A program made the position numbers and the translations under genes. 64,000 nt of DNA, taken from contig JAFQOE010000058.1 in assembly GCA_017395635.1 (NCBI GenBank), forward strand, positions 156,202 to 220,201. The letters run 5' to 3'. Below the pieces are notes generated by a model. That model was not told the origin of the DNA and did not search any database. It saw nothing but the letters and a program-made list of their open reading frames with translations. Source of the DNA: Lachnospiraceae bacterium. GTDB lineage: Bacteria > Bacillota > Clostridia > Lachnospirales > Lachnospiraceae. Of the stretch, positions 1-64,000 are shown piece after piece. Each line of letters starts with the position of its first letter. Within the stretch, counting starts at the first letter, position 1.

Positions 1-472
1 TAGTAAAATCCGTGAAAATGCAAATACACCTATTATCATTGTCAGTGCTAAGAATGCCAAAGAAGATAAATTGAATGGTCTTATGCTAGGCGCAGATGAT
101 TATATAGAAAAGCCTTATGATATTGATATTCTTCTTGCCAAAATAGCAGGTATTTTTAAACGCAGATATTCTTCGGATGAGCTTGTGGATGGTAATATTC
201 GCTTAGACAAGGTTGGAAGACAGGTTTTTGTTGATGGCAAGGAGGTCGCATGCACTGCAAAAGAACAGGATTTGCTACTCTATATGATGGAAAATAAGGG
301 TAAGGTGCTTTCGAAGGAAGAACTCTTTCATAAAATATGGGGATTTGATAGTGAAAGTGAACCACAGACGGTAACAGTACATGTTAAATGGTTGCGTGAG
401 AAATTGGAAAAAGATCCTAAGAATCCGGAACGGATACAGACGGTGTGGGGTGTAGGGTATCGGTTTGAATAA
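1..472 (+). CDS. Response regulator, OmpR/PhoB type (5' truncated by window edge)
   Basis: The open frame enters from the left edge (frame starting at base 2). It carries the end of a receiver domain (IIIVSAK with the conserved switch residue region, then GADDYIEKP with the conserved Lys-Pro) followed by a winged-helix DNA-binding domain ending in TVHVKWLREKLEKDP and TVWGVGYRFE, the usual OmpR-family finish. The phospho-acceptor Asp lies outside the window. The stop codon is 9 bases before the next start, and an AAGGAG ribosome site lies in that gap, so it is co-transcribed with the histidine kinase that follows and the two form a two-component pair. The signal sensed and the target genes cannot be told from what is visible. 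Confidence 0.95.
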   Translation, partial: SKIRENANTPIIIVSAKNAKEDKLNGLMLGADDYIEKPYDIDILLAKIAGIFKRRYSSDELVDGNIRLDKVGRQVFVDGKEVACTAKEQDLLLYMMENKGKVLSKEELFHKIWGFDSESEPQTVTVHVKWLREKLEKDPKNPERIQTVWGVGYRFE

Positions 473-481
473 GGAGTACAT

Positions 482-1792
482 ATGAAGAAAATGAACCAAC
501 TCTTATTCTTAATAATCTTTTTGTTCGTAGGGGTTTTGTGTCTGGTAAACATTTACCTTTCGCAGATTTCCTTTGAACAGGAAGGACGAGAATATAGAGT
601 ATCCATGAATCGAATAGAGAAAGCATTGGAGACATATGAAGCATCCCTAGATAAACCACTAACAGAAGAGATAGTTCCGGAACAAGTCATTAACATAGAA
701 GATTATCCGGGGATTACCGGTATATATGCTATTGCAAAGAATGATACACCTTCAGAGGAATTGTCATTTTTTCTTACGGAAGAAGAGGAAGACTATGTCA
801 TTATAGATACGAAGTATTCCTATTATCGTGTGACTTACGAGGCGAAAGGAACTGGGAAGACACAGATGTATGTAGTGATTAATGCACTTGCGATTATTCT
901 GTTTGGGTGCATGGTTGCATTGTGGTTTTATGTGAGAAACGGGATTCTGTTGCCGTTTTACAGGTTGTCAGAGGTTCCTTTTGAGCTGTCGAAGGGAAAT
1001 CTCACCATACCGCTGCAGGAGAATAAGAATCGCTTTTTTGGACGATTTCTTTGGGGAATGGATTTGTTGCGGGAACATTTAGAGGATAATAAGACGAAGG
1101 AGTTGGAATTACAGAAAGAGAAGAAGTTGCTCTTGTTGTCCTTATCACATGATATTAAGACGCCGTTAAGTGCTATCAAATTATATGCAAAGGCATTGAG
1201 TCGCAATCTATATAAGGATGAGTCGAAGAAACTGGAGATAGCGGACAATATCAGTGAGAAAGTGGATGAAATTGAGAGTTACATTTCTGAGATTGTGCGT
1301 GCATCCAATGAAGACTTCTTACATTTTGAGGTAAACAATGGGGAATTCTATATTAAGGATGTGTTAGAGCAGGTTAAAGAATATTACAAGGATAAAATGA
1401 GCCTGAACCAGATTGCATTTGAGGTGTCGGATTACCGAAACTGTCTTGTGCACGGAGATGCAGACCGTTTGGTAGAGGTGTTGCAAAATATTATAGAAAA
1501 TGCAATTAAGTATGGGGATGGAAGACGCATTTGGCTGGAAGCAGATAGAGATGAGGAAGAGTATGTAATTCGTATCTCTAACACCGGTTGTCAGATAGAG
1601 GAGAAGGAACTTCCTCATATCTTTGACAGCTTCTTTCGAGGAAGTAATATAGGGAAGCAACCGGGAAGTGGTCTTGGACTTTATATATGCAGACAATTGG
1701 TGCATCTGATGGAAGGTGAGATTACTGCGTGTCTGGAAACCCAGGGTGAAGATCAGTTATTGACAGTTCGGGTTGTGGTACATCTGGCGTGA
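482..1792 (+). CDS. Sensor histidine kinase (partner of the preceding regulator)
   Basis: A 436-residue membrane kinase. It has an N-terminal membrane segment (about residues 6-27), an extracytoplasmic region of about 110 residues, a second membrane segment (about 130-150), a short HAMP-like linker, then a HisKA domain with the phospho-accepting histidine at about residue 223 in SHDIKTPLSA. The HATPase domain has the N box (NIIENAIKYG), a G1-like region (ISNTGCQIEEKEL) and the G2 box GSGLGLYICRQL. The start at 482 is set by AAGGAG just upstream. All catalytic boxes are present, so it should be active. The extracytoplasmic part has no domain I recognise and the ligand is unknown. Confidence 0.95.
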   Translation: MKKMNQLLFLIIFLFVGVLCLVNIYLSQISFEQEGREYRVSMNRIEKALETYEASLDKPLTEEIVPEQVINIEDYPGITGIYAIAKNDTPSEELSFFLTEEEEDYVIIDTKYSYYRVTYEAKGTGKTQMYVVINALAIILFGCMVALWFYVRNGILLPFYRLSEVPFELSKGNLTIPLQENKNRFFGRFLWGMDLLREHLEDNKTKELELQKEKKLLLLSLSHDIKTPLSAIKLYAKALSRNLYKDESKKLEIADNISEKVDEIESYISEIVRASNEDFLHFEVNNGEFYIKDVLEQVKEYYKDKMSLNQIAFEVSDYRNCLVHGDADRLVEVLQNIIENAIKYGDGRRIWLEADRDEEEYVIRISNTGCQIEEKELPHIFDSFFRGSNIGKQPGSGLGLYICRQLVHLMEGEITACLETQGEDQLLTVRVVVHLA

Positions 1793-1822
1793 CGTGGTAT
1801 GGTGAAAATAAGTTTTTTATAT

Positions 1823-1851
1823 TTGACAATTCATTTTTGTATTTATACAAT
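1823..1851 (+). promoter_or_regulatory. Sigma-A type promoter for the Uma2-family gene
   Basis: TTGACA, a 17-base spacer and TACAAT lie between the kinase stop codon and the next gene. This is close to the sigma-A consensus at ideal spacing, so the next gene probably starts its own transcript. Confidence 0.75.
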
Positions 1852-1946
1852 GAATGTAATAACTCAGTAGGATGAAATTGCTTGCAATTATAAAGTGTTG
1901 AATTGATATGAATATGCTATATCAGCAAAAGAAAGGATGTGTTACC

Positions 1947-2495
1947 ATGCCGATACCACGGAATCAATATTACACAGAGGAAGACTATTATGAGATTCCG
2001 GAAGATGTCCGTGCGGAACTAATAGATGGACAGATATATTATCAGGCTGCACCAAGCAGAGTACATCAAGAAATATTAAGCAGCTTACATGCAACCATTT
2101 ATAATTATATTAAATTGAAAGGTGGGTCCTGTAAGGTATATCCTGCTCCGTTTGCCGTTAAGCTGAATAAAGATAGGAATACGATTGTAGAACCGGACAT
2201 TAGTGTCATTTGTGACAGGGATAAGTTGACAGAGCGAGGTTGCACCGGTGCGCCGGACTGGATTATAGAGATTATATCGCCAAGCAATTCCAGTCATGAT
2301 TATATCCGGAAACTGAATTTATATGCGGATGCCGGAGTTCGTGAATATTGGATTGTTAACCCGATCAAGAAAATGGTATTTGTTTATTATTTGGAAGAAA
2401 CGAAATTCGAGGTTGCGACTTATACTTTTGAGAATACTGTTAAAGTGAATATTTATGAGGATTTGTCTATCGATTTTTCGGAATTGGAGTTGTAG
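1947..2495 (+). CDS. Uma2-family putative endonuclease (DUF820)
   Basis: About 182 residues. The sequence has the Uma2 hallmarks of the PD-(D/E)XK nuclease fold: a start such as YTEEDYYEIPED, AELIDGQIYYQAAPS, then EPDISVIC, PDWIIEIISPSNSSHDYIRK and YADAGVREYWIVNP. The EPD, EIISPS and RK elements supply the expected acidic and lysine residues. I chose the ATG at 1947 because AAAGGA precedes it; an in-frame ATG at 1908 lacks a ribosome site. Uma2 proteins are numerous in cyanobacteria and scattered in Firmicutes, and their biological role is not settled. It sits alone between two two-component systems, has its own promoter, and is followed by a strong terminator. Confidence 0.88.
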   Translation: MPIPRNQYYTEEDYYEIPEDVRAELIDGQIYYQAAPSRVHQEILSSLHATIYNYIKLKGGSCKVYPAPFAVKLNKDRNTIVEPDISVICDRDKLTERGCTGAPDWIIEIISPSNSSHDYIRKLNLYADAGVREYWIVNPIKKMVFVYYLEETKFEVATYTFENTVKVNIYEDLSIDFSELEL

Positions 2496-2502
2496 AAAAA
2501 TT

Positions 2503-2548
2503 GTCCCCTATTTCTATGTGATGGTATGGAAATGGGGGATTTTTTTTG
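2503..2548 (+). terminator. Rho-independent terminator after the Uma2 gene
   Basis: TCCCCTATTTC pairs with GAAATGGGGGA across a 14-base loop and is followed by nine T residues. It lies just after the stop codon. Confidence 0.85.
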
Positions 2549-2679
2549 TTTACATTATTATGATACAATTTCAAAAAGGATACATGAAAGACATATTGCA
2601 AATTTATAATATACCCAGTACAACGAAATGGGATGTTTGAGAATTACGACGGAAGAGGTTGTACTGGAAAGGAGGATTA

Positions 2680-3363
2680 ATGGAATATCATATTTTGTTA
2701 GTAGAAGATGACAAATACATACGTGAAATTATAGAGGATTATTTTTCGGAACAGAAGGAGCCGTCATTTATCATACATTCTGCAATGGATGGTGATGAAG
2801 GAATGGAAAGGATATATGAAAGAGAATATGATCTAGTATTGCTTGATATTATGCTTCCGGGTACGGATGGGTTTGAAATATGTAGGGAGATTCGAAGACA
2901 CAGCATCTGTCCGATTATATTTCTGACGGCAAGAGGACGACAGGAGGATATTCTCTATGGGTATGATTTGGGCTGCGATGATTATATTGTGAAACCCTTT
3001 GCAATGGCAGAGCTTTTTGCAAAAGTAAATGCAGTCCTAAAGCGCGCAAAGGGATTAGTAGGTGTTAAGCAGCTTGTCTGTGGAAGTATTTCTATGAATC
3101 CAGCCACATTTGAGGTGAAGGTGGATGAGCAGATGATTGAGCTTCCGCCGAAGGAATTTGCAATTTTGAAATATCTTATGGAGCATCAAAATCGTGTGGT
3201 GGAGCGGGAAGTGTTGCTTACCAGAATATGGGGATATGACTATGAAGGAAATGAACGTGTAGTGGATAACCATGTAAAAAAGCTTCGCAAAGCACTTGGT
3301 GATGCTGGAAAGCAGATTAAGACGGTAATTACGAAAGGGTATAAATTAGAAGGAGAGAGATGA
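2680..3363 (+). CDS. Response regulator, OmpR/PhoB type
   Basis: A 227-residue two-domain regulator. The receiver domain shows the acidic pair E9-D10-D11, the phospho-acceptor Asp56 in LVLLDIMLPG, the conserved Thr in FLTARG and Lys in DYIVKPF. The C-terminal winged helix ends RVVDNHVKKLRKAL and TVITKGYKLEG. The start at 2680 follows AAGGAGG at good spacing; an in-frame ATG at 2659 does not. The final TGA overlaps the ATG of the next kinase (ATGA), so the two are translationally coupled. Confidence 0.96.
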   Translation: MEYHILLVEDDKYIREIIEDYFSEQKEPSFIIHSAMDGDEGMERIYEREYDLVLLDIMLPGTDGFEICREIRRHSICPIIFLTARGRQEDILYGYDLGCDDYIVKPFAMAELFAKVNAVLKRAKGLVGVKQLVCGSISMNPATFEVKVDEQMIELPPKEFAILKYLMEHQNRVVEREVLLTRIWGYDYEGNERVVDNHVKKLRKALGDAGKQIKTVITKGYKLEGER

Positions 3364-5054
3364 AAGTGAAAGGAAAAAAGAAAAATTCCAGATGGAAAAA
3401 ATGGATTCAACAAAAAAGGATGAAGAATCAAAGAAAATATTGGATGGAAAAGCCGAGTTTGAAAAAAATCGCGATTAAAAATATAGCAGTTGGTCTATGT
3501 GTGGCGATATTGATTTGTTATTATGGAAGTCTTTTGGCTGTTTCGGAATTCAAAGACCAGGTAGAGGATGATTATGAGTTGGTTTGTGCGAATGTACAGC
3601 GGAAATTGACGGACAGTTATTATAAAACCATGAATGAAGAGGTATATGGCAACAGAATGGAGGCAATCAAAGCGACCTGGCAGTATCAGTTTGCTGCAAC
3701 TGGAATTCCTTTTGGTAATGATTTTGCAATGGCTTTATATGACTTGGAAACGAAAGAGCTAATCGTGGAATCAGAGGAAATGTTGAGTGTTATTGTAGTG
3801 GAAAGATTGAATACAGAGAAGAGAAAGTCGGGCATTTTTAACTGTTCTTATGAGGTGATGCAGGAAGCGTTGGAATTTTACGATGAGAATGAGAGCTATT
3901 CTGATACGGTATCCATAACGGTAGAGGATGTTTATGTAAAAGATGGAACATTTGTACCTGGAAGGGTAGTAATAAGCGAAGGTGAATATGAGGAAGAGAC
4001 CGTTTTGAAGGAATATGATTATACTCCGGATGATAAAGCAGGATATATACATATTGAAAAGGAGTCTCATGCAATATTGGGGCCAATATATTGGGATATA
4101 TGTGGATCGGTGGAAATGAAAGAGACGCTACATGATTATATGGATAATGGTATTAATGAGGATAATATGTGGGAATATGCGAATTATTTCTATTCATATG
4201 ATTCATTCTGGGGTGAAACATTCTTTCAACAGGAAGACTTAATGATTGATGATTGGGAAGTGAAATTGGTGTTGACGGCAAAGAGAGATATGTTCGACTT
4301 ATATGGAATATGGATTGTTTTGGCTTACGCAGGAATTTTGCTTTTTGTACTTCTTATTGCATTTGGCCTTACATACCGTAGCTACATGGTAAGACTAAAT
4401 CACTACCAATTGGACGAATACCGTCGTCAGACCACCAATGCCATGGCACATGATTTGAAGACTCCTTTGATGGCTATTTCCGGTTATGCAGATAATCTTC
4501 GTGCGAATGTGCATACGGAGAAAAAGGATTATTACGCTGATGTGATTCTGGAGAATGTACAGTATATGAATCAGATGATTGGCAACATTTTGGAGCTTGC
4601 TAAGGTAGAAAATGTCAGATGGGTGCCGGATAAAGAAGATGTTGATTTGAAATCTATGACGGAAGATATTCTGAAACAGTATGAGATTTTAACTACGGAT
4701 AAAAAGGTGCTGGTTGACCTGGAGGGAGAGGCTACTATACAGGCAGACAAAACGCTGATGACGCAGGCACTTAGAAATCTGATTAGCAATGCTATGAAAT
4801 ATGCAATCAAAGGTAGCGTAATTCATATTCAGATGAATCATGAGAGCTTTGAAATACGCAATGAGATGCAAGGAGAACTTGAGGTTTCGGTAGAGGAGCT
4901 TTGGAAACCATTTGTAAAAGGAGATAATAGCAGAAACGAACAGAAGGGAACCGGTATTGGTTTGACTATCGTGAAAAATGTCACAGATGTGCATGGATTT
5001 GAGCTTGTGTTGCAGAGCGAAGAGAAGGAATTTATTGCACAAATATGGATGTAG
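3360..5054 (+). CDS. Sensor histidine kinase
   Basis: A 564-residue membrane sensor. A very basic cytoplasmic N-terminus precedes the first membrane segment (about residues 40-61). There follows a large acidic extracytoplasmic domain of roughly 250 residues, a second membrane segment (about 318-340), HisKA with the phospho-histidine at about residue 364 (MAHDLKTPLMAI), and HATPase boxes ALRNLISNAMKYA and GTGIGLTIVKNV. It overlaps the response regulator by four bases. The extracytoplasmic domain has no family I recognise. Confidence 0.95.
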   Translation: MKVKGKKKNSRWKKWIQQKRMKNQRKYWMEKPSLKKIAIKNIAVGLCVAILICYYGSLLAVSEFKDQVEDDYELVCANVQRKLTDSYYKTMNEEVYGNRMEAIKATWQYQFAATGIPFGNDFAMALYDLETKELIVESEEMLSVIVVERLNTEKRKSGIFNCSYEVMQEALEFYDENESYSDTVSITVEDVYVKDGTFVPGRVVISEGEYEEETVLKEYDYTPDDKAGYIHIEKESHAILGPIYWDICGSVEMKETLHDYMDNGINEDNMWEYANYFYSYDSFWGETFFQQEDLMIDDWEVKLVLTAKRDMFDLYGIWIVLAYAGILLFVLLIAFGLTYRSYMVRLNHYQLDEYRRQTTNAMAHDLKTPLMAISGYADNLRANVHTEKKDYYADVILENVQYMNQMIGNILELAKVENVRWVPDKEDVDLKSMTEDILKQYEILTTDKKVLVDLEGEATIQADKTLMTQALRNLISNAMKYAIKGSVIHIQMNHESFEIRNEMQGELEVSVEELWKPFVKGDNSRNEQKGTGIGLTIVKNVTDVHGFELVLQSEEKEFIAQIWM

Positions 5055-5073
5055 GTGCATATTAGGATAATAC

Positions 5074-5115
5074 AGGTGGCATACGGTTGATTTGACAACC
5101 GATGCCACCTTTTTT
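5074..5115 (+). terminator. Rho-independent terminator after the second two-component system
   Basis: AGGTGGCATACGGTTG pairs with CAACCGATGCCACCT (one bulged A), followed by a T run. It ends the 2.7-5.1 kb operon. Confidence 0.88.
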
Positions 5116-5214
5116 GTTATAAAGAAATTTTGCCAAAAGTATTCGGTAGTACGATGTGTTTTATAAGCGTGCATATAATCTGTGCAGAAAAAGAAGTTTA
5201 AAGAATAGTTACAA

Positions 5215-5243
5215 GTGACATTCTGATAGGTAAATGATAGAAT
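5215..5243 (+). promoter_or_regulatory. Probable promoter for the LtaS-like gene
   Basis: GTGACA and TAGAAT are separated by 17 bases, about 55 bases upstream of the start codon. The -35 box is one base from consensus. Confidence 0.55.
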
Positions 5244-5298
5244 ATTGAATGTATTTATGTTAGAAAATGAATTTAAGTAGTATGGTGGAACGAGAAAC

Positions 5299-7461
5299 AT
5301 GAGAATCGATATAAAAGACCTAAAAAATAGAATGAAGAATATACCGATATATTGGTTGTTTCCGGTATCTGTAGCAATTTTGGAATTGCTATTTCACTTT
5401 GAAATATATAGAAGTGTTGATATATATATGTTATATGCGGTGTTATTTTCATTACCATTTTCTTTATTGGTGCTATTGGTTTCAAGTACAAAACTTGAAA
5501 AATGGAATCGAATTTCCCGTTGCATTATGCTTTTGGTTATCACGGCATATGGTATTGTGCAGATCATCTATCACCAAGTGTTCGGTAATTTTTTGTCGTT
5601 GAAATCTATCTTTCGCGGTGCCGAACAGGCGATGGATTTTGGCTCGACCATATGGGAAGCATTGTTTGAGCATGTAGTGATGATTGGATTTGTGGTTCTG
5701 TTGTGGATTGTTTATGTGGTGGTAGAGATTCGCCAATCTAAGCAAAGAGAAATGACCGATGGAATAGAAAAGGATGAAACACAAGCTTGCAAAAAAGATG
5801 AAGCTTGTGAAGAAGAGGAACGTGAAGACAAAGGGATAAGTTGGTTTGGCAAAAAGCAGAAATTGCTTTTGTTGAGTGTGTTGTTTTTGCCGGTTATAGG
5901 AACACTTCTTCTCATGTCCCGGGGAAATGGAATAGGGACTACCTATGATGTAAAGATACATTTTCATCGAACAGAGCAAGCCATGTATCGGTTAGGGTTG
6001 ACGGAAACATTGAAAAAGGATTTGGTGGAGAATATCTGTGATGTAATTGGACTTTCTGAAAAACAGGTAAATGCAGGATATACGTGGATAAATCAAGTGT
6101 TTTTTGTAGAAAATGTGGATAAGTCGGCACAAAAGAAGGAATTAGTGGGTGGAAACACGGATTCCGGCAATGGAAAAGCGCAACAGGAAAAAGATATGGA
6201 AGAATTCAAGTATCATACCTGGGATATTGATTTTGACACGTTGATTGCAACAGCAGAAAATGAAGATATTAAGGATGTACATAACTACTTTGCCAGCATG
6301 GAACCAACAGCAGAGAATATGTATACCGGTTTGTTTGAAGGATATAATTTAATCTATATCACAGCAGAAAGCTTTAGCGATGTCATAATTGATAAAAAGC
6401 GTACTCCTACTTTATATCAAATGCAGCAGGAAGGATTTCAGTTTGAGAATTTCTACACACCGAGCTGGTATCTGAGCACCATTGATGGGGAATATGTGAA
6501 TTGCTTAGGTCAGATTCCGGTAGAGGGCGATTGGAGCCTACAACATTCGGCAGATAATGAATTACCAATTGCATTGGGAAACCAGTTGGCTGAGAAGGGA
6601 TATACTTGTAACGCATATCATAACCATGATTCCTACTATTATGACCGAACCATTACCCACCCAAAGCTTGGCTATAAATTTCAAGCAGTGGGGGCAGGAC
6701 TTACCTTTAAGTCTATGTATCCAGAGTCGGATTTGGAACTGATGGAGATTACAGTGGATGAATACATCGGAAAAGAACCATTTCACACATACTATATGAC
6801 GATGAGTGGTCATTTGCCTTATACCTATGATTATAATTCCATGGCGGTGAAGAACCGGGATATGGTAAAAGGAGACTGGAGTGAAAATGCAGCCTGTTAC
6901 CTTGCTGCGAATACAGAGCTAGAGTATGCAGTGGAGTATCTGGTGGACAGGCTAGAGGAAGCGGGACAGTTGGAAAAAACTTTGTTTGTCATTGCTGCGG
7001 ATCACTATCCTTATGGACTCAAAAAGGGTGCTTATGATGAACTACGAGGTATAGAAGTGGAATCCGATGATTTTGAAATATATCGAAACGGATGTCTTAT
7101 ATGGAGTGCATCCATGAAGAAAATGAAAGATGTTGAGTTTCCGATGAAGGTGGAAAAGTATGGATCGAATCTTGATTTACTTCCTACGGTTTCAAATTTG
7201 ATGGGGTTATCCTATGATTCGAGATTACTGGCGGGAAGAGATATGTTGTCAGAAGAGGAAGGTATTGTACTATTTAAAGATCATAGCTTTTTGACGGAAA
7301 AGGTGAGGTATAATGCTACTACGGGAGAAGTGCTTTGGGCGGAAGGTGTAAATGAAGACAACATTTATTTGGAAACCTGTATGGAAATGGTGCAGAAACG
7401 ATTCTACTATTCGGCAAAAGTACTTGAACTTGATTATTATAATCATATTTTTGTTAAGTGA
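5299..7461 (+). CDS. LtaS-like phosphoglycerol/sulfatase-family membrane transferase
   Basis: 720 residues. The N-terminal ~230 residues hold about five membrane segments, interrupted by a charged Glu/Lys-rich loop. The rest is an extracellular alkaline-phosphatase-fold domain (sulfatase Pfam family). Key points are NLIYITAESF with the first metal-binding glutamate, the candidate catalytic threonine at about residue 394 in YLSTIDGEY (matching the GKTSDAEF region of LtaS), and AADHYPYG with a metal-binding Asp-His. LtaS enzymes move glycerol phosphate from phosphatidylglycerol onto lipoteichoic acid. The relatives in clostridia may act on other cell-envelope glycans, so the exact substrate is open. 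The ribosome site is weak, but this is the first ATG that gives the complete membrane domain. Confidence 0.85.
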   Translation: MRIDIKDLKNRMKNIPIYWLFPVSVAILELLFHFEIYRSVDIYMLYAVLFSLPFSLLVLLVSSTKLEKWNRISRCIMLLVITAYGIVQIIYHQVFGNFLSLKSIFRGAEQAMDFGSTIWEALFEHVVMIGFVVLLWIVYVVVEIRQSKQREMTDGIEKDETQACKKDEACEEEEREDKGISWFGKKQKLLLLSVLFLPVIGTLLLMSRGNGIGTTYDVKIHFHRTEQAMYRLGLTETLKKDLVENICDVIGLSEKQVNAGYTWINQVFFVENVDKSAQKKELVGGNTDSGNGKAQQEKDMEEFKYHTWDIDFDTLIATAENEDIKDVHNYFASMEPTAENMYTGLFEGYNLIYITAESFSDVIIDKKRTPTLYQMQQEGFQFENFYTPSWYLSTIDGEYVNCLGQIPVEGDWSLQHSADNELPIALGNQLAEKGYTCNAYHNHDSYYYDRTITHPKLGYKFQAVGAGLTFKSMYPESDLELMEITVDEYIGKEPFHTYYMTMSGHLPYTYDYNSMAVKNRDMVKGDWSENAACYLAANTELEYAVEYLVDRLEEAGQLEKTLFVIAADHYPYGLKKGAYDELRGIEVESDDFEIYRNGCLIWSASMKKMKDVEFPMKVEKYGSNLDLLPTVSNLMGLSYDSRLLAGRDMLSEEEGIVLFKDHSFLTEKVRYNATTGEVLWAEGVNEDNIYLETCMEMVQKRFYYSAKVLELDYYNHIFVK

Positions 7462-7584
7462 TAGAGGAGAAGTAAGGGATTAGAATACTATCAAAAGGAT
7501 AAGATAGTGATGGTTTTGGAAAAGTTTTTTATGGATTAATGTGTCTGAAAGAGTTATTATGATAGAGTACAGAGAGGTGACAGA

Positions 7585-8334
7585 ATGAACAATGGATGGA
7601 TTTCAACCAGAATGACAAAAATATATTGGATAAAATTGGTGATTCGTATTGTGATTTTCCTTGGAGTATTAGGAATGTATCTTTGGAATAAAGAGTTTAT
7701 GATGTCTTTCATGGCAACGCCTGTTTGGAAAGGGATTGCGCCAATCCATATACTTTGGCTTGTGTTTATGGCAATGATGATATCTCACATTTTTCCGTTT
7801 GATAAGGTAACGATGGCATTGAAAAAGGCAAAGCCGGAGCCGTATCAGGAGGTAGAAGGATATTCAGAGCTGGAACTTCATCGATTCGTTCAGGATCAAA
7901 ACGTGAAAGCATGGTGTGTCATGCTTATATGGTTGATATTCAATGCGATATTTGGTGCGTTATATCTCTTTGGAGTGATTGATAAGGCCGATTTGCTAAT
8001 GTTGGTTGTGTTTTATTTTTTATGCGATTATATATGTATCTTGTTCTATTGTCCGTTTCAGCATTTACTCATGAAGAATAAATGCTGTGTGAATTGTAGA
8101 ATTTACGATTGGGGACATTTTATGATGTTTACACCAACGTTATTTATTCAGAACTTTTTTACATGGAGTTTATTTTTTACTTCCTGTGTAGTGTTGATTC
8201 ACTGGGAGGTGATTTATGCGAAACATCCGGAGCGGTTTTGGAGTGGTTCCAATAAGACATTGCAGTGTGCAAATTGTAAGGACAAGACTTGTCAGATGAA
8301 GAATCGTTTGATGAGAAATAAAGGAGAAAAATAA
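7585..8334 (+). CDS. Membrane protein with conserved-looking cysteine motifs, unknown function
   Basis: 249 residues with about five or six membrane segments (around residues 14-34, 50-70, 112-135, 137-157 and 175-205). I do not recognise the family. Two cysteine-rich sites stand out: KNKCCVNCRIYDWGHF on one side of a membrane helix, and CANCKDKTC in the charged C-terminal tail. Both could bind a metal or form disulfides. AGAGGTGA precedes the ATG. The gene lies 32 bases before the MATE transporter gene and probably shares its transcript. Confidence 0.75.
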   Translation: MNNGWISTRMTKIYWIKLVIRIVIFLGVLGMYLWNKEFMMSFMATPVWKGIAPIHILWLVFMAMMISHIFPFDKVTMALKKAKPEPYQEVEGYSELELHRFVQDQNVKAWCVMLIWLIFNAIFGALYLFGVIDKADLLMLVVFYFLCDYICILFYCPFQHLLMKNKCCVNCRIYDWGHFMMFTPTLFIQNFFTWSLFFTSCVVLIHWEVIYAKHPERFWSGSNKTLQCANCKDKTCQMKNRLMRNKGEK

Positions 8335-8366
8335 GGAATCGTTGAACAGTATATAGGAGGTTGACT

Positions 8367-9707
8367 GTGAAAGATTTGACAAAAGGATATCCGGCGAAGG
8401 TTATTATGATGTTTGCCATTCCGTTGATACTTGGTAATATATTTCAGCAACTGTATAGTATGGTAGATAGTATGATTGTCAGTACCTATGTGGGAACAGA
8501 TGCACTTGCGGCTGTTGGTGCTACCAGTGTGGTTTCGAATACGTTGATTGGATTTATCCATGGTTTATCCCAAGGTTTTGCTATTTTGATTGCCAATAGT
8601 TTTGGTGCAAAGGATATGAAAAGAATGCGTCGTTTTGTAGCGGGAACGATAGTGTTGACATTGGTTGTCACGATTGTTATTACAGTGATGGGATTTGCTT
8701 TTATTGTGAGAATTTTGGAGTTCTTGAATACGCCGGCAGACATTTTGCCGGATGCGATATCCTATGTGAATATTATCCTTGCGGGAACGATATTTTCTAC
8801 TGCTTATAATATGTTTGCCAGCGTGCTTCGGGCAGTTGGCGATAGTAAAAGGCCGTTGTATTGTCTGATTGTTGGTGTGATAGCCAATATATGGTTGGAT
8901 TTGCTCTTCGTGCGTGAGTTTCGCTTAGGGATTGAAGGTGCGGCGTATGCCACAATTATAGCTCAGGCGTTGACTGCTATATTGTGTGGTGGTTATTTGA
9001 TATTGAAATTCCGTGAGATTCTTCCAAAAAGTGATGAGTGGAAGCTGGAAGAAGGACAGTATAGTGATTTGATTACATCCGGTCTTTCCATGGGATTGAT
9101 GGGGTGCATTGTTAATATTGGAACGATAGTCTTGCAAGGTGCCATTAATGGTTTGGGAACCGATATCATTGCTGCTCATACTGCGGCTAGAAGAATATTT
9201 GATATTTTGATGATTATGGTCTATACAGTGGGCATGGCAATGACGACCTTTGTGAGTCAAAACATGGGTGCCGGACTTGTGAAGCGTGTGAGACAGGGAG
9301 TGCGTCATGCCAATCTGATGGTTACAGGAATTACCACATTTTTGATTGTGATATGTTATCTCTTTGCGGAACCTGCAATGAAATGGACTACCCATACAGA
9401 AAATGGAGCTATTATTGAGGCTGGTGTTATGTATCTTCGAATTGGAGTATTATTTTTCTATGTATTAGGTCCGTTGTTTGTTTTGCGTTGTAGCTTGCAG
9501 GGCATGGGAAGGAAGGTGGTTCCGGTAGTTGCCAGCGTATTGGAAATGGTGGTGAAAGTGTTATCAGCGAGTCTGCTTATTCCAATATTCGGTTATGTAG
9601 GAGTTGCCTTTACGGAGCCGATTAGCTGGATTATTATGACGATATGGTTAGCGATTGGATACTTGGCAAAGTCGCCGGAGAAAATGCTAGCGGAACAAAA
9701 TAGATAA
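8367..9707 (+). CDS. MATE-family multidrug/cation efflux transporter
   Basis: About 446 residues with twelve predicted membrane helices. The start of the protein (FAIPLILGNIFQQLYSMVDS), the VGATS region and the duplicated second half beginning near SGLSMGLMGC are typical of the DinF/NorM-type MATE proteins of Firmicutes. These export drugs or metabolites using a Na+ or H+ gradient. I chose the GTG at 8367 because AGGAGG ends six bases before it; the in-frame TTG at 8361 abuts the ribosome site. The substrate is unknown. Confidence 0.92.
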   Translation: MKDLTKGYPAKVIMMFAIPLILGNIFQQLYSMVDSMIVSTYVGTDALAAVGATSVVSNTLIGFIHGLSQGFAILIANSFGAKDMKRMRRFVAGTIVLTLVVTIVITVMGFAFIVRILEFLNTPADILPDAISYVNIILAGTIFSTAYNMFASVLRAVGDSKRPLYCLIVGVIANIWLDLLFVREFRLGIEGAAYATIIAQALTAILCGGYLILKFREILPKSDEWKLEEGQYSDLITSGLSMGLMGCIVNIGTIVLQGAINGLGTDIIAAHTAARRIFDILMIMVYTVGMAMTTFVSQNMGAGLVKRVRQGVRHANLMVTGITTFLIVICYLFAEPAMKWTTHTENGAIIEAGVMYLRIGVLFFYVLGPLFVLRCSLQGMGRKVVPVVASVLEMVVKVLSASLLIPIFGYVGVAFTEPISWIIMTIWLAIGYLAKSPEKMLAEQNR

Positions 9708-9717
9708 ATGATGATGA

Positions 9718-9780
9718 ATACCCTTGATATGAGTGGTTTGTGTGATTGACAACTACTCGCATTAAGGGTATTATTGTTTT
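9718..9780 (+). terminator. Rho-independent terminator after the MATE gene
   Basis: ATACCCTTGATATGAGT pairs with ACTCGCATTAAGGGTAT with a few mismatches, followed by TATTGTTTT. It separates the MATE operon from the HipA-like pair. Confidence 0.75.
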
Positions 9781-9816
9781 GTGAGTGGATGATTTTTCTT
9801 GTTAAGGAGGGTGGTG

Positions 9817-10365
9817 TTGCATATGGATAGATTTGCAGTTGCAAAAGAGTTAAAGGGAAAAGATTTGAAAGTGCTTCGAAAAAAGTTGCATTTGACACAG
9901 GCAGAATTTGCGCAATTGGCTAATGTATCGGTGAAAACCATTGAGCGTTGGGAAACAAGCGATAAACCGATTACAGGTCCGATTGTCACTTTGGTGGGTA
10001 TGCTGAATAATCATCCTCATTTAAAGGAGGAACTGGAAGTTCCGAATCGAATATATGATTTGCGTATGTGGTATATGTGTAAGAATTTACCTTGTACGCT
10101 CATTGACGTGGATGAACGGAATCGAAGAATTCGCATTCAGAATTATATGAAGGGTTGCATGATGCGTGCATTTGGTGTCAATGAGTTTCCGACCTTTGAG
10201 GACTATGAGGAGTTTTTGAAATCCCGTTGTTTTCCGGAAACCCGCGATAAGATGAAGCTTGTATTGAAGGAATTGGATTTGCCTTTCTATGACCCGCTTA
10301 TGATTATTGAAAAAACACAAGGAAGAATGGCAGAGGATGATTTCTGGATTTTGATTGAGAGGTGA
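9817..10365 (+). CDS. XRE-family helix-turn-helix protein (HipB-like partner)
   Basis: About 182 residues. The N-terminal third has a Cro/CI-type HTH (LRKKLHLTQAEFAQLANVSV then TIERWE). The remaining ~110 residues are mixed and have no family I know. AAGGAGG lies six bases before the TTG at 9817 and twelve before the ATG at 9823, so either could be used. The stop overlaps the ribosome site of the kinase-like gene that follows. An HTH protein directly before a HipA-like kinase is the usual order of hipB-hipA modules, which suggests an antitoxin/autoregulator, although it is longer than E. coli HipB (about 88 residues). Confidence 0.82.
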   Translation: MHMDRFAVAKELKGKDLKVLRKKLHLTQAEFAQLANVSVKTIERWETSDKPITGPIVTLVGMLNNHPHLKEELEVPNRIYDLRMWYMCKNLPCTLIDVDERNRRIRIQNYMKGCMMRAFGVNEFPTFEDYEEFLKSRCFPETRDKMKLVLKELDLPFYDPLMIIEKTQGRMAEDDFWILIER

Positions 10366-10370
10366 CCTGT

Positions 10371-11177
10371 ATGGTGCAATTGTTTGAACAAGAGGTGCAG
10401 TTACCGTATGCACAATCATCTAAGGGAAATCAGCTCAAGTGGTGTAATAAGGATGTGTGGTATAAAGCAGATTATACGGGATATGAGGGATTATCCGAGT
10501 ATTTGATTTCCAAGCTGTTTCGATACAGTGACCTGGCTGTTTCAGAGTATGTGGATTACGATATAGAAACGATGCAATATAAAGATAGGATTTATCGGGG
10601 GTGTCGGAGCAGGAATTTCCTGTCGGAAGGTTGGCGACTTATTACTTTAGAGCGGCTGTTTCAAAATGCCTATGGACACTCTTTGAGTAAATGTATTTAT
10701 TCTATAGAGGATTACGAAAACCGGTTACGTTTTTTGGTAGACCAGACAATTCGAGTAACAGGATTGCGGGAGTTTGGAATGTATATGAGTAAGCTCTTAA
10801 CAATTGATGCATTGTTTCTGAATGAGGACCGTCATACGCACAATATTGCGGTGTTGATGGACGAGATTGGTGAATATCATTATTGTCCGTTTTTTGACCA
10901 TGGAGCAGCTTTGCTTGCAGATACCACAATGGATTATCCTATGAATACAGATATAACAAAGTTGCTTGATCGTGTTAACGCAAAAACTTTCTGCAAGGAT
11001 TTTGATGAACAGTTGGATGTTGCAGAGAGATTGTATGGAAAGAATCTGCATTTTCATTTTACAAGAAAAGATGTGGAACACATTTTGGAACAGGACAAAG
11101 TGTATTCGGAAGAGGAAAAAATGAGAGTTCTGGATGTGGTGACAAGACAAAGACAGAAGTATCAGTATTTGTTTTGA
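10371..11177 (+). CDS. HipA-like kinase-fold protein
   Basis: About 268 residues. A possible ATP-binding lysine is at residue 32 (VWYKADYTGYEGLSE). A catalytic-loop-like motif NEDRHTHNI (Asp153) and a metal-binding FFDHGAA (Asp176) match the order of HipA and PI3/4-kinase-like proteins, whose loop is typically N-x-D-R-H-x-x-N. It is shorter than full HipA (about 440 residues) and lacks the HipA N1 domain. HipA phosphorylates a tRNA synthetase; the target here is unknown. The ATG at 10371 follows GAGAGG at eight bases. A kinase role is inferred from motifs only. Confidence 0.75.
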   Translation: MVQLFEQEVQLPYAQSSKGNQLKWCNKDVWYKADYTGYEGLSEYLISKLFRYSDLAVSEYVDYDIETMQYKDRIYRGCRSRNFLSEGWRLITLERLFQNAYGHSLSKCIYSIEDYENRLRFLVDQTIRVTGLREFGMYMSKLLTIDALFLNEDRHTHNIAVLMDEIGEYHYCPFFDHGAALLADTTMDYPMNTDITKLLDRVNAKTFCKDFDEQLDVAERLYGKNLHFHFTRKDVEHILEQDKVYSEEEKMRVLDVVTRQRQKYQYLF

Positions 11178-11504
11178 TAGACTTTCGAGTTTTCTCAAAA
11201 TGTAATTCAAAAATGAGTATAATGTTTGAAAATGTTTGCTAATATTGAGTCGAAATGAGAATGGCGAGGGTGGATTCACAAAAAAACACAAAAACCATAC
11301 AATTGCAACATGATGGGTTGACAATAATATATATATAATAGATATTCGGTTTAGGCTATAAGAAGTTTATATTATGAAATACGATATTAAGGAGAGAAAA
11401 AAATTATGAGAATGGAAAAAAGAAAAAGTTTAGAGAAAAGAATATTTATAGACGTAAATATGCTTATAGACTAAATATTAATAAGAAAAGGGTGAATTGA
11501 CATT
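11178..11504 (+). other. Intergenic region with a promoter and a short leader ORF
   Basis: 327 AT-rich bases without a long gene. A likely promoter is TTGACA at 11317-11322 with GATATT 17 bases later. Downstream is a 22-codon ORF (11406-11474) with its own AAGGAGAG ribosome site, listed separately. No terminator is evident after the HipA-like gene. Confidence 0.5.
11406..11474 (+). CDS. Possible 22-residue leader peptide
   Basis: ATG at 11406 is preceded by AAGGAGAG at good spacing and reads 22 very basic residues to TAA at 11472, beginning MRMEKRKSLEKRIF. It lies 30 bases before the next gene, between the probable promoter and the transporter operon. A clear ribosome site on so short a frame suggests it may be translated. 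It could be a regulatory leader or the remnant of a longer gene. I see no clear attenuator hairpin beside it. Confidence 0.35.
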   Translation: MRMEKRKSLEKRIFIDVNMLID

Positions 11505-12101
11505 ATGAAAAAACTTATGCGATTGATTATTTTTTTGGTGTTGTTGATGGGAGTTGCGGCAGTTTTAGTATTAATAAACAAAGATTGGTTTTTTGAAACC
11601 GTTCCTTATAACGGTTCATCGAGTGGATCGGGGCTTAGAACAGAAGGGGATGTCATTGAGGAGACATATGTGACAGGAATAAAGCGTTATCGGGAGAATG
11701 ATTTTGTGGAAAATAGTGGAACATGGATTTGTCTTCGTGAAGGAGTTTTGGTAGATGTCAGCATGGATGTGACGATAAGGAAAGGTTCTTTTAAAGTAGC
11801 TATCTATGAATTGGGAAAAGATGTTGATATAAAGGGTCAACGTTGTGAACAATATTTATCCGAAGATAAGAAAGTACATGAGGAAGAATATACAGAAACG
11901 GGAACATACCAAATGGACCTTTCTATGCTACAGCCGGAAGAAATCTATATGCTTGTATGGTTGGAACCGTTAGGAGGAGATTTGGCATATTCTTATAACT
12001 ATACAGAATCTTTACGTGTAAAAAGATGGCAATATTTGTATGATAAATACATTGGCAATTTGCCATTTTGTACCCCCCTATACGATGGTAATGTAGATTA
12101 G
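11505..12101 (+). CDS. Membrane-anchored extracellular protein, unknown function
   Basis: 198 residues. A basic N-terminus and one long hydrophobic helix (about residues 5-25) act as signal anchor, followed by a Ser/Gly-rich linker and a ~140-residue domain that looks beta-rich (WICLREGVLVDVSMDVTIRKG). No family recognised. It is the first full-length gene of an operon with a lipoprotein, two permeases and an ATPase; 16 bases separate it from the lipoprotein gene. It may therefore be an extracellular accessory of that transporter. Confidence 0.7.
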   Translation: MKKLMRLIIFLVLLMGVAAVLVLINKDWFFETVPYNGSSSGSGLRTEGDVIEETYVTGIKRYRENDFVENSGTWICLREGVLVDVSMDVTIRKGSFKVAIYELGKDVDIKGQRCEQYLSEDKKVHEEEYTETGTYQMDLSMLQPEEIYMLVWLEPLGGDLAYSYNYTESLRVKRWQYLYDKYIGNLPFCTPLYDGNVD

Positions 12102-12117
12102 AATAAGGAGAAGGGTA

Positions 12118-14364
12118 ATGAAAAAGAAACTTCAGAAAAAATTATTTTTTGTTGTTGTGCTTTTAATAGTTTCCGTGTCGCTGTATGGTTGTAGAATAGC
12201 ACAGAAACAAAATGATAATCAGAATGGAGCCAATACGATAGACGTGGTTTATAATGGAGAAAATCTGACACTGGATGGGATGGATGGATTTATAATCGAT
12301 ATAGTTTCCCAATATGACAGAGTTGGAATTGTTACATTGGAATGGCTTGATTCTGAGTTTACAAAGAAAAAATTGCACTTTTATGTGATGAACATAGATC
12401 GAAATGAGATGGAAGAAATACCACTTACACTCTCTGAAAATGGTAATTTAATAGAAAAAACATTTGATAAGAACGGTAATCTTATTTACATAACCAATAG
12501 CCAGGATACAGACACGTATGTATACGAATTGATAAAAGTGGATGTGAAAGGGAAAGAATTGTTGAGAGTACCGCTACATTTGAATGATAATACAATTTGC
12601 GGTCTGCTGGTGGATGAAAAGAGCAATATCATTTTGGCACAACCAGAGACTGTATCGGTGTTTGACGAGGATTTTAAGTGTCTTGCAACCATAGAAGGAG
12701 ATAAGGAGAAAGATAGTATCAATAGTGTTGCTTTTACAAAGAACGGACAGGTAATCTGTTCTCAAGGAGATTATGAAGGCGAAAAAGAAATTTTGCTTGT
12801 TCGAGAGATTGGCAATAATCCAGTGAAATGGGAAAATTCCTATGAAATACCGATAACGGATACTTCGTTTGTTGATGATATTTTGATAAATGGATGGGGA
12901 GAGTATGACTTCTGTTATCGTACAACCGATGGAATATATGGATATATTGCCAAGAAGAAGGAGAGCGTTAAGCTGCTGGATTATACTGCATCGAATATGA
13001 CAGAAAATCATACACAGAAAATAACCTTGTTAAAAGAAGGCGAATGGATAGGAATGGTGTATGACGAGGTAGAAGATACAAAAGTAGCAGTATATCGTAA
13101 AGTGGATCCTGAAATAGTAGCAAACAGAAAAACACTTGTAGTTGGTGTGTTTGGAATAGAGGAAGAGATAAGTGAAGCGATTGTTCAATTTAACAGAGAA
13201 CATCTGGAGTATCAAATTGAAATTCGAGATTATTTGGAGGCAGAGGATCCGATTCTACAGATGAATACAGAAGTGATTGCGGGAAATGCACCGGATATAT
13301 TAGATCTTTCTTATGTATCAATGGATCAGTATATTGAAAAGGATTTGTTGGAGGATCTGACTCCGTATATAGAGAGGGATTCGGAACTCAGTATGCAGGA
13401 ATTAATTCCTTCCGTATCGGAGGTGATAGAGGCGGATAGTCACACATATTTTGTGGCGCCAAGTTTTGATTTATATTCCCTTGCTGCCACAAAAGAAGAA
13501 GTGGGCGGGAAAGATGGTTGGACGCTGGAAGAAATGAAGGATGTGTTGAAGCAGAAAGACAAAGATGTGAATGCATTTTATCGGAACGATAAGATAGATC
13601 TTCTGTATACGCTTTTGGAAATGAACGTTTCCGATTTTGTGGATTGGTCAACAGGGAAGTGTTATTTTGATGATAAAGAGTTTCGGGAATTGCTTGTACT
13701 TGTGGAGCAGGTGGGAACAGATGGAGAGTCAGAATATAATGAGGAGTTGCTTGCAGAAAGAGAGGCCATTCGGAATGGATCGGTTCTTTTTTGGGAAGGA
13801 TGTGTCAATCTTGCTCAACTTTATATGAATCGGACAACCTTTGGAGAGGATGTTACATATGTTGGATATCCGAATGAGGATAAAGAAGGATCTTATTTTC
13901 GATTCAATCATCCGTTTGCAATCTGTTCAAATTCAAAAGAAAAGCAAATGGCATGGGAATTTGTCCGTATTTTTATGACGAAAGAATATCAGTCAAAAAT
14001 GGATCTATATGGTAACAGTATGCCTACAAGACAGGATTGTTTTGACTTAATGATGGAAGCGAATCTTGCAACAGAGGCGTATACCAATGAAATGGGACAA
14101 CAAGTCATTCCAGGAGCTCTATGGTCTGCATATAGTTTGATATATACTGATACGTTGAGTGAAGAGAATCCGTTGACAAAGAAAGAGGCAGAGGAATTGA
14201 TTGCACTTGTTGGAAAAACAAAACGATGTGTTTCTTATGAAGATGCATTGATGGATATAATACAGGAAGAGGCAGAGTATTATTTTGCTGGTGAAAAAAG
14301 TCTGGAGGATACGGTCAAAATCATTGAAAATAGAGCAGAGACCTATGTGAATGAAAATCGTTGA
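12118..14364 (+). CDS. Large lipoprotein with C-terminal solute-binding-protein domain
   Basis: 748 residues. A lipoprotein signal ends in the lipobox LYGC with Cys25 as the lipidation site. Residues about 40-330 read as repeated beta-strand segments (a possible propeller). From about residue 335 (TLVVGVFGI) to the end the sequence looks like a family 1 extracellular solute-binding protein, for example AGNAPDILDLSYVSMDQYI and KEKQMAWEFVRIFM near the usual C-terminal lobe. Sugar-type SBPs are about 400-450 residues, so the N-terminal half is an addition. The neighbours are MacB/FtsX-type permeases and not sugar permeases, which makes the role unclear: sensing, or loading or extracting a substrate for the exporter. 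Confidence 0.8.
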   Translation: MKKKLQKKLFFVVVLLIVSVSLYGCRIAQKQNDNQNGANTIDVVYNGENLTLDGMDGFIIDIVSQYDRVGIVTLEWLDSEFTKKKLHFYVMNIDRNEMEEIPLTLSENGNLIEKTFDKNGNLIYITNSQDTDTYVYELIKVDVKGKELLRVPLHLNDNTICGLLVDEKSNIILAQPETVSVFDEDFKCLATIEGDKEKDSINSVAFTKNGQVICSQGDYEGEKEILLVREIGNNPVKWENSYEIPITDTSFVDDILINGWGEYDFCYRTTDGIYGYIAKKKESVKLLDYTASNMTENHTQKITLLKEGEWIGMVYDEVEDTKVAVYRKVDPEIVANRKTLVVGVFGIEEEISEAIVQFNREHLEYQIEIRDYLEAEDPILQMNTEVIAGNAPDILDLSYVSMDQYIEKDLLEDLTPYIERDSELSMQELIPSVSEVIEADSHTYFVAPSFDLYSLAATKEEVGGKDGWTLEEMKDVLKQKDKDVNAFYRNDKIDLLYTLLEMNVSDFVDWSTGKCYFDDKEFRELLVLVEQVGTDGESEYNEELLAEREAIRNGSVLFWEGCVNLAQLYMNRTTFGEDVTYVGYPNEDKEGSYFRFNHPFAICSNSKEKQMAWEFVRIFMTKEYQSKMDLYGNSMPTRQDCFDLMMEANLATEAYTNEMGQQVIPGALWSAYSLIYTDTLSEENPLTKKEAEELIALVGKTKRCVSYEDALMDIIQEEAEYYFAGEKSLEDTVKIIENRAETYVNENR

Positions 14365-14397
14365 ACGAATCTATGAAAATGCTATATTCATTCAACG
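14359..14397 (+). promoter_or_regulatory. Intercistronic hairpin
   Basis: CGTTGAACGAAT pairs with ATTCATTCAACG across the lipoprotein stop codon. There is no T run, so it is more likely an mRNA-stabilising or processing hairpin than a terminator. Confidence 0.45.
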
Positions 14398-14437
14398 GAA
14401 AGGATAAACGGTTTATACGTTTGAGGTTTGATAGAAA

Positions 14438-15532
14438 ATGAAGAAAAAAGTCAGATATCCATTACTGAAGCTTGGAATGGTAATCGGAATAGTAATTGCG
14501 TATTTCTCCTTTGTTTTTGCAGGGAAGATGGTAAGGGAAGAATATTTGGAAAGCCAGGATGTAGAGAATTACCAAAACGAAGAGAACACAATTGGTGTCG
14601 GTTTGCGCTATGAAGGGGAAGGAAATGATATTTTACATACTATGGATGATGAAAGAGTCACCGGATATATTTCTGCGATACCACTATATGCGAATACGGA
14701 AGAGAATGTTTGCTTAATGAATGTTTATCTTCATGTACCAGAGGTGTTTCCTTATCCTGTACAGGATGGAATTGTGCCTACAAGAGATCAATTGGCAGAT
14801 AAAGAACCGGTTATTGTATTAGGACAGGGACTGAAATCGGATGTGATTCAAAAAGAAAAAGGGGATTACTATATAGTATGTGGAGAAGAATATCGGGTGA
14901 TAGCTTATTTAGCTGCTACGGAATCAAGTAGTCTTGATTATGTAAGAATACTATTTTATGATTGTTTGGGGGAAAAGACAAAATCAGATATTGATTATTT
15001 TGCTTTCACTCAAGGGCTTACACTCGTGTTTAGAAGTGATACTGTAGACTTGATAGATTATTATCGGAAAAAGCAGAAGCAAGTGGATGATAAGGTTATA
15101 GATATTTCCTATTCGCAGGGTTTTTTTGAGGATAGTTATGCTGTTGACAATGATTTGATAGACTATCAGAAATATGCTTATCTGTTATATATCTTTTCAC
15201 TTGTACTAATAGTGATGGTCATAGAATTATGGATTATACAGAGAAGAAAAGAGTTTGCTATTCGCCGAGCGGTGGGATATTCAAGATATCAGATTATTGG
15301 AATGATTTCGCAGGAGCTGATAAAAACTATATTTGGAATAGGTGTTTTTTTACTGTTGGTGCAGCTTGTATTTCAGAAGCTCTTTTTGAGAGGAATGGAA
15401 ACCGGTTTGTTGAATGATTTGGTATTATGTTTATTTTTTATTGTGTTCACATTTGTTTTATTAATGATCTACCCGATTTATAAAATAATGACAGATAGTA
15501 TAGCTGCCTCTATACAGAATAAGGGGGTGTGA
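14438..15532 (+). CDS. FtsX/MacB-type ABC permease
   Basis: 364 residues. One membrane segment at the N-terminus (about 8-28), an extracellular domain of some 200 residues, then three membrane helices near the C-terminus (about 248-268, 288-310 and 325-350). The cytoplasmic signature RRKEFAIRRAVGYSRYQIIG between the last helices is typical of FtsX-family permeases. The stop codon almost touches the next permease gene. With that permease and the ATPase it should form a heterodimeric MacB-like transporter. Confidence 0.85.
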   Translation: MKKKVRYPLLKLGMVIGIVIAYFSFVFAGKMVREEYLESQDVENYQNEENTIGVGLRYEGEGNDILHTMDDERVTGYISAIPLYANTEENVCLMNVYLHVPEVFPYPVQDGIVPTRDQLADKEPVIVLGQGLKSDVIQKEKGDYYIVCGEEYRVIAYLAATESSSLDYVRILFYDCLGEKTKSDIDYFAFTQGLTLVFRSDTVDLIDYYRKKQKQVDDKVIDISYSQGFFEDSYAVDNDLIDYQKYAYLLYIFSLVLIVMVIELWIIQRRKEFAIRRAVGYSRYQIIGMISQELIKTIFGIGVFLLLVQLVFQKLFLRGMETGLLNDLVLCLFFIVFTFVLLMIYPIYKIMTDSIAASIQNKGV

Positions 15533-15534
15533 AC

Positions 15535-16770
15535 ATGAAAGTAGGCTATTTGCTTCAAAATACATATCGTCAGATATTATCTCGAAAGATACCATTTTTG
15601 ATGTCAACGGTGTTACTTTGTATTACATTTATTATTATTATTTATCAAACACTTATTATGGGCATCTTCTATTATCAGGAGCATGTGGTAAAAGACATTG
15701 TGGCAGAAAATCAAGAAGATGTATACATTCTTGATTTTAGAAAGTATGTAATGCCGACGAATGAAGATGTACAACAATTAAATCGGTTTGGAATATTGAT
15801 GAAAGATGTGAAAGGAATTAGTTATTCCGGCATTTGTTATGAGATTGAGTTGGGAATCGATGGAATGGATGAAAAAATAATAGCGATATCCGCTGACTTA
15901 TGTTCTCTTTGTAAGCTGCAAAATATAGAAGGTGATGTCGTTTCTTTTACTGTGATGAATAAGGAAAAAGCATTGCCGGGAAGTAGAAGAAATGCAAGAA
16001 GGTCAGATGAGAAAATATCCGTTCTTGTAGGATATAACTTAAGAGAGGATTATCCGATTGGATATTCGTTTAAGGATCAAGCAACAGACATTGAGTATGT
16101 GGTGACAGATATTTTGCAAGAAGGAAGTCGATGGTTTGCTGGTCAATTGGAATTTGGTCAGTTCGATATTGATTTGGATGATTGTCTGATTGTAGATGAG
16201 GATGTCTGCATGAAGCGAAGAGATCAAAAATTGAACGGTCTTGCCACGTTTGCTTATGTAAAAGAGTCAGAATCAGATGCCAATCAGATAAAGGACGATA
16301 TGGTATCTTTGGCGAAAGAGTGTGGATTGGATTTATACAATGTGCATTCGATCAGGCAAATATTGGAGAAGAATGAACAATCGGTATTTGATGATTCGAT
16401 AGAGTATTATCTTGTGGTTATGATGCTTATTCTTGCCGTGATTGTTGCGATTGTTTGTTCTATGATTAATGTCTTTTTGCGAAAGAATAGTATTGGCGTA
16501 ATGTATGCAGTTGGTTATTCGATGCGGGATATCCAAGGGATGGTATTATTGGAAAATGTGATAAAAATTGGAGTGGCATTTGTGATAGCCTATGCTTATT
16601 GGAGTGCAAATGAATTGGAATTATATGGTGGTATCGATATGCCGATTCTAACTTATATGTTGCCATGGCTGTTGACAGGTATGGTGGTAATAATAGGAAT
16701 TAGTAGTATTTTGCCGATTTATCAGCTGTCAAAAATGTATCCTGCAACATTGATAGGAGGAAAGGAATAA
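15535..16770 (+). CDS. FtsX/MacB-type ABC permease
   Basis: About 411 residues. An N-terminal membrane segment (about 20-44) and a large extracellular domain are followed by three C-terminal helices. The FtsX-like coupling segment reads RKNSIGVMYAVGYSMRDIQG. AAGGGGG ends seven bases before the ATG at 15535; a GTG at 15529 overlaps the preceding stop codon and is a less likely start. The ATPase gene begins directly after the stop codon. Confidence 0.85.
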   Translation: MKVGYLLQNTYRQILSRKIPFLMSTVLLCITFIIIIYQTLIMGIFYYQEHVVKDIVAENQEDVYILDFRKYVMPTNEDVQQLNRFGILMKDVKGISYSGICYEIELGIDGMDEKIIAISADLCSLCKLQNIEGDVVSFTVMNKEKALPGSRRNARRSDEKISVLVGYNLREDYPIGYSFKDQATDIEYVVTDILQEGSRWFAGQLEFGQFDIDLDDCLIVDEDVCMKRRDQKLNGLATFAYVKESESDANQIKDDMVSLAKECGLDLYNVHSIRQILEKNEQSVFDDSIEYYLVVMMLILAVIVAIVCSMINVFLRKNSIGVMYAVGYSMRDIQGMVLLENVIKIGVAFVIAYAYWSANELELYGGIDMPILTYMLPWLLTGMVVIIGISSILPIYQLSKMYPATLIGGKE

Positions 16771-17433
16771 ATGCTTACATTAGAAAATGTTACAAAAATA
16801 TATAAAGGAGATTTGTTTGAAACCAGGGCGTTACAAGATGTCTCGCTGACAGTAGAGCAAGGGGAATTTGTAGCAATTATGGGAGAATCTGGTTCTGGAA
16901 AAACCACTTTGTTGAACATAATAGGTGGGATGGATACGTTATCATCCGGAAAATACTATTTACAAGATGTAGCAGTGCATGAGTGTAATCCGGCAAAGCT
17001 AGATAAGGTGCGTAAACAATATATCAGTTTCATATTTCAGCATTTTGCACTGATGGAAGAGTACAATGTGTTTGAGAATATAGAAGCTCCTTTGCTTGCA
17101 AGAAATGTTCGGAAATCTGTGAGAAAAAAGAAGATTCAAGAATTGGCGGAAAAACTGGGTATAGATGAATTACTAGATAAATATCCGTCTCAAATATCGG
17201 GTGGACAGAAACAAAGAGTTGCTTTTGCTAGGGCACTGGTAACGAACAGTCCTGTAATCTTGGCAGATGAACCGACAGGGGCACTGGATGAGGAGAATAC
17301 ACAAAAGGTGATGGAGTTATTCAAGGAACTACATAATGATGGCAAAACAATAGTGTTGATTACGCATGATAATATGGTAGCAAATTATGCGGATCGTATT
17401 GTTAATCTTAGAGATGGAAAAGTTATTCTATAA
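16771..17433 (+). CDS. ABC transporter ATPase, MacB/LolD type
   Basis: 220 residues with all the expected motifs: Walker A GESGSGKTTL, Q-loop FIFQHFALMEEYNVFENI, signature SGGQKQR, Walker B VILADEPTGALDE and H-loop LITHD. Length and sequence fit the LolD/MacB/BceA branch, which pairs with FtsX-type permeases. GGAGG precedes the start. In Firmicutes such units often export or detoxify peptides or release envelope-bound molecules. No two-component system is adjacent here (the nearest is 11 kb away), unlike BceAB loci. Confidence 0.93.
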   Translation: MLTLENVTKIYKGDLFETRALQDVSLTVEQGEFVAIMGESGSGKTTLLNIIGGMDTLSSGKYYLQDVAVHECNPAKLDKVRKQYISFIFQHFALMEEYNVFENIEAPLLARNVRKSVRKKKIQELAEKLGIDELLDKYPSQISGGQKQRVAFARALVTNSPVILADEPTGALDEENTQKVMELFKELHNDGKTIVLITHDNMVANYADRIVNLRDGKVIL

Positions 17434-17452
17434 TTGATGTTTAAATAACTAC

Positions 17453-17481
17453 TTGACTTTTAACCGCTTGTATTCTATATT
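17453..17481 (+). promoter_or_regulatory. Promoter of the valS leader
   Basis: TTGACT, 17 bases, TATATT. It lies immediately upstream of the T-box leader, at the right place to start the regulatory transcript. Confidence 0.75.
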
Positions 17482-17499
17482 TAATCTAGTTTTGTAAAG

Positions 17500-17752
17500 G
17501 TTGTGAGAAAGAGGAGTAGAAGTTGTTCCTTGTCAGAGAGAATGATTCACCGGCTGTAAGATCATTTCAAGAAGAAGACTTTGAAGGTAGCTTTTGAACT
17601 GCATGGCTGAGAAATGAATGTACTAGATACGTTTAATGTAGGTCATGACGGATTCGTCCACGTTATAGGATAAGAGAAGTGAGAAATTAAGGTGGTACCG
17701 CGTATATTCGCCCTTTATCAGGAAGTCCTGATAGAGGGCTTTCTTTGTTTTA
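17500..17752 (+). ncRNA. T-box riboswitch controlling valS
   Basis: The conserved T-box sequence AAGGTGGTACCGCG is at 17689-17702, followed by a terminator stem (GCCCTTTATCAGGA with its complement, 17710-17740) and a T-rich run. Upstream, a Stem I with the distal GGCTGTAAGA loop lies near 17553-17564. A GAAGGTAGC segment follows at 17583-17591; the GTA at 17587-17589 fits the valine specifier codon, read by eye from the usual position. Uncharged tRNA-Val would stabilise the antiterminator and allow valS transcription. The specifier call is less certain than the T-box call. Confidence 0.92.
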
Positions 17753-17821
17753 ATAACAAAACCATTAACAGACAGTTTTATACTATGCTGTATATACAAT
17801 GTGTAATTTTTTACATGAACA

Positions 17822-18011
17822 GCTTCAAGCATTTTACTTAAGTGTAAGTGGCGGGATTGAAAGTCGTTCTAAGCGAAGGACTCTCTAGCACGTCGGCACT
17901 TAACGAACGAAGTGAGTTTAGTACCGTTACGTGTTAGAGTGAGCGAAAGCGGGGACGAAGCGAGAACGATTTTAATCTCGCCACGGACTCCGCCAGCAAC
18001 CAGCTTGAAGC
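17822..18011 (+). repeat. Large imperfect palindrome, family member C (between T-box and valS)
   Basis: About 190 bases, more GC-rich than the surroundings. Nested inverted arms: GCTTCAAGC (17822) pairs with GCTTGAAGC (18003). GTGGCGGGATTGAAA (from 17848) pairs with the segment ending TTTTAATCTCGCCAC (17984). The centre holds TTTAGTACCGTTACG, the reverse complement of the core shared with copies at 21.6 and 52.8 kb. It sits inside the valS leader after the T-box terminator and ends just before the valS ribosome site, so it must be transcribed whenever valS is. Confidence 0.75.
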
Positions 18012-18043
18012 GTCCCTCAAAAACAAAAAAGGAGAGAAAAACG

Positions 18044-20689
18044 ATGGCAAAAGAGTTAGAAAAGAACTACAACCCTTCAGAAATCGAAGACAGAATTTAC
18101 ACAAATTGGTTAGATAAGAAATATTTCCACGCAGAAGTGGATCGCAGCAAGAAACCATTTACCATTGTGATGCCACCACCAAACATTACCGGTCAGCTTC
18201 ACATGGGACACGCATTGGATAACACCATGCAGGATATCTTAATCCGTTTCAAGAGAATGCAGGGTTACAATGCTTTGTGGCAGCCAGGTACAGACCATGC
18301 GGCTATCGCTACAGAGGTTAAGATTATTGAAGCTTTGAAAGAAAAGGGAATTGACAAGGATGATTTGGGTCGTGATGGTTTCCTTGAGAAAGCTTGGGAG
18401 TGGAAGGCTGAATACGGTGGACGTATCATCAATCAGTTGAAGAAGTTGGGTTCTTCTGCCGATTGGGACAGAGAGCGTTTCACAATGGATGACGGTAACA
18501 ATGAGGCCGTTAATGAAGTATTCTGTAAGTTATATGAAAAAGGATGGATTTACAAAGGTTCCCGTATCGTTAACTGGTGTCCGGTTTGTCAGACAACCAT
18601 TTCAGATGCAGAGGTAGAGCATGAGGATCAGGCAGGTAACTTCTGGCATATCAATTATCCAATCGTTGGAGAAGAAGGAAGATATGTAGAAATCGCAACT
18701 ACCCGTCCGGAAACTTTACTTGGTGATACAGCCGTTGCGGTTAATCCGGAAGATGAGAGATACCAGGACATCATCGGCAAAATGTTGCAGTTGCCATTAA
18801 CAGACAGACAGATTCCGGTAATTGCAGATTCTTATGTAGATAAAGAGTTTGGAACAGGATGTGTTAAGATTACACCTGCTCATGACCCTAACGACTTTGA
18901 GGTTGGTAAGCGTCACAACTTGGAAGAAATTAATATTATGAATGATGATGCAACCATCAACGCAATGGGTGGCAAATATGCAGGTATGGATCGTTATGAA
19001 GCACGTAAAGCAATGGTTGCAGATTTGGAAGAATTGGGACTTTTGGTTAAGATTGAACCACATAGCCATAACGTAGGTACCCATGACAGATGTAAGACAA
19101 CTGTTGAGCCATTAATCAAACCACAGTGGTTTGTTAAGATGGAAGAAATGGCAAAACCAGCTTTGGAAGCAGTGAAAAATGGCGAATTAAAATTGATTCC
19201 AGAGCGTATGAATAAGACTTATTATAATTGGTTAGAGAATATTCGCGACTGGTGTGTTTCTCGTCAGTTGTGGTGGGGACACAGAATTCCTGCATACTAT
19301 TGTCAGGATTGTGGTGAGATTACCGTTTCTAAGGATGCAGTATGTACTTGTCCAAAATGTAGCTCTGCTAATATGAAGCAGGATCCGGATACATTGGATA
19401 CATGGTTCTCATCTGCACTTTGGCCATTCTCAACACTTGGTTGGCCACAGAACACAGAGGAGATGGATTACTTCTTCCCAACTGATGTGTTGGTAACCGG
19501 ATACGATATCATTTTCTTCTGGGTAATCCGTATGGTATTCTCTTCTATTGAGCAGACAGGCAAGTTACCATTCCACACGGTATTGTTCCACGGCTTGGTT
19601 CGTGATGATCAGGGACGCAAGATGAGTAAGTCTTTAGGAAATGGTATTGATCCGTTAGAGGTTATTGATAAATACGGTGCGGATGCGCTTCGTTTCACAT
19701 TGATTACAGGTAATGCACCTGGTAACGATATGCGTTTCTATTGGGAGCGTGTTGAGGCAAGTCGTAACTTTGCAAACAAGGTTTGGAATGCTTCCCGTTT
19801 CATTATGATGAATATTGAAAAGGCTGATGTAAAGGATGTAGACCTTTCAAAGCTTACATTGGCTGACAGATGGATTTTATCTAAGGTTAATACTTTGGCA
19901 AAGGATATGACAGAGAACTTAGACAAATACGAGCTTGGTATTGCTGCTTCTAAGGTATATGACTTCGTATGGGAAGAGTTCTGTGACTGGTACATTGAAA
20001 TGGTTAAACCTCGTCTTTATAATGATGAGGATGAGACAAAGGCTGCAGCGCTTTGGACATTGAAGACTGTATTGATAAATGCATTGAAGTTGTTGCACCC
20101 ATATATGCCATTTGTAACAGAGGAGATTTTCACAAACCTTCAGGATTCAGAAGAGTCTATTATGGTTTCTGAGTGGCCTGTATTTACAGATGAGTGGAAC
20201 TTCGCAGCAGATGAGCGTGCAGTGGATGCAATTAAGGATGCAGTTCGCGGTATTCGTAACCTTCGTGCAGAGATGAACGTACCAAACAGCAAGAAAGCAA
20301 CGGTTTATGTTGTTTCTGAGAAGGAAGAAGTTCGCAACATTTTCGAGGATGCAAAGGTATTTTTTGCAACATTAGGTTTTGCTTCAGAAGTTTTGGTTCA
20401 GGCAGATAAGACTGGTATTGCAGATGATGCGGTTTCAGCTGTAATTCAGGATGCAGTGGTTTATATGCCATTTGCAGAGCTTGTAGACATTGAGAAGGAA
20501 GTTGAGCGTCTTTCTAAGGAGCAGAAGAAGTTACAGGGTGAGATTAAGCGTTGTGAAGGAATGCTTAATAATCCAAACTTTGTTGGTAAAGCTCCAGCTG
20601 CTAAGATTGAAGAGGAAAAGGCAAAATTAGAGAAGTATAAAGGTATGCTTGCAACAGTAGAAGAGAGACTATCACAGTTAGGAAAGTAG
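18044..20689 (+). CDS. valS: Valyl-tRNA synthetase
   Basis: 881 residues, normal for bacterial ValRS. The class I signature [15 protein letters not shown] (HIGH-type) is at the N-terminus and the KMSKS loop is [11 protein letters not shown]. The CP1 editing domain includes [15 protein letters not shown] and the [15 protein letters not shown] region. A C-terminal coiled-coil arm (about residues 810-881) is present. The ATG at 18044 follows AAGGAGAG; the frame is open upstream through the palindrome, but that part has no ValRS similarity. Expression is controlled by the T-box upstream. Confidence 0.98.
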
Positions 20690-20740
20690 ATTAAGAATAT
20701 AGTCGAAATAGGATTGTATTCTGTACAAAGGAGGAAATGT

Positions 20741-21310
20741 ATGGGATTATTGGATCGATTAATTAACAAAGGTGCCAGAGCACTTGGGGATGCGATGGCG
20801 GATAAACTTGTAGATACCATAAAAGGTGATAATGAGGTTGGCGATGCGTTTCGTAGCATGAAATCTGCGGTTACAGAGTTTGCAGAGACAACCATGAATG
20901 ATGTTCAGCAAAACATGCAGCAAAATTCACAAAACGATACAGAGGGTTATTCTTATGTAAAGGAAAAAAGCTTTGAGGAAAAGTTGCAGACGATTTTGGA
21001 AAATGCCGGTAATTATGAAGTCAGAAAGAACATTTCACCGGATGAGTTGGAAATGGAGTATGGTCAGCAGATATATGCAAGAGGTGGTAATTTTGCTGCG
21101 CCGGAACTCATCACATATGGTATTTATAAAGATGGTTACCTTGCATTGTATGTGCGATATTGGGATGTCTATAGAGAATACAATCGCGCTGCGAATCGTC
21201 AGATTAAGCAGTTTTGTGATGGAAATGGAATTAAAATGCTGGATTTCTTTGACTATCTTCCGAATGAAGAAAGTTATATGGATCAGAGAATTCGAGAACA
21301 ATTAGTGTAG
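20741..21310 (+). CDS. Hypothetical protein, cytoplasmic
   Basis: 189 residues after a strong AAAGGAGG five bases before the ATG. The N-terminal half is helical and Gln/Asn-rich (VQQNMQQNSQND). The C-terminal half is mixed alpha/beta (ELITYGIYKDGYLALYVRYW). There is no signal peptide and no membrane segment. I do not recognise a family. It lies 51 bases after valS, may be read from the same transcript, and is followed by a post-stop hairpin repeat. Confidence 0.75.
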   Translation: MGLLDRLINKGARALGDAMADKLVDTIKGDNEVGDAFRSMKSAVTEFAETTMNDVQQNMQQNSQNDTEGYSYVKEKSFEEKLQTILENAGNYEVRKNISPDELEMEYGQQIYARGGNFAAPELITYGIYKDGYLALYVRYWDVYREYNRAANRQIKQFCDGNGIKMLDFFDYLPNEESYMDQRIREQLV

Positions 21311-21329
21311 TAATTGTTTTTGAATCATT

Positions 21330-21356
21330 GTAACTATGAAGGTACTGAATAGTTAC
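21330..21356 (+). repeat. Post-stop hairpin repeat (GTAAC...GTTAC family)
   Basis: GTAAC, 17 bases containing GGTACTGAAT, then GTTAC, starting 19 bases after a stop codon. Related copies are at 24783, 41786, 43310 and 50637, with a degenerate one near 47477. Confidence 0.6.
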
Positions 21357-21401
21357 GAATAATGAAGCGCTATAATTCGTCGATATGACGTGTAATAGTA
21401 T

Positions 21402-21571
21402 AAAGGAAAGAGAAACGCAATTAGATTGCATCTGTGGTGGACGAAGCATATTCTATCTGTTATGGTAAGTAACAGATTGCCCGATAGCAGGTTTTACAGA
21501 TGACAGGAATATGTTCAGTCTGGTAGAAACAAGCACGCTTTGTTTCCTTCAAAGTTATTTCTCTTTCCTTT
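21402..21571 (+). ncRNA. Candidate structured RNA upstream of the reverse transcriptase
   Basis: A 170-base segment closed by a perfect 14-bp inverted repeat, AAAGGAAAGAGAAA (21402) with TTTCTCTTTCCTTT (21558). Inside are a hairpin ATCTGTTA/TAACAGAT (about 21455-21477), an enclosing helix built from GGACGAAGCATATTC and GAATATGTTCAGTC, and a hairpin GAAACAA/TTTGTTTC (about 21525-21546). I see no ORF of note in it. Before insertion of the palindromic element just downstream it would have ended about 90 bases before the reverse transcriptase start. That layout is common to retrons and to DRT defence systems. That it is transcribed, and functions with the RT, is inference. Confidence 0.5.
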
Positions 21572-21574
21572 TTA

Positions 21575-21803
21575 TATTGTTGTTACTAGGTGTTTGCGAA
21601 ACTCAAGTTGGTATTGTAATGCTTGTGCAAATTTAATACACCAACGCAGGACGTTTGCACTTGCCAGAATGCGTAACGGTACTAAGTTCGACAAAGTCTC
21701 ACTAAGTACCGACGGATTGTGAAGCACCTGCTTATGGTGTTGTTAAACTTGCACAAGGCAATGACAGTTTTTACGAGTTTCGCAATTGCCTATTGTTGTT
21801 ACT
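21575..21803 (+). mobile_element. Palindromic element A with 13-bp target-site duplication
   Basis: The body (21588-21790, 203 bases) begins AGGTGTTTGCGAAACTC and ends GAGTTTCGCAATTGCC, sharing the inverted terminus TTGCGAAACTC. Inner arms also pair (TTGTGCAAATTTAA with TTAAACTTGCACAA; CACCA with TGGTG). The core CGTAACGGTACTAAG to CTAAGTACCGACGG is shared with copies at 17.8 and 52.8 kb. TATTGTTGTTACT occurs directly repeated at 21575-21587 and 21791-21803, as expected of a target-site duplication. It has no coding capacity, so it would be a non-autonomous, MITE-like element. Confidence 0.7.
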
Positions 21804-21877
21804 TATATTCAACAAGGGGTGTTGTGTTTATGAATTTCGCAAACTCTTAATGAAAACCAAAATAAGAAAGGAAACAT

Positions 21878-23116
21878 ATGAACATATTAGATTCTCTATA
21901 TGAAGAAAGAACTTGGCAGGGATTTTTGCAATACAAGATAGAAAAGCAGCATTTGTCCGGTAAAGAACAAAAGCAATTAGAGGACTATATTCATGAGAAG
22001 ACGTACTATCCTCTTTTGAAGGAAATGGAACAAGAGAAGTATGAGTTTCCGATTCCAATGAAAAAAGAAATCAACAAGGGTGGAACATCAAAAAAACGGG
22101 TTGTATACTCTTATCCTGATGATTTTAATACGCTTCTCAAAATCATTGCATTTTCCATGTATAAGTATGATGGAATATTTTCAAATAATTGTTATGCATT
22201 TCGCCGCAATTTTGGAGTGAAGGATGCAATGAAACGGATTCGCAACACAAAAGGAATATCAAAGAAGTATTGTCTGAAGGTGGATATCAGCAATTATTTT
22301 AATTCAATTGATGTTGCTATGTTGTTGGAAAAGCTTATCTTTTTGAAAAGGCAAGATGCAAACCTGTATGACATGTTTGAAAGAATATTAACCGCAGATA
22401 AGGCGGTTGTGTGTATGGAAAAAGATTCTATGCCATCGGGGAATGTTGTGGTGGAAGAGAAGAGAGGTGCTATGGCCGGGATACCGATTTCTCCTTTTTT
22501 TGCTAATGTATATTTGGTGGAGTTGGACCGTTATTTTGAAGAACAAGACATACTTTATTTTCGGTATTCGGATGACATTTTGATCTTCGCAGATTCTATA
22601 GATGATTTGAAGCAATATCAAGAAATTTTATATAACCAGATTGCAGAGCATCATTTATCCCTTAATCCGTCAAAGGTGCAAATTAGTACTCCGGGTGAGA
22701 TGTGGGAATTTCTTGGTTTCTGCTATCGGAATGAGCAGGTGGATTTATCCGACAATACAAAGCGTAAGATAAAGGGAAAGATAAAAAGGAAAGCGCAGGC
22801 ACTTCGCAGATGGCAGGAGAAAAAGGGCTTGTCCGGTGATAAGGCTGCAAAAGGTTTTATCAAGGCTATGAATCATAAGTTTTTTGATTGTGGTGACGGG
22901 ACAGAATTTTCATGGACTCGATGGTTCTTTCCCAATTTGACAACGGCAGACGGATTGGCGGAGATTGATGTTTATATGCAGCAATATATTCGTTATTGTG
23001 TTACAAGCAGACATTATAAAGGAAATTATCGTGTTACTTATGAGCAGATGAAGGAATGGGGATATCGGAATCTGGTGCATGAATATTATGCACATAAAAA
23101 TGAGAAACTTTCTTGA
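21878..23116 (+). CDS. Reverse transcriptase, stand-alone, unassigned group
   Basis: 412 residues. RT motifs in order: KKRVVYSYP (fingers), CYAFRRNFG, KVDISNYFNSID with the first catalytic Asp at about 136, AGIPISPFFANVYLVELD (motif 4), FRYSDDILIF with Asp232-Asp233, LNPSKVQ, and WEFLGFCY at the thumb. A C-terminal ~110-residue extension (YMQQYIRYCVTSRHYKGNY) is helical and has no endonuclease or maturase-X signature that I can see. The active site is complete. It uses YSDD, not YADD, and I do not see the NAXXH and VTG motifs of retron RTs, so it is not a standard retron RT. It has no group II intron features. A terminator follows directly. AAAGGAAA precedes the ATG. Confidence 0.88.
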   Translation: MNILDSLYEERTWQGFLQYKIEKQHLSGKEQKQLEDYIHEKTYYPLLKEMEQEKYEFPIPMKKEINKGGTSKKRVVYSYPDDFNTLLKIIAFSMYKYDGIFSNNCYAFRRNFGVKDAMKRIRNTKGISKKYCLKVDISNYFNSIDVAMLLEKLIFLKRQDANLYDMFERILTADKAVVCMEKDSMPSGNVVVEEKRGAMAGIPISPFFANVYLVELDRYFEEQDILYFRYSDDILIFADSIDDLKQYQEILYNQIAEHHLSLNPSKVQISTPGEMWEFLGFCYRNEQVDLSDNTKRKIKGKIKRKAQALRRWQEKKGLSGDKAAKGFIKAMNHKFFDCGDGTEFSWTRWFFPNLTTADGLAEIDVYMQQYIRYCVTSRHYKGNYRVTYEQMKEWGYRNLVHEYYAHKNEKLS

Positions 23117-23133
23117 CAGGTTTCTCATTTTTT
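23100..23133 (+). terminator. Rho-independent terminator overlapping the reverse transcriptase stop
   Basis: GAGAAAC (23102) pairs with GTTTCTC (23120), followed by a T-rich run. The stop codon lies in the loop. Confidence 0.8.
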
Positions 23134-23234
23134 ATTATAATTCACTTTAAAGCGTTAAAGCTTTAAAACGTAGACGTATTAAAGCTTGAATGCAAAATGT
23201 TAATTATTACAAGAGAAGAGGGAGAAAAAAGAAA

Positions 23235-24770
23235 ATGGCAATTAAAGTTCTTTTGTTAGTTGTATTTTTTGCAGTTATGATTGGTGTTGGCATTTATGCT
23301 AGAAAATCAACTAAGAATGTTAATGATTTCGTATTGGGAGGAAGAGGTGTTGGTCCATGGCTTACTGCATTTGCATATGGTACATCTTATTTTTCTTCAG
23401 TGGTGTTTGTAGGTTATGCAGGACAGTTTGGTTGGAAGTATGGACTTGCTTCCACCTGGATTGGAATTGGTAACGCAGTAATCGGAAGTTTGTTGGCATG
23501 GTTAGTGCTTGGCAGAAGAACCCGTGTTATGACACAGAAATTAAATGCTAAGACAATGCCTGAGTTTTTTGGAAAACGTTTTGATTCAAAAGCATTGAGA
23601 GTTGCGGGTTCTACAATTGCATTTATTTTCCTTGTGCCTTATACCGCATCTATTTACAATGGTCTATCCAGATTGTTTGGAATGGCATTTCGTATTGATT
23701 ACAAGGTTTGTATTATTATAATGGCGGTGCTTACCGGTGTATATGTAATCGTAGGTGGTTATATGGCAACAGCTTGGAATGATTTTATTCAGGGAATTAT
23801 CATGTTGATTGGCATCTGTGCGGTAATTGCTTCTGTGTTAAGTGGTCAAGGTGGATTTTTAAATGCAGTTAAGAAATTATCCTTAATTCCTGCAGATGAT
23901 GCTGCTGTTTCTGCATTACAGGGAGCGGATGGATTGTTTGCAAGTTTCTTTGGACCGGATCCGTTGAATCTGTTAGGTGTCATTGTTCTTACATCCCTTG
24001 GTACATGGGGACTTCCGCAGATGGTACATAAATTCTATGCCATTAAGGACGAAAAAGCGGTAAAGACAGGTACAATTGTGTCAACTGTTTTTGCTATTAT
24101 TATTTCTGGTGGATGCTATTTTCTAGGTGGTTTTGGGCGTTTGTTTGATGTTCCGGCTATCTATAAGGAAGATGGCAGTATTGCTTATGACGCTATCGTT
24201 CCACAGATGTTGTCAACATTACCGGATTTGTTAATTGGTATTGTAATTGTATTGGTTCTATCGGCATCCATGTCAACATTATCATCCTTAGTAATGACTT
24301 CAAGTTCTACTTTGACATTGGATTTCTTAAAGGATGTAATTGTGAAGAATATGTCAGAAAAAACACAGCTTGTTGTAATGCGTGTGCTCATTGCTGTATT
24401 TATTGTTTTGTCGGTTGTACTTGCTTTGAATCCACCAACATTTATTGCACAGTTAATGGGTATTTCATGGGGAGCACTTGCAGGTGCGTTCCTGGCACCA
24501 TTTATGTATGGCTTGTACTCAAAGAAAATTACAAAGGCTGCCGTATGGGCAAGTTATATCGTTGGTGTAGGTATTACTGTTTCGAATATGTTTCTGAATT
24601 TCATTGCTTCACCAATTAATGCCGGTGCAATTACCATGATTGCCGGTTTGGTTGTAGTGCCGGTTGTAAGCCTTATTACACCTAAGATGAAGACGGAATA
24701 TGTGGATGAAATATTTGAATGTTATGAAGAGAAGGTAACAGTTCACAAGAAGAGCTCGTTGGAGGAGTAA
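23235..24770 (+). CDS. Sodium:solute symporter (SSS family)
   Basis: About 511 residues with around 13 membrane helices. The N-terminal region GIYARKSTKNVNDFVLGGR and the following GTSYFSS segment are typical of the SSSF (PutP-like) family, which couples Na+ to uptake of amino acids, sugars or carboxylates. The solute cannot be read from sequence. I chose the ATG at 23235 because it gives the usual N-terminus; the upstream in-frame ATG at 23190 adds a basic leader with no ribosome site. Confidence 0.92.
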   Translation: MAIKVLLLVVFFAVMIGVGIYARKSTKNVNDFVLGGRGVGPWLTAFAYGTSYFSSVVFVGYAGQFGWKYGLASTWIGIGNAVIGSLLAWLVLGRRTRVMTQKLNAKTMPEFFGKRFDSKALRVAGSTIAFIFLVPYTASIYNGLSRLFGMAFRIDYKVCIIIMAVLTGVYVIVGGYMATAWNDFIQGIIMLIGICAVIASVLSGQGGFLNAVKKLSLIPADDAAVSALQGADGLFASFFGPDPLNLLGVIVLTSLGTWGLPQMVHKFYAIKDEKAVKTGTIVSTVFAIIISGGCYFLGGFGRLFDVPAIYKEDGSIAYDAIVPQMLSTLPDLLIGIVIVLVLSASMSTLSSLVMTSSSTLTLDFLKDVIVKNMSEKTQLVVMRVLIAVFIVLSVVLALNPPTFIAQLMGISWGALAGAFLAPFMYGLYSKKITKAAVWASYIVGVGITVSNMFLNFIASPINAGAITMIAGLVVVPVVSLITPKMKTEYVDEIFECYEEKVTVHKKSSLEE

Positions 24771-24782
24771 TTATTGCGAATC

Positions 24783-24809
24783 GTAACTATGAAAGTACTG
24801 AATTGTTAC
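24783..24809 (+). repeat. Post-stop hairpin repeat (GTAAC...GTTAC family)
   Basis: Nearly identical to the copy at 21330 (GTAACTATGAAAGTACTGAA then TTGTTAC), 13 bases after the symporter stop codon. Confidence 0.65.
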
Positions 24810-24819
24810 GAATATAGAT

Positions 24820-24858
24820 AAGCCGGAGTATGAATTTCATATCTCCGGCTTGTTTGAT
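24820..24858. terminator. Hairpin between convergent genes
   Basis: AAGCCGGAGTATGAA pairs with TTCATATCTCCGGCTT. It lies between the rightward symporter and the leftward ACT gene and may terminate both. The T runs are weak. Confidence 0.6.
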
Positions 24859-24874
24859 TTACCAATATTATAAA

Positions 24875-25285
24875 TTATGCGGTATAAAGTTCATAATTTG
24901 CAGATTTGATTGCTTCTAATGCTTTGTTCTGATCATCTGTCTTCAGTACAATAAATGCGCTTTGATCGTCAGATGTCAAACCATACATATATTCTACGTT
25001 GACGTTTACACTAGAGAGAACTGCAAGTAATTCTCCAAGCTGACCAACTTCCTGTGTTAATTTGACAGCAATTACGTCGGATGCCATAGCAGAAAATCCG
25101 GCTTCTTTTAATACATTTACTGCTTTTGCGTAATCGGATAAGATAAATCTTAACAGACCATAATCGCTGGTATCGGCTAAGGAAACGGATTTGATATTAA
25201 TGTTATTGTCTTTTAATACCTGAGCAACTTCTTCCAAACGTCCTGAACGATTCTCAATAAATACAGTTAATTGTTTAATAAACAT
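24875..25285 (-). CDS. ACT-domain protein (two ACT repeats)
   Basis: 136 residues forming two ACT modules, FIKQLTVFIENRSGRLEEVA and KLTQEVGQLGELLAVLSSVN. ACT domains bind amino acids and regulate metabolic enzymes. In clostridia and archaea a stand-alone double-ACT protein is often encoded beside phenylacetate-CoA ligase, as here, probably in aromatic amino acid or arylacetate metabolism. The ATG at 25285 follows AAGGAGG; the longer frame to 25339 lacks a ribosome site. Confidence 0.9.
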   Translation of the reverse strand: MFIKQLTVFIENRSGRLEEVAQVLKDNNINIKSVSLADTSDYGLLRFILSDYAKAVNVLKEAGFSAMASDVIAVKLTQEVGQLGELLAVLSSVNVNVEYMYGLTSDDQSAFIVLKTDDQNKALEAIKSANYELYTA

Positions 25286-25395
25286 ATGTACCCCTCCTTG
25301 AAAGTAAATTAAGTGATTGCACAACGCTAATTTATACAATTGAATATATTTGTTTGTGAGTTGCGCAATTGTCGAATCAGTCTAAATGGTTACAT

Positions 25396-26694
25396 TTATA
25401 CTAACTTACGTTTATCAATTACACGGACCGCTTTACCCATACTTCTTTCAATGGTCTTAGGCTCGACAAGCTTAATCTTAGCATTTAGACCAATACCCTG
25501 GTGTACTGCGTGCTCAATCTTTCTTTGAAGATTCTCAAGTTCCTTAATCTCATCAGAGAAGAAACGATCTTCAACTTCGACAAGAATAGCTAAAGTATCC
25601 TGATGATTAACACGGTCTACAATAATCTGGTAGTTAGGAGTAATTCCGTCTACTGTGAGAAGGGCAGCTTCTACCTGGCTTGGGAATACATTCACACCAC
25701 GAATAATTAACATGTCATCGGAACGACCAGTGAATCGACTGATTCTTGCAATGGTACGACCGCATTCGCATTTCTCGTGGGTAATACTTGTTAAATCTTT
25801 TGTACGATAACGGATTAAAGGAATACCTTCCTTAGTCAATGTAGTGATTACGAGTTCACCGGTTTCGCCGTCAGCAACCGGTTCTAATGTCTTAGGATCA
25901 ATAATTTCCGGATAGAAATGGTCTTCAAACACGTGTAATCCCTTGTGATACTGGCAGTCATTTGCAACACCAGGTCCCATAATTTCAGAAAGACCATAGA
26001 TGTCGTGTGCTTTGATTCCAAGACGTTCCTCGATTTGAGTTCTCATGTTTTCTGTCCAAGGCTCTGCGCCGTTCAATGTAGCCTTTAATTTGATCTTATC
26101 TTTAACACCCATTTCCTCAATTACTTCTGCAATATGCATTAAGTAAGAAGGTGTACACATAAGTCCGGTTGCACCAAAGTCAATCATCATGTCAATTAAC
26201 TTCTGTGTATTACCGGTTGACATTGGGACAACGGTTGCACCCAAGTGTTCTGCACCGTAGTGTCCACCAAGACCACCAGTAAATAATCCATATCCGTAAG
26301 CGACTTGGATAATATCATTACGGCCCAGTCCGGCCATTGCGCAACAACGTGCCACGCATTCTGACCATACATCAATATCCTTTCTTGTGTATCCAACAAC
26401 AGTAGCTTTACCGGTTGTACCGGAAGATGCATGAACACGTACAATTTCACTTAATGGTACGGCAAATAATCCGAATGGATAGTTGTCTCTCAAATCATCT
26501 TTTACAGTAAATGGCAATTTTGTAATGTCATCAATACCTGTGATGTCTCCCGGTTCTAATCCTGCTTCCTGCATTCTCTTGCGATATGGTTCTACGTTGT
26601 GATATACGCGATTAACCACCTTTTTGAGACGCGAACTTTGTAAATTGCGCATTTCGTCGCGACTCATACATTCTCTTGCTTCATTCCAAATCAT
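25396..26694 (-). CDS. paaK: Phenylacetate-CoA ligase family protein
   Basis: 432 residues. The AMP-binding P-loop-like segment [14 protein letters not shown], a middle motif [10 protein letters not shown] and the C-terminal [19 protein letters not shown] define the PaaK branch of adenylate-forming enzymes. It activates phenylacetate or a related aryl acid to the CoA thioester using ATP. AAAGGAG precedes the start. The ACT protein gene lies 110 bases downstream, in the same direction. In other clostridia this pair accompanies indolepyruvate:ferredoxin oxidoreductase genes, which are not seen here. Confidence 0.93.
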
Positions 26695-26863
26695 GTACTT
26701 TCTCCTTTATATATAATGCGTATGAGTATTATGAATTACAATTTTACTTATGCATAAATTAATGTAAAAATGAGAAAATATATGCTCATACAGATGTACA
26801 TATTTTACCATATTAGTTAAAAACTGAAAAGAAACATTTGCACTATTTCTGTTTCAAAATAAG

Positions 26864-26893
26864 TTGACAGTTTGCGATAAATAAAGTTAGAAT
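26864..26893 (+). promoter_or_regulatory. Promoter for the DUF368 gene
   Basis: TTGACA and TAGAAT with an 18-base spacer, 69 bases before the start codon. Confidence 0.65.
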
Positions 26894-26961
26894 ACATAGA
26901 TGGTCTATGTATAGATAGGCTTATGGTCGAGTCAATGTGAATAATAGAATGGAGATGTAGG

Positions 26962-27813
26962 ATGTTAAAGAATATTTTAAAAGGTATGGTAATTGGTATA
27001 GCCAATATTATTCCGGGAGTAAGTGGTGGAACTATGATGGTTTCCATGAATATTTATGACAAATTGATTCACTGTATTACACATTTATTCAGTGAGTTTA
27101 AAAAGAGTGTTGGATTTTTGCTATCCATTGCGGTTGGCATGGGAATTGCAATTATTGCAAGTTCATTCTTCTTAGAGGAGTTGTTTGCGAAGGTTCCGAT
27201 TCAGACGAATATGGGATTTATTGGATTGATTTTAGGTGGACTTCCGGCAATCTGTAAAAATGTAAAAGGAAATAAAGTGAAAGTGGGACATATTCTTGCA
27301 GGACTTGTTTTCTTTGGTGTTGTGGTTGGATTGGCTGCTATGGGAGAAACAGAAGGAAATGCGGCAGATTTGACATTTAATTTTGTTAATGTAATTAAAT
27401 TGTTTGCAGTAGGTCTGGTTGCGGCAGGAACAATGGTAATTCCAGGTGTTAGTGGTTCTATGATGTTGATGTTGATGGGATATTATCAGCCGATTTTGAG
27501 TACAATTACAGATTTTATCAGTGCATTAGTTGCATTGGATATGGATGGAATATTACAAGGGCTTGGCGTGTTGGTTCCTGCGGGAATAGGTGTTTTAGCT
27601 GGTATCTTTTTGATTGCAAAGCTGATTGAACTTATTTTTTCAAAGTTTCCGTTATACGCATATTGGGCAATTATTGGTTTGATTATTGCATCCCCGGTTG
27701 CGATTATTCTTATGAATATGACAGTATTTGCAACGATTAATGTAGTAAGTGCTTTGACGGGGCTTGTTGCATTGGGTGCAGGCTTTGTGGTTGCAATGAA
27801 GCTTGGTGAATAA
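26962..27813 (+). CDS. DUF368 membrane protein (PopT-type polyprenyl-phosphate translocase)
   Basis: 283 residues with about eight membrane segments. The two halves carry matching motifs, IIPGVSGGTMM near the start and VIPGVSGSMMLM in the middle, which points to an internal duplication. DUF368 proteins have been linked to recycling of the lipid carrier undecaprenyl phosphate across the membrane (named PopT). That assignment is family knowledge; nothing in the local context adds to it. GGAG precedes the ATG. Confidence 0.88.
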   Translation: MLKNILKGMVIGIANIIPGVSGGTMMVSMNIYDKLIHCITHLFSEFKKSVGFLLSIAVGMGIAIIASSFFLEELFAKVPIQTNMGFIGLILGGLPAICKNVKGNKVKVGHILAGLVFFGVVVGLAAMGETEGNAADLTFNFVNVIKLFAVGLVAAGTMVIPGVSGSMMLMLMGYYQPILSTITDFISALVALDMDGILQGLGVLVPAGIGVLAGIFLIAKLIELIFSKFPLYAYWAIIGLIIASPVAIILMNMTVFATINVVSALTGLVALGAGFVVAMKLGE

Positions 27814-27943
27814 AACGGAAAGATTTCTAGAAATAATAAGAACTGAGTGTAAGAGTTTGCTAAAGACAAAATTCGTTGACAATGCTATGCAAAACAATTA
27901 CACTGAAAAATGGAAATATTAAGAGGGAACGGAGGTATGTACT

Positions 27944-28885
27944 ATGATTAAAATTTATAGAACTGACAATAGCAAAATAGGAGAAGAGCATGCCTTTGAA
28001 CCCGGTTCTTGGATTCAGCTTACAGATCCAAGTTTAGATGAATTGGAATTAATTTCAAATCGATTTGAAATCGATATCGCCGATGTGCGTGCCGCGATGG
28101 ACGCGGATGAAAGTTCCCGTGTGGATATTGAGGATGACTATACGCTTATCCTTGTGGACATTCCGATTATCGAAATTCGTAATGATCAGAAGGCGTATAC
28201 AGCGATTCCGCTTGGTATCCTTTTGTTAGATGATTATATTATTACCATTTGTGCGGAAGAAACTTCTGTATTACAGTATTTTGTAAATTCAACAGTAAGA
28301 GAATTCAGTACAAAAAAGCAGATGCGTTTTGTTTATCAGATTTTGTACCGAACTTGTATGGTATACCAGTTGTATCTGCGCACGATTGATAGTAAGCGAA
28401 CGGAAATTGAAGAACGTGCACAGGAAGATGTGAAGGAAGAGGATTTAGTAACACTACATGAGTTAGAGTCCAACCTGGTATACTTTGCTACATCTCTTCG
28501 TGCGAATGGTGCGGTAATTGATCGTTTATCGAGATATAGTCGTGTACGACAATTTCCGGAAGATAAAGATTTATTGGATGATGTTAAGGTGGAGAATGGA
28601 CAGGCGATTGAGATGACCATTATCTATCGTGATATTATTCATGGTACGAGAGAGTTGCTATCCAATATTATTGATATTCGTCTGAATAACGTGATGAAGT
28701 ATCTTGCTGCTATTACAATTGTCATGGCAATTCCGAATATTATTTCCGGATTTTATGGAATGAATGTGGATGCTAAGTGGGTTCCGTTGCAAAGTGTTCC
28801 GTTTGGATTTGCAATCATCTGTGTTAGTACCTTTTTGTTATGTTTGATTGTACTGAAAGTACTGAAAAAGAAAAAGATGTTGTAG
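27944..28885 (+). CDS. corA: CorA-family magnesium transporter
   Basis: 313 residues. A large cytoplasmic N-terminal domain is followed by two C-terminal membrane helices, with the GMN selectivity motif in FYGMNVDAKW at the end of the first. The second helix is followed by a short lysine-rich tail. Length and layout are standard for CorA, a pentameric Mg2+/divalent cation channel. GGAGG lies upstream of the ATG. It starts 130 bases after the DUF368 gene. Confidence 0.95.
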   Translation: MIKIYRTDNSKIGEEHAFEPGSWIQLTDPSLDELELISNRFEIDIADVRAAMDADESSRVDIEDDYTLILVDIPIIEIRNDQKAYTAIPLGILLLDDYIITICAEETSVLQYFVNSTVREFSTKKQMRFVYQILYRTCMVYQLYLRTIDSKRTEIEERAQEDVKEEDLVTLHELESNLVYFATSLRANGAVIDRLSRYSRVRQFPEDKDLLDDVKVENGQAIEMTIIYRDIIHGTRELLSNIIDIRLNNVMKYLAAITIVMAIPNIISGFYGMNVDAKWVPLQSVPFGFAIICVSTFLLCLIVLKVLKKKKML

Positions 28886-28909
28886 TCGTTAGTTTATTGA
28901 GATTTCCCT

Positions 28910-29225
28910 GACTTTTAAAATGGACGAAAAGTCTTTCTGCGAATGTTAGGACACTCATAAAAATATTATAAAATTTGCTAGACTCTACGGATATAAGATT
29001 TTCTATGCAGTTCCTTTTATGCATGGAAACCGTTCGGGGCGGCTGAGATGCGCCATCCATGGCTGACTCAGCCTTATGCCAACGTCCTGTTGGCATATCC
29101 CTAGTTTATATATAGGAACTGCGAGAAAATCTAATATCCTTCGAGAGGGCGCAAATCTTTATAATAATTTTTATGTCGTGTCTATTCACATGTTTGTAGA
29201 AGGACTTTTCTTTTTTTTGAAAGTC
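28910..29225 (+). repeat. 316-base palindromic element with a structured centre
   Basis: Two arms of about 105 and 111 bases pair with each other. The left arm (28910-29014) includes GAAAAGTC, CATAAAAAT, GGATAT, AGATTTTC and GCAGTTCC, and the complements of these occur in reverse order at 29115-29225. The 100-base centre contains GGCTGAG/CTCAGCC (29041-29073) and a perfect hairpin ATGCCAAC-GTCCT-GTTGGCAT (29076-29096). There is no ORF of note. Its sequence differs from the 17.8/21.6/52.8 kb family but the design is similar. It could be a MITE or a large structured RNA. Confidence 0.65.
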
Positions 29226-29504
29226 TCGCCACACCCGATGCCATTCTCTATATTTATTTTTCGTGTAGTGGTAGTTATATTCTAATGTATTGTAACAAAG
29301 CTTGCTTAGTGTTGTGGTGTTCACAGTATGGGTCTTTTCTAAAAAGTGACTGCTAGTAAGTAATCAACAGTCGTTTTTATCGTAGCCACGCATGACTATC
29401 TTAACGCGCAAACTAGAATTATTTTTTTGTTTTGAGACATTTTCAGTGTTATCTTTGTTATAGTATTAGAAAGCTTTCAATTGAGGGAAAACGGAGGTGA
29501 GATT
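29226..29504 (+). other. Rest of the corA-sigma factor intergenic region
   Basis: About 280 AT-rich bases. A hairpin with an A run and a T run on either side (GACTG...CAGTC, about 29341-29377) could terminate in either direction. The sigma factor promoter is probably within the last 80 bases, but I cannot assign boxes with confidence. Nothing else is recognised. Confidence 0.4.
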
Positions 29505-30023
29505 GTGGAAGAATCGAAATATAATCAAATGGTCGAGTTATATTCCGATATGATATACCGAATAGCATTTAGTTATATGAAAAACCATGAGGATGCAGAA
29601 GATATATATCAAAATGTTTTTACTAAATTATTCGCGAAAAAGCATTTTATAGATGAGGAATATGAAAAACGCTGGTTAATTCGTGTGACGATAAATGAAT
29701 GTCATTCGCTTTATCGTTCACCTTGGAAGAGACGACGCCAGGAATGTGAACATTTGGATACATTATTAGAGCGGCAACAATCAGAAGAAGGTTTCATAAA
29801 TGACCAATTTTTGTCGGAGGCATTGATAGAAGTTACAGACATGTTAAAGAGTTTGCCGGAAAAATATAGCATGGCACTATATCTGTATTACTATGAAGAA
29901 TACTCGACAAAAGAAATTGGTAAAATATTGCACAGAAACGAATCTACAATTCGTACACATTTGATGCGAGGAAAAGAGATTTTGAGAAGGAAGATGGAAG
30001 AAAGGGGTATGGAAAATGGATGA
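29505..30023 (+). CDS. ECF-type RNA polymerase sigma factor
   Basis: About 172 residues with sigma-70 region 2 (YRIAFSYMKNHEDAEDIYQN) and region 4 (YEEYSTKEIGKILHRNESTI). There is no region 1 or 3, as in ECF sigma factors. GGAGGTGA lies seven bases before the GTG at 29505, which I take as the start; the frame is open upstream to a TTG at 29481. It overlaps the next gene by eight bases, and that gene is probably its regulator. Confidence 0.92.
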   Translation: MEESKYNQMVELYSDMIYRIAFSYMKNHEDAEDIYQNVFTKLFAKKHFIDEEYEKRWLIRVTINECHSLYRSPWKRRRQECEHLDTLLERQQSEEGFINDQFLSEALIEVTDMLKSLPEKYSMALYLYYYEEYSTKEIGKILHRNESTIRTHLMRGKEILRRKMEERGMENG

Positions 30024-31143
30024 AAAGGCTTATTATGTAGATCAGATGGATAAGTTACAAGCATCTGATCAAATGAAACAACGAGTTTTACAATATGAAT
30101 ATACTAGAAAGAAAGCGTACTGGAAACCGGTAACTGCAGTGGCAAGTATTGTGTTGGTGTTAGTACTGTTTGTCATTCCGTCACCATTAAGTAACCAGGT
30201 AAATGCTTACTGTGAAGAGGTTTTTTATACAGTTGAAGAGATGATTTATGGCATAAATGTAAATGTAACAAATTATACAAGTACAATTAATCAGACAAAA
30301 AAAGATGGTGATTTGTCAATTCAGTTGAATGAAGTGTTGCTAGATGGAAATCATTTAACCTTTAAATATAAAGTGATTAGTGATATACCACGGTTTTTCA
30401 CAATAGAAGAGGAAAATAGTGCTACTTATGAGGGTTATTATGATCTTGCTATAGAAAAAATTACAATTAATGGAAAGAGCAAGGAGTATTTAGGTGATGA
30501 ATTGTCTTATTCTACTTTTGTTCAAGAGAGTGAAGATGCGTTAACGTATATAGTGGGGGATGAAATTTGTCTGCATGATTTTGAGGAAATGTTAGATGAT
30601 CCGAATAAAATTATAAATGTTAAGATCGATGTGATTGCTACGGATTCCGAAATTGAAGATGATAGACATTATTCTTTCGCGTTTTCTGTGGAAAATCGAA
30701 TGTTACAGCTTGATACAAAAGAGATTCCGTTCGAACATACACTGACACAAGATGATGTCACTTTTAATTTTGAGAAGATTAGTATTAATGAATGTTACCA
30801 AAAGATATATTTTCATGTGACAAATTTGCCGGACCAAGGAATGGATATCTGTATAACTCCAGAAAATAGAAGCCCGTATCTTTTTAGTTTAGATGGGGTT
30901 GATGATAATGGAAAAGAAGTTTTCTGTACTTTGGAAGAATTGAGAGACGGATATGGATATTTCTTGATTCGTGCATATAGTGATTTCGAAGGATTGGATT
31001 CCAATGTGGAATTTTACGATATGCAAATGGAATACACATGGTATGATCCAGAGCACTTGGTATGTACAGACGAAGAGGAAGGAATCTTTTATGGAAGAGA
31101 GGGAAAAGTAGGGAAATCTTTTCGGATTGAGTGCAAAGAGTAA
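30016..31143 (+). CDS. DUF4179 membrane protein, probable anti-sigma factor
   Basis: 375 residues. A short cytoplasmic N-terminus (about 35 residues), one membrane helix (about 38-56, AVASIVLVLVLFVIP), and a large beta-rich extracellular domain. DUF4179 proteins in clostridia are commonly encoded directly after an ECF sigma factor gene and are presumed to be its anti-sigma factor. The overlapping start here supports that. A short hairpin (TAAAGCAT/ATGCTTTA, 31141-31163) covers the stop codon. Confidence 0.85.
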   Translation: MDEKAYYVDQMDKLQASDQMKQRVLQYEYTRKKAYWKPVTAVASIVLVLVLFVIPSPLSNQVNAYCEEVFYTVEEMIYGINVNVTNYTSTINQTKKDGDLSIQLNEVLLDGNHLTFKYKVISDIPRFFTIEEENSATYEGYYDLAIEKITINGKSKEYLGDELSYSTFVQESEDALTYIVGDEICLHDFEEMLDDPNKIINVKIDVIATDSEIEDDRHYSFAFSVENRMLQLDTKEIPFEHTLTQDDVTFNFEKISINECYQKIYFHVTNLPDQGMDICITPENRSPYLFSLDGVDDNGKEVFCTLEELRDGYGYFLIRAYSDFEGLDSNVEFYDMQMEYTWYDPEHLVCTDEEEGIFYGREGKVGKSFRIECKE

Positions 31144-31240
31144 AGCATAGAGGAAATGCTTTACAGAAATAGATATATTAATATAGCTAAGTATTTACTT
31201 GAAGGATGCAGAATGTCAAGAATGGCTTTGGGCGTGGCGA

Positions 31241-31347
31241 GATATTCAGAAGAACAAAAAAATCCTACTATAGTGTATAAATTTGCACGAAATAAAAATA
31301 ATTATGAGTGTTACATACATAGTAGGATTTTTCGTCCTCTGAATATC
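31241..31347. repeat. 107-base inverted repeat between convergent genes
   Basis: GATATTCAGA pairs with TCTGAATATC at the ends. Inside, AAAATCCTACTAT pairs with ATAGTAGGATTTT. The long AT-rich hairpin lies between the DUF4179 and cyclophilin genes and could terminate both, or be another short palindromic element. Confidence 0.55.
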
Positions 31348-31361
31348 AGGGAAAATCTTTA

Positions 31362-31880
31362 TTATAGTTTTTTTGGTTCTGGGTAATCTACACCGAATGT
31401 ATCTACGGTCATAGATGCGATTTTCTGCTCAACTAATGGTTTGTCGCTATAGTTGGTTTCTACGCAAGCAATCTTGTCTACGATATCAAGACCTTCTGTT
31501 ACCTTTCCGAATGCAGCATACTGACCATCTAAATGAGGAGAAGTCTTATGCATAATGAAAATCTGTGAACCTGCAGAATCCGGCATCATAGAACGTGCCA
31601 TGGAAAGTACACCAGGAGTATGCTTTAGGTTGTTTTCAAAACCGTTCATTGAGAATTCTCCCTTAATGCTGTAACCTGGACCACCGGTTCCGATACCGTC
31701 CGGACATCCGCCCTGAATCATGAATCCTTTGATTACACGGTGGAATATTAATCCGTCATAATATCCTTTTTTAACTAATGAGATAAAGTTGTTTACAGTG
31801 TTAGGAGCGATATCAGGATAAAGCTCAGCTTTCATTACATCGCCGTTTTCCATTGTAATGGTAACAATTGGATTTGCCAT
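31362..31880 (-). CDS. Peptidyl-prolyl cis-trans isomerase, cyclophilin type
   Basis: About 172 residues. Cyclophilin motifs include YDGLIFHRVIKGFMIQGG with the catalytic arginine, GYSIKGEF, GVLSMARSMMPDSAGSQIFI and LDGQYAAFGKVTEG. There is no signal peptide, so it is cytoplasmic. It catalyses proline isomerisation in protein folding. ATG codons at 31886 and 31880 are both possible; AAAGGA is better spaced for 31880. Confidence 0.95.
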   Translation of the reverse strand: MANPIVTITMENGDVMKAELYPDIAPNTVNNFISLVKKGYYDGLIFHRVIKGFMIQGGCPDGIGTGGPGYSIKGEFSMNGFENNLKHTPGVLSMARSMMPDSAGSQIFIMHKTSPHLDGQYAAFGKVTEGLDIVDKIACVETNYSDKPLVEQKIASMTVDTFGVDYPEPKKL

Positions 31881-32317
31881 AATCATAAATCCTTTCGTAA
31901 CTGATGTTTGTTTTTACAGTTACGTCCTTTCTAAATAAATATCAATCCACATTTTAACATTTATGAAAAAAGTTGACAAGTTTATTAACTACAATTCAAA
32001 AAGTTGAAGAATAAGGTTAAATATTCAATAAATTTTTAAAATATATTACAAGATAGTAAAAAAGAATCATCAAAATATAAGATATATTTCATAGCCTGTT
32101 AATTGCATTTCAAAATTTAAAAGGATAAGATATAGGTATGAAACGGATTGCCGATTACATAATAATATGCTTGCGAAACAAGGATGAATCAACTATAATT
32201 GTATTAATTATTGTGGTTTGCTCTACCTATTTATAGGGTGATGTAAACAATAGATTTGACTTGATATGCGATATTAGATATTTGAAATAGAGTGCGCTTT
32301 TGGAAGGGGATATTATT
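31881..32317. other. Divergent AT-rich intergenic region
   Basis: About 440 bases between the leftward cyclophilin and the rightward FHA gene. It is very AT-rich and must hold the promoters of both. A TTGACA at 31973 and a TTGACT at 32256 are visible, but neither has a good -10 box at the right distance. A GTAAC...GTTAC pair lies at about 31900-31926 with unrelated central bases. No ORF or known RNA is seen. Confidence 0.4.
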
Positions 32318-34231
32318 ATGAAGAAGGTTAGTTTCAGAGTCAGAAATTTTGAAAAAGAACAATTTTTGACATACAACATCCATGATGAGGCAATATTAGA
32401 TGAAGAAGTGCTCGATTTTCTTGAGGATGAAGAACCTAAAGGAATTGTTCCTATTATTTATGATGAGGAAGAAGAGTATGACACATTCTCTTATGAGGTG
32501 ACAGATAAGATTTGTTTGTCTGAGTTGTCTAAGCAGGACATTAATGCTGAGATGGTCCTTAAGGTGATGAGAGGATTAGTTTTGTCATTAATTGACATGG
32601 GAGAATATAGAATACCATTGTCTTATTTGGTGTTGAATCGCAATTATATTTATGTTAATTCCAACTATGAGGTGGAATTTATTTGTATCCCTTTAGAAGA
32701 GATGCAGGAAGTTGTAGATTTGAATGCGTTCTTAAGAAATTTCGTGGCAAACTTGCGTTTTGAACCATCTGAGAATGGTGATTATGTAGCAAGAATGTTG
32801 ACTTATATCAATAATACTGCAATTTTCAATCTTCGAAATATGCTTACTCTCGTTGAAGACTTGATGGATGTCTGCGGTGTAGAGATTCCGGAAGATACAT
32901 CTGCTGATATTTATGTGGATTACCAGGAAATAGACGAGGATGAAGAAGTAGTAGAAGAAGCAATCGCAGAGGATGTTGAAGGCGAAGAAGTAGCGGAAGA
33001 AGCAATTGCAGAGGACGTTGAAGGCGAAGAAGTGGCGGAAGAAGCAATTGCAGAGGACGTTGAAGGCGAAGAAGTAGCAGAAGAAGCAATCGCAGAGGAC
33101 GTTGAAGACGAAGAAGTAGCGGAAGAAGCAATTGCAGAGGACGTTGAAGACGAAGAAGTAGTGGAAGAAGCAATTGCAGAGGACGTTGAAGACGAAGAAG
33201 TAGCGGAAGAAGCAATCGCAGAGGACGTTGAAGACGAAGAAGTAGCGGAAGAAGCAATTGCAGAGGACGTTGAAGGCGAAGAGGTAGCGGAAGAAGCAAT
33301 TGCAGAGGACGTTGAAGACGAAGAGGTAGCGGAAGAAGCAATTGCAGAGGATGTTGAAGGCGAAGAAGTAGTAGAAGAAGCAATTGCAGAGGACGTTGAA
33401 GACGAAGAAGTAGTAGAAGAAGCAATTGCAGAGGACGTTGAAGACGAAGAAGTAGCAGAAGAAGCAATCACAGAGGACGTTGAAGGCGAAGAAGTAGTAG
33501 AAGAAGCAATTGCAGAGGATGTTGAAAGTACACAAGAAGTAGATGTAAGAGAAAATAATGCTTGTGAAGAATTACAGGCAGAGAAACCGGAAGAAGTAGT
33601 GCAGGACAATGAAGTAATAGAAGAGATAAAAGAAGTTCAAAAGACGATCAAAAAGCCTACGCTTAAGACCAAAGAAATACCCAATACACCGATGATGTAT
33701 GGAGATGATTTGGATGAAATTCTTGCAGAGATGGAGCAAGAAAGCAACAAAGTACAAGGCACGAAATCCGGTTTGAAGATTAAGAGAGATATCAAGGTGA
33801 ATCGTGCAAGTATTGTGATGAGTAATCAGGAAGAGTCAAAAGAAACGGAAGAACTGGTTGAGGCACCAAAGGAGGAAATAGCGGAGTCTGTTCAGAATCA
33901 GGTTCCACCTAAGAAAAAGACAGATGTGCCTAAGGTGAATCCTTATCTTATTCGTGTGAATACGAAAGAAAGAATTATGATTACGAAGCAAAATTTCAAA
34001 GTTGGTAAAGCCAGCATGGGTGTTGATTACAGAGTGCAAGGCAATGGTGCAGTGAGTCGTGTACATGCAATTATTACCAATAAGGATGACATCTATTATA
34101 TTAGAGATAACAAATCTACGAACCATACAATGGTCAATGGAAAAGTATTAGAAGATGGTGAAAACGAAGCTTTAGTAGATGAATGTATAATTCTATTAGG
34201 TGATGAAGAGTTTGTGTTTAAGATGGGATGA
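32318..34231 (+). CDS. FHA-domain protein with acidic 14-residue repeats
   Basis: About 637 residues. Residues 1-200 form a globular domain resembling the N-terminal domain (DUF6382 type) found on clostridial FHA proteins. Residues about 207-403 are a low-complexity array of the unit EDVEGEEVAEEAIA, almost all Glu/Ala/Val. A Glu/Lys-rich linker follows. The last ~95 residues are an FHA domain (KVGKASMGVDYRV, GNGAVSRVHA, NKSTNHTMVNG) with the expected Arg, Ser-Arg-His and Asn for phosphothreonine binding. There is no signal peptide. It is the first gene of a phosphatase-kinase locus and is probably a substrate or adaptor of that kinase. The ATG at 32318 follows AAGGGG. Confidence 0.88.
   Translation: MKKVSFRVRNFEKEQFLTYNIHDEAILDEEVLDFLEDEEPKGIVPIIYDEEEEYDTFSYEVTDKICLSELSKQDINAEMVLKVMRGLVLSLIDMGEYRIPLSYLVLNRNYIYVNSNYEVEFICIPLEEMQEVVDLNAFLRNFVANLRFEPSENGDYVARMLTYINNTAIFNLRNMLTLVEDLMDVCGVEIPEDTSADIYVDYQEIDEDEEVVEEAIAEDVEGEEVAEEAIAEDVEGEEVAEEAIAEDVEGEEVAEEAIAEDVEDEEVAEEAIAEDVEDEEVVEEAIAEDVEDEEVAEEAIAEDVEDEEVAEEAIAEDVEGEEVAEEAIAEDVEDEEVAEEAIAEDVEGEEVVEEAIAEDVEDEEVVEEAIAEDVEDEEVAEEAITEDVEGEEVVEEAIAEDVESTQEVDVRENNACEELQAEKPEEVVQDNEVIEEIKEVQKTIKKPTLKTKEIPNTPMMYGDDLDEILAEMEQESNKVQGTKSGLKIKRDIKVNRASIVMSNQEESKETEELVEAPKEEIAESVQNQVPPKKKTDVPKVNPYLIRVNTKERIMITKQNFKVGKASMGVDYRVQGNGAVSRVHAIITNKDDIYYIRDNKSTNHTMVNGKVLEDGENEALVDECIILLGDEEFVFKMG
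32936..33526 (+). repeat. 42-bp in-frame tandem repeat (about 14 units)
   Basis: Fourteen copies of a 42-base unit encoding ED-VE-(G/D)-EEV-(A/V)-EEAI-(A/T), the first incomplete. Units differ mainly at a GGC/GAC codon (Gly/Asp) and at Ala/Val. The near identity at DNA level suggests recent expansion or gene conversion, so copy number may vary between strains. Confidence 0.92.
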
Positions 34232-34300
34232 TTGTATTAGTTGGATTGGTTAATTGTAGAATAGGTGCATACATCAGTTTGCGAATACAATGCGAGAGTG

Positions 34301-34355
34301 AAGAGAAATAACGACTTCCTTGGTAACAAGGAGTTTGTTGTTTCTCTTTTTTTTT
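34301..34355 (+). terminator. Strong terminator between FHA and phosphatase genes
   Basis: AAGAGAAATAACGACTTCCT pairs with the segment AGGAGTTTGTTGTTTCTCTT and nine T residues follow. It ends 19 bases before the phosphatase start, so read-through would be partial and downstream expression lower, or a separate promoter is used. Confidence 0.85.
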
Positions 34356-34373
34356 AGGAAATGAGGAAGTGAA

Positions 34374-35144
34374 ATGGAAGTTAAGACTGCATTTTATACG
34401 GATATGGGTAACGTAAAAAAAGTGAATCAGGACTCCTTGTCAATTAAGGTCTTAAACTTATTAGACGAAAAAATCATTTTTGCTGTGGTGTGTGATGGCG
34501 TGGGTGGATTAGAACAGGGAGAATTGGCGAGTAAAGAGGTGGTTTTAGAATTGGATAAATGGTTTCAATCTTCTTTTCTTCAAATCGTGTCAGAAGGCGA
34601 TTTTTCAAAAGAGTGGTTGAATAAGCAATGGGAACAACAAATCGAGAAGATAGTACAGAAAATGAAGAGATATGGAAAGTGTTTTGGCATTGTATTAGGA
34701 ACGACAGTGTCTGCACTGCTGATTTATCAAAAACGTTATTATATTTGTCATGTAGGTGACAGTAGAATCTATGAAGTGCGTGAAGAATTAAAACAGTTGA
34801 CAACGGATCATACTTTAGTAGCACAGGAAATTCGAATGGGACGTTTAACACAGGAAGAATCTAAATGGGATGCAAGGCGCAATGTTCTTTTGCAATGTAT
34901 CGGAACAGTGGGACAGGTTCATCCACAGTTGCTTTCTGGAAAGGTGAGAGAAAATACAACTTTTGTGCTGTGTACAGATGGATTTGTACACAGGGTATCA
35001 GAACAAGAAATGTTGGGTTATTTCGAGCCGGAAAAGTTACAACAAAAGGAAGATATAGAAAAGGCTTGTAGAGAATTGACACAGACAGTTCGGCAACGAG
35101 GAGAAGAGGATAATATTACAGTAGTTGGAATTGTTGTGAGGTGA
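34374..35144 (+). CDS. PP2C-type serine/threonine phosphatase
   Basis: 256 residues. All PP2C/Stp motifs are seen: TDMGNVKKVNQDS, VCDGVGG with metal-binding Asp, GTTVSALL, CHVGDSRIY, LCTDGF and EEDNITVVGIVV. It is a cytoplasmic, Mn2+/Mg2+-dependent protein phosphatase and the natural antagonist of the kinase encoded three bases downstream. GAGG precedes the ATG. In most Firmicutes the Stp/PrkC pair lies in the rsgA/fmt cluster; this is a different locus, so it is likely a second, specialised pair. Confidence 0.94.
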   Translation: MEVKTAFYTDMGNVKKVNQDSLSIKVLNLLDEKIIFAVVCDGVGGLEQGELASKEVVLELDKWFQSSFLQIVSEGDFSKEWLNKQWEQQIEKIVQKMKRYGKCFGIVLGTTVSALLIYQKRYYICHVGDSRIYEVREELKQLTTDHTLVAQEIRMGRLTQEESKWDARRNVLLQCIGTVGQVHPQLLSGKVRENTTFVLCTDGFVHRVSEQEMLGYFEPEKLQQKEDIEKACRELTQTVRQRGEEDNITVVGIVVR

Positions 35145-35147
35145 AAA

Positions 35148-37172
35148 ATGTCTAGAGTCGGTATGGTGTTAGATGGGAAATATGAAATATTAAAGCAGAT
35201 TGGACAGGGTGGCATGTCAATTGTATATTTGGCAATTGATACTCGATTGAACAAACAGTGGGCCGTCAAAGAAATGAAAAATAACATGGGAAACAAAGAG
35301 GATGTAATATCAAAAGGATTACAGATGGAAGCCAATGTGTTGAAAATGGTTGATCATCCGGTGTTACCCAGAATAGTGGATATTATCGAATATGATGGAA
35401 CCGTTTTTGTGGTAATGGATTATATAGAGGGTAAAACTTTGGACGAGGTTTTGCAAGTGGAAGGTGCACAACAACAGGAATGTGTCATTCAATGGGCGAA
35501 AGAGCTTTGTAGTGCATTGATTTATTTACATTCTATGAATCCTCCCATTATATATCGCGATATGAAACCTTCCAATATTATGCTAAAACCGGATGGAAGA
35601 ATAAAATTAATTGACTTTGGGACAGCAAAGAAATTAGAGGTGGAAAATATAGCCGACACAACAGCATTAGGAACAAGAGGATATGCCGCACCGGAACAGT
35701 TTGGCGATGAGAGTGGGAGAGGTATATACAAGACAGATGCAAGGACGGATATATATAGCTTGGGTGCTACGTTATACCATATGGTTACAGGAAGAAGTCC
35801 GAGTGCTCCACCTTATATAATGAAACCGATTCGTTTTTGGGATTCTTCTCTTTCGAGTGGATTGGAGAAAATTATCTATAAATGCACTATGCAAAATCCA
35901 AATGAGCGTTATCAGGATTGCGTTGAGTTGTTGAAGGATTTGGAAAATTATCAAAAGCTCGATGATGCATATCGAAAAAAATGTCTTCAAAAAATGAAAG
36001 GTTTTTTGATTACCTTTGTATTTGCTGTTTGTAGTGCAATTGTGTCCGTTGCAGGTTACATAGGAAAAGAAAAAGAACGTCGTAATAACTATGATTCGTT
36101 AATCCAGATGGGCTTTGAGCATACAGTGAATGGGAATTATGAAGAAGCGGCCAAAGTTTATATTGATGCAATTACTAAGGTGGATGGAAGAAAGAGTGCT
36201 GCTTATATTGAATTGTTGGATTTGTATAGAAATTACATGGGTGAACCGATGGAAGGACTTGGAAAAGTCACTTATTATATAGACCAACAATATGAGGATG
36301 TACATGAAAATCAGGAAGTGTTATTACGAGTAGCCATGGATTATTTTGATGTGTTGCAGGATTATAAAACAAGTGCTTATTACTTTGGCTTGATAGATGA
36401 AAATGCATATCCGGAAGCAAAGTATTATAAAGAGATAGCAACGTCTATGGTGAAGTTAAATATCGATTATGAGAGTATGCTTACGAATATAGAAAGATTT
36501 GAAAGTATCAATGATGAAACGAGGTTGTCATTGCAAAAATTAATGAATTATCGTTTGCTTTGTATTGTGTATGCAAGAAACCTGGAGCAAATGCAACAAG
36601 CAGCCAAAGGTATCGTGCGAGTGGCTGATAAAGGGTTGAAAGTATTAGAACTTTATGAAGATGATAGTGTGAAAGCAGAGTACTATATCATTTATAATCA
36701 ATATCTTTCTCTTGCGTATGAGCGTCTGGGTGAAAAGAGCTTGGAAGAGGACGAAGAGCTTGCGCGGGAATACTATGAAAAAGCATTGGAATGTTGTGAT
36801 TTTATGTTAGGTATGATTTCTGGCACAGAAAGTAACACGATAGAGAGAATAACAGATTATCAATTGAGAGAGGCAAAATATTGTCAAAAGGCAAGTATCT
36901 ATGAGGTGTTAGGTATGTATAAGGAAGCCTGTAAAGTATACGAAAAAGCTGAGAAAGAGTATGGGAAGAATAGCATTGACATATATGTAGGACATTTATC
37001 TCTCCTTTGTAACATAGAAGAAAGATATACAACGGACGTTGAGAATTGGGATGCGACAAGATTGTTAAAGCTTTATGAGGAAGGATGTAAAGTGCAGGGA
37101 ATAGAAAAAGATTACAGATGGAAACAATTGGTACAGCGTATTACTCCTTTGTTTGAGGGAACGGAGGGATAG
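35148..37172 (+). CDS. Transmembrane Ser/Thr protein kinase with C-terminal helical repeats
   Basis: 674 residues. Kinase domain about 10-270: glycine loop IGQGGMSIVY, Lys41 in WAVKEM, catalytic YRDMKPSN (Asp138), LIDFGTAKK, and the activation segment GTRGYAAPEQF. One membrane helix is at about 285-306. The outer ~370 residues are alpha-helical with TPR-like periodicity (NYEEAAKVYIDAITKV, MYKEACKVYEKAEKEY), not the PASTA repeats of PrkC/PknB. That suggests it senses protein partners and not peptidoglycan. The start overlaps the ribosome site region GAGGTGA after the phosphatase. Confidence 0.94.
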   Translation: MSRVGMVLDGKYEILKQIGQGGMSIVYLAIDTRLNKQWAVKEMKNNMGNKEDVISKGLQMEANVLKMVDHPVLPRIVDIIEYDGTVFVVMDYIEGKTLDEVLQVEGAQQQECVIQWAKELCSALIYLHSMNPPIIYRDMKPSNIMLKPDGRIKLIDFGTAKKLEVENIADTTALGTRGYAAPEQFGDESGRGIYKTDARTDIYSLGATLYHMVTGRSPSAPPYIMKPIRFWDSSLSSGLEKIIYKCTMQNPNERYQDCVELLKDLENYQKLDDAYRKKCLQKMKGFLITFVFAVCSAIVSVAGYIGKEKERRNNYDSLIQMGFEHTVNGNYEEAAKVYIDAITKVDGRKSAAYIELLDLYRNYMGEPMEGLGKVTYYIDQQYEDVHENQEVLLRVAMDYFDVLQDYKTSAYYFGLIDENAYPEAKYYKEIATSMVKLNIDYESMLTNIERFESINDETRLSLQKLMNYRLLCIVYARNLEQMQQAAKGIVRVADKGLKVLELYEDDSVKAEYYIIYNQYLSLAYERLGEKSLEEDEELAREYYEKALECCDFMLGMISGTESNTIERITDYQLREAKYCQKASIYEVLGMYKEACKVYEKAEKEYGKNSIDIYVGHLSLLCNIEERYTTDVENWDATRLLKLYEEGCKVQGIEKDYRWKQLVQRITPLFEGTEG

Positions 37173-37173
37173 T

Positions 37174-37428
37174 ATGTATGAAAGAATGTTTTTTATAGGT
37201 ATGTTTTTTTGCGTGTTAAATTTTGCAATAAGTATTATTTTGTTTTTAAAAAACGGTGTGTTAAACATAATTCGAGATATGATGGGATGGAGACAAACAG
37301 TGATAGTACCACAGGAATACATAAAAGAGCAAGTGACAGATATTTTGATGAAGCAGGATATTTGTGTGGAGCAGTTGTTTCAAATCGAAGAAGATATTGT
37401 AATAACGCATACGGAGAACAGGATGTAG
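37174..37428 (+). CDS. Small single-span membrane protein
   Basis: 84 residues with a hydrophobic helix at about 4-26 (FFIGMFFCVLNFAISIILFL) and a polar C-terminal part. GGAGG lies six bases before the ATG at 37174, immediately after the kinase stop codon. No family is recognised. Position suggests a component of the kinase locus. Confidence 0.7.
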   Translation: MYERMFFIGMFFCVLNFAISIILFLKNGVLNIIRDMMGWRQTVIVPQEYIKEQVTDILMKQDICVEQLFQIEEDIVITHTENRM

Positions 37429-37444
37429 GAAAATAGATGATTTG

Positions 37445-37522
37445 GGCGTTTGCGAAACTCAAGTTGGTATTGGAATGCTTGTGCAAATTTAACACACCAA
37501 CGCAGGACGTTTGCAATTGCCT
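37445..37522 (+). repeat. Partial palindromic element D (left arm joined to terminus)
   Basis: Matches the left arm of element A (from TTTGCGAAACTCAAGTTGGT to CAACGCAGGACGTTTGCA) with only a few differences in over 70 bases, then jumps to the right terminus CAATTGCCT. The core and right arm are missing, as if deleted between the two GTTTGC/GTTTCGC sequences. Flanks TAGATGATTTG and TAGATATTTG look like a decayed target duplication. Confidence 0.6.
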
Positions 37523-37552
37523 AAGTAGATATTTGAGAGAAAGGAGATAAAC

Positions 37553-40255
37553 ATGAGGAAAATAGATATTGTGATATATGTAGTGTTATTAATATTTTTA
37601 CTGGGTATAGTGTGTGGTGATTGGGAAGTTGGAAAAGTGTACGCGGAGATAACCGAAGAAATGAGTACGACGACGGAGAATATTACTGAAAGTTCGACGG
37701 AAGAAAATACAACTGAATCTACAACCGAAAGAATAGAAGAAGAAACTACCACGGAAGAGGCTACTACCGAAGAAGCTTCTACGGAGGATATAACCACAGA
37801 GGAAATACCACAGGAACCGGTGGATGAAACGCCACCGGAAGTTAAAATAGTGTGTATGGATGAAGATGGAAAAGCAAAGGAATCCGTGTTGTGTCACATA
37901 ACAATATCAGATGAGGATTTTGAGAATTGTAAGAATATAGTGCATGTGGAAAAGAAGGATTTTCATAATAGAATAGAGTATATGATGATAGAAGATATTG
38001 AGTTTGAAAATGAAGTTGAAAAAGAAATGGAGTTTTCTGAAGAAGGATATTATCGTATTTATATTCAGTCTGTAGATGGAATGGGAAATGAAACTATTTC
38101 GGAAACAATTGAATTTTTGATTGATCGGACAGCACCGGATATTATGGTGAATATGGGGAAAATGAAGGAAAAGGGTTATTATGAGACGAAGAAAGAAAAA
38201 AGAGAAGTAATCATTGAGGTGGAAGACTATAACTTGGTAAAGGAATTTTGCAAGGTTGCTGTAATACATAATATGCAAACGGAAAGAATAATGTCTTGTG
38301 AATGGGAAGATTTATCTATGGGAAGAAAGACAACCCTTGTTTTTGATGATACTTTTGAAGATGGCAATTATAAAATTATAGTTTATGCGAAGGACGAGGT
38401 GGGAAATGAAGTTGGAAAAGAAGTTGATTTCAGCATTGATAATACTGCAGCCGAGATTGAGATGGATTCCGACATGAATTATGAAAAATGGACCAGTCAA
38501 GATGTTGTTTTTCAGACAAAAGTAGAGGACAATGTGTCGGGGTTAAAGGAAGTGATTTATAAAGTCAAAGGAGAAGTAGTAAAAAGAGTTTCTTTTGAGG
38601 AAAAAACGGATTGTTATTATCAGGAAATAATTGCAACAAAGGAGGCAGATAAAGAGTCTGGATATAGTGTTTCTGTGGAAGTGATTAATGGAGCAGGAAT
38701 CAGGCAGAGTATGAAGCGTCAGGTCTACATTGATAAAACAAAACCGGAGGTGAGTCTTTCTGGGATTGAGGATGGACAGCACTATGCAAAAAATCAGGTT
38801 GTTCTTACTAATGTTATGGACATATCCTATAAAGAAACCCAGACGGAATATTATGTAACACATACAAAGAATGGAAAAAGTAAAAAAATACTTTTGAATG
38901 CATTTTTATCAGATAAGTATGAAGATAGTTGTATCCGGGAGTTTACACAGGAAGGAAAGTATGAAATTTATGCGATGACCACAGACAGTGCCGGCAACTG
39001 TTCTAAGTCTAATACGCTTTCTTTTGTAATTGATAAAACTGCACCGGTTTTGGAAGTGAAGGGTGTGGAAGAAGGTGCTATGACACCGGATACAGTGATA
39101 TTGCAAATTAGTTGTCGAGAAGCATTTTATGCAACGAATAAAGTAGAGATGGAAATTGTGAAAACCTTAGATGGAAAAAAGACGACAGAGCGAGTGGATG
39201 GATTGCTGAAAGAGGGAGAGGAGTCGTTAATAGAAAAACAATTTTCGGAAGATGGAACTTATTGCGTAAGTGTTTTTGCAAAAGATAAGGCAGGAAACGA
39301 AGCAAAGACAAAGAGTGTAACATTTTCAGTAGATAAAACAAAACCGGAGATTCAAATTATAGGAACCGATAACTATCAGCTGTGGAGTAAACCGGCATCT
39401 TTGCGTTTTAGCATAGAGGAATCTAACTATGAAGGAAATCAAGTGTCGATTACCGGTACACGTAAAGACATTGATGGAAAAATAGAGAAATTGAATGTTC
39501 CGGCAATGAAGAATGATGGAAAAATTTCCAGTATGTTACAGGTTTTTGAAAAGGATGGGATTTATGAGCTACAAATAAATGCAAAGGATTTGGCAGGAAA
39601 TGCAAATTCAAAGGAGATGCACTTTGTAATTGATCAGACAAGCCCTGAGATTAACGGAGTGGAAAAATATGATGGTGGGTATTATTCATCGTTTCAGTTG
39701 GCAGATTCTATGGAAGGCATTTTCAAGGATTTAACAGTAGTATCTTATCAGATGTATCTAAATGGTGTAGAATATAATGGTACGGATAAGATAACTCGGG
39801 AAGATAAGTATAATTTGCTGGTACAGGCACAAGATGAGTTGGGACATGAGAACAGAAAGAGTATTGAATTTATAGTAGATTGTACACCACCGAAAGTCAG
39901 ATTTTTAGGGGTTATGGATGGAGAGCGTGTAGAAAAAGCAGGAACTATATTGTTGACTTTAGATGACGCAGAAGACGATATTACCGGTATTCGTGTGAAT
40001 GATGTTGAATATGATGTGGCTTTGCGTGAAATACCGTATACAGAATATGGAAATTATCGAATAGAGGTAGACTGTAAAGACAAGGCAGGAAATAGAGCCA
40101 CAGAAAGTATAAGTTTCACATATGCAAATGTAGAAACACAAACATCTACCTGGAAAGGTGAAATATGGATGAGTTTGTGTGTCGGTTTAGTTGGTGTTTT
40201 GGGGATTTGTGCTTGGGTTCATATTCGTACAAAACAGAAAAGAAGGGAAGAATAA
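37553..40255 (+). CDS. Surface protein with repeated Ig-like domains and C-terminal anchor helix
   Basis: 900 residues. Signal peptide or anchor at about 4-27 (IVIYVVLLIFLLGIVCG). A Thr/Glu-rich stalk (about 37-83) is followed by seven or so domains of 85-100 residues, each opening with a segment like FVIDKTAPVLEVKGVE and closing with AKDKAGNEAKTKSVTFSVD. This is the pattern of bacterial Ig-like repeats of adhesins and wall proteins. A helix at about 872-890 (MSLCVGLVGVLGICAWVHI) and basic tail fix it in the membrane; there is no LPXTG. Being downstream of the FHA, phosphatase and kinase genes, it may be an extracellular component or target of that signalling system. Confidence 0.85.
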   Translation: MRKIDIVIYVVLLIFLLGIVCGDWEVGKVYAEITEEMSTTTENITESSTEENTTESTTERIEEETTTEEATTEEASTEDITTEEIPQEPVDETPPEVKIVCMDEDGKAKESVLCHITISDEDFENCKNIVHVEKKDFHNRIEYMMIEDIEFENEVEKEMEFSEEGYYRIYIQSVDGMGNETISETIEFLIDRTAPDIMVNMGKMKEKGYYETKKEKREVIIEVEDYNLVKEFCKVAVIHNMQTERIMSCEWEDLSMGRKTTLVFDDTFEDGNYKIIVYAKDEVGNEVGKEVDFSIDNTAAEIEMDSDMNYEKWTSQDVVFQTKVEDNVSGLKEVIYKVKGEVVKRVSFEEKTDCYYQEIIATKEADKESGYSVSVEVINGAGIRQSMKRQVYIDKTKPEVSLSGIEDGQHYAKNQVVLTNVMDISYKETQTEYYVTHTKNGKSKKILLNAFLSDKYEDSCIREFTQEGKYEIYAMTTDSAGNCSKSNTLSFVIDKTAPVLEVKGVEEGAMTPDTVILQISCREAFYATNKVEMEIVKTLDGKKTTERVDGLLKEGEESLIEKQFSEDGTYCVSVFAKDKAGNEAKTKSVTFSVDKTKPEIQIIGTDNYQLWSKPASLRFSIEESNYEGNQVSITGTRKDIDGKIEKLNVPAMKNDGKISSMLQVFEKDGIYELQINAKDLAGNANSKEMHFVIDQTSPEINGVEKYDGGYYSSFQLADSMEGIFKDLTVVSYQMYLNGVEYNGTDKITREDKYNLLVQAQDELGHENRKSIEFIVDCTPPKVRFLGVMDGERVEKAGTILLTLDDAEDDITGIRVNDVEYDVALREIPYTEYGNYRIEVDCKDKAGNRATESISFTYANVETQTSTWKGEIWMSLCVGLVGVLGICAWVHIRTKQKRREE

Positions 40256-40260
40256 AGGCG

Positions 40261-40920
40261 ATGATAAAAGCAGTTGTATTTGATATGGATGGCGTTATAT
40301 TTGATTCTGAAAAGTTGTATCGTAAACATTGGATGATTACCGGAGCAGAGTATGGAATTCCGGAAGAAACGATGCGCGAACTCTGTAATTTAATTGCGGG
40401 TTCCACGAAAGAACGGAATGAAAAGTTAATGAAGTCCAGATTCGGTGAAGATTTTGATTATATGACTTTTCGTGAAAGAACCATGTCTCGGATGGATGAG
40501 GATATCATGCAAAATGGTGTGGAATTAAAACCGGGTGTCATGGAATTGTTTGATTACTTGAAGAAGAATGAATATAAGATTGGTCTGGCGACTTCTACGC
40601 AACAAGAAAGGGCAGAGCGGAATTTGAAAAATGCAGGAATTCTTTCGTATTTTGATAAGATTGTATATGGAGGAATTGTTGCGAATGGCAAACCTGCACC
40701 GGATATTTACTTAAAGGCCTGTCGGGATTTAGGGGTGAAACCGGAAGAGGCAATCGGAATTGAGGATTCTATTAATGGTGTGAAATCATCTTCGACAGCG
40801 GGACTTTACACTATTATGGTGGTTGATTTGATTGAACCGACTGAGGAGATTCGTCTGATGACAAATCGGATTTTTGATTCTCTTTTTGATGTCCTTGATT
40901 TACTAAAAGAAGGAATGTAA
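40261..40920 (+). CDS. HAD-superfamily hydrolase, beta-phosphoglucomutase-like
   Basis: 219 residues. Motif I FDMDGVIFDSE with the nucleophile and acid Asp, motif II ATST, motif III Lys in ANGKPAPDIYLKA, and motif IV GIEDSINGVKSSSTAG. The alpha-helical cap inserted after motif I marks the subfamily of phosphosugar phosphatases and mutases. The substrate is unknown. The ATG at 40261 starts six bases after the surface protein; the longer frame from 40165 overlaps that gene and is not used. Confidence 0.92.
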   Translation: MIKAVVFDMDGVIFDSEKLYRKHWMITGAEYGIPEETMRELCNLIAGSTKERNEKLMKSRFGEDFDYMTFRERTMSRMDEDIMQNGVELKPGVMELFDYLKKNEYKIGLATSTQQERAERNLKNAGILSYFDKIVYGGIVANGKPAPDIYLKACRDLGVKPEEAIGIEDSINGVKSSSTAGLYTIMVVDLIEPTEEIRLMTNRIFDSLFDVLDLLKEGM

Positions 40921-41051
40921 CCACTTAGTTGAATTAATCATGTCTGAGAGTACCGGTTCAATTAATCTTTCGGGTGGACAGTATCTTGCAAGGAATAAAT
41001 ATCAAAATACAATCATATATTGGACTAACAGATAAAATGGGAGTGTGATGT

Positions 41052-41414
41052 ATGAGTATCGGATCAAAAATAGGAATTGTAATTAAGGGATTGATTTTTT
41101 CTTATGTGATAACAGGTGTATTATTGGCAATTTTAGCTTTTTTGGTATTTCAGTTTGGGTTGACAGAGAATGTGACGGATGTCAGTATTACAGCTATCTA
41201 TGTAGTAGTAACTTTTTTAGGAGCCTTTGTGGTTGGAAAAGGTGTGAAGGAACGCAAGTTTTTATGGGGTTTTTTCCTGGGCTTATTGTACATAGCCATT
41301 ATTTCGATTGTGGCAATTGTATTAGGCCAGGTGTTTGATGTGACCAGTACTGCTAATTTGTCCACGGCTGTTCTTTGTATTGGTGGTGGTCTTTTGGGGG
41401 GCATGTTAAGTTAA
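41052..41414 (+). CDS. TIGR04086-type small membrane protein
   Basis: 120 residues and four membrane helices (about 10-35, 42-62, 70-92, 95-118). The sequence (GSKIGIVIKGLIFSYVITG, GAFVVGKGVKERKFLWG) fits the TIGR04086 membrane family, which is commonly found next to the SCIFF genes in clostridia. No function is established. Confidence 0.8.
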   Translation: MSIGSKIGIVIKGLIFSYVITGVLLAILAFLVFQFGLTENVTDVSITAIYVVVTFLGAFVVGKGVKERKFLWGFFLGLLYIAIISIVAIVLGQVFDVTSTANLSTAVLCIGGGLLGGMLS

Positions 41415-41487
41415 GTGCTTTGTGTTAAGTTGATTTGCAGTGCTGAAATTTGATGGATTTGTAACAATAGAGCTGTTCGTTTTTTCG

Positions 41488-41516
41488 TTGACCTGGTTAA
41501 AAGCTTGTGTTATACT
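41488..41516 (+). promoter_or_regulatory. Promoter of scfA
   Basis: TTGACC, 17 bases, TATACT, about 105 bases upstream of the SCIFF peptide gene. Confidence 0.75.
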
Positions 41517-41623
41517 ATGTCATAACTATTTTATGATATAGGAAATTCTACTGTGTGGAAACTCTTATGCCATAAAAATGCTCCGCAAGGATCGTAAATA
41601 ATACAAATGTGAGGTAAAGAATT

Positions 41624-41764
41624 ATGAAGCATATTAAGACTTTAACAGACAAAACTTTGAAGAACACAATGGAAAAGGGTGGATGTGGTGAGTGCCAGAC
41701 ATCTTGCCAGTCAGCTTGCAAGACATCTTGTACAGTTGGTAACCAGACTTGTGAAAACAAATAA
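41624..41764 (+). CDS. scfA: SCIFF peptide precursor (six cysteines in forty-five)
   Basis: 46 residues beginning MKHIKTLTDKTLKNTMEKGG and continuing with six cysteines in the spacing C-x2-C-x3-C-x3-C-x3-C-x6-C. This is the near-invariant SCIFF peptide of Clostridia, a ribosomally made peptide whose cysteines are crosslinked as thioethers by the radical SAM enzyme encoded 200 bases downstream. GTGAGGT lies upstream of the ATG. It has its own promoter and is followed by a terminator hairpin, so the peptide should be made in excess over its maturase. Confidence 0.97.
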   Translation: MKHIKTLTDKTLKNTMEKGGCGECQTSCQSACKTSCTVGNQTCENK

Positions 41765-41785
41765 TTGTTAATCAGCAGCTATTCG

Positions 41786-41808
41786 GTAGACAGGTACTGA
41801 ACGGTTAC
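41786..41808 (+). repeat. Post-stop hairpin repeat (divergent copy)
   Basis: GTAGACAGGTACTGAACGG then TTAC, a shortened copy of the GTAAC...GTTAC family, 22 bases after the scfA stop codon. Confidence 0.45.
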
Positions 41809-41852
41809 GTTAACTGTCTGTATAATGAGACGAAAGTATTTGTAAAAGAATA

Positions 41853-41883
41853 AAGAGGACTGCTAATTTAGCTGTCCTCTTTC
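41853..41883 (+). terminator. Terminator/attenuator between scfA and scfB
   Basis: AAAGAGGACTGCT pairs with AGCTGTCCTCTTT. The short T run suggests partial read-through into scfB. Confidence 0.7.
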
Positions 41884-41966
41884 GTTGCGTTTTTAATGAT
41901 TTGTTTTTTGGGGAGAGAAATGACCTCTGTCGACAGAATTTTTGACGCGGCGTAGAAGGAGTTAAA

Positions 41967-43313
41967 GTGGTACATCAATATAAAAACAATGGCTATAATA
42001 TCGTACTTGATGTCTGTAGTGGTTCTGTTCACGTAGTAGATGATATAGTGTATGATGTGATTGGCTTATATGAAGAATTGAATCGGGAAGAGATTGCAGA
42101 GAAGCTTCCGCAGTATTCCAAAGAAGATATCTTTGAGGTATGTGAAGAGATTGCAGAATTGAAAGAGGCCGGACAGCTTTTCACGGAAGACGTGTATAAG
42201 GACGCAATAATTGATTTTAAGCAAAGAAAGACAGTAGTGAAGGCACTATGTTTGCATATTGCACATGACTGTAATCTTGCATGCAAATATTGTTTTGCGG
42301 AAGAGGGAGAGTATCATGGTGATCGTTCCCTTATGAGTTATGAGGTTGGTAAGAAAGCATTGGATTTCTTAATTGCCAATTCCGGAAATCGTGTGAATTT
42401 GGAAGTGGACTTCTTTGGAGGAGAACCACTTATGAATTTCCAGGTGGTAAAGGACTTAGTGGCATATGGAAGAAGTCAGGAAAAGGAACACAACAAGAAG
42501 TTCCGTTTTACACTTACAACCAATGGAATGTTATTAGATGATGAGGTTATGGAATTTGCTAATAAGGAAATGGCCAATGTTGTCTTGAGTATAGATGGTC
42601 GCAAGGAAGTACATGACTTTATGCGTCCTACAAGAAATGGCAAAGGAAGTTATGACATTATTATTGATAAGTTTAAGAAAATGGCGAAGCTTCGTAATCA
42701 GACCAATTATTATGTGAGAGGAACTTTTACACATCATAATTTGGATTTCTCAGAGGATGTACTGCATTTGGCAGATTTGGGATTTAAGCAGATTTCCATG
42801 GAACCGGTTGTGGCACCGGACGAACAGCCATATGCAATCAAGGAAGAAGATTTGCCGAAATTGTTTGAGGAATATGATACCCTAGCAAAGGCAATGATTG
42901 CAAGAGAGAAAGATGGAAAAGGATTTAACTTCTTCCATTTCATGATAGATTTAACAGGCGGTCCATGTCTTTATAAGAGATTATCCGGATGTGGCTCTGG
43001 AACAGAGTATTTAGCAGTGACACCTTGGGGAGACTTATATCCATGCCATCAGTTTGTTGGAATGGAAGAATTTAAGTTGGGTAACGTAGACACTGGAGTT
43101 GAGAAAACTGAGCTAGTGGACGAATTTAAGCTTTGTAATGTATATGCAAAGGACAAATGTAAGGATTGCTTTGCAAGATTCTACTGTAGTGGTGGTTGCG
43201 CTGCGAACTCCTATAACTTCCATGGCAATTTATTAGATGCCTATGATGTTGGTTGTGAGTTGGAGCGTAAGCGAGTAGAATGTGCAATTATGATAAAAGC
43301 AGCATTATCGTAA
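41967..43313 (+). CDS. scfB: SCIFF maturase, radical SAM/SPASM enzyme
   Basis: 448 residues. A RiPP-recognition-like N-terminal domain precedes the radical SAM CxxxCxxC motif (Cys102, Cys106, Cys109 in CNLACKYCFA). The C-terminal SPASM region, for auxiliary iron-sulfur clusters, includes CGSGTEYLAVTPWGDLYPCH and CKDCFARFYCSGGCAANSY. It forms thioether bonds in the ScfA peptide. GTG start at 41967 with AAGGAG five bases upstream. The gene order scfA-scfB-secDF is the usual clostridial one. Confidence 0.96.
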   Translation: MVHQYKNNGYNIVLDVCSGSVHVVDDIVYDVIGLYEELNREEIAEKLPQYSKEDIFEVCEEIAELKEAGQLFTEDVYKDAIIDFKQRKTVVKALCLHIAHDCNLACKYCFAEEGEYHGDRSLMSYEVGKKALDFLIANSGNRVNLEVDFFGGEPLMNFQVVKDLVAYGRSQEKEHNKKFRFTLTTNGMLLDDEVMEFANKEMANVVLSIDGRKEVHDFMRPTRNGKGSYDIIIDKFKKMAKLRNQTNYYVRGTFTHHNLDFSEDVLHLADLGFKQISMEPVVAPDEQPYAIKEEDLPKLFEEYDTLAKAMIAREKDGKGFNFFHFMIDLTGGPCLYKRLSGCGSGTEYLAVTPWGDLYPCHQFVGMEEFKLGNVDTGVEKTELVDEFKLCNVYAKDKCKDCFARFYCSGGCAANSYNFHGNLLDAYDVGCELERKRVECAIMIKAALS

Positions 43314-43336
43314 CAGCGAAAGTACTAAATTGTTAT
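43310..43336 (+). repeat. Post-stop hairpin repeat (GTAAC...GTTAT)
   Basis: GTAACAGCGAAAGTACTAAA then TTGTTAT. The copy overlaps the scfB stop codon. Confidence 0.5.
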
Positions 43337-43386
43337 GACTGTATAGATTGGTTACGTATTGTTGTAAGAAAAGGAGAGAAAAGGAA

Positions 43387-45594
43387 ATGAAGAAAGCAAA
43401 AAGAAACAGTGTACTGATTATTTTGGTGTTCATTTTGGCTTTGGCGCTTGGTATTTATACTGCGGCAGTAGGTCTTGGTAAACATCGTATTGGTGCAGCA
43501 AAGAATATCGTGTTAGGATTGGATCTTGCCGGTGGTGTAAGTATTACTTATGAGGTTGTAGAAGACAATCCAAGTCAGCAGGAAATTGATGATACTATTA
43601 AGCGTCTACAGTTGCGTGTAGATGGTTATTCAACAGACGGAAGCGTATATCAGGAAGGTTCTGATCGTATTAGCATTGAAATTCCTGGTGTGACAGATGC
43701 AAACCAGATTCTGGAAGAGTTAGGAAAACCTGGTGCGTTGGAATTTTTAGATGAAGAGAATTATTCTTTGTTTGCTTCCGGTGAAGCATATGAACCATTG
43801 TTGACCGGTTCTGATGTGAAAGCTGCGTCAGCAGCAATTGATAATTCGGGAACAACACCGGATTATATTGTTGAGCTTGTATTTAATGATGAAGGTACTA
43901 AGAAGTTTGCAGAGGCTACAAAGATTAACTTGCAAAAGATTATTTATATTATCTATGATGGTGAGGTTGTTTCTGCACCAACTGTTCAGTCAGAGATTAC
44001 CGGTGGTAATGCAATGATTAATGGTATGGCTGATTTGGAAGAGGCAGAAAAGCTTGCGCAGACAATCCGCATCGGTGCACTTCCTTTGACATTGACAGAG
44101 TTACGTTCTAACGTAGTAGGAGCTACATTAGGTCAGGATGCACTTGTATCCAGTTTAAAAGCTGGTGCAATTGGTATGGCAATTGTAGCATTGATTATGA
44201 TAGTAGTTTACTTATTACCAGGTGTGATTTCTGTGTTTGCACTTTGTGCATATGCTGTTCTTACTTTATTATGTTTGAATGGATTCAATGCAAGTTTGAC
44301 CTTGCCGGGTATTGCAGGTATTATATTGTCAATCGGCATGGCGGTAGATGCGAATGTAGTTATTTTTACACGTATTAAAGAAGAAATTGGTACGGGTAAT
44401 GGTGTGAAGGTAGCAATTGATTCCGGTTTTAATAAGGCGATGTCTGCTATTTTAGATGGTAATATTACAACTTTGATTGCAGCAGTTGTGCTTTATTTGA
44501 TGGGTACAGGTCCGATTAAGGGATTTGCTTTAACTCTTGGTATTGGTATTGTATTATCTATGTTTACAGCTTTGTTTATAACAAAGAATTTGTTAAAAGC
44601 TGTATATACATTAGGATTAAAGAGTCCTAAATTATATGGTTCCAAGAAAGAATATAAGGTTCAGGGTTATGTGAAATTCAGCCGTGTTGCATACATAATC
44701 TCTATTGTTGCGATTGCAGCAGGTATTATTGCATTGCCAATCTTTAAGAGCAAAGACGGTTCTGCTTTGAATTATACACTAGAGTTTACCGGTGGTACTG
44801 CAATGACCGTTGATTTTGACGAGTACTATGATTTGAATGCGGCAGAGGAGAAGATTCGTCCTGTTGTAGCGAAAGCTGCTGATGTGTCAGAAGCTACTAT
44901 TCAGGTTCAGAATGTTAAGGATACGAATGAAATTGTAATTAAGACACCTGAGCTTAAGGTTGACCAGCGTAATGAAGTAGAGAATGAATTACGTGCCAAC
45001 TTTGGTGTGAAAGAATTTGCAATTGAGAATATCAGTGGAACAATTAGTTCAGAAATGCAGAAAAATGCAATTATATCTGTTTTGATTGCAACAGTTTTAA
45101 TGTTGATTTATATTGCAATCCGTTTTGATGATGTAAAGTTTGGTGCAGCAGCGGTTATTGCCTTGTTGCATGATGTGTTAATTGTATTTGCAATTTATTC
45201 AATCGGAAGATTGTCAGTTGGTAATACATTTATTGCATGTATGCTTACAATTGTAGGTTATTCTATCAATGCAACGATTATTATCTTTGACCGTATTCGT
45301 GAGAATTTAGTATTGATGAAGAGCAAAGGCGAGTCTTATGAAAATATTGTTAATGCGTCTATTTCACAGACATTTACAAGAACGATTTACTCTTCGCTTA
45401 CAACATTTGTAACAGTATTTGTGTTATATATCATGGGTGTTACCTCTATTAAGGAGTTTGCTTTAACACTTATGGCAGGTATCGTTTGTGGTGCTTATTC
45501 TTCTGTATGCATTACAGGACCATTGTGGCATACACTTAAGACTAAGTTAAGCAAGGATAATAAGGGCAATAAGAAGGTTTCTAAGAAAGCTTAA
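43387..45594 (+). CDS. secDF: SecDF protein translocase subunit (fused SecD-SecF)
   Basis: About 735 residues. SecD half: GLDLAGGVSITYEV, the RLQLRVDGYS periplasmic domain, ATLGQDALVSSLKAG, and GIAGIILSIGMAVDANVVIF. SecF half: LEFTGGTAMTVDF and GYSINATIIIFDRIREN. There are twelve membrane helices in all. It uses the proton gradient to assist Sec-dependent export. The ATG at 43387 has AAGGAGAG upstream. A terminator follows. Fusion of SecD and SecF is usual in Firmicutes. Confidence 0.97.
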   Translation: MKKAKRNSVLIILVFILALALGIYTAAVGLGKHRIGAAKNIVLGLDLAGGVSITYEVVEDNPSQQEIDDTIKRLQLRVDGYSTDGSVYQEGSDRISIEIPGVTDANQILEELGKPGALEFLDEENYSLFASGEAYEPLLTGSDVKAASAAIDNSGTTPDYIVELVFNDEGTKKFAEATKINLQKIIYIIYDGEVVSAPTVQSEITGGNAMINGMADLEEAEKLAQTIRIGALPLTLTELRSNVVGATLGQDALVSSLKAGAIGMAIVALIMIVVYLLPGVISVFALCAYAVLTLLCLNGFNASLTLPGIAGIILSIGMAVDANVVIFTRIKEEIGTGNGVKVAIDSGFNKAMSAILDGNITTLIAAVVLYLMGTGPIKGFALTLGIGIVLSMFTALFITKNLLKAVYTLGLKSPKLYGSKKEYKVQGYVKFSRVAYIISIVAIAAGIIALPIFKSKDGSALNYTLEFTGGTAMTVDFDEYYDLNAAEEKIRPVVAKAADVSEATIQVQNVKDTNEIVIKTPELKVDQRNEVENELRANFGVKEFAIENISGTISSEMQKNAIISVLIATVLMLIYIAIRFDDVKFGAAAVIALLHDVLIVFAIYSIGRLSVGNTFIACMLTIVGYSINATIIIFDRIRENLVLMKSKGESYENIVNASISQTFTRTIYSSLTTFVTVFVLYIMGVTSIKEFALTLMAGIVCGAYSSVCITGPLWHTLKTKLSKDNKGNKKVSKKA

Positions 45595-45608
45595 GAAATT
45601 GAAAAGCA

Positions 45609-45640
45609 TAGGGACATGGCGAAAAACCATGTCCCTTTCA
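45609..45640 (+). terminator. Rho-independent terminator after secDF
   Basis: GGGACATGG pairs perfectly with CCATGTCCC over a 7-base loop, followed by TTTCAT. It is 32 bases before recJ, so recJ expression needs read-through or another promoter. Confidence 0.75.
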
Positions 45641-45671
45641 TAGCTTATTTAGAAGCATATAGGAGATTTGT

Positions 45672-47456
45672 ATGGCAGGACAAAACTGGGTTATAAGAGC
45701 AAAGAAAGCAGATTTTGATGCTCTTTCACAACAATATAATATCGATCCGGTAGTGGCAAGAGTAATGGTGAACCGTGATTTGGAGGAATCTCAGTTTGAG
45801 ATGTTTTTGAATCCGGATTTGGAACGTATGCATGATCCTTTTTTGATGGAGGACATGAATCGAGCTGTTCGTATCATTTGTCATGATGTGGAAGAGGGAA
45901 ATTCGATTCGCATTGTGTCAGATTATGACGTGGATGGAGTTATGTCCAATTACATTCTTTACAAGGGATTAAGAAGAATTGGAGCAGATGTAGATTATGT
46001 GATTCCTCACAGAGTGAAAGAGGGATACGGGATTAGTGAGGATATTATCGAGAAAGCGGTAGAAGATGGGGTTCATACGATTGTTACTTGCGATAATGGT
46101 ATTGCAGCAAATGCAGCACTTGCTAAGGCAAAAGAGTTAGGATTAACCGTATTAGTGACGGATCATCATCAGGTGCCATTTATTATGGAGGGGGACAAGA
46201 AAAGATATATTCTCCCGCCGGCAGATGCGATTTTGAATCCCCAAAAGGAAAGTTGTAATTATCCTTTTGATGATTTGTGTGGTGCAGGAGTTGCATACAA
46301 ATTAATCGAAGCAGTTTATCAAAAGCGTGATATTCCAAAAGAGGAATTGTATTCTTTTTTGGAGTTTGTGGCAATTGCGACAATATGCGATGTGGTAACA
46401 TTACAGGATGAGAATCGAATATTTGTAGTGCGTGGATTAGAAAGATTAAAACCTTCGAGTAACGTTGGTATGAGAGCACTTATTAATGCGGTTGGTTTAA
46501 CAGACCAAGTGATAGATGCATATCATATTGGATTTAAAATAGGTCCGTGTATCAATGCTTCCGGACGTTTGGAGAGTGCAGTGGAATCGTTGAAACTCTT
46601 GTTGGAAGAGGATGTAGAAATTGCTTTTTCAAGAGCAGAAGAGATTGTTTGCATGAATGAAGAAAGAAAACAACTTACATTTCAAGGGGTAGAGAGTGCA
46701 GAAGAAATTTTGCAAGATTTATCTGGAATGAAGATTTATGTAATATATATGCCGGAGTGTCATGAAAGTTTGGCAGGAATTATTGCAGGTAGAATTCGCG
46801 AAAAATATAATCATCCGGTTTTCGTGTTGGTAGACAGCGAGGAAGAAGGGGTGGTTAAAGGTTCTGGTCGCTCTATTGAGGAATATCATATGTTTGAAGC
46901 ATTACAGGCGTGTGAAGATATCCTGATAAAGTTTGGTGGTCATGCTATGGCAGCGGGATTTTCTTTAAAGAAAGAAGATGTCGAAGTGTTTGCGAGTCGT
47001 CTTAATGAGAATTGTACTTTGGAAGAGAGTTCATTTATTCCCAAAGTGCGCATTGATGTGGCAATGCCAATTTCTTATGTGACAGAAGAACTGATTCAAC
47101 AACTTGATAAGCTTGCACCATTTGGAAAAGGAAATGAGAAACCACTGTTTGCCCAAAAGGATTTGAATGTGTTATCTGCAAAGATTATGGGTAAAGACAG
47201 AACAGTGGTTAAGGTCATGTTGGAAAGTAACGATGGTTTTATGTGTGAAGGAATCTATTTTGACGCACAGGAGTTTTCGGAAAATATAATTGCATGGTTT
47301 GGTCAGGAAGAGTACGACAAGTTATTACATGGATGGCTGAATAACGTAGTGTTAAATGTGGCATATTATCCTGCTGTTAATGAATATAACGGCAATCGAA
47401 CTATACAATTACAAATAAAGCGTTATGCTATGGCTACAGTAAGAGAAGTGTTGTAG
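45672..47456 (+). CDS. recJ: Single-stranded-DNA-specific exonuclease RecJ
   Basis: 594 residues. DHH-family motifs: IVSDYDVDGVMSNYIL, TCDNGIAANAAL, VTDHHQVPF (the DHH motif), LCGAGVAYKLIEAV and FVAIATICDVV, then the DHHA1 domain with GSGRSIEEYHMFEALQ and KFGGHAMAAGFSL. It degrades single-stranded DNA 5' to 3' in recombination and mismatch repair. It lies at the usual clostridial position after secDF. It is slightly longer than core RecJ and includes the C-terminal OB domain. Confidence 0.95.
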   Translation: MAGQNWVIRAKKADFDALSQQYNIDPVVARVMVNRDLEESQFEMFLNPDLERMHDPFLMEDMNRAVRIICHDVEEGNSIRIVSDYDVDGVMSNYILYKGLRRIGADVDYVIPHRVKEGYGISEDIIEKAVEDGVHTIVTCDNGIAANAALAKAKELGLTVLVTDHHQVPFIMEGDKKRYILPPADAILNPQKESCNYPFDDLCGAGVAYKLIEAVYQKRDIPKEELYSFLEFVAIATICDVVTLQDENRIFVVRGLERLKPSSNVGMRALINAVGLTDQVIDAYHIGFKIGPCINASGRLESAVESLKLLLEEDVEIAFSRAEEIVCMNEERKQLTFQGVESAEEILQDLSGMKIYVIYMPECHESLAGIIAGRIREKYNHPVFVLVDSEEEGVVKGSGRSIEEYHMFEALQACEDILIKFGGHAMAAGFSLKKEDVEVFASRLNENCTLEESSFIPKVRIDVAMPISYVTEELIQQLDKLAPFGKGNEKPLFAQKDLNVLSAKIMGKDRTVVKVMLESNDGFMCEGIYFDAQEFSENIIAWFGQEEYDKLLHGWLNNVVLNVAYYPAVNEYNGNRTIQLQIKRYAMATVREVL

Positions 47457-47476
47457 ATAGAATATAATTGCGAATT

Positions 47477-47512
47477 GTAACCAGGTAGGTACAGAATAGG
47501 TAGAATAGAATT
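47477..47512 (+). repeat. Degenerate post-stop hairpin repeat
   Basis: GTAACCAGGTAGGTACAGAA keeps the first arm and the GGTAC centre of the family, but the second arm is lost (the nearest TTAC lies about 30 bases on). It starts 20 bases after the recJ stop codon. Confidence 0.3.
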
Positions 47513-47648
47513 ACCCATATAACACAAAATTGGATATATTTCTCAGACAAATTTTACAAAATTGAATTTTGTCAGCAGAATTATCGTTACATCGATAAAA
47601 TTATGAGATATACTATAACATAGTTTCATTAATAGGAATTAAGCATTA

Positions 47649-49970
47649 ATGTTGGATGGAGATATGCAACGATACGATAACGACAGAAAAGAAGGTGAGT
47701 ATGTGGCAGGAATTATGAATAAGGAAAAAGAACTTAGTACCCCAAAGGATTTTACTCCACCAGAGGAATTATACGACCTTTTGATTCAACGCGTGCAAGA
47801 GTATCATCCGAATACGGATATCAGTATGATTGAAAAAGCATATGCAATTGCGGATAAAGCTCATAAGGGACAGTTTCGCAAATCCGGAGAGCCATATATT
47901 ATGCACCCTCTTTGTGTTGCTATTATTTTGGCAGAGCTTGAATTGGATAAAGAGACAATTGTTGCCGGAATATTACATGATGTAATAGAAGATACCATTA
48001 TGACAGATGAGGAAATTGAAAAAGAGTTCTCGTCTGAGATTTTATTGTTGGTAGATGGTGTTACCAAGTTAACGCAGTTGAATTTTTCGCAGGATAAGTT
48101 AGAACTACAGGCAGAAAATCTTCGCAAGATGTTTCTTGCCATGGCTAAGGACATCCGAGTGATTTTGATTAAGCTGGCTGACCGTTTGCACAATTTGCGT
48201 ACCTTACAGTATCAGTCACCGGCAAAACAGATTGAGAAATCAAGAGAGACGATGGATATATACTCACCAATTGCACATCGTCTTGGTATTAGTAAGATTA
48301 AGATAGAGTTGGATGATATATCTTTGCAGTATCTTGAACCGGAAAAATTTCGGGAACTGAAGTCAGAGATTGATAGTCGTCTCGAAGAAAGAGAAACATT
48401 TATTGCAGATATTGTGCATGATGTAAAAGAGTGTATTGATGACGCAGGTATTGAAGCGGAGATTAATGGTCGTGTAAAGCATCTTTTCAGTATTTATAAG
48501 AAAATGGTGAATCAGAATAAGACATTAGACCAGATATATGATGTCTTTGCAGTTCGTATTATTGTGGACAGTGTAAGAGATTGTTATGCGGCACTTGGTA
48601 TTATTCATGAGAAGTATAAACCGATTCCGGGTCGTTTTAAGGACTATATTGCAATGCCGAAATCTAATATGTATCAGTCGTTGCATACTACCTTGATTGG
48701 TAAAAATGGACAACCTTTTGAGATACAGATTCGTACGTATGACATGCACAAGACCGCTGAATACGGTATTGCTGCGCATTGGAAGTACAAGGAGAATCTT
48801 AGCGGAACAGCAAGAGATAAAGAGGAAGAGAAGCTTAGCTGGTTGAAGCAGATTCTTGAGTGGCAAAGAGATACAGAGGACAATAAGGAATTCATGAGTG
48901 CGGTTAAGACCGACTTGGATTTATTTACGGAACAGGTTTATTGTTTTACACCGAATGGAGATGTGAAGAATCTTCCGGCAGGTTCTACACCGATTGATTT
49001 TGCTTATAGCATTCATTCTGCTGTTGGTAATAAGATGGTTGGTGCAAGGGTAAATGGAAGACAGGTTCCGGTTACTTATACATTGAAGAATGGTGACCGA
49101 ATCGAGATTGTCACTTCGCAAAATTCCAATGGACCAAGTCGTGACTGGCTATCAATTGTTAAGTCTGCACAGGCCCGTAACAAGATTAACCAGTGGTTTA
49201 AGCAGGAATTCAAAGAAGATAATATTAACAGAGGAAAAGAACTATTACTGCAGTATTGTAAGACGAAGGGATATAATTATTCGGATTATTCCAAGTCGGA
49301 TCTTTTGAAATCAGTAATGGAAAAGTATAATTTCAAGGATTGGGATTCCGTGTTGGCAGCAATCGGCCATGGTGCGTTGAAAGAGGGCCAGGTTGTGAAT
49401 AAGCTGATTGAACTGCAGAAAAAGGAAGAGAAATCTAAGCTTACAGAAGAAGAGTTACTAGAGCAGTTGAATCAAAGTTCAGAATTACATCGCGGTAATG
49501 TCAGCAGGGGTGGTATTGCAGTTAAGGGAGTGGATGATGTAGCAGTTCATTTCTCAAGATGTTGTTCCCCTGTACCGGGAGATGAAATTGTTGGATTTGT
49601 AACAAGAGGTAGAGGTATTTCGATTCATCGTACGGATTGTACGAATGTTGTTGGGATGAATGCCAGTGACAGAAATCGTTTGATTGAAGCAAACTGGCAG
49701 GCAGGTGCTGCGGATAATCCGTTGGCGACCTATTCCACAGAGCTTCGCATTTTCTGTGCGAATCGTACCGGTATGTTGTTCGATGTATCTAAAGTATTGA
49801 CGGAAGAGAATATCAATGTGACAGCTATTAACAGTAAGTCCGGTACCAGAAATGAAAAAGCAACATTTACGGTTGTGTTTGATATTAAGACGGTGGATCA
49901 GTTGAATCGAGTAATTAATAAATTACGCCAAATACCGGGAGTGATTGATGTAGAGAGAAGTATAGGATGA
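47649..49970 (+). CDS. relA: GTP pyrophosphokinase/(p)ppGpp hydrolase, RelA/SpoT family
   Basis: Up to 773 residues. Hydrolase HD domain with HDVIEDT and RLHNLRTLQYQ, synthetase domain with YKPIPGRFKDYIAMPKSN and YQSLHTTLIG, TGS domain with FTPNGDVKNLPAGSTPIDFA, a zinc-finger-like region with CCSPVPGDEI, and a C-terminal ACT domain. It makes and degrades the stringent-response alarmone. The start is uncertain: ATG 47649 has a weak ribosome site, whereas GTG 47703 has AAGGTGAG at five bases. The adenine phosphoribosyltransferase gene (apt) often found between recJ and relA is absent here. Confidence 0.95.
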   Translation: MLDGDMQRYDNDRKEGEYVAGIMNKEKELSTPKDFTPPEELYDLLIQRVQEYHPNTDISMIEKAYAIADKAHKGQFRKSGEPYIMHPLCVAIILAELELDKETIVAGILHDVIEDTIMTDEEIEKEFSSEILLLVDGVTKLTQLNFSQDKLELQAENLRKMFLAMAKDIRVILIKLADRLHNLRTLQYQSPAKQIEKSRETMDIYSPIAHRLGISKIKIELDDISLQYLEPEKFRELKSEIDSRLEERETFIADIVHDVKECIDDAGIEAEINGRVKHLFSIYKKMVNQNKTLDQIYDVFAVRIIVDSVRDCYAALGIIHEKYKPIPGRFKDYIAMPKSNMYQSLHTTLIGKNGQPFEIQIRTYDMHKTAEYGIAAHWKYKENLSGTARDKEEEKLSWLKQILEWQRDTEDNKEFMSAVKTDLDLFTEQVYCFTPNGDVKNLPAGSTPIDFAYSIHSAVGNKMVGARVNGRQVPVTYTLKNGDRIEIVTSQNSNGPSRDWLSIVKSAQARNKINQWFKQEFKEDNINRGKELLLQYCKTKGYNYSDYSKSDLLKSVMEKYNFKDWDSVLAAIGHGALKEGQVVNKLIELQKKEEKSKLTEEELLEQLNQSSELHRGNVSRGGIAVKGVDDVAVHFSRCCSPVPGDEIVGFVTRGRGISIHRTDCTNVVGMNASDRNRLIEANWQAGAADNPLATYSTELRIFCANRTGMLFDVSKVLTEENINVTAINSKSGTRNEKATFTVVFDIKTVDQLNRVINKLRQIPGVIDVERSIG

Positions 49971-49995
49971 ATCCGTATAGAAAGTGGAGAGTAGA

Positions 49996-50628
49996 ATGGC
50001 AGATTTAGAGATTTTTCAGAAGACGTTGGGTGATTTGGGAACCAACTGTTATATTATGGTGAATCATGATACGAAGGAGTGTATCGTATTTGATCCGGCG
50101 GATGAAGCGCATGTATTGAAAGAGATTTTTGATCATCCGGATTTTAATTTGAAGGGAATCTTTTTGACACATGGTCATTTTGATCACATTGGTGCAGCAA
50201 AAGCATTAAAAGATACTTACAATGTGCCAATCTATGCTTCAAAGGAAGAAAATGATCAGATTCTTACAAAGCTAGGTGGCAATTTATCCGCTATGTTTGG
50301 TAATCCGATGACATTGGAAGCAGATGAATTATTGCATGATGGTCAGAAGATTGAGATTATTGGAACTACTTTGGACTGTATGTTGACGCCAGGGCATACG
50401 GTAGGTGGAATGTGTTTCTACTGTGAGGAATTGAAATCGGTAATAGCAGGAGATACACTGTTTTGTGAAAGTGTGGGAAGAACCGATTTTCCAACGGGAA
50501 GTGGAAGTGTACTTGTGAATTCTATTCGTGAGAAGTTATTTGCATTGCCGGATGATACCAAGGTTTTCCCAGGACATATGAGTACTACGACCATAGGTTG
50601 GGAGAAAGAGAATAATCCATTTATTTAA
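49996..50628 (+). CDS. MBL-fold metallohydrolase, glyoxalase II-like (YcbL type)
   Basis: About 210 residues with the metal site THGHFDHIGA, the second-shell PGHTVGGMCFY, GDTLFCESVGRTDF and PGHMSTTTIG. Length and motifs match the short glyoxalase II-like hydrolases conserved in the relA-hemZ cluster of clostridia. The physiological substrate is not known. GGAG precedes the ATG at 49996. Confidence 0.92.
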   Translation: MADLEIFQKTLGDLGTNCYIMVNHDTKECIVFDPADEAHVLKEIFDHPDFNLKGIFLTHGHFDHIGAAKALKDTYNVPIYASKEENDQILTKLGGNLSAMFGNPMTLEADELLHDGQKIEIIGTTLDCMLTPGHTVGGMCFYCEELKSVIAGDTLFCESVGRTDFPTGSGSVLVNSIREKLFALPDDTKVFPGHMSTTTIGWEKENNPFI

Positions 50629-50636
50629 GAAGGAAT

Positions 50637-50662
50637 GTAACTGTTCTGTGATGAATGGTTAC
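50637..50662 (+). repeat. Post-stop hairpin repeat (GTAAC...GTTAC family)
   Basis: GTAAC, 16 bases, GTTACG, nine bases after the metallohydrolase stop codon and 12 bases before the hemZ ATG, with the hemZ ribosome site just after it. Confidence 0.5.
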
Positions 50663-50674
50663 GAAGGAATCAAT

Positions 50675-52150
50675 ATGATATATTTACAGCAGAATGTAGA
50701 AATATACAACAATGATATACGTGCAATGTTACAGGCTTTCTTTGATAACGAGAAGGTTGTGTTGACGAAAGAGGATACCAGAATTTCTTTGGTGGTGGAA
50801 TATACGTCTGATTCAGATGTAGAAACACAGGTGACAAGTGGTGGTTACGTCACATATACGTTAGAGGATGAAGATGGTTATCATGCAAGTAAAACCGTGG
50901 TTGTGGACTACATGAATAAAAAACTTGCAAGGAATCCGCTAAAGGCAGCGCTGTATGGTTTGCTATCGAATTATACAGGAAAGAATCTACCTTGGGGAAG
51001 TATGACAGGTGTAAGACCTACCAAGGTTGCTACAGAATGGTTAGAAAATGGGAAGAGTGAAGAGGAAATCAGGAATTTGTATACCAACACCTACTTGACG
51101 ATTCCTCAGAAAGCAGATATTTGTATAGAAGTAGCAAAGAAAGAACAGGAATTATTCGAAGATTTTAACTACGATGAGGAATACTGTATTTATATTGGAA
51201 TTCCGTTTTGTCCAAGCAGATGCTTGTATTGCTCGTTTACGTCCTATCCAATTGCACAATATGCCAATAAGGTAGAGGATTATTTGCAGGCACTTTATAA
51301 GGAAATGGAATTTGTGGCGAGAGCGGATGTTTACCAGGACAAACGTCTTGTTGCCATATATATTGGAGGAGGAACACCGAGTGCTCTTTCGGCAGATCAG
51401 TTAGAAGCGTTAGTTACAAAGCTTAAGAATACATTTGATATGCAGTATGTTCGGGAATTCTGTGTAGAGTGTGGAAGGCCGGATAGCATTACTATGGACA
51501 AGCTAAGAGTTCTCAAGGAGCTTGGTGTGGAACGAATCAGTATTAATCCACAGACTATGTCTGATGAGACCTTACATTTAATCGGTCGAGCTCACAGTGT
51601 GGAGCAGACAAAAGAAGCTTATGCAATGGCAAGAGAAGCAGGATTTGATAACATTAACATGGATATGATCGTAGGACTTCCGGGTGAGGATATTAAGGAT
51701 GTGCGCCATACTCTTTCGGAGATTCGGGAGATGAAACCGGATAGTATCACGGTACACTCTCTGGCGATTAAGCGCGCAGCTAGTCTCAATATTGAGATGG
51801 AGCGCTATCACAATCTGATTAAGGGAAGCACGAACGAGATGTTGTTGGCAGTGGATGAATGTGCAAGAGAGTTGGAATTATATCCATATTATCTTTATCG
51901 TCAGAAAAATATTCCGGGTAAGCTTGAGAATATTGGATATGCTGCGGAAGGCAAGGAATGCGTTTACAACATTTTGATTATGGAAGAGAAGCTCGATATT
52001 CTTGGTATGGGAGCCGGTTCTTCTTCGAAATTCGTATTCCGTAAGGAAAATCGTATTGAACGCGTAGAAAATGTGAAAAATGTAGATGAATATATCAATC
52101 GTATTGATGAAATGATAGAAAGAAAGCAGAGGATGTTTTCTACATTGTAG
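50675..52150 (+). CDS. hemZ: Oxygen-independent coproporphyrinogen dehydrogenase-like radical SAM protein HemZ
   Basis: About 491 residues. An N-terminal extension (about 170 residues), then the radical SAM CxxxCxxC (Cys179, Cys183, Cys186 in PFCPSRCLYCSF), YIGGGTPSAL, SINPQTMSDETLHLIGRAH and NMDMIVGLPGE. These match the HemN/HemZ family. HemZ proteins with the long N-terminal domain are usual in Firmicutes. Their role in heme synthesis is accepted in Bacillus but uncertain in anaerobes lacking the rest of the pathway. The ATG at 50675 follows AAGGAA; an upstream ATG at 50648 lies in the hairpin repeat. Confidence 0.94.
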   Translation: MIYLQQNVEIYNNDIRAMLQAFFDNEKVVLTKEDTRISLVVEYTSDSDVETQVTSGGYVTYTLEDEDGYHASKTVVVDYMNKKLARNPLKAALYGLLSNYTGKNLPWGSMTGVRPTKVATEWLENGKSEEEIRNLYTNTYLTIPQKADICIEVAKKEQELFEDFNYDEEYCIYIGIPFCPSRCLYCSFTSYPIAQYANKVEDYLQALYKEMEFVARADVYQDKRLVAIYIGGGTPSALSADQLEALVTKLKNTFDMQYVREFCVECGRPDSITMDKLRVLKELGVERISINPQTMSDETLHLIGRAHSVEQTKEAYAMAREAGFDNINMDMIVGLPGEDIKDVRHTLSEIREMKPDSITVHSLAIKRAASLNIEMERYHNLIKGSTNEMLLAVDECARELELYPYYLYRQKNIPGKLENIGYAAEGKECVYNILIMEEKLDILGMGAGSSSKFVFRKENRIERVENVKNVDEYINRIDEMIERKQRMFSTL

Positions 52151-52164
52151 AAAGGAGGATTTCT

Positions 52165-52788
52165 ATGATAGAAGCGGGTAGAGATGATTTGGATATCGAA
52201 GTAGATGAGATGTCTGCTTATTTGACAGAAGATTTGAAGACGGAAATTGCTCATGGAATAGAGGTTAGTCGATTGGCTGGAAAATTGGCCAGAGAGTTAA
52301 AATTGGATAATGAATTCTGTCATGATATAGAAGTAGCAGGAATGCTACATGACATTGGAAAGCTAAGGGCAAGCACATACTTGTATGGCGGAGAAGAAAA
52401 CACTTTAAACGTAGAGAAAATGCGATATGTACGTATGCATGCAAAGGCAGGTTATGAGGTTGTTAAAAGTGAGGGTTATCCGGATAGAGTATGTGAAATG
52501 ATATTACATCATCATGAGAATTATGATGGAACCGGTTATCCGGATAATTTGATAGGAGATAATATTCCGCTTGGTGCAAGAATCCTACGAGTATGTGACG
52601 TATTTGTGGCATTGACTTCAGACAGACCGTATCGTAAGGCGTTTGACAGTAAAACAGCGGTGGAATTATTGATAGAAGAAGTGCGACATTTTGACATGAA
52701 GATATTTCTTCCGTTCCAAAGTATCGTCCATGAGGAAATACAGGCGAGGGAATTAAGAGGAGATATACCGGAAAAATTAGTGTGGTGA
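52165..52788 (+). CDS. HD-GYP-like phosphohydrolase
   Basis: 207 residues, mostly one HD domain: HDIEVAGMLHDIGKL, RMHAKAGYEVV, MILHHHENYDGTGYPDNLIG with the GYP signature, and VCDVFVALTSDRPYRKAF. HD-GYP enzymes hydrolyse cyclic di-GMP or related signalling dinucleotides. There is no receiver or sensory domain attached. AAAGGAGG precedes the ATG. It is 14 bases after hemZ and lies before the palindromic element upstream of hisS. Confidence 0.88.
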   Translation: MIEAGRDDLDIEVDEMSAYLTEDLKTEIAHGIEVSRLAGKLARELKLDNEFCHDIEVAGMLHDIGKLRASTYLYGGEENTLNVEKMRYVRMHAKAGYEVVKSEGYPDRVCEMILHHHENYDGTGYPDNLIGDNIPLGARILRVCDVFVALTSDRPYRKAFDSKTAVELLIEEVRHFDMKIFLPFQSIVHEEIQARELRGDIPEKLVW

Positions 52789-52983
52789 TTGCCAAACTCA
52801 GATCCGCGTTATGAAGTTTGTACAAGTATAACAAACCATCGCAGGCACGCTCTCGCTGCTCCGAGTGCGTAGCGGTACTAAGCTCAACAAAGTTTCGCTA
52901 AGTACCGACGGACTCAGAATGCACCTGCGTATGGTGCTTGTTACACTTGTACAACTAGGCAGTGTTTCTGGGAGTTTTGCAAT
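52788..52983 (+). repeat. Large imperfect palindrome, family member B (upstream of hisS)
   Basis: 196 bases starting at the HD gene stop codon. ATTGCCAAACTC pairs with GAGTTTTGCAAT. TTGTACAAGTATAACAA pairs with TTGTTACACTTGTACAA, and CCATCGCAGG with CCTGCGTATGG. The centre carries CGGTACTAAG and CTAAGTACCGACGG, the family core. A TATAAT directly follows the right end (52988). No target duplication is visible. Confidence 0.75.
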
Positions 52984-53024
52984 TACTTATAATGTAATAG
53001 AAAAGGAAAGAGGAGAATAAAGAA

Positions 53025-54293
53025 ATGGCAATGAAGAAAAAGCCGGTAACCGGCATGAAGGATATATTACCGAGAGAGATGGAGATTCGTGATTATGTAA
53101 TTCACGAGATTAAGGAAACATACAAGACATTTGGTTTTTCGGGAATGGAGACACCTTGCGTAGAGCACATCGAAAACTTAAGCTCGAATCAGGGTGGAGA
53201 AAATGAAAAATTAATCTTTAAGATTTTGAAGCGTGGCGATAAGCTTACTTCTGCAGTGGATAAAGTAAATGCAGACAATGCGGATGTTTTGGTAGATGGT
53301 GGTCTTCGTTATGATCTGACCTTACCACTTTCCAGATACTATGCCAATAATGCCAACGATTTGCCAAGTCCATTCAAGGCTTTGCAGATGGGTAACGTAT
53401 GGCGTGCAGACAGACCACAGAGAGGTCGTTATCGTCAGTTTATGCAGTGTGATATTGATATATTGGGAGAACCGACAATCCTTGCTGAGATTGAGTTGAT
53501 TACAGCAACCACTACTTTGCTTGGAAAGATTGGATTTGAGAAATTTACGATTCGTCTTAATAACCGTAAGATGTTAAAGGCGATGGCAGCATACAGTGGT
53601 TTTGAAGAGAAGGATTATGACAGTGTATTCATCACATTGGATAAGATGGATAAGATTGGATTAGATGGTGTGGCAGAGGAGCTTGTGTCACAGGGATTCT
53701 CAAAGGAGAGTGTAGATAAGTGCTTAGACTTGTTTGATAAGGTAAGTGAGGACGTAGCAGGTGTGCGTTACTTAAAGGATACTTTAGGTGAGTTCCTTCC
53801 AGCAGGAGTTGCAGAAGATTTGGAGACCATTATGACAAGCGTGGATGCTACGAAGTCTGCAGACTTCAAGATTGCATTTGATCCAACCCTGGTACGTGGT
53901 ATGGGTTATTATACCGGTCCAATTTTTGAGATTTCTATGGATGAATTTGGTGGTTCTGTTGGTGGTGGTGGACGCTACGATGAGATGATTGGTAAGTTCA
54001 CCGGACAGAATACTCCGGCTTGTGGATTCTCTATCGGTTTTGAGCGTATTGTTATGCTATTGTTAGAGAAGGATTACCAGATTCCAAAGCAGGGTGAAAA
54101 GATTGCATATCTTGTGGAGAAGAATATGCCATCGGATAAGATGCTTAAGATTTTGCAGCAGGCAAATGAAAAGCGTGCAAATGGTGAGCAGATTAATATT
54201 GCAATCATGAAGAAGAACAAGAAGTTCCAGAAAGAACAGATGGAGAAAGAGGGCTATACTGTATTTGAGGAGTTCTTTGTGGATAGGATGTAA
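53025..54293 (+). CDS. hisS: Histidyl-tRNA synthetase
   Basis: 422 residues. Class II motifs: motif 1 near the N-terminus (GFSGMETPCVEHIENL), motif 2 MGNVWRADRPQRGRYRQFMQCDIDI, the histidine-specific LVRGMGYYTGPIFE, and motif 3 CGFSIGFERIVMLL. The C-terminal anticodon-binding domain is present and normal in length. AGAGGAG lies before the ATG. The gene is normally followed directly by aspS; here a three-gene module intervenes. Confidence 0.97.
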   Translation: MAMKKKPVTGMKDILPREMEIRDYVIHEIKETYKTFGFSGMETPCVEHIENLSSNQGGENEKLIFKILKRGDKLTSAVDKVNADNADVLVDGGLRYDLTLPLSRYYANNANDLPSPFKALQMGNVWRADRPQRGRYRQFMQCDIDILGEPTILAEIELITATTTLLGKIGFEKFTIRLNNRKMLKAMAAYSGFEEKDYDSVFITLDKMDKIGLDGVAEELVSQGFSKESVDKCLDLFDKVSEDVAGVRYLKDTLGEFLPAGVAEDLETIMTSVDATKSADFKIAFDPTLVRGMGYYTGPIFEISMDEFGGSVGGGGRYDEMIGKFTGQNTPACGFSIGFERIVMLLLEKDYQIPKQGEKIAYLVEKNMPSDKMLKILQQANEKRANGEQINIAIMKKNKKFQKEQMEKEGYTVFEEFFVDRM

Positions 54294-54308
54294 GAAGGAG
54301 TGAGTTGG

Positions 54309-54554
54309 ATGGAAGAGATTAGTAGGGGAGCAATTCGTAATTCAAATGAGTTGGAGTTTGCCATTTTCTGCGTGGAAAACGTGGCAATTGAGTTGGGTGT
54401 CCCTGCTGAGAAAGTCTATCGTGCATTAACTATTCAAAGTAATCTTTTGAGGCAGTATATTATACCAGAGTATGAAATGTTGCATACACAAGGGAAAGAA
54501 TATATTGTGGCAGATATTATAGAAACAATGAAAGAAGCGGGGGTTGAAATATGA
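54309..54554 (+). CDS. DUF3791-type small protein
   Basis: About 81 residues, helical: ELEFAIFCVENVAIELGV, then YIIPEYEMLHTQGKEYIVAD. This resembles the DUF3791 family, which is often encoded next to DUF3990. AAGGAG lies eight bases before the ATG at 54309, six bases after hisS. It overlaps the next gene by four bases (ATGA). It is a candidate antitoxin or partner of the DUF3990 protein. Confidence 0.75.
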   Translation: MEEISRGAIRNSNELEFAIFCVENVAIELGVPAEKVYRALTIQSNLLRQYIIPEYEMLHTQGKEYIVADIIETMKEAGVEI

Positions 54555-55024
54555 TATTGTATCATGGTTCATATGTGGTAGTTGATAAGCCGGATATTTC
54601 CTATTCCCGTTTGAACGTAGATTTTGGGCCTGGTTTTTATACAACGCCGATATATGGACAGGCTGTGAAGTGGTGTGGCAGATTTAAGCGACGTGGACAA
54701 GAAGGTATATTATCGAAATACTTTCTGGATGAGGCTGTTTTCGAAGAAAAGAACGTGTTACAATTTGATTCTTACTCGGAGACGTGGTTGGATTTTATCT
54801 TGTCGTGTAGGAGAGGAAATGATACCACAGATTATGATATAGTGATAGGTGGAGTTGCCAACGACAAAGTGTTTAACACGGTGGAATTATATTTTGATGG
54901 CTTGATTGATAAGAAAGAAGCATTGAAAAGATTGCAGTACGAAAAACCGAATATGCAGATTTGTATACGAGTGCAGGCAGTCTTGGATCAATATCTGACG
55001 TTTGAAGGGAGCGAAATGGTATGA
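54551..55024 (+). CDS. DUF3990 protein, ADP-ribosyltransferase-like
   Basis: 157 residues. YHGSYVVVDKPD, then DFGPGFYTTPIYGQAVKW, and a later IVIGGVANDKVFNTV. The YHGS and GFYTT-x4-QA elements are like those of the ADP-ribosyltransferase fold, to which I believe DUF3990 belongs. Catalysis has not been shown as far as I know. It overlaps its neighbours on both sides by four bases, so the three genes are translationally coupled. Toxin or effector activity is inferred from the layout and fold. Confidence 0.75.
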   Translation: MILYHGSYVVVDKPDISYSRLNVDFGPGFYTTPIYGQAVKWCGRFKRRGQEGILSKYFLDEAVFEEKNVLQFDSYSETWLDFILSCRRGNDTTDYDIVIGGVANDKVFNTVELYFDGLIDKKEALKRLQYEKPNMQICIRVQAVLDQYLTFEGSEMV

Positions 55025-55233
55025 ATGCAAATCCGATATTACTACAGAAAAAATATAGTCGTATTGTGGAGTTGTTTGCAACGAAGGAAGCGATTTCGTT
55101 CATTGATGCGTTAGACTTCTTTTATTCTTCTTCATTGTATCAGTTGATGCGAGATGGAGTTTCGGATATGCATTGTATGAGTGATGAATATCTGGCAGAG
55201 GATTTATGTATGGAATATCAGAAGAAAATGTAG
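55021..55233 (+). CDS. Small helical protein of the DUF3990 module
   Basis: 70 residues: LLQKKYSRIVELFATKE, then ALDFFYSSSLYQLMRDG and DMHCMSDEYLAEDL. It looks like a family of small proteins seen next to DUF3990 (related to or resembling DUF3791). ATGA overlap with the preceding gene. It is the second small partner in the module and a candidate antitoxin. Confidence 0.7.
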   Translation: MNANPILLQKKYSRIVELFATKEAISFIDALDFFYSSSLYQLMRDGVSDMHCMSDEYLAEDLCMEYQKKM

Positions 55234-55303
55234 ATATATAGTGTAATAGTAGTATTGAATAATGGAATGAGTTTCAAGGCAAAGGTATTATAAGACTTTT
55301 AAC

Positions 55304-55332
55304 TGTACAAATTCATATAAACCATATATAAT
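55304..55332 (+). promoter_or_regulatory. Probable aspS promoter
   Basis: TGTACA, 17 bases, TATAAT. The predicted transcription start falls within the first bases of the hairpin at 55336. Confidence 0.5.
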
Positions 55333-55335
55333 AAT

Positions 55336-55364
55336 GCATGGGTGTGTTCACCCATGCTTTTTCT
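55336..55364 (+). terminator. Hairpin with T run upstream of aspS
   Basis: GCATGGGTG pairs perfectly with CACCCATGC over four bases, followed by TTTTTCTTT. It looks like a terminator for the DUF3990 module. A promoter lies just upstream, so it could instead form a 5' stem on the aspS mRNA. Confidence 0.65.
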
Positions 55365-55401
55365 TTATAGGAAACGAAATTTCAATAAACAGGAGGCTAT
55401 C

Positions 55402-57204
55402 ATGGCAGAGTCAATGAAGGGTTTGAAGAGAACCCACAGATGTACAGAAGTAAGTAATAAGAATGTAAATGAAACTGTTACCGTTATGGGTTGGGTTCAG
55501 AAGAGCCGTAACAAAGGTGGTATCATTTTCGTCGATTTGAGAGATAGAAGTGGTGTATTACAGGTTATTTTTGAAGAGGACAAGTGTGGAAGTGAAAGCT
55601 TTGCAAAGGCTGAGAAGCTACGTAGTGAGTTCGTAGTGGCGATTACCGGTGAAGTGGTTATGCGTGCCGGTGGAATCAACCAGAATCTTGCAACAGGTGA
55701 TATTGAGGTTATTGCAAAGGATATTCGTATCCTTTCTGAGTCAGAGACTCCACCTTTCCCAATTGAAGAGAACTCTAAGACAAAGGAAGAGCTTCGCTTG
55801 AAGTACCGTACTTTGGATCTTAGAAGACCGGATCTTCAGCGCAATTTGATTCTTAGAAGTAAGGTGGTTAGTTCCATTCGTAACTTCCTTGCAGAGGAAG
55901 GTTTCTTGGAGATTGAAACTCCAATCCTTAATAAGTCAACACCGGAAGGAGCAAGAGATTATCTTGTGCCAAGCCGTGTGCACCCGGGATCATTTTATGC
56001 ATTGCCACAGTCACCACAGATTTTCAAGCAGTTATTAATGGCTGCAGGTTATGACCGTTACTATCAGGTTGCCAAATGTTTCCGTGACGAGGATTTGCGT
56101 GCAGACAGACAGCCTGAATTTACACAGATTGATATGGAGTTATCTTTCGTAGACATTGAGGATGTGTTAGACGTTAATGAGAGATTGCTTGCGAAGATTT
56201 TCAAAGAAGCAATTGATGTGGATGTGGAACTTCCAATTCAGAGAATGACATGGCGTGAAGCAATGGATCGTTTTGGTTCGGACAAGCCGGATATTCGTTT
56301 CGGTATGGAGCTTACCAATGTAACCGACGTGGTGAAGGATTGTGAGTTTGTTGTATTCAAGGGTGCAATCGACAATGGTGGTTCGGTTCGTGGTATTAAT
56401 GCCAAGGGACAGGGTTCTATGCCACGTAAGAAGATTGATGCATTAGTTGATTTTGCAAAGGGTTATGGTGCTAAGGGTCTTGCATACATTGCAATTGCAG
56501 AGGACGGAACATGGAAGTCATCTTTTGCTAAGTTCATGAAGGACGAAGAAATGACAGCCTTAATTGAGAAAATGGATGGTCAGCCAGGCGACTTGTTATT
56601 GTTTGCAGCGGATAGAGATAAGATTGTCTTCTCTGTACTGGGAGCACTTCGTTGTGAATTGGCAGATCAGTTAGGTTTGGTAAGCAAGGACGATTTCAAG
56701 TTCCTTTGGGTGACAGAGTTCCCAGTATTTGAGTGGTCAGATGAGGAAGAGCGTTTCCAGGCAATGCATCACCCATTTACTATGCCAATGGAGGAAGACT
56801 TAGAGCTACTTGATACAGATATGGGCAAAGCAAGAGCGAAAGCTTACGACATCGTATTGAATGGTGTGGAGCTTGGTGGTGGTTCTGTTCGTATCCATCA
56901 GGATGATATTCAGGAGAAGATGTTCAAGCTCCTTGGAATCAGTGATGAGGTAGCACATGACTTGTTTGGTTTCTTGTTAACAGCATTTAAGTATGGTGTA
57001 CCACCTCACGCAGGACTTGCATTTGGTTTGGACCGTATTATTATGTTGATGACCGGTGCAGATTCGATTCGTGATGTAATCGCATTCCCTAAGGTGAAGG
57101 ATGCAAGCTGTTTGATGAGCGAAGCACCTGGCACGGTAGATGAGAAGCAGTTAGAAGAGCTTTGCTTGAAGGTAGAGATTCCTGCAAAGGAAGAAGCAGA
57201 GTAA
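55402..57204 (+). CDS. aspS: Aspartyl-tRNA synthetase
   Basis: 600 residues. An N-terminal OB-fold anticodon-binding domain (VTVMGWVQKSRNKGGIIFVD), class II motif 2 (YQVAKCFRDEDLRADRQPEFTQ), the bacterial GAD insertion domain (about residues 290-410), and motif 3 (GLAFGLDRIIMLM). Length is normal for bacterial AspRS. The ATG at 55402 follows AGGAGG. Whether it charges only tRNA-Asp or also tRNA-Asn cannot be judged by eye. Confidence 0.97.
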   Translation: MAESMKGLKRTHRCTEVSNKNVNETVTVMGWVQKSRNKGGIIFVDLRDRSGVLQVIFEEDKCGSESFAKAEKLRSEFVVAITGEVVMRAGGINQNLATGDIEVIAKDIRILSESETPPFPIEENSKTKEELRLKYRTLDLRRPDLQRNLILRSKVVSSIRNFLAEEGFLEIETPILNKSTPEGARDYLVPSRVHPGSFYALPQSPQIFKQLLMAAGYDRYYQVAKCFRDEDLRADRQPEFTQIDMELSFVDIEDVLDVNERLLAKIFKEAIDVDVELPIQRMTWREAMDRFGSDKPDIRFGMELTNVTDVVKDCEFVVFKGAIDNGGSVRGINAKGQGSMPRKKIDALVDFAKGYGAKGLAYIAIAEDGTWKSSFAKFMKDEEMTALIEKMDGQPGDLLLFAADRDKIVFSVLGALRCELADQLGLVSKDDFKFLWVTEFPVFEWSDEEERFQAMHHPFTMPMEEDLELLDTDMGKARAKAYDIVLNGVELGGGSVRIHQDDIQEKMFKLLGISDEVAHDLFGFLLTAFKYGVPPHAGLAFGLDRIIMLMTGADSIRDVIAFPKVKDASCLMSEAPGTVDEKQLEELCLKVEIPAKEEAE

Positions 57205-57222
57205 TCATATAGTACATGTAGA

Positions 57223-57262
57223 TAGAGTGGTTGTTTCTAATAAGGAGACAGCCACTTTTTGT
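57223..57262 (+). terminator. aspS terminator; left copy of a duplicated 35-bp hairpin
   Basis: GTGGTTGTTTCT pairs with GGAGACAGCCAC (with G-U pairs), followed by five T residues. The 35-bp segment from TAGAGTGG to CCACTT recurs at 62752 with about 29 identical positions. Confidence 0.8.
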
Positions 57263-57270
57263 TGTTGTGA

Positions 57271-57346
57271 GTGACAAATGTCACTTAGCTCAGAGGGCAA
57301 TATAGTGACATTTGTTACAAGACAAATATAAAGAATGTGTTACAAT
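57271..57346 (+). promoter_or_regulatory. Promoter with two palindromic operator-like sites
   Basis: GTGACAAATGTCAC (57271-57284) is a perfect palindrome. GTGACATTTGTTAC (57305-57318) is a near copy. The second overlaps a possible -35 box, GTGACA, with TATAAA 16 bases later. Two such sites around a promoter suggest a dimeric repressor of the biosynthetic operon; no regulator gene is adjacent. Confidence 0.5.
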
Positions 57347-57371
57347 AAGTACAAGGAGCAAGTAAATACGT

Positions 57372-57430
57372 AATTGCGAAACTCACGAAAACGATTGCTT
57401 AGCTTGAGTAAGTTTAACAAGACCATAAGC
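57372..57430 (+). repeat. Partial palindromic element E (half copy)
   Basis: AATTGCGAAACTC... to ...AAGTTTAAC and ACCATAAGC matches the reverse complement of the right arm of element A over about 59 bases. The core and the other arm are absent. It lies in the leader of the glycosyltransferase operon, ending 33 bases before the start codon. Confidence 0.55.
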
Positions 57431-57463
57431 TATAAAAAGGTAATGTGGAAAGGAGAAAGCCCT

Positions 57464-58660
57464 ATGAATTCATTTTCTGTGAAAAACAAGGCATCAAAAA
57501 GAACGATTATTTTTTATGGAACACCGGCATATGGTCATATTAATCCCACATTGCCAATTGTTGATACATTGGTTAGTAGAGGATATTCAGTGATATACTA
57601 TGCAACACAAGATTTTCGAAGCATGATAGAAATGCAAGGCGCACAGTATAGAGAATATGATTTTTCCAATACAAATTGGAATCCCGAAGTGGGGAGTCAG
57701 ATTGTAGAGCTGACAGAGTTGATTTTAGAGTTTACCAATGAGCAGTTAGAATATTTGTTGGAAGAAGCGAAAGAAGAGAAACCGTGTTTGATTATTCATG
57801 ACACGTTGGCGTTTTGGGGAAGAGCTGTTGCAAATCTGTTAGAGATTCCTGCGATGTCTGTTAATACGATTATAACCATTAATGGTTATGGAACAAGAGC
57901 ATTTTGGATGTATGCGCTGCGTTTTTCATTTTCCAGTTTGTTGCAGTGGAAATCCATTCCTCGCATTTTGCAGTATAAAAGACAGTTAAAAAAGCGTTGC
58001 AAAATTGGAAAAACAGACTGGTTATCATTGCTTATGAATCAGGAAGCGTTAAACCTTTATACCTATCCATTAGAGATGCATCCGGAAGGAATACAATTGA
58101 AGAAGGAGCACTTTTTTCTTGGCCCGGCAGCGATTTTAAGAAAGGATGCTCATCAAGAAGAGACATATACATATGATAATCTGATTTATGTATCGTTAGG
58201 AACTATTTTTAATAGAAATGATTCTTTCTATCATGCGGTTATGAAAGCATTTGGCAATACGAAATACCACGTAGTCATTTCTTGCAAAAACCAGTATGAA
58301 GAGTTGATGAGAGAAAAGATTCCGGCAAACATTACACTAAAACCATACGTGGATCAGAACGCGATTTTGAAAAGGGCAGTCTTGTTTATCAGTGCCGGTG
58401 GGATGAATAGTATTTGCGAGGCTGTAGCTAACGGTGTTCCGTGTCTTTTGTATCCGCAACAAGGCGAGCAGGCGATTAATGCAAAAATATTGGAAGAGCT
58501 TGGACTGGGCAAAGTGATAAAAAATGAAGACAAGCTTTTGGAGGCTTCTGAAACGTTTTTGAAGCAGTATCGTGTAAATAGCGAATTGATACAGAAATTT
58601 TCAAATATTCGGATGAAGGAGTTAATCGTTGAGATTGAGAATTATATAGATGTTATGTAA
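57464..58660 (+). CDS. Macrolide-type (UGT-like, GT1) glycosyltransferase
   Basis: About 398 residues. N-terminal acceptor domain with GTPAYGHINPTLPIVDTLVS, whose GH-N-P-T motif is typical of MGT-type GT1 enzymes. C-terminal donor domain with VSLGTIF, then FISAGGMNSICEAVANGVP and PQQGEQAINAKILEELG. These enzymes transfer a sugar from a nucleotide donor to a small lipophilic acceptor. First gene of a five-gene operon. AAGGAG precedes the ATG at 57464; the frame upstream runs into the repeat. The acceptor may be the product of the downstream genes. Confidence 0.9.
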   Translation: MNSFSVKNKASKRTIIFYGTPAYGHINPTLPIVDTLVSRGYSVIYYATQDFRSMIEMQGAQYREYDFSNTNWNPEVGSQIVELTELILEFTNEQLEYLLEEAKEEKPCLIIHDTLAFWGRAVANLLEIPAMSVNTIITINGYGTRAFWMYALRFSFSSLLQWKSIPRILQYKRQLKKRCKIGKTDWLSLLMNQEALNLYTYPLEMHPEGIQLKKEHFFLGPAAILRKDAHQEETYTYDNLIYVSLGTIFNRNDSFYHAVMKAFGNTKYHVVISCKNQYEELMREKIPANITLKPYVDQNAILKRAVLFISAGGMNSICEAVANGVPCLLYPQQGEQAINAKILEELGLGKVIKNEDKLLEASETFLKQYRVNSELIQKFSNIRMKELIVEIENYIDVM

Positions 58661-58740
58661 TAAGTGTTCAGTACAGGAAAAACACTTAAAACCTTATTGG
58701 GTAATGGTTAATTAGAATAGTAAATAATGGAGATATAAGA

Positions 58741-59736
58741 ATGGAAAAAGTATTAGTGACAGGTGCTACCGGCTTTCTTGGTGAATATCTGGTAAAACAA
58801 TTGCTTTCAGATGGATATCAGGTGTTTGCGTTAGGTAGAAAGGAAGAAGCAGGAAAGAAGTTAGAGGGACTGGGTGCCATTTTTTGCAAAGCTGATTTTA
58901 CAAATCAAAAGGAATGTGAACCCTATTTTGTAGAGGTGGATTATGTTGTGCATGCAGGTGCATTATCCACTGTTTGGGGAAGTTGGGAAAGCTTTTACAA
59001 TGCAAATGTGTTGGGAACAAGAAATGTTTGTGAGTTGTGTGAGCGATATGGTGTGAAACGATTGATATATATTTCTTCTCCAAGTATCTATTCTGCAAAG
59101 AAACATCGGTTTGACATCAAGGAATCGGAATATGATGTGAAGAATGAATTGAACTATTATATCAAATCTAAGATTTTGTCAGAGCAAGTAATTCGGGAGT
59201 TTGATGAAAAAGGACTTTACACGGTGGTCATTCGTCCCAGAGGTTTGATTGGAGTTGGGGACACCAGCCTAATGCCACGCATACTAAATGCAAATGATAA
59301 GATAGGTATACCGCTTTTTAATCTTGGTCAAAATTATGTGGATATTACCTGTGTAGAAAATGTAGCATATGCAGCATCTCTTAGCATAAAAGCAGAAGAT
59401 GTAAAAGGTGAGGTTTTCAATCTTACAAACGGAGAACCTATGCAGTTTAAAGTGATTCTTGAAATGTTTTTAAAGGCGATGGGAAAGGAGCCTCATTATC
59501 GCAAACTGCCATTTAGCTTGTTATATGGAGTAGCCTCTGTGCTAGAAACAATTTATAAGGCATTTCGATTAAAGGGGGAACCGACGTTGACAAAATATAC
59601 CGTGTGTACGTTGGCATTTTCTCAGACGTTAGATATATCGAAAGCCAGAAAACAATTAAAATATGAACCGGTTATAACATTGTCAGAGGGGATTGAAAAT
59701 TATGGAAAATGGTGGAAACAGCAAAATAAAGATTAA
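58741..59736 (+). CDS. OleD-like NAD(P)-dependent reductase (extended SDR, 3-beta-HSD type)
   Basis: 331 residues. Nucleotide-binding TGATGFLG at residues 7-14, ISSPSIY with the catalytic Ser, and Tyr140-x3-Lys144. The C-terminal part (NLTNGEPM, LETIYKAFRLKGEPTLTKYT, then LDISKARKQLKYEP) closely resembles OleD, the 2-alkyl-3-ketoalkanoate reductase of bacterial olefin synthesis, as I recall that family. It overlaps the MBL gene by 35 bases. It lies 80 bases after the glycosyltransferase. A role in reducing a beta-keto acid made by the KAS III enzyme is inferred. Confidence 0.85.
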   Translation: MEKVLVTGATGFLGEYLVKQLLSDGYQVFALGRKEEAGKKLEGLGAIFCKADFTNQKECEPYFVEVDYVVHAGALSTVWGSWESFYNANVLGTRNVCELCERYGVKRLIYISSPSIYSAKKHRFDIKESEYDVKNELNYYIKSKILSEQVIREFDEKGLYTVVIRPRGLIGVGDTSLMPRILNANDKIGIPLFNLGQNYVDITCVENVAYAASLSIKAEDVKGEVFNLTNGEPMQFKVILEMFLKAMGKEPHYRKLPFSLLYGVASVLETIYKAFRLKGEPTLTKYTVCTLAFSQTLDISKARKQLKYEPVITLSEGIENYGKWWKQQNKD

Positions 59737-60514
59737 ATTATATAAATGTGGATTTTGTAAAAATAATTTGGCTCATGTATTTCGGCATCATGGAAAGGAA
59801 GTAAGGATGTTTCCTGCATTAGTCGTGTTGATTCAGCATCCGACTATGGGTAACATTTTGTATGATACCGGATATTCGGATTTGATATATAAGAATCATG
59901 TTCCGTCCTTTTTATATAATACATTGAATCGAAGTTATGTAAGCGAATCGGATACAATTGTGGCAAAGCTTCAAGCAGATGGAGTAAACCCGGAAAGCAT
60001 TCAGAAGGTTATCTTATCTCATGCCCATCCTGATCATATTGGTGGTTTGCGATTGATACATGATTACGAACTGATATCCACTGAGCAGGTAATTGATACA
60101 CTTAAGAATGGGAATGTATTTCAATTGGTATTTCGCAATATGAAGCCTCGAGAGGATGTTTGCTATCAATCTGTAAAGCCATATAAGGGCGATACCTTTT
60201 TAAAGCAATATTTTGACGTTGTATATGATGTGTTGGGTGACGGAAGCATTTTGGGTGTGGAATTAAATGGGCACGCACAGGGGCAGCTTGGCATTTATTT
60301 GCCAAAACAACAGATTTTATTTGCGGCCGATGCATGCTGGGGAACCGACTTGCTTTCTAAGGTTAAGGATATGCGTTTGGTGGCACAAAGGATACAGAAC
60401 AATTATGAAGAATATGTAGATACCGTCAGAAGAATAGAACGTTTCATGGAGAAACATCCAAAGATAAAAGTAATCTTTTCACATGATGCAATGGAGGAGG
60501 TGTGTTATGAGTAG
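59702..60514 (+). CDS. MBL-fold hydrolase
   Basis: 270 residues. Metal-binding HAHPDHIGG with His107, His109, Asp111 and His112, plus ELNGHAQGQLGIY, AADACWG and FSHDAME later. It belongs to the lactonase/hydrolase type of the metallo-beta-lactamase fold. It starts inside the SDR gene, with AGAGGGGA upstream, and overlaps the ligase gene by eight bases, so it is part of the same pathway. It might hydrolyse a lactone or a thioester intermediate. Confidence 0.88.
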   Translation: MENGGNSKIKIKLYKCGFCKNNLAHVFRHHGKEVRMFPALVVLIQHPTMGNILYDTGYSDLIYKNHVPSFLYNTLNRSYVSESDTIVAKLQADGVNPESIQKVILSHAHPDHIGGLRLIHDYELISTEQVIDTLKNGNVFQLVFRNMKPREDVCYQSVKPYKGDTFLKQYFDVVYDVLGDGSILGVELNGHAQGQLGIYLPKQQILFAADACWGTDLLSKVKDMRLVAQRIQNNYEEYVDTVRRIERFMEKHPKIKVIFSHDAMEEVCYE

Positions 60515-61781
60515 TAAATGGAATGTGTTGCAATATTACATACAGTACAAAAACAGAAAATTCAAAAGCATAGAGCAGATAAAAAGATATCAAGAAAAGA
60601 AACTAAAAAAGCATCTTCAATTTGTAACAGCAAATGCAGAGTATTACACAGAGTATCAGGACAAAGATTTAGAGGAATTTCCAATTATTAATAAAAAGAT
60701 AATGATGGACCATTTTAACCAAATGAATACGGTGGGAATAGACAAAGAAGAAGCGTTAGAATTCGCCATAGGTTCCGAACGAACTCGAGAATTTAGTGAA
60801 AAGCTTCATAACATAACAGTAGGATTAAGTTCCGGTACTTCTGATAGTCGTGGTGTATTTCTGGTGTCAAATGCAGAAAAAGACCAGTGGGCCGGCTATA
60901 TTTTGACAAAGGTGCTGACGCGAGGAATTTTAGCCAAGTATAAAATTGCATTTTTTATGAGAGCAAATAGTAATCTTTATGAAGCAATTGGTTCGAAAAA
61001 TATACAGTTTGAGTTCTTTGATATTTACGCAGACCTGGATGAAAATATTCAAAAGTTGGAGGCTTTTCAGGCAGATATTATTGTTGCGCAGCCATCTATG
61101 TTGCTTAAGCTTGCGGATGCAATGAAACAGGGTGTTTTGCACGCAAAACCGGAGAGGGTAATTTCTATTGCAGAAGTGTTGGAAAAAGAAGATGAGGAAT
61201 ATTTGAAGAAAGCCTTTGCGGTTGATGTAATACATCAGGTATATCAGTGTACAGAAGGTTGTCTGGCAACCACCTGTCAATATGGAACGATTCATCTGAA
61301 CGAAGATGTTGTCCATATTGAAAAAGAGTATTTGGATGAACGGCGTTTTGTTCCGATTATTACAGATTTGGAGAGGACATCCCAACCAATTATCCGTTAT
61401 CGATTAAATGATGTGTTGGTAGAGAAAAAGGAGTTATGTCCGTGTGGATGTTTGTTTACGGCACTTGAAAAAATAGAGGGAAGAGAGGATGATGTTTTCC
61501 AGTTTTTATCACAAGATGGAAAAATGGTTTCTGTTTTTCCTGATTTTATAAGACGTTGTATTTTATTTGCCGGAAATGTAACCAATTACAGGGTTTTGCA
61601 AAAGCAGGATAACAGTATTACAGTGTATGCAGATATTGATGAGAGCCTGAAAGAAAGAGTAATCGAAGAATTTCAAAAATTAGCAGAAGATAAGCAATGT
61701 ATTACACCAAGAATTGAGTTTGAAGCATACAGCTATGATAGTAGCCGTAAGTTAAAACGAGTGGAACGATGTGGGAAATAG
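60507..61781 (+). CDS. PaaK/F390-synthetase-like adenylate-forming ligase
   Basis: About 424 residues. AMP-binding segment VGLSSGTSDSRGVFLVS, central VYQCTEGCLATTCQYG, PIIRYRLNDVLV, CPCGCLFTALEKIEGREDD and the C-terminal SRKLKRVERCG. It resembles the phenylacetate-CoA ligase/coenzyme F390 synthetase-related group more than long-chain acyl-CoA ligases. GGAGGAGG lies six bases before the ATG at 60507. It probably activates a carboxylic acid for the neighbouring KAS III, or acts after it. Confidence 0.88.
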   Translation: MSSKWNVLQYYIQYKNRKFKSIEQIKRYQEKKLKKHLQFVTANAEYYTEYQDKDLEEFPIINKKIMMDHFNQMNTVGIDKEEALEFAIGSERTREFSEKLHNITVGLSSGTSDSRGVFLVSNAEKDQWAGYILTKVLTRGILAKYKIAFFMRANSNLYEAIGSKNIQFEFFDIYADLDENIQKLEAFQADIIVAQPSMLLKLADAMKQGVLHAKPERVISIAEVLEKEDEEYLKKAFAVDVIHQVYQCTEGCLATTCQYGTIHLNEDVVHIEKEYLDERRFVPIITDLERTSQPIIRYRLNDVLVEKKELCPCGCLFTALEKIEGREDDVFQFLSQDGKMVSVFPDFIRRCILFAGNVTNYRVLQKQDNSITVYADIDESLKERVIEEFQKLAEDKQCITPRIEFEAYSYDSSRKLKRVERCGK

Positions 61782-61815
61782 TATCAAGTGACATATGAGA
61801 AAGGAAGGGATACCA

Positions 61816-62745
61816 ATGAGAAATCTTAAGATAATGGGTTGTGCCAATGCACTTCCTGGAAAGAAAATGATGTTTAAAGACCAGACCAGATACCGTCTGG
61901 AAGAGGGAGAGACTTTGTTGGATCTTTGCGACGTAGCTGTACAAAATGCGTTAGAGGATGCAGGCATTACAATAAAAGACATAGATTGTATTATAGGAGG
62001 GATGGCAACACCACTCCAACTGATTCCCTGTAATGCAGCACTCATTCATGAGCGTGTGGCAAAAGGATTAGAGATTCCGGCTATGGATATTAATACAACC
62101 TGTACCAGTTTTGTATCTGCAATGGATATGGCGTCTTATTTGATTGATGCGGGCAGATATGAAAAGATATTGATTGTGTCCGGTGATTGTGCATCAGCAG
62201 CTTTAAATCCAAACCAACAGGAAAGTTATGAGTTGTTCTCTGACGCTGTGTCGGCATTTGTAGTTGGAAAATCGGAAGCGGATGCAGGGGTTTTATATGC
62301 AGCTCAGAAAACCTGGTCGGAGGGTGCACACGATACGGAAATTAGAGGGGGCGGTGGATTACAGACAGCCTTTTTGTTTACCGAAGAGAATAAAGAGGAT
62401 TATTACTTTGATATGAAAGGTGTTAAGGTTTTGAAACTGACTGCCAAGAAGTTACCGGGACTTCTAAAGGATACGCTTTTGAAGGCGCAATTATCCTTAG
62501 ATGATATTGATGTGATTGTGCCACATCAGGCAAGTAAAGCTTTGGATATGATTATTCCACATCTTGGATTACAGAATAAGCAATATATCAATTGCGTGAA
62601 GGAATATGGCAATATGGTTTCGGCATCGATTCCATTTACACTTTGTAATGCAATTCATGAAAACAAGGTGTGTAAGGGAGATACTGTTATGCTTTTTGGA
62701 ACAGCAGCGGGATTGACCTCCAATATATTAATATTTAAATATTAG
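61816..62745 (+). CDS. 3-oxoacyl-ACP synthase III (KAS III)-like condensing enzyme
   Basis: About 309 residues. The thiolase-fold Cys-His-Asn triad is complete: Cys96 in NTTCTSF, His237 in VPHQASK and Asn266 in YGNMVSAS. GTAAGLTSNI near the end is the usual glycine-rich closing segment. It condenses acyl thioesters. With an OleD-like reductase and an acyl-activating ligase beside it, an OleA-like head-to-head condensation is plausible, but a FabH-like starter reaction cannot be excluded. I chose ATG 61816, with AAGGGA upstream, over ATG 61795. Confidence 0.9.
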   Translation: MRNLKIMGCANALPGKKMMFKDQTRYRLEEGETLLDLCDVAVQNALEDAGITIKDIDCIIGGMATPLQLIPCNAALIHERVAKGLEIPAMDINTTCTSFVSAMDMASYLIDAGRYEKILIVSGDCASAALNPNQQESYELFSDAVSAFVVGKSEADAGVLYAAQKTWSEGAHDTEIRGGGGLQTAFLFTEENKEDYYFDMKGVKVLKLTAKKLPGLLKDTLLKAQLSLDDIDVIVPHQASKALDMIIPHLGLQNKQYINCVKEYGNMVSASIPFTLCNAIHENKVCKGDTVMLFGTAAGLTSNILIFKY

Positions 62746-62751
62746 AAAAAG

Positions 62752-62788
62752 TAGAGTGGTTGTTTCTGTTTTGGAAACAGCCACTTAT
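62752..62788 (+). terminator. Operon-end hairpin; right copy of a duplicated 35-bp hairpin
   Basis: GTGGTTGTTTCT pairs with GGAAACAGCCAC, seven bases after the KAS III stop codon. It nearly repeats the aspS terminator at 57223. The T run is short. Confidence 0.7.
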
Positions 62789-62934
62789 TACCATCTTATA
62801 TGATGAAATGACTCTCGACTTATGGGATTAAAAGGATTAGAATAAAGAATAGAAGGACGTTAAGAAACATATGGTTTCATGAGAACATAGAGTTTAAAAT
62901 TCATAAGTTTGATTAAAGAAAGGGTAATATAATA

Positions 62935-63522
62935 ATGAAATTTGAGAAAATAGAAAAGATTCATCAAGGAAAGTTCATAACCCGTTATGATATTACATAT
63001 AAGACGGTGGATGATAAAGAAAAAGTATATGAAATGATAAGTCGTAATCACAATATGATTACGCATGAGGAATTATCGAATCATTCGGCAGATTCTGTGG
63101 TTTTGATTATGCATAATAAAACAGGTGACAAGATATTGTTAAACCGTGAGTATCGTATGCCATGTGGTGACTTTGTATTTAACTTTCCTGCCGGACTAAT
63201 TGATCCGGGCGAAGAATTTATGGAAAGTGCCAAGCGCGAATTGAAAGAAGAAACAGGATTAGATTTAGTACGGGTAGACGACGTGCTTGGCGAAAGTTTT
63301 TCTGCGATTGGATTTTCCAATGAGAAGAATATTTGTGTTGTAGGTGTGGCGGAAGGAACATTTTGTCCGAGTCATTCTACAGTAGAAGAAATTGAGGCTT
63401 TATGGTATACAAAAGAAGAAGTCAGGGAACTACTGAAAAAAGAGTATTTTGCGGCACGAACTCAGAGTTACTGTTATTTGTGGAGTAAGGAAGAAGATGT
63501 GACAGATAAGAAAAATGAATAA
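62935..63522 (+). CDS. Nudix hydrolase, ADP-ribose pyrophosphatase-like
   Basis: 195 residues. The Nudix box is complete: GLIDPGEEFMESAKRELKEE then TGLD. The preceding beta strands (VLIMHNKTGDKILLNREYRM) match ADP-ribose/sugar nucleotide hydrolases. It removes nucleoside diphosphate derivatives for recycling or detoxification. GAAAGGG lies upstream of the ATG. The 190 bases before it are AT-rich and hold only the operon-end hairpin that I can recognise. Confidence 0.92.
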   Translation: MKFEKIEKIHQGKFITRYDITYKTVDDKEKVYEMISRNHNMITHEELSNHSADSVVLIMHNKTGDKILLNREYRMPCGDFVFNFPAGLIDPGEEFMESAKRELKEETGLDLVRVDDVLGESFSAIGFSNEKNICVVGVAEGTFCPSHSTVEEIEALWYTKEEVRELLKKEYFAARTQSYCYLWSKEEDVTDKKNE

Positions 63523-63623
63523 TATCATTTGTTGTCGTGAATATAAGTGGAAGAATTGGGAAGTAGTAAAAAGTATCATTTCGTGTTACGTTAGAAATAT
63601 ATATAAGAAAAGGTGGATAAGGT

Positions 63624-64000
63624 ATGCAAAAAGTTACGGAACAGGTTTTTTATGTGGGAGTAAATGATAAGACATTGGATTTGTTTGAAGGACAGTATGA
63701 GATTCCAAATGGTGTTTCTTATAATTCCTACATCATAATGGATGAGAAAATTGCCATTATGGATATGGTGGACAAAAGAGCAGCAAAAGATTGGTTTGAG
63801 AACGTGCAGGAAGTGTTGGGGGAGAAACAACCGGACTACCTGATTATTTCACATTTAGAACCGGATCATTCAGCGAACTTGTCAGAGGTATTGGAGCGTT
63901 ATCCGAATATTCAGATTGTTTCTAATGAGAAATTATTTGCCATGTTACCGCAGTTTTTTGATGTGGACATCACAGCGCGAAAGGTGGCTGTGAAAGAAGG
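63624..64000 (+). CDS. FprA/flavodiiron-type flavoprotein (3' truncated by window edge)
   Basis: 125 residues run to the right edge. The N-terminal MBL-like diiron domain is clear: FYVGVNDKTLDLFEGQY, SYIIMDEKIAIMDMVD and the iron ligands in SHLEPDHSANL. Flavodiiron proteins reduce oxygen or nitric oxide in anaerobes, using electrons from rubredoxin or a fused domain; the flavodoxin part lies beyond the window. AAGGTGGATAAGGT precedes the ATG at 63624. Confidence 0.93.
   Translation, partial: MQKVTEQVFYVGVNDKTLDLFEGQYEIPNGVSYNSYIIMDEKIAIMDMVDKRAAKDWFENVQEVLGEKQPDYLIISHLEPDHSANLSEVLERYPNIQIVSNEKLFAMLPQFFDVDITARKVAVKE

Follow-up and report, generated by a model that had tools for sequence, protein, structure and literature searches.

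The DNA analysed here, a stretch of 64,000 nucleotides from a Lachnospiraceae bacterium (the window), contains three neighbouring elements that probably make up a single ribonucleoprotein system, in which a reverse transcriptase (RT) would be templated by an RNA made in cis and likely primed by tyrosine, and which would most likely act against phages. The elements lie on the forward strand in the order protein X (20741–21310), RT-5 RNA (21399–21574) and RT (21878–23116). We read them as one machine because RT, RNA and X tend to co-occur across genomes; that the RNA is the template and that the system serves defence are roles that we infer from the analysis as a whole. As to type, the reading that fits best is a class-2-like UG/DRT ribonucleoprotein that is so far uncharacterised, includes a third protein and can be compared with DRT10. 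The RT group, UG26, and the RNA family, RT-5, are known already, and the three-part linkage of X, RT-5 and UG26 appears to be new. In the literature searched, subscription papers aside, we found no study of UG26 function, of the UG26/RT-5 pairing or of protein X, and no paper dedicated to the RT-5 RNA. In the accessible text of a study of cold-seep viruses, UG26 is merely named (PMC10504277).

The open reading frame at 21878–23116 encodes a complete RT of 412 residues with the catalytic motif YSDD at residues 230–233 (22565–22576), as the original prediction had it. The protein matches RVT_1, and its best PADLOC match over the full length is RT_UG26 (533 bits, residues 1–408), a model described there as DRT. 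The runners-up are the general RT model (120 bits), UG27 (111 bits), UG17 (102 bits) and Drt9 (93 bits), so that, judged by these profile scores, the enzyme is a UG26 RT by a wide margin. The UG classification itself reportedly goes back to Mestre and others in 2022. We collected 41 RTs and aligned 40 of them, the window included (alignment A2; L069, which is partial, was left out). Residues R229, Y230, D232 and D233 are invariant in this alignment, and so are W346, F351, D364, R372, Y388 and G395 in the C-terminal part. Tyr388 (23039–23041), present in 40 of 40 RTs, belongs to the C-terminal extension. The conserved C-terminal tail contains Tyr403–Tyr404 (23084–23089), a candidate protein primer: position 403 is a tyrosine in 33 of the 40 RTs, and at least one tyrosine is found between position 403 and the end in every one of them. 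An AlphaFold2 model of the RT, made from eight sequences, has a mean pLDDT of 87.6.

Two more familiar identities were weighed for this enzyme. In one, it would be a degenerate group II intron maturase preceded by a leader that is structured by chance. The best match of the RT model among solved folds is indeed the GsI-IIC intron RT (E 4e-17), ahead of DRT9 (9vma, 4e-14) and G2L4 (1e-13), and the NCBIfam maturase model TIGR04416 gives a match, which at 111 bits is far below its cut-off of 300 and compares with 533 bits for UG26. A cmscan of the window with Rfam listed neither a group II intron RNA nor a retron family; the conserved RT-5 RNA stands there instead, and both its covariation and its linkage to the RT, described below, speak against a maturase, which we hold to be extremely improbable. 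In the other, the RNA would be an msr-msd giving rise to one branched msDNA, with X as effector or toxin. Such a retron-like arrangement agrees with the order protein–RNA–RT and with a weak similarity of the RT to retron RTs, but the St85 retron model of NCBIfam scores 66 bits, its cut-off being 235, Rfam assigns the RNA to RT-5 and not to any retron family, and a regular-expression search of the window RT finds neither NAXXH nor VTG, in line with the original prediction of a different or uncharacterised group. We regard it as quite improbable. Among the RT relatives, some (L002, L033) have VTG in the C-terminal extension.

The segment upstream of the RT had been proposed to be a structured RNA, and cmscan identifies it as the RT-5 non-coding RNA (Rfam RF03026; core 21426–21560) with 46.9 bits (cut-off 45.7). 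The window copy has a 28-base insert relative to the RT-5 model, which costs score; relatives reach up to 92.7 bits. RNA model R1 matches 21399–21585, and the ends given above (21399–21574) are deduced from cmscan, R1 and the folding result. The 170 bases at 21402–21571 fold at -53.6 kcal/mol, compared with -35.8 +/- 3.9 kcal/mol for shuffled sequences (z -4.61, 0 of 200 shuffles as low). They are closed by the perfect 14-bp inverted repeat expected from the original prediction, that is, stem P1 (21402–21415 with 21558–21571, followed by a T-rich tail), for which covariation is also found; an inverted-repeat search extends its arms to 17 nt at 94%. Inside P1 follow hairpin P2 (21417–21429; double changes in 5 of 5 pairs, 85% of cells paired) and stem P3 (21438–21522), whose strands 21438–21453 and 21507–21522 surround a variable insert and hairpin P4 (21490–21505). 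In 26 RNAs, 92% of P3 cells are paired, with double changes in 9 of 13 pairs. Hairpin P5 (21526–21546) comes next. Between P5 and P1 lies the single-stranded segment UUCAAAGUUA (21548–21557) with a conserved UUYAA, a candidate template that is placed as described for the template loop of DRT10 (PMC12632851). Compared with the window RNA, the Rfam model is confined to 104 positions, and P1 and P2 fall outside it or at its unpaired edges. Folded by itself to minimum energy, the window copy has other pairings in the P4 region.

The helices are supported by an alignment that was built without structure (A3), comprising 26 of the 30 cmscan-positive RNAs (the window and 29 other loci). In it 88.3% of 1007 cells are paired, against 73.3 +/- 0.8 in shuffled and 43–48% in slid controls, and 34 of the 40 pairs have changed on both sides. 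A further element is a pseudoknot, which, like the gene for X, was missing from the original prediction. The bases directly 3' of P2 (21430–21435, AUCUGU in the window, most commonly GCCUGC) pair with the P4 loop (21496–21501, ACAGAU in the window; GCAGGC opposite the commonest form). All 156 of 156 cells of these 6 bp are paired in the 26 RNAs, with double changes in 6 of 6 pairs. In the four RNAs omitted from A3 (L010, which has a long insert, L015, L025 and L032), the pseudoknot was recognised by eye. Among the 10 untrained RNAs from other families, a script recovered it in 8, missing L145 and L146 because its filter required TT or TC ahead of the loop strand; both show it by eye. The 6-bp pseudoknot appears to be new. 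It is absent from the structure line of the Rfam model as given by cmscan, a type of model that cannot hold a pseudoknot and to which Rfam's own notes may add a mention. The discovery of RT-5 is reportedly due to Weinberg and others in 2017. The UUYAA(A)G stretch at the P5–P1 junction has T at -2 in 46 of 46 RNAs, T at -3 in 41 and G at +3 in 34; the invariance of its AA is by construction, since the AA served as anchor. A conserved ORF start within the RNA was also considered. Several RNAs read GAGAAAUG, and the candidate was rejected because the window has GAGAAACG and others have AACGC or AAAGC.

The RNA is closely tied to the RT. Across 30 homologue loci in two sets, the Rfam model places RT-5 next to the RT at 14 of 14 loci of the first set (12 of them reaching the cut-off) and at 15 of 16 of the second, all 15 reaching the cut-off; the missed locus, L027, is truncated at the end of its contig. 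Our own RNA model finds the RNA at 36 of 41 RT loci, namely the 26 training loci and 10 of 15 untrained ones. The five misses are L044, whose RNA reaches 35 bits with Rfam, below the cut-off; L058, which lies at a contig end, the same genome having an RNA together with X close to the end of a different contig; and L067, L068 and L070, the three most diverged RTs. A search of the 397 genomes of the family, with strict filters by which weak matches may be lost, gave the RNA at E <= 0.01 in 33 genomes, and the RT is present in all 33. Outside the family, 14 of 291 genomes of the same class were matched; two had been counted already, leaving 12 untrained UG26 loci, at 10 of which the RNA is found. 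At L142 the RNA is about 1.2 kb from the RT. The gap between the end of the RNA model and the RT start is usually short (at most 60 bases in 26 of 36 loci). Over 24 loci, RNA distances correlate with RT distances (r 0.65; 0 of 2000 permutations as high). The original prediction had named conservation and covariation of this segment beside RT homologues as the thing to look for, and both are present; nor does the RT group with maturases, the outcome that would have told against that prediction. UG26 is not uniform in this respect, since the UG26-like RTs of L067, L068 and L070 and those of the viral contigs L072 and L073 are without the RNA. As to expression, promoter calling in the window gave none in the interval from X to the RNA. 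A promoter-like 9-of-12 match occurs within about 50 bases 5' of the RNA at 11 of 36 loci, versus 7% of shuffles, which is suggestive of a separate RNA promoter at some loci.

The longer gap in the window is occupied by a dispersed palindromic repeat (21587–21792; inverted repeat I3), which is not part of the cassette. A BLAST search of the bacterium's own genome with 21580–21860 gives 61 matches in about 40 distinct places, its own place included, 40 of 84 first-look candidates having been scored. Without these approximately 205 bases the RNA would end about 100 bases 5' of the RT, close to the 90 or so that the original prediction had derived by removing the element.

The same prediction took the RT to stand alone, which does not hold: a third gene accompanies it at most loci of the family. 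Protein X (20741–21310) has 189 residues, with an N-terminal MGLLDRL segment and a C-terminal alpha/beta domain. An HMM that grew by iteration from 14 BLAST seeds to 29 members (E < 1e-3) finds relatives of X upstream of the RT at 29 of 41 loci. A profile of 25 of these 29 proteins (alignment A1) detects X in 27 of the 397 genomes, and 26 of the 27 have the RT. The exception, G119, has a weak X match (E 2.7e-7). The hypergeometric value for this co-occurrence is 6e-31, which, the genomes being related, is not a true probability. X distances follow RT distances over 24 loci (r 0.85; 0 of 2000 permutations as high), a correlation that joint transfer and shared descent could produce alike. Where X and the RNA are both present (28 loci), X ends 0–107 bases 5' of the modelled RNA. 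X–RNA–RT is thus the common arrangement, L057 having RNA–X–RT instead. X is missing at 12 of the 41 loci. Two of these are cut by contig ends (L037, L058) and three also lack the RNA (L067, L068, L070); the others are uncut and keep the RNA (L041, L042, L043, L044 with its sub-threshold Rfam match only, L056, L060 and L063). In other families X is found at 4 of 12 UG26 loci and is absent at 8. Because of its absence at seven uncut RNA-bearing loci of the family and at those 8 of 12 elsewhere, X is not always needed. On the RT tree the loci with X do not form one clade. Seven changes are required, at least 4 of them forced by supported branches, and we read these as repeated losses.

Pfam assigns none of 25 members of X to any family at cut-off, SLATT included, and a comparison by sequence with solved structures finds no relative (best E 0.53). 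A structure model from three sequences has a pLDDT of 65.5 overall, staying below 55 up to residue 70; from residue 81 it is mostly 71–87, with a dip to 57 at 111–120. The C-terminal half is modelled as helix-strand-helix-strand-strand-helix-strand-helix. With Foldseek the best match is the restriction enzyme EcoT38I (E 0.027, probability 0.87), and nothing reaches E 0.001. VRR_NUC, I-Bth0305I and TnsA appear in lower rows at E > 1, among unrelated rows; VRR_NUC 4qbn has E 1.6 and a TM of 0.63 by target length. All four are PD-(D/E)XK enzymes. The catalytic D...(D/E)XK residues are not conserved in the 25 rows of X, where only M1 and R183 are invariant and N175 and Y179 nearly so. As a lead from modelling, X is probably nuclease-like and catalytically inactive, the latter because no catalytic triad is conserved.

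The cassette of the window is flanked by valS, with a T-box ahead of it, and by a gene for a sodium:solute symporter. A genome of the same genus has a different ORF in place of the cassette in this interval. Of the family's 397 genomes, counting that of the window, 37 have an RT homologue at E <= 1e-40, and the two named relatives that were found are Lachnospiraceae. All 10 neighbours tested in the window belong to ordinary cellular families. Downstream of the RT at other loci, 10 neighbours were picked at random from 38 available (that of L068 being replaced by that of L049), and 2 of the 10 look defence-linked, one with TIR and one with FRG. When neighbours were clustered by BLAST, X recurred at 24 loci and generic ABC transporters at 12; every other family recurred at no more than 5, and no integrase was among the recurrent clusters. 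These observations bear on whether the DNA made by X, RNA and RT might act in gene regulation, in a domesticated regulatory or stress system outside defence. The ordinary neighbours in the window and the lack of a recurrent integrase would suit such a role; the patchy distribution, the different ORF between valS and the symporter in the same genus and the two defence-type neighbours elsewhere argue against it, and we consider it unlikely. Searches of phage (50,697 records) and plasmid (72,556 records) sequences gave no place covering 80% of the RT query. In viral contigs the single RT protein found no relative, and the RT alignment as query found 31 loci, mostly distant. Five of the 31 were classified, L071–L073 as UG26 and L074 and L077 as UG27. 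On these 31 loci, RNA model R1 gave nothing convincing (one match at 20 bits) and the profile of protein X gave no match; the contig of L071 begins 54 bases 5' of the RT, so that most of the upstream region lies outside it.

How might the parts work together? We propose that the RT binds the RT-5 RNA made in cis and would make DNA by copying one short stretch of it over and over, as do the class 2 UG enzymes DRT2, DRT3a, DRT9 and DRT10. The UUYAA(A)G segment at the P5–P1 junction would be the most likely template, and priming would most likely come from a tyrosine in the C-terminal tail of the RT itself. X, probably a dead nuclease-like fold, would have the RNA, the RT or the product DNA as its binding partner and would regulate or execute a response, most likely anti-phage defence. 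This proposal leans on what is described for related enzymes. In the class 2 UG systems examined to date, repeat cDNA is templated by an ncRNA encoded in cis (PMC13174585, PMC12632851). UG17 is DRT10, which is primed by a C-terminal serine or tyrosine and has its template in a loop that directly follows a stable stem-loop (PMC12632851), and DRT9 is primed by C-terminal tyrosines, as stated in the available text of PMC12483538. The part at hand of a recent review gives context for such mechanisms (PMC13213688).

DRT10 offers the nearest comparison in layout. Both systems have three parts, X, RNA and RT here and ncRNA, SLATT protein and RT in DRT10; the ncRNA of each is closed by a stem and leaves a single-stranded segment beyond its final hairpin, and in both a hydroxyl residue of the RT tail is conserved. 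L057 alone shows the DRT10 order of RNA, protein and RT. The differences are that X reaches the Pfam cut-off of no family, SLATT included, in 25 members, that the usual order here starts with X, that the window RT scores only 102 bits with the UG17 model, and that the A-B-A' repeat of DRT10 is not significant. By eye, such a repeat seemed present around UUYAA in many RNAs, among them L051, L065 and L038, and it was dropped as a template after a swap test that keeps composition (219 of 2000, p 0.11). Further swap tests gave p 0.12 for 36 RNAs, 0.19 for 10 new ones and 0.08 for all 46, and 147 of 2000 for the 18 RNAs not of the UUC type. DRT9 (UG28) shares with the present system a cis ncRNA and C-terminal tyrosines, besides the fold match and a profile match of A2 to 9ioa (E 3e-23). 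It differs in its conserved poly-U template, which is not seen here, and in the PADLOC score of 93 bits for Drt9.

These comparisons leave two other roles for the RNA to be weighed. One is that the RNA is a scaffold or activator and not a template, the enzyme making untemplated or protein-templated DNA as in class 1, while the pseudoknotted RNA holds the RT inactive or assembles it. The strongest signal in the RNA is structural, the A-B-A' test is not significant, and among the RNAs listed no conserved homopolymer or dinucleotide template was seen by eye, all of which would fit. Against it stand the templating use of cis ncRNAs in class 2, the best named-system matches of the RT, which are UG17 and DRT9, and the alphaRep domain that, in the accessible part of PMC13174585, is present in class 1 UG enzymes, the present RT having 412 residues. 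We consider a scaffold or activator unlikely. The other is a DRT2-like rolling circle, in which head-to-tail copying of the RNA would create a gene on demand. The RT does come with a cis ncRNA of comparable kind; yet head-to-tail concatemers of the modelled RNA have an open frame in 8 of 36 cases (whole RNA only, and a count that carries no random baseline), and RNA lengths fall on every residue mod 3. This is very improbable in our estimate. Repeated copying of a short segment of the RT-5 RNA by the UG26 RT is the reading that we prefer.

Telomerase RNA also contains a pseudoknot. The resemblance to RT-5 is by kind only, and A2 matches TERT weakly by profile (E 1e-6). Taking the proposal further, the cassette could represent a new tripartite type of anti-phage system, in which a pseudoknotted, telomerase-like RNA offers UUYAAAG to a tyrosine-primed RT that spools out repeat DNA tethered to the enzyme, and a dead nuclease-like X would set off the response on sensing this DNA or, during infection, its loss. 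We put this forward tentatively, as a possible but rather doubtful extension.

UG26, the RT-5 RNA and the conserved third gene together make a defined system, some 2.4 kb long and amenable to cloning and testing. Its covarying pseudoknot, similar in kind to that of telomerase RNA, bears on the connection that has been proposed between telomerase and the class 2 UG enzymes (PMC12632851).

The interval between the RT-5 RNA and the UG26 reverse transcriptase (RT) contains a palindromic repeat of about 205 bases (21587-21792), which belongs to a family occupying some 40 places in its own genome. A BLAST search with 21580-21860 gave 61 matches within this genome (40 of the 84 first-look candidates scored), and part of the copies are truncated. 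At L033, another RT homologue locus, the gap between RNA and RT holds a hairpin core resembling this repeat by eye. RNA and RT are separated by approximately 1.2 kb at homologue locus L142, and the only forward ORF of 80 aa in this interval overlaps the RNA. In the RNA of L010/L039 (genome G332), a long insert, itself containing a tandem repeat, lies between stem P3 and hairpin P4.

UG26-like RTs at three diverged loci (L067, L068 and L070) are missing both RT-5 and the protein X gene. Large ABC transporters are encoded near these RTs and, judged by eye, their sequence start resembles peptidase-domain bacteriocin exporters. At L067, 2.6 kb of open RT frame lies upstream. Viral contigs L071-L073 also encode UG26 RTs (312-327 bits), with no match to RT-5 or X at these loci, the upstream region of L071 being cut. 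By eye, a putative cold-shock protein gene follows each of the three RTs.

Two further structured RNAs in the window were assigned by Rfam, namely, a TwoAYGGAY RNA on the reverse strand (28982-29146, 100.7 bits) and a T-box leader 5' of valS (17494-17718, 102.3 bits). The T-box is also found in homologue locus L002, at 90.4 bits, slightly under the cut-off of 93. The RT gene overlaps at its 3' end with a perfect promoter (TTGACA-17-TATAAT), which together with the sequence after it covers 23113-23167. The 33-base stretch that follows the promoter (23135-23167) is 97% identical to a sequence 5' of the symporter gene in genome G188 and is a possible operator.
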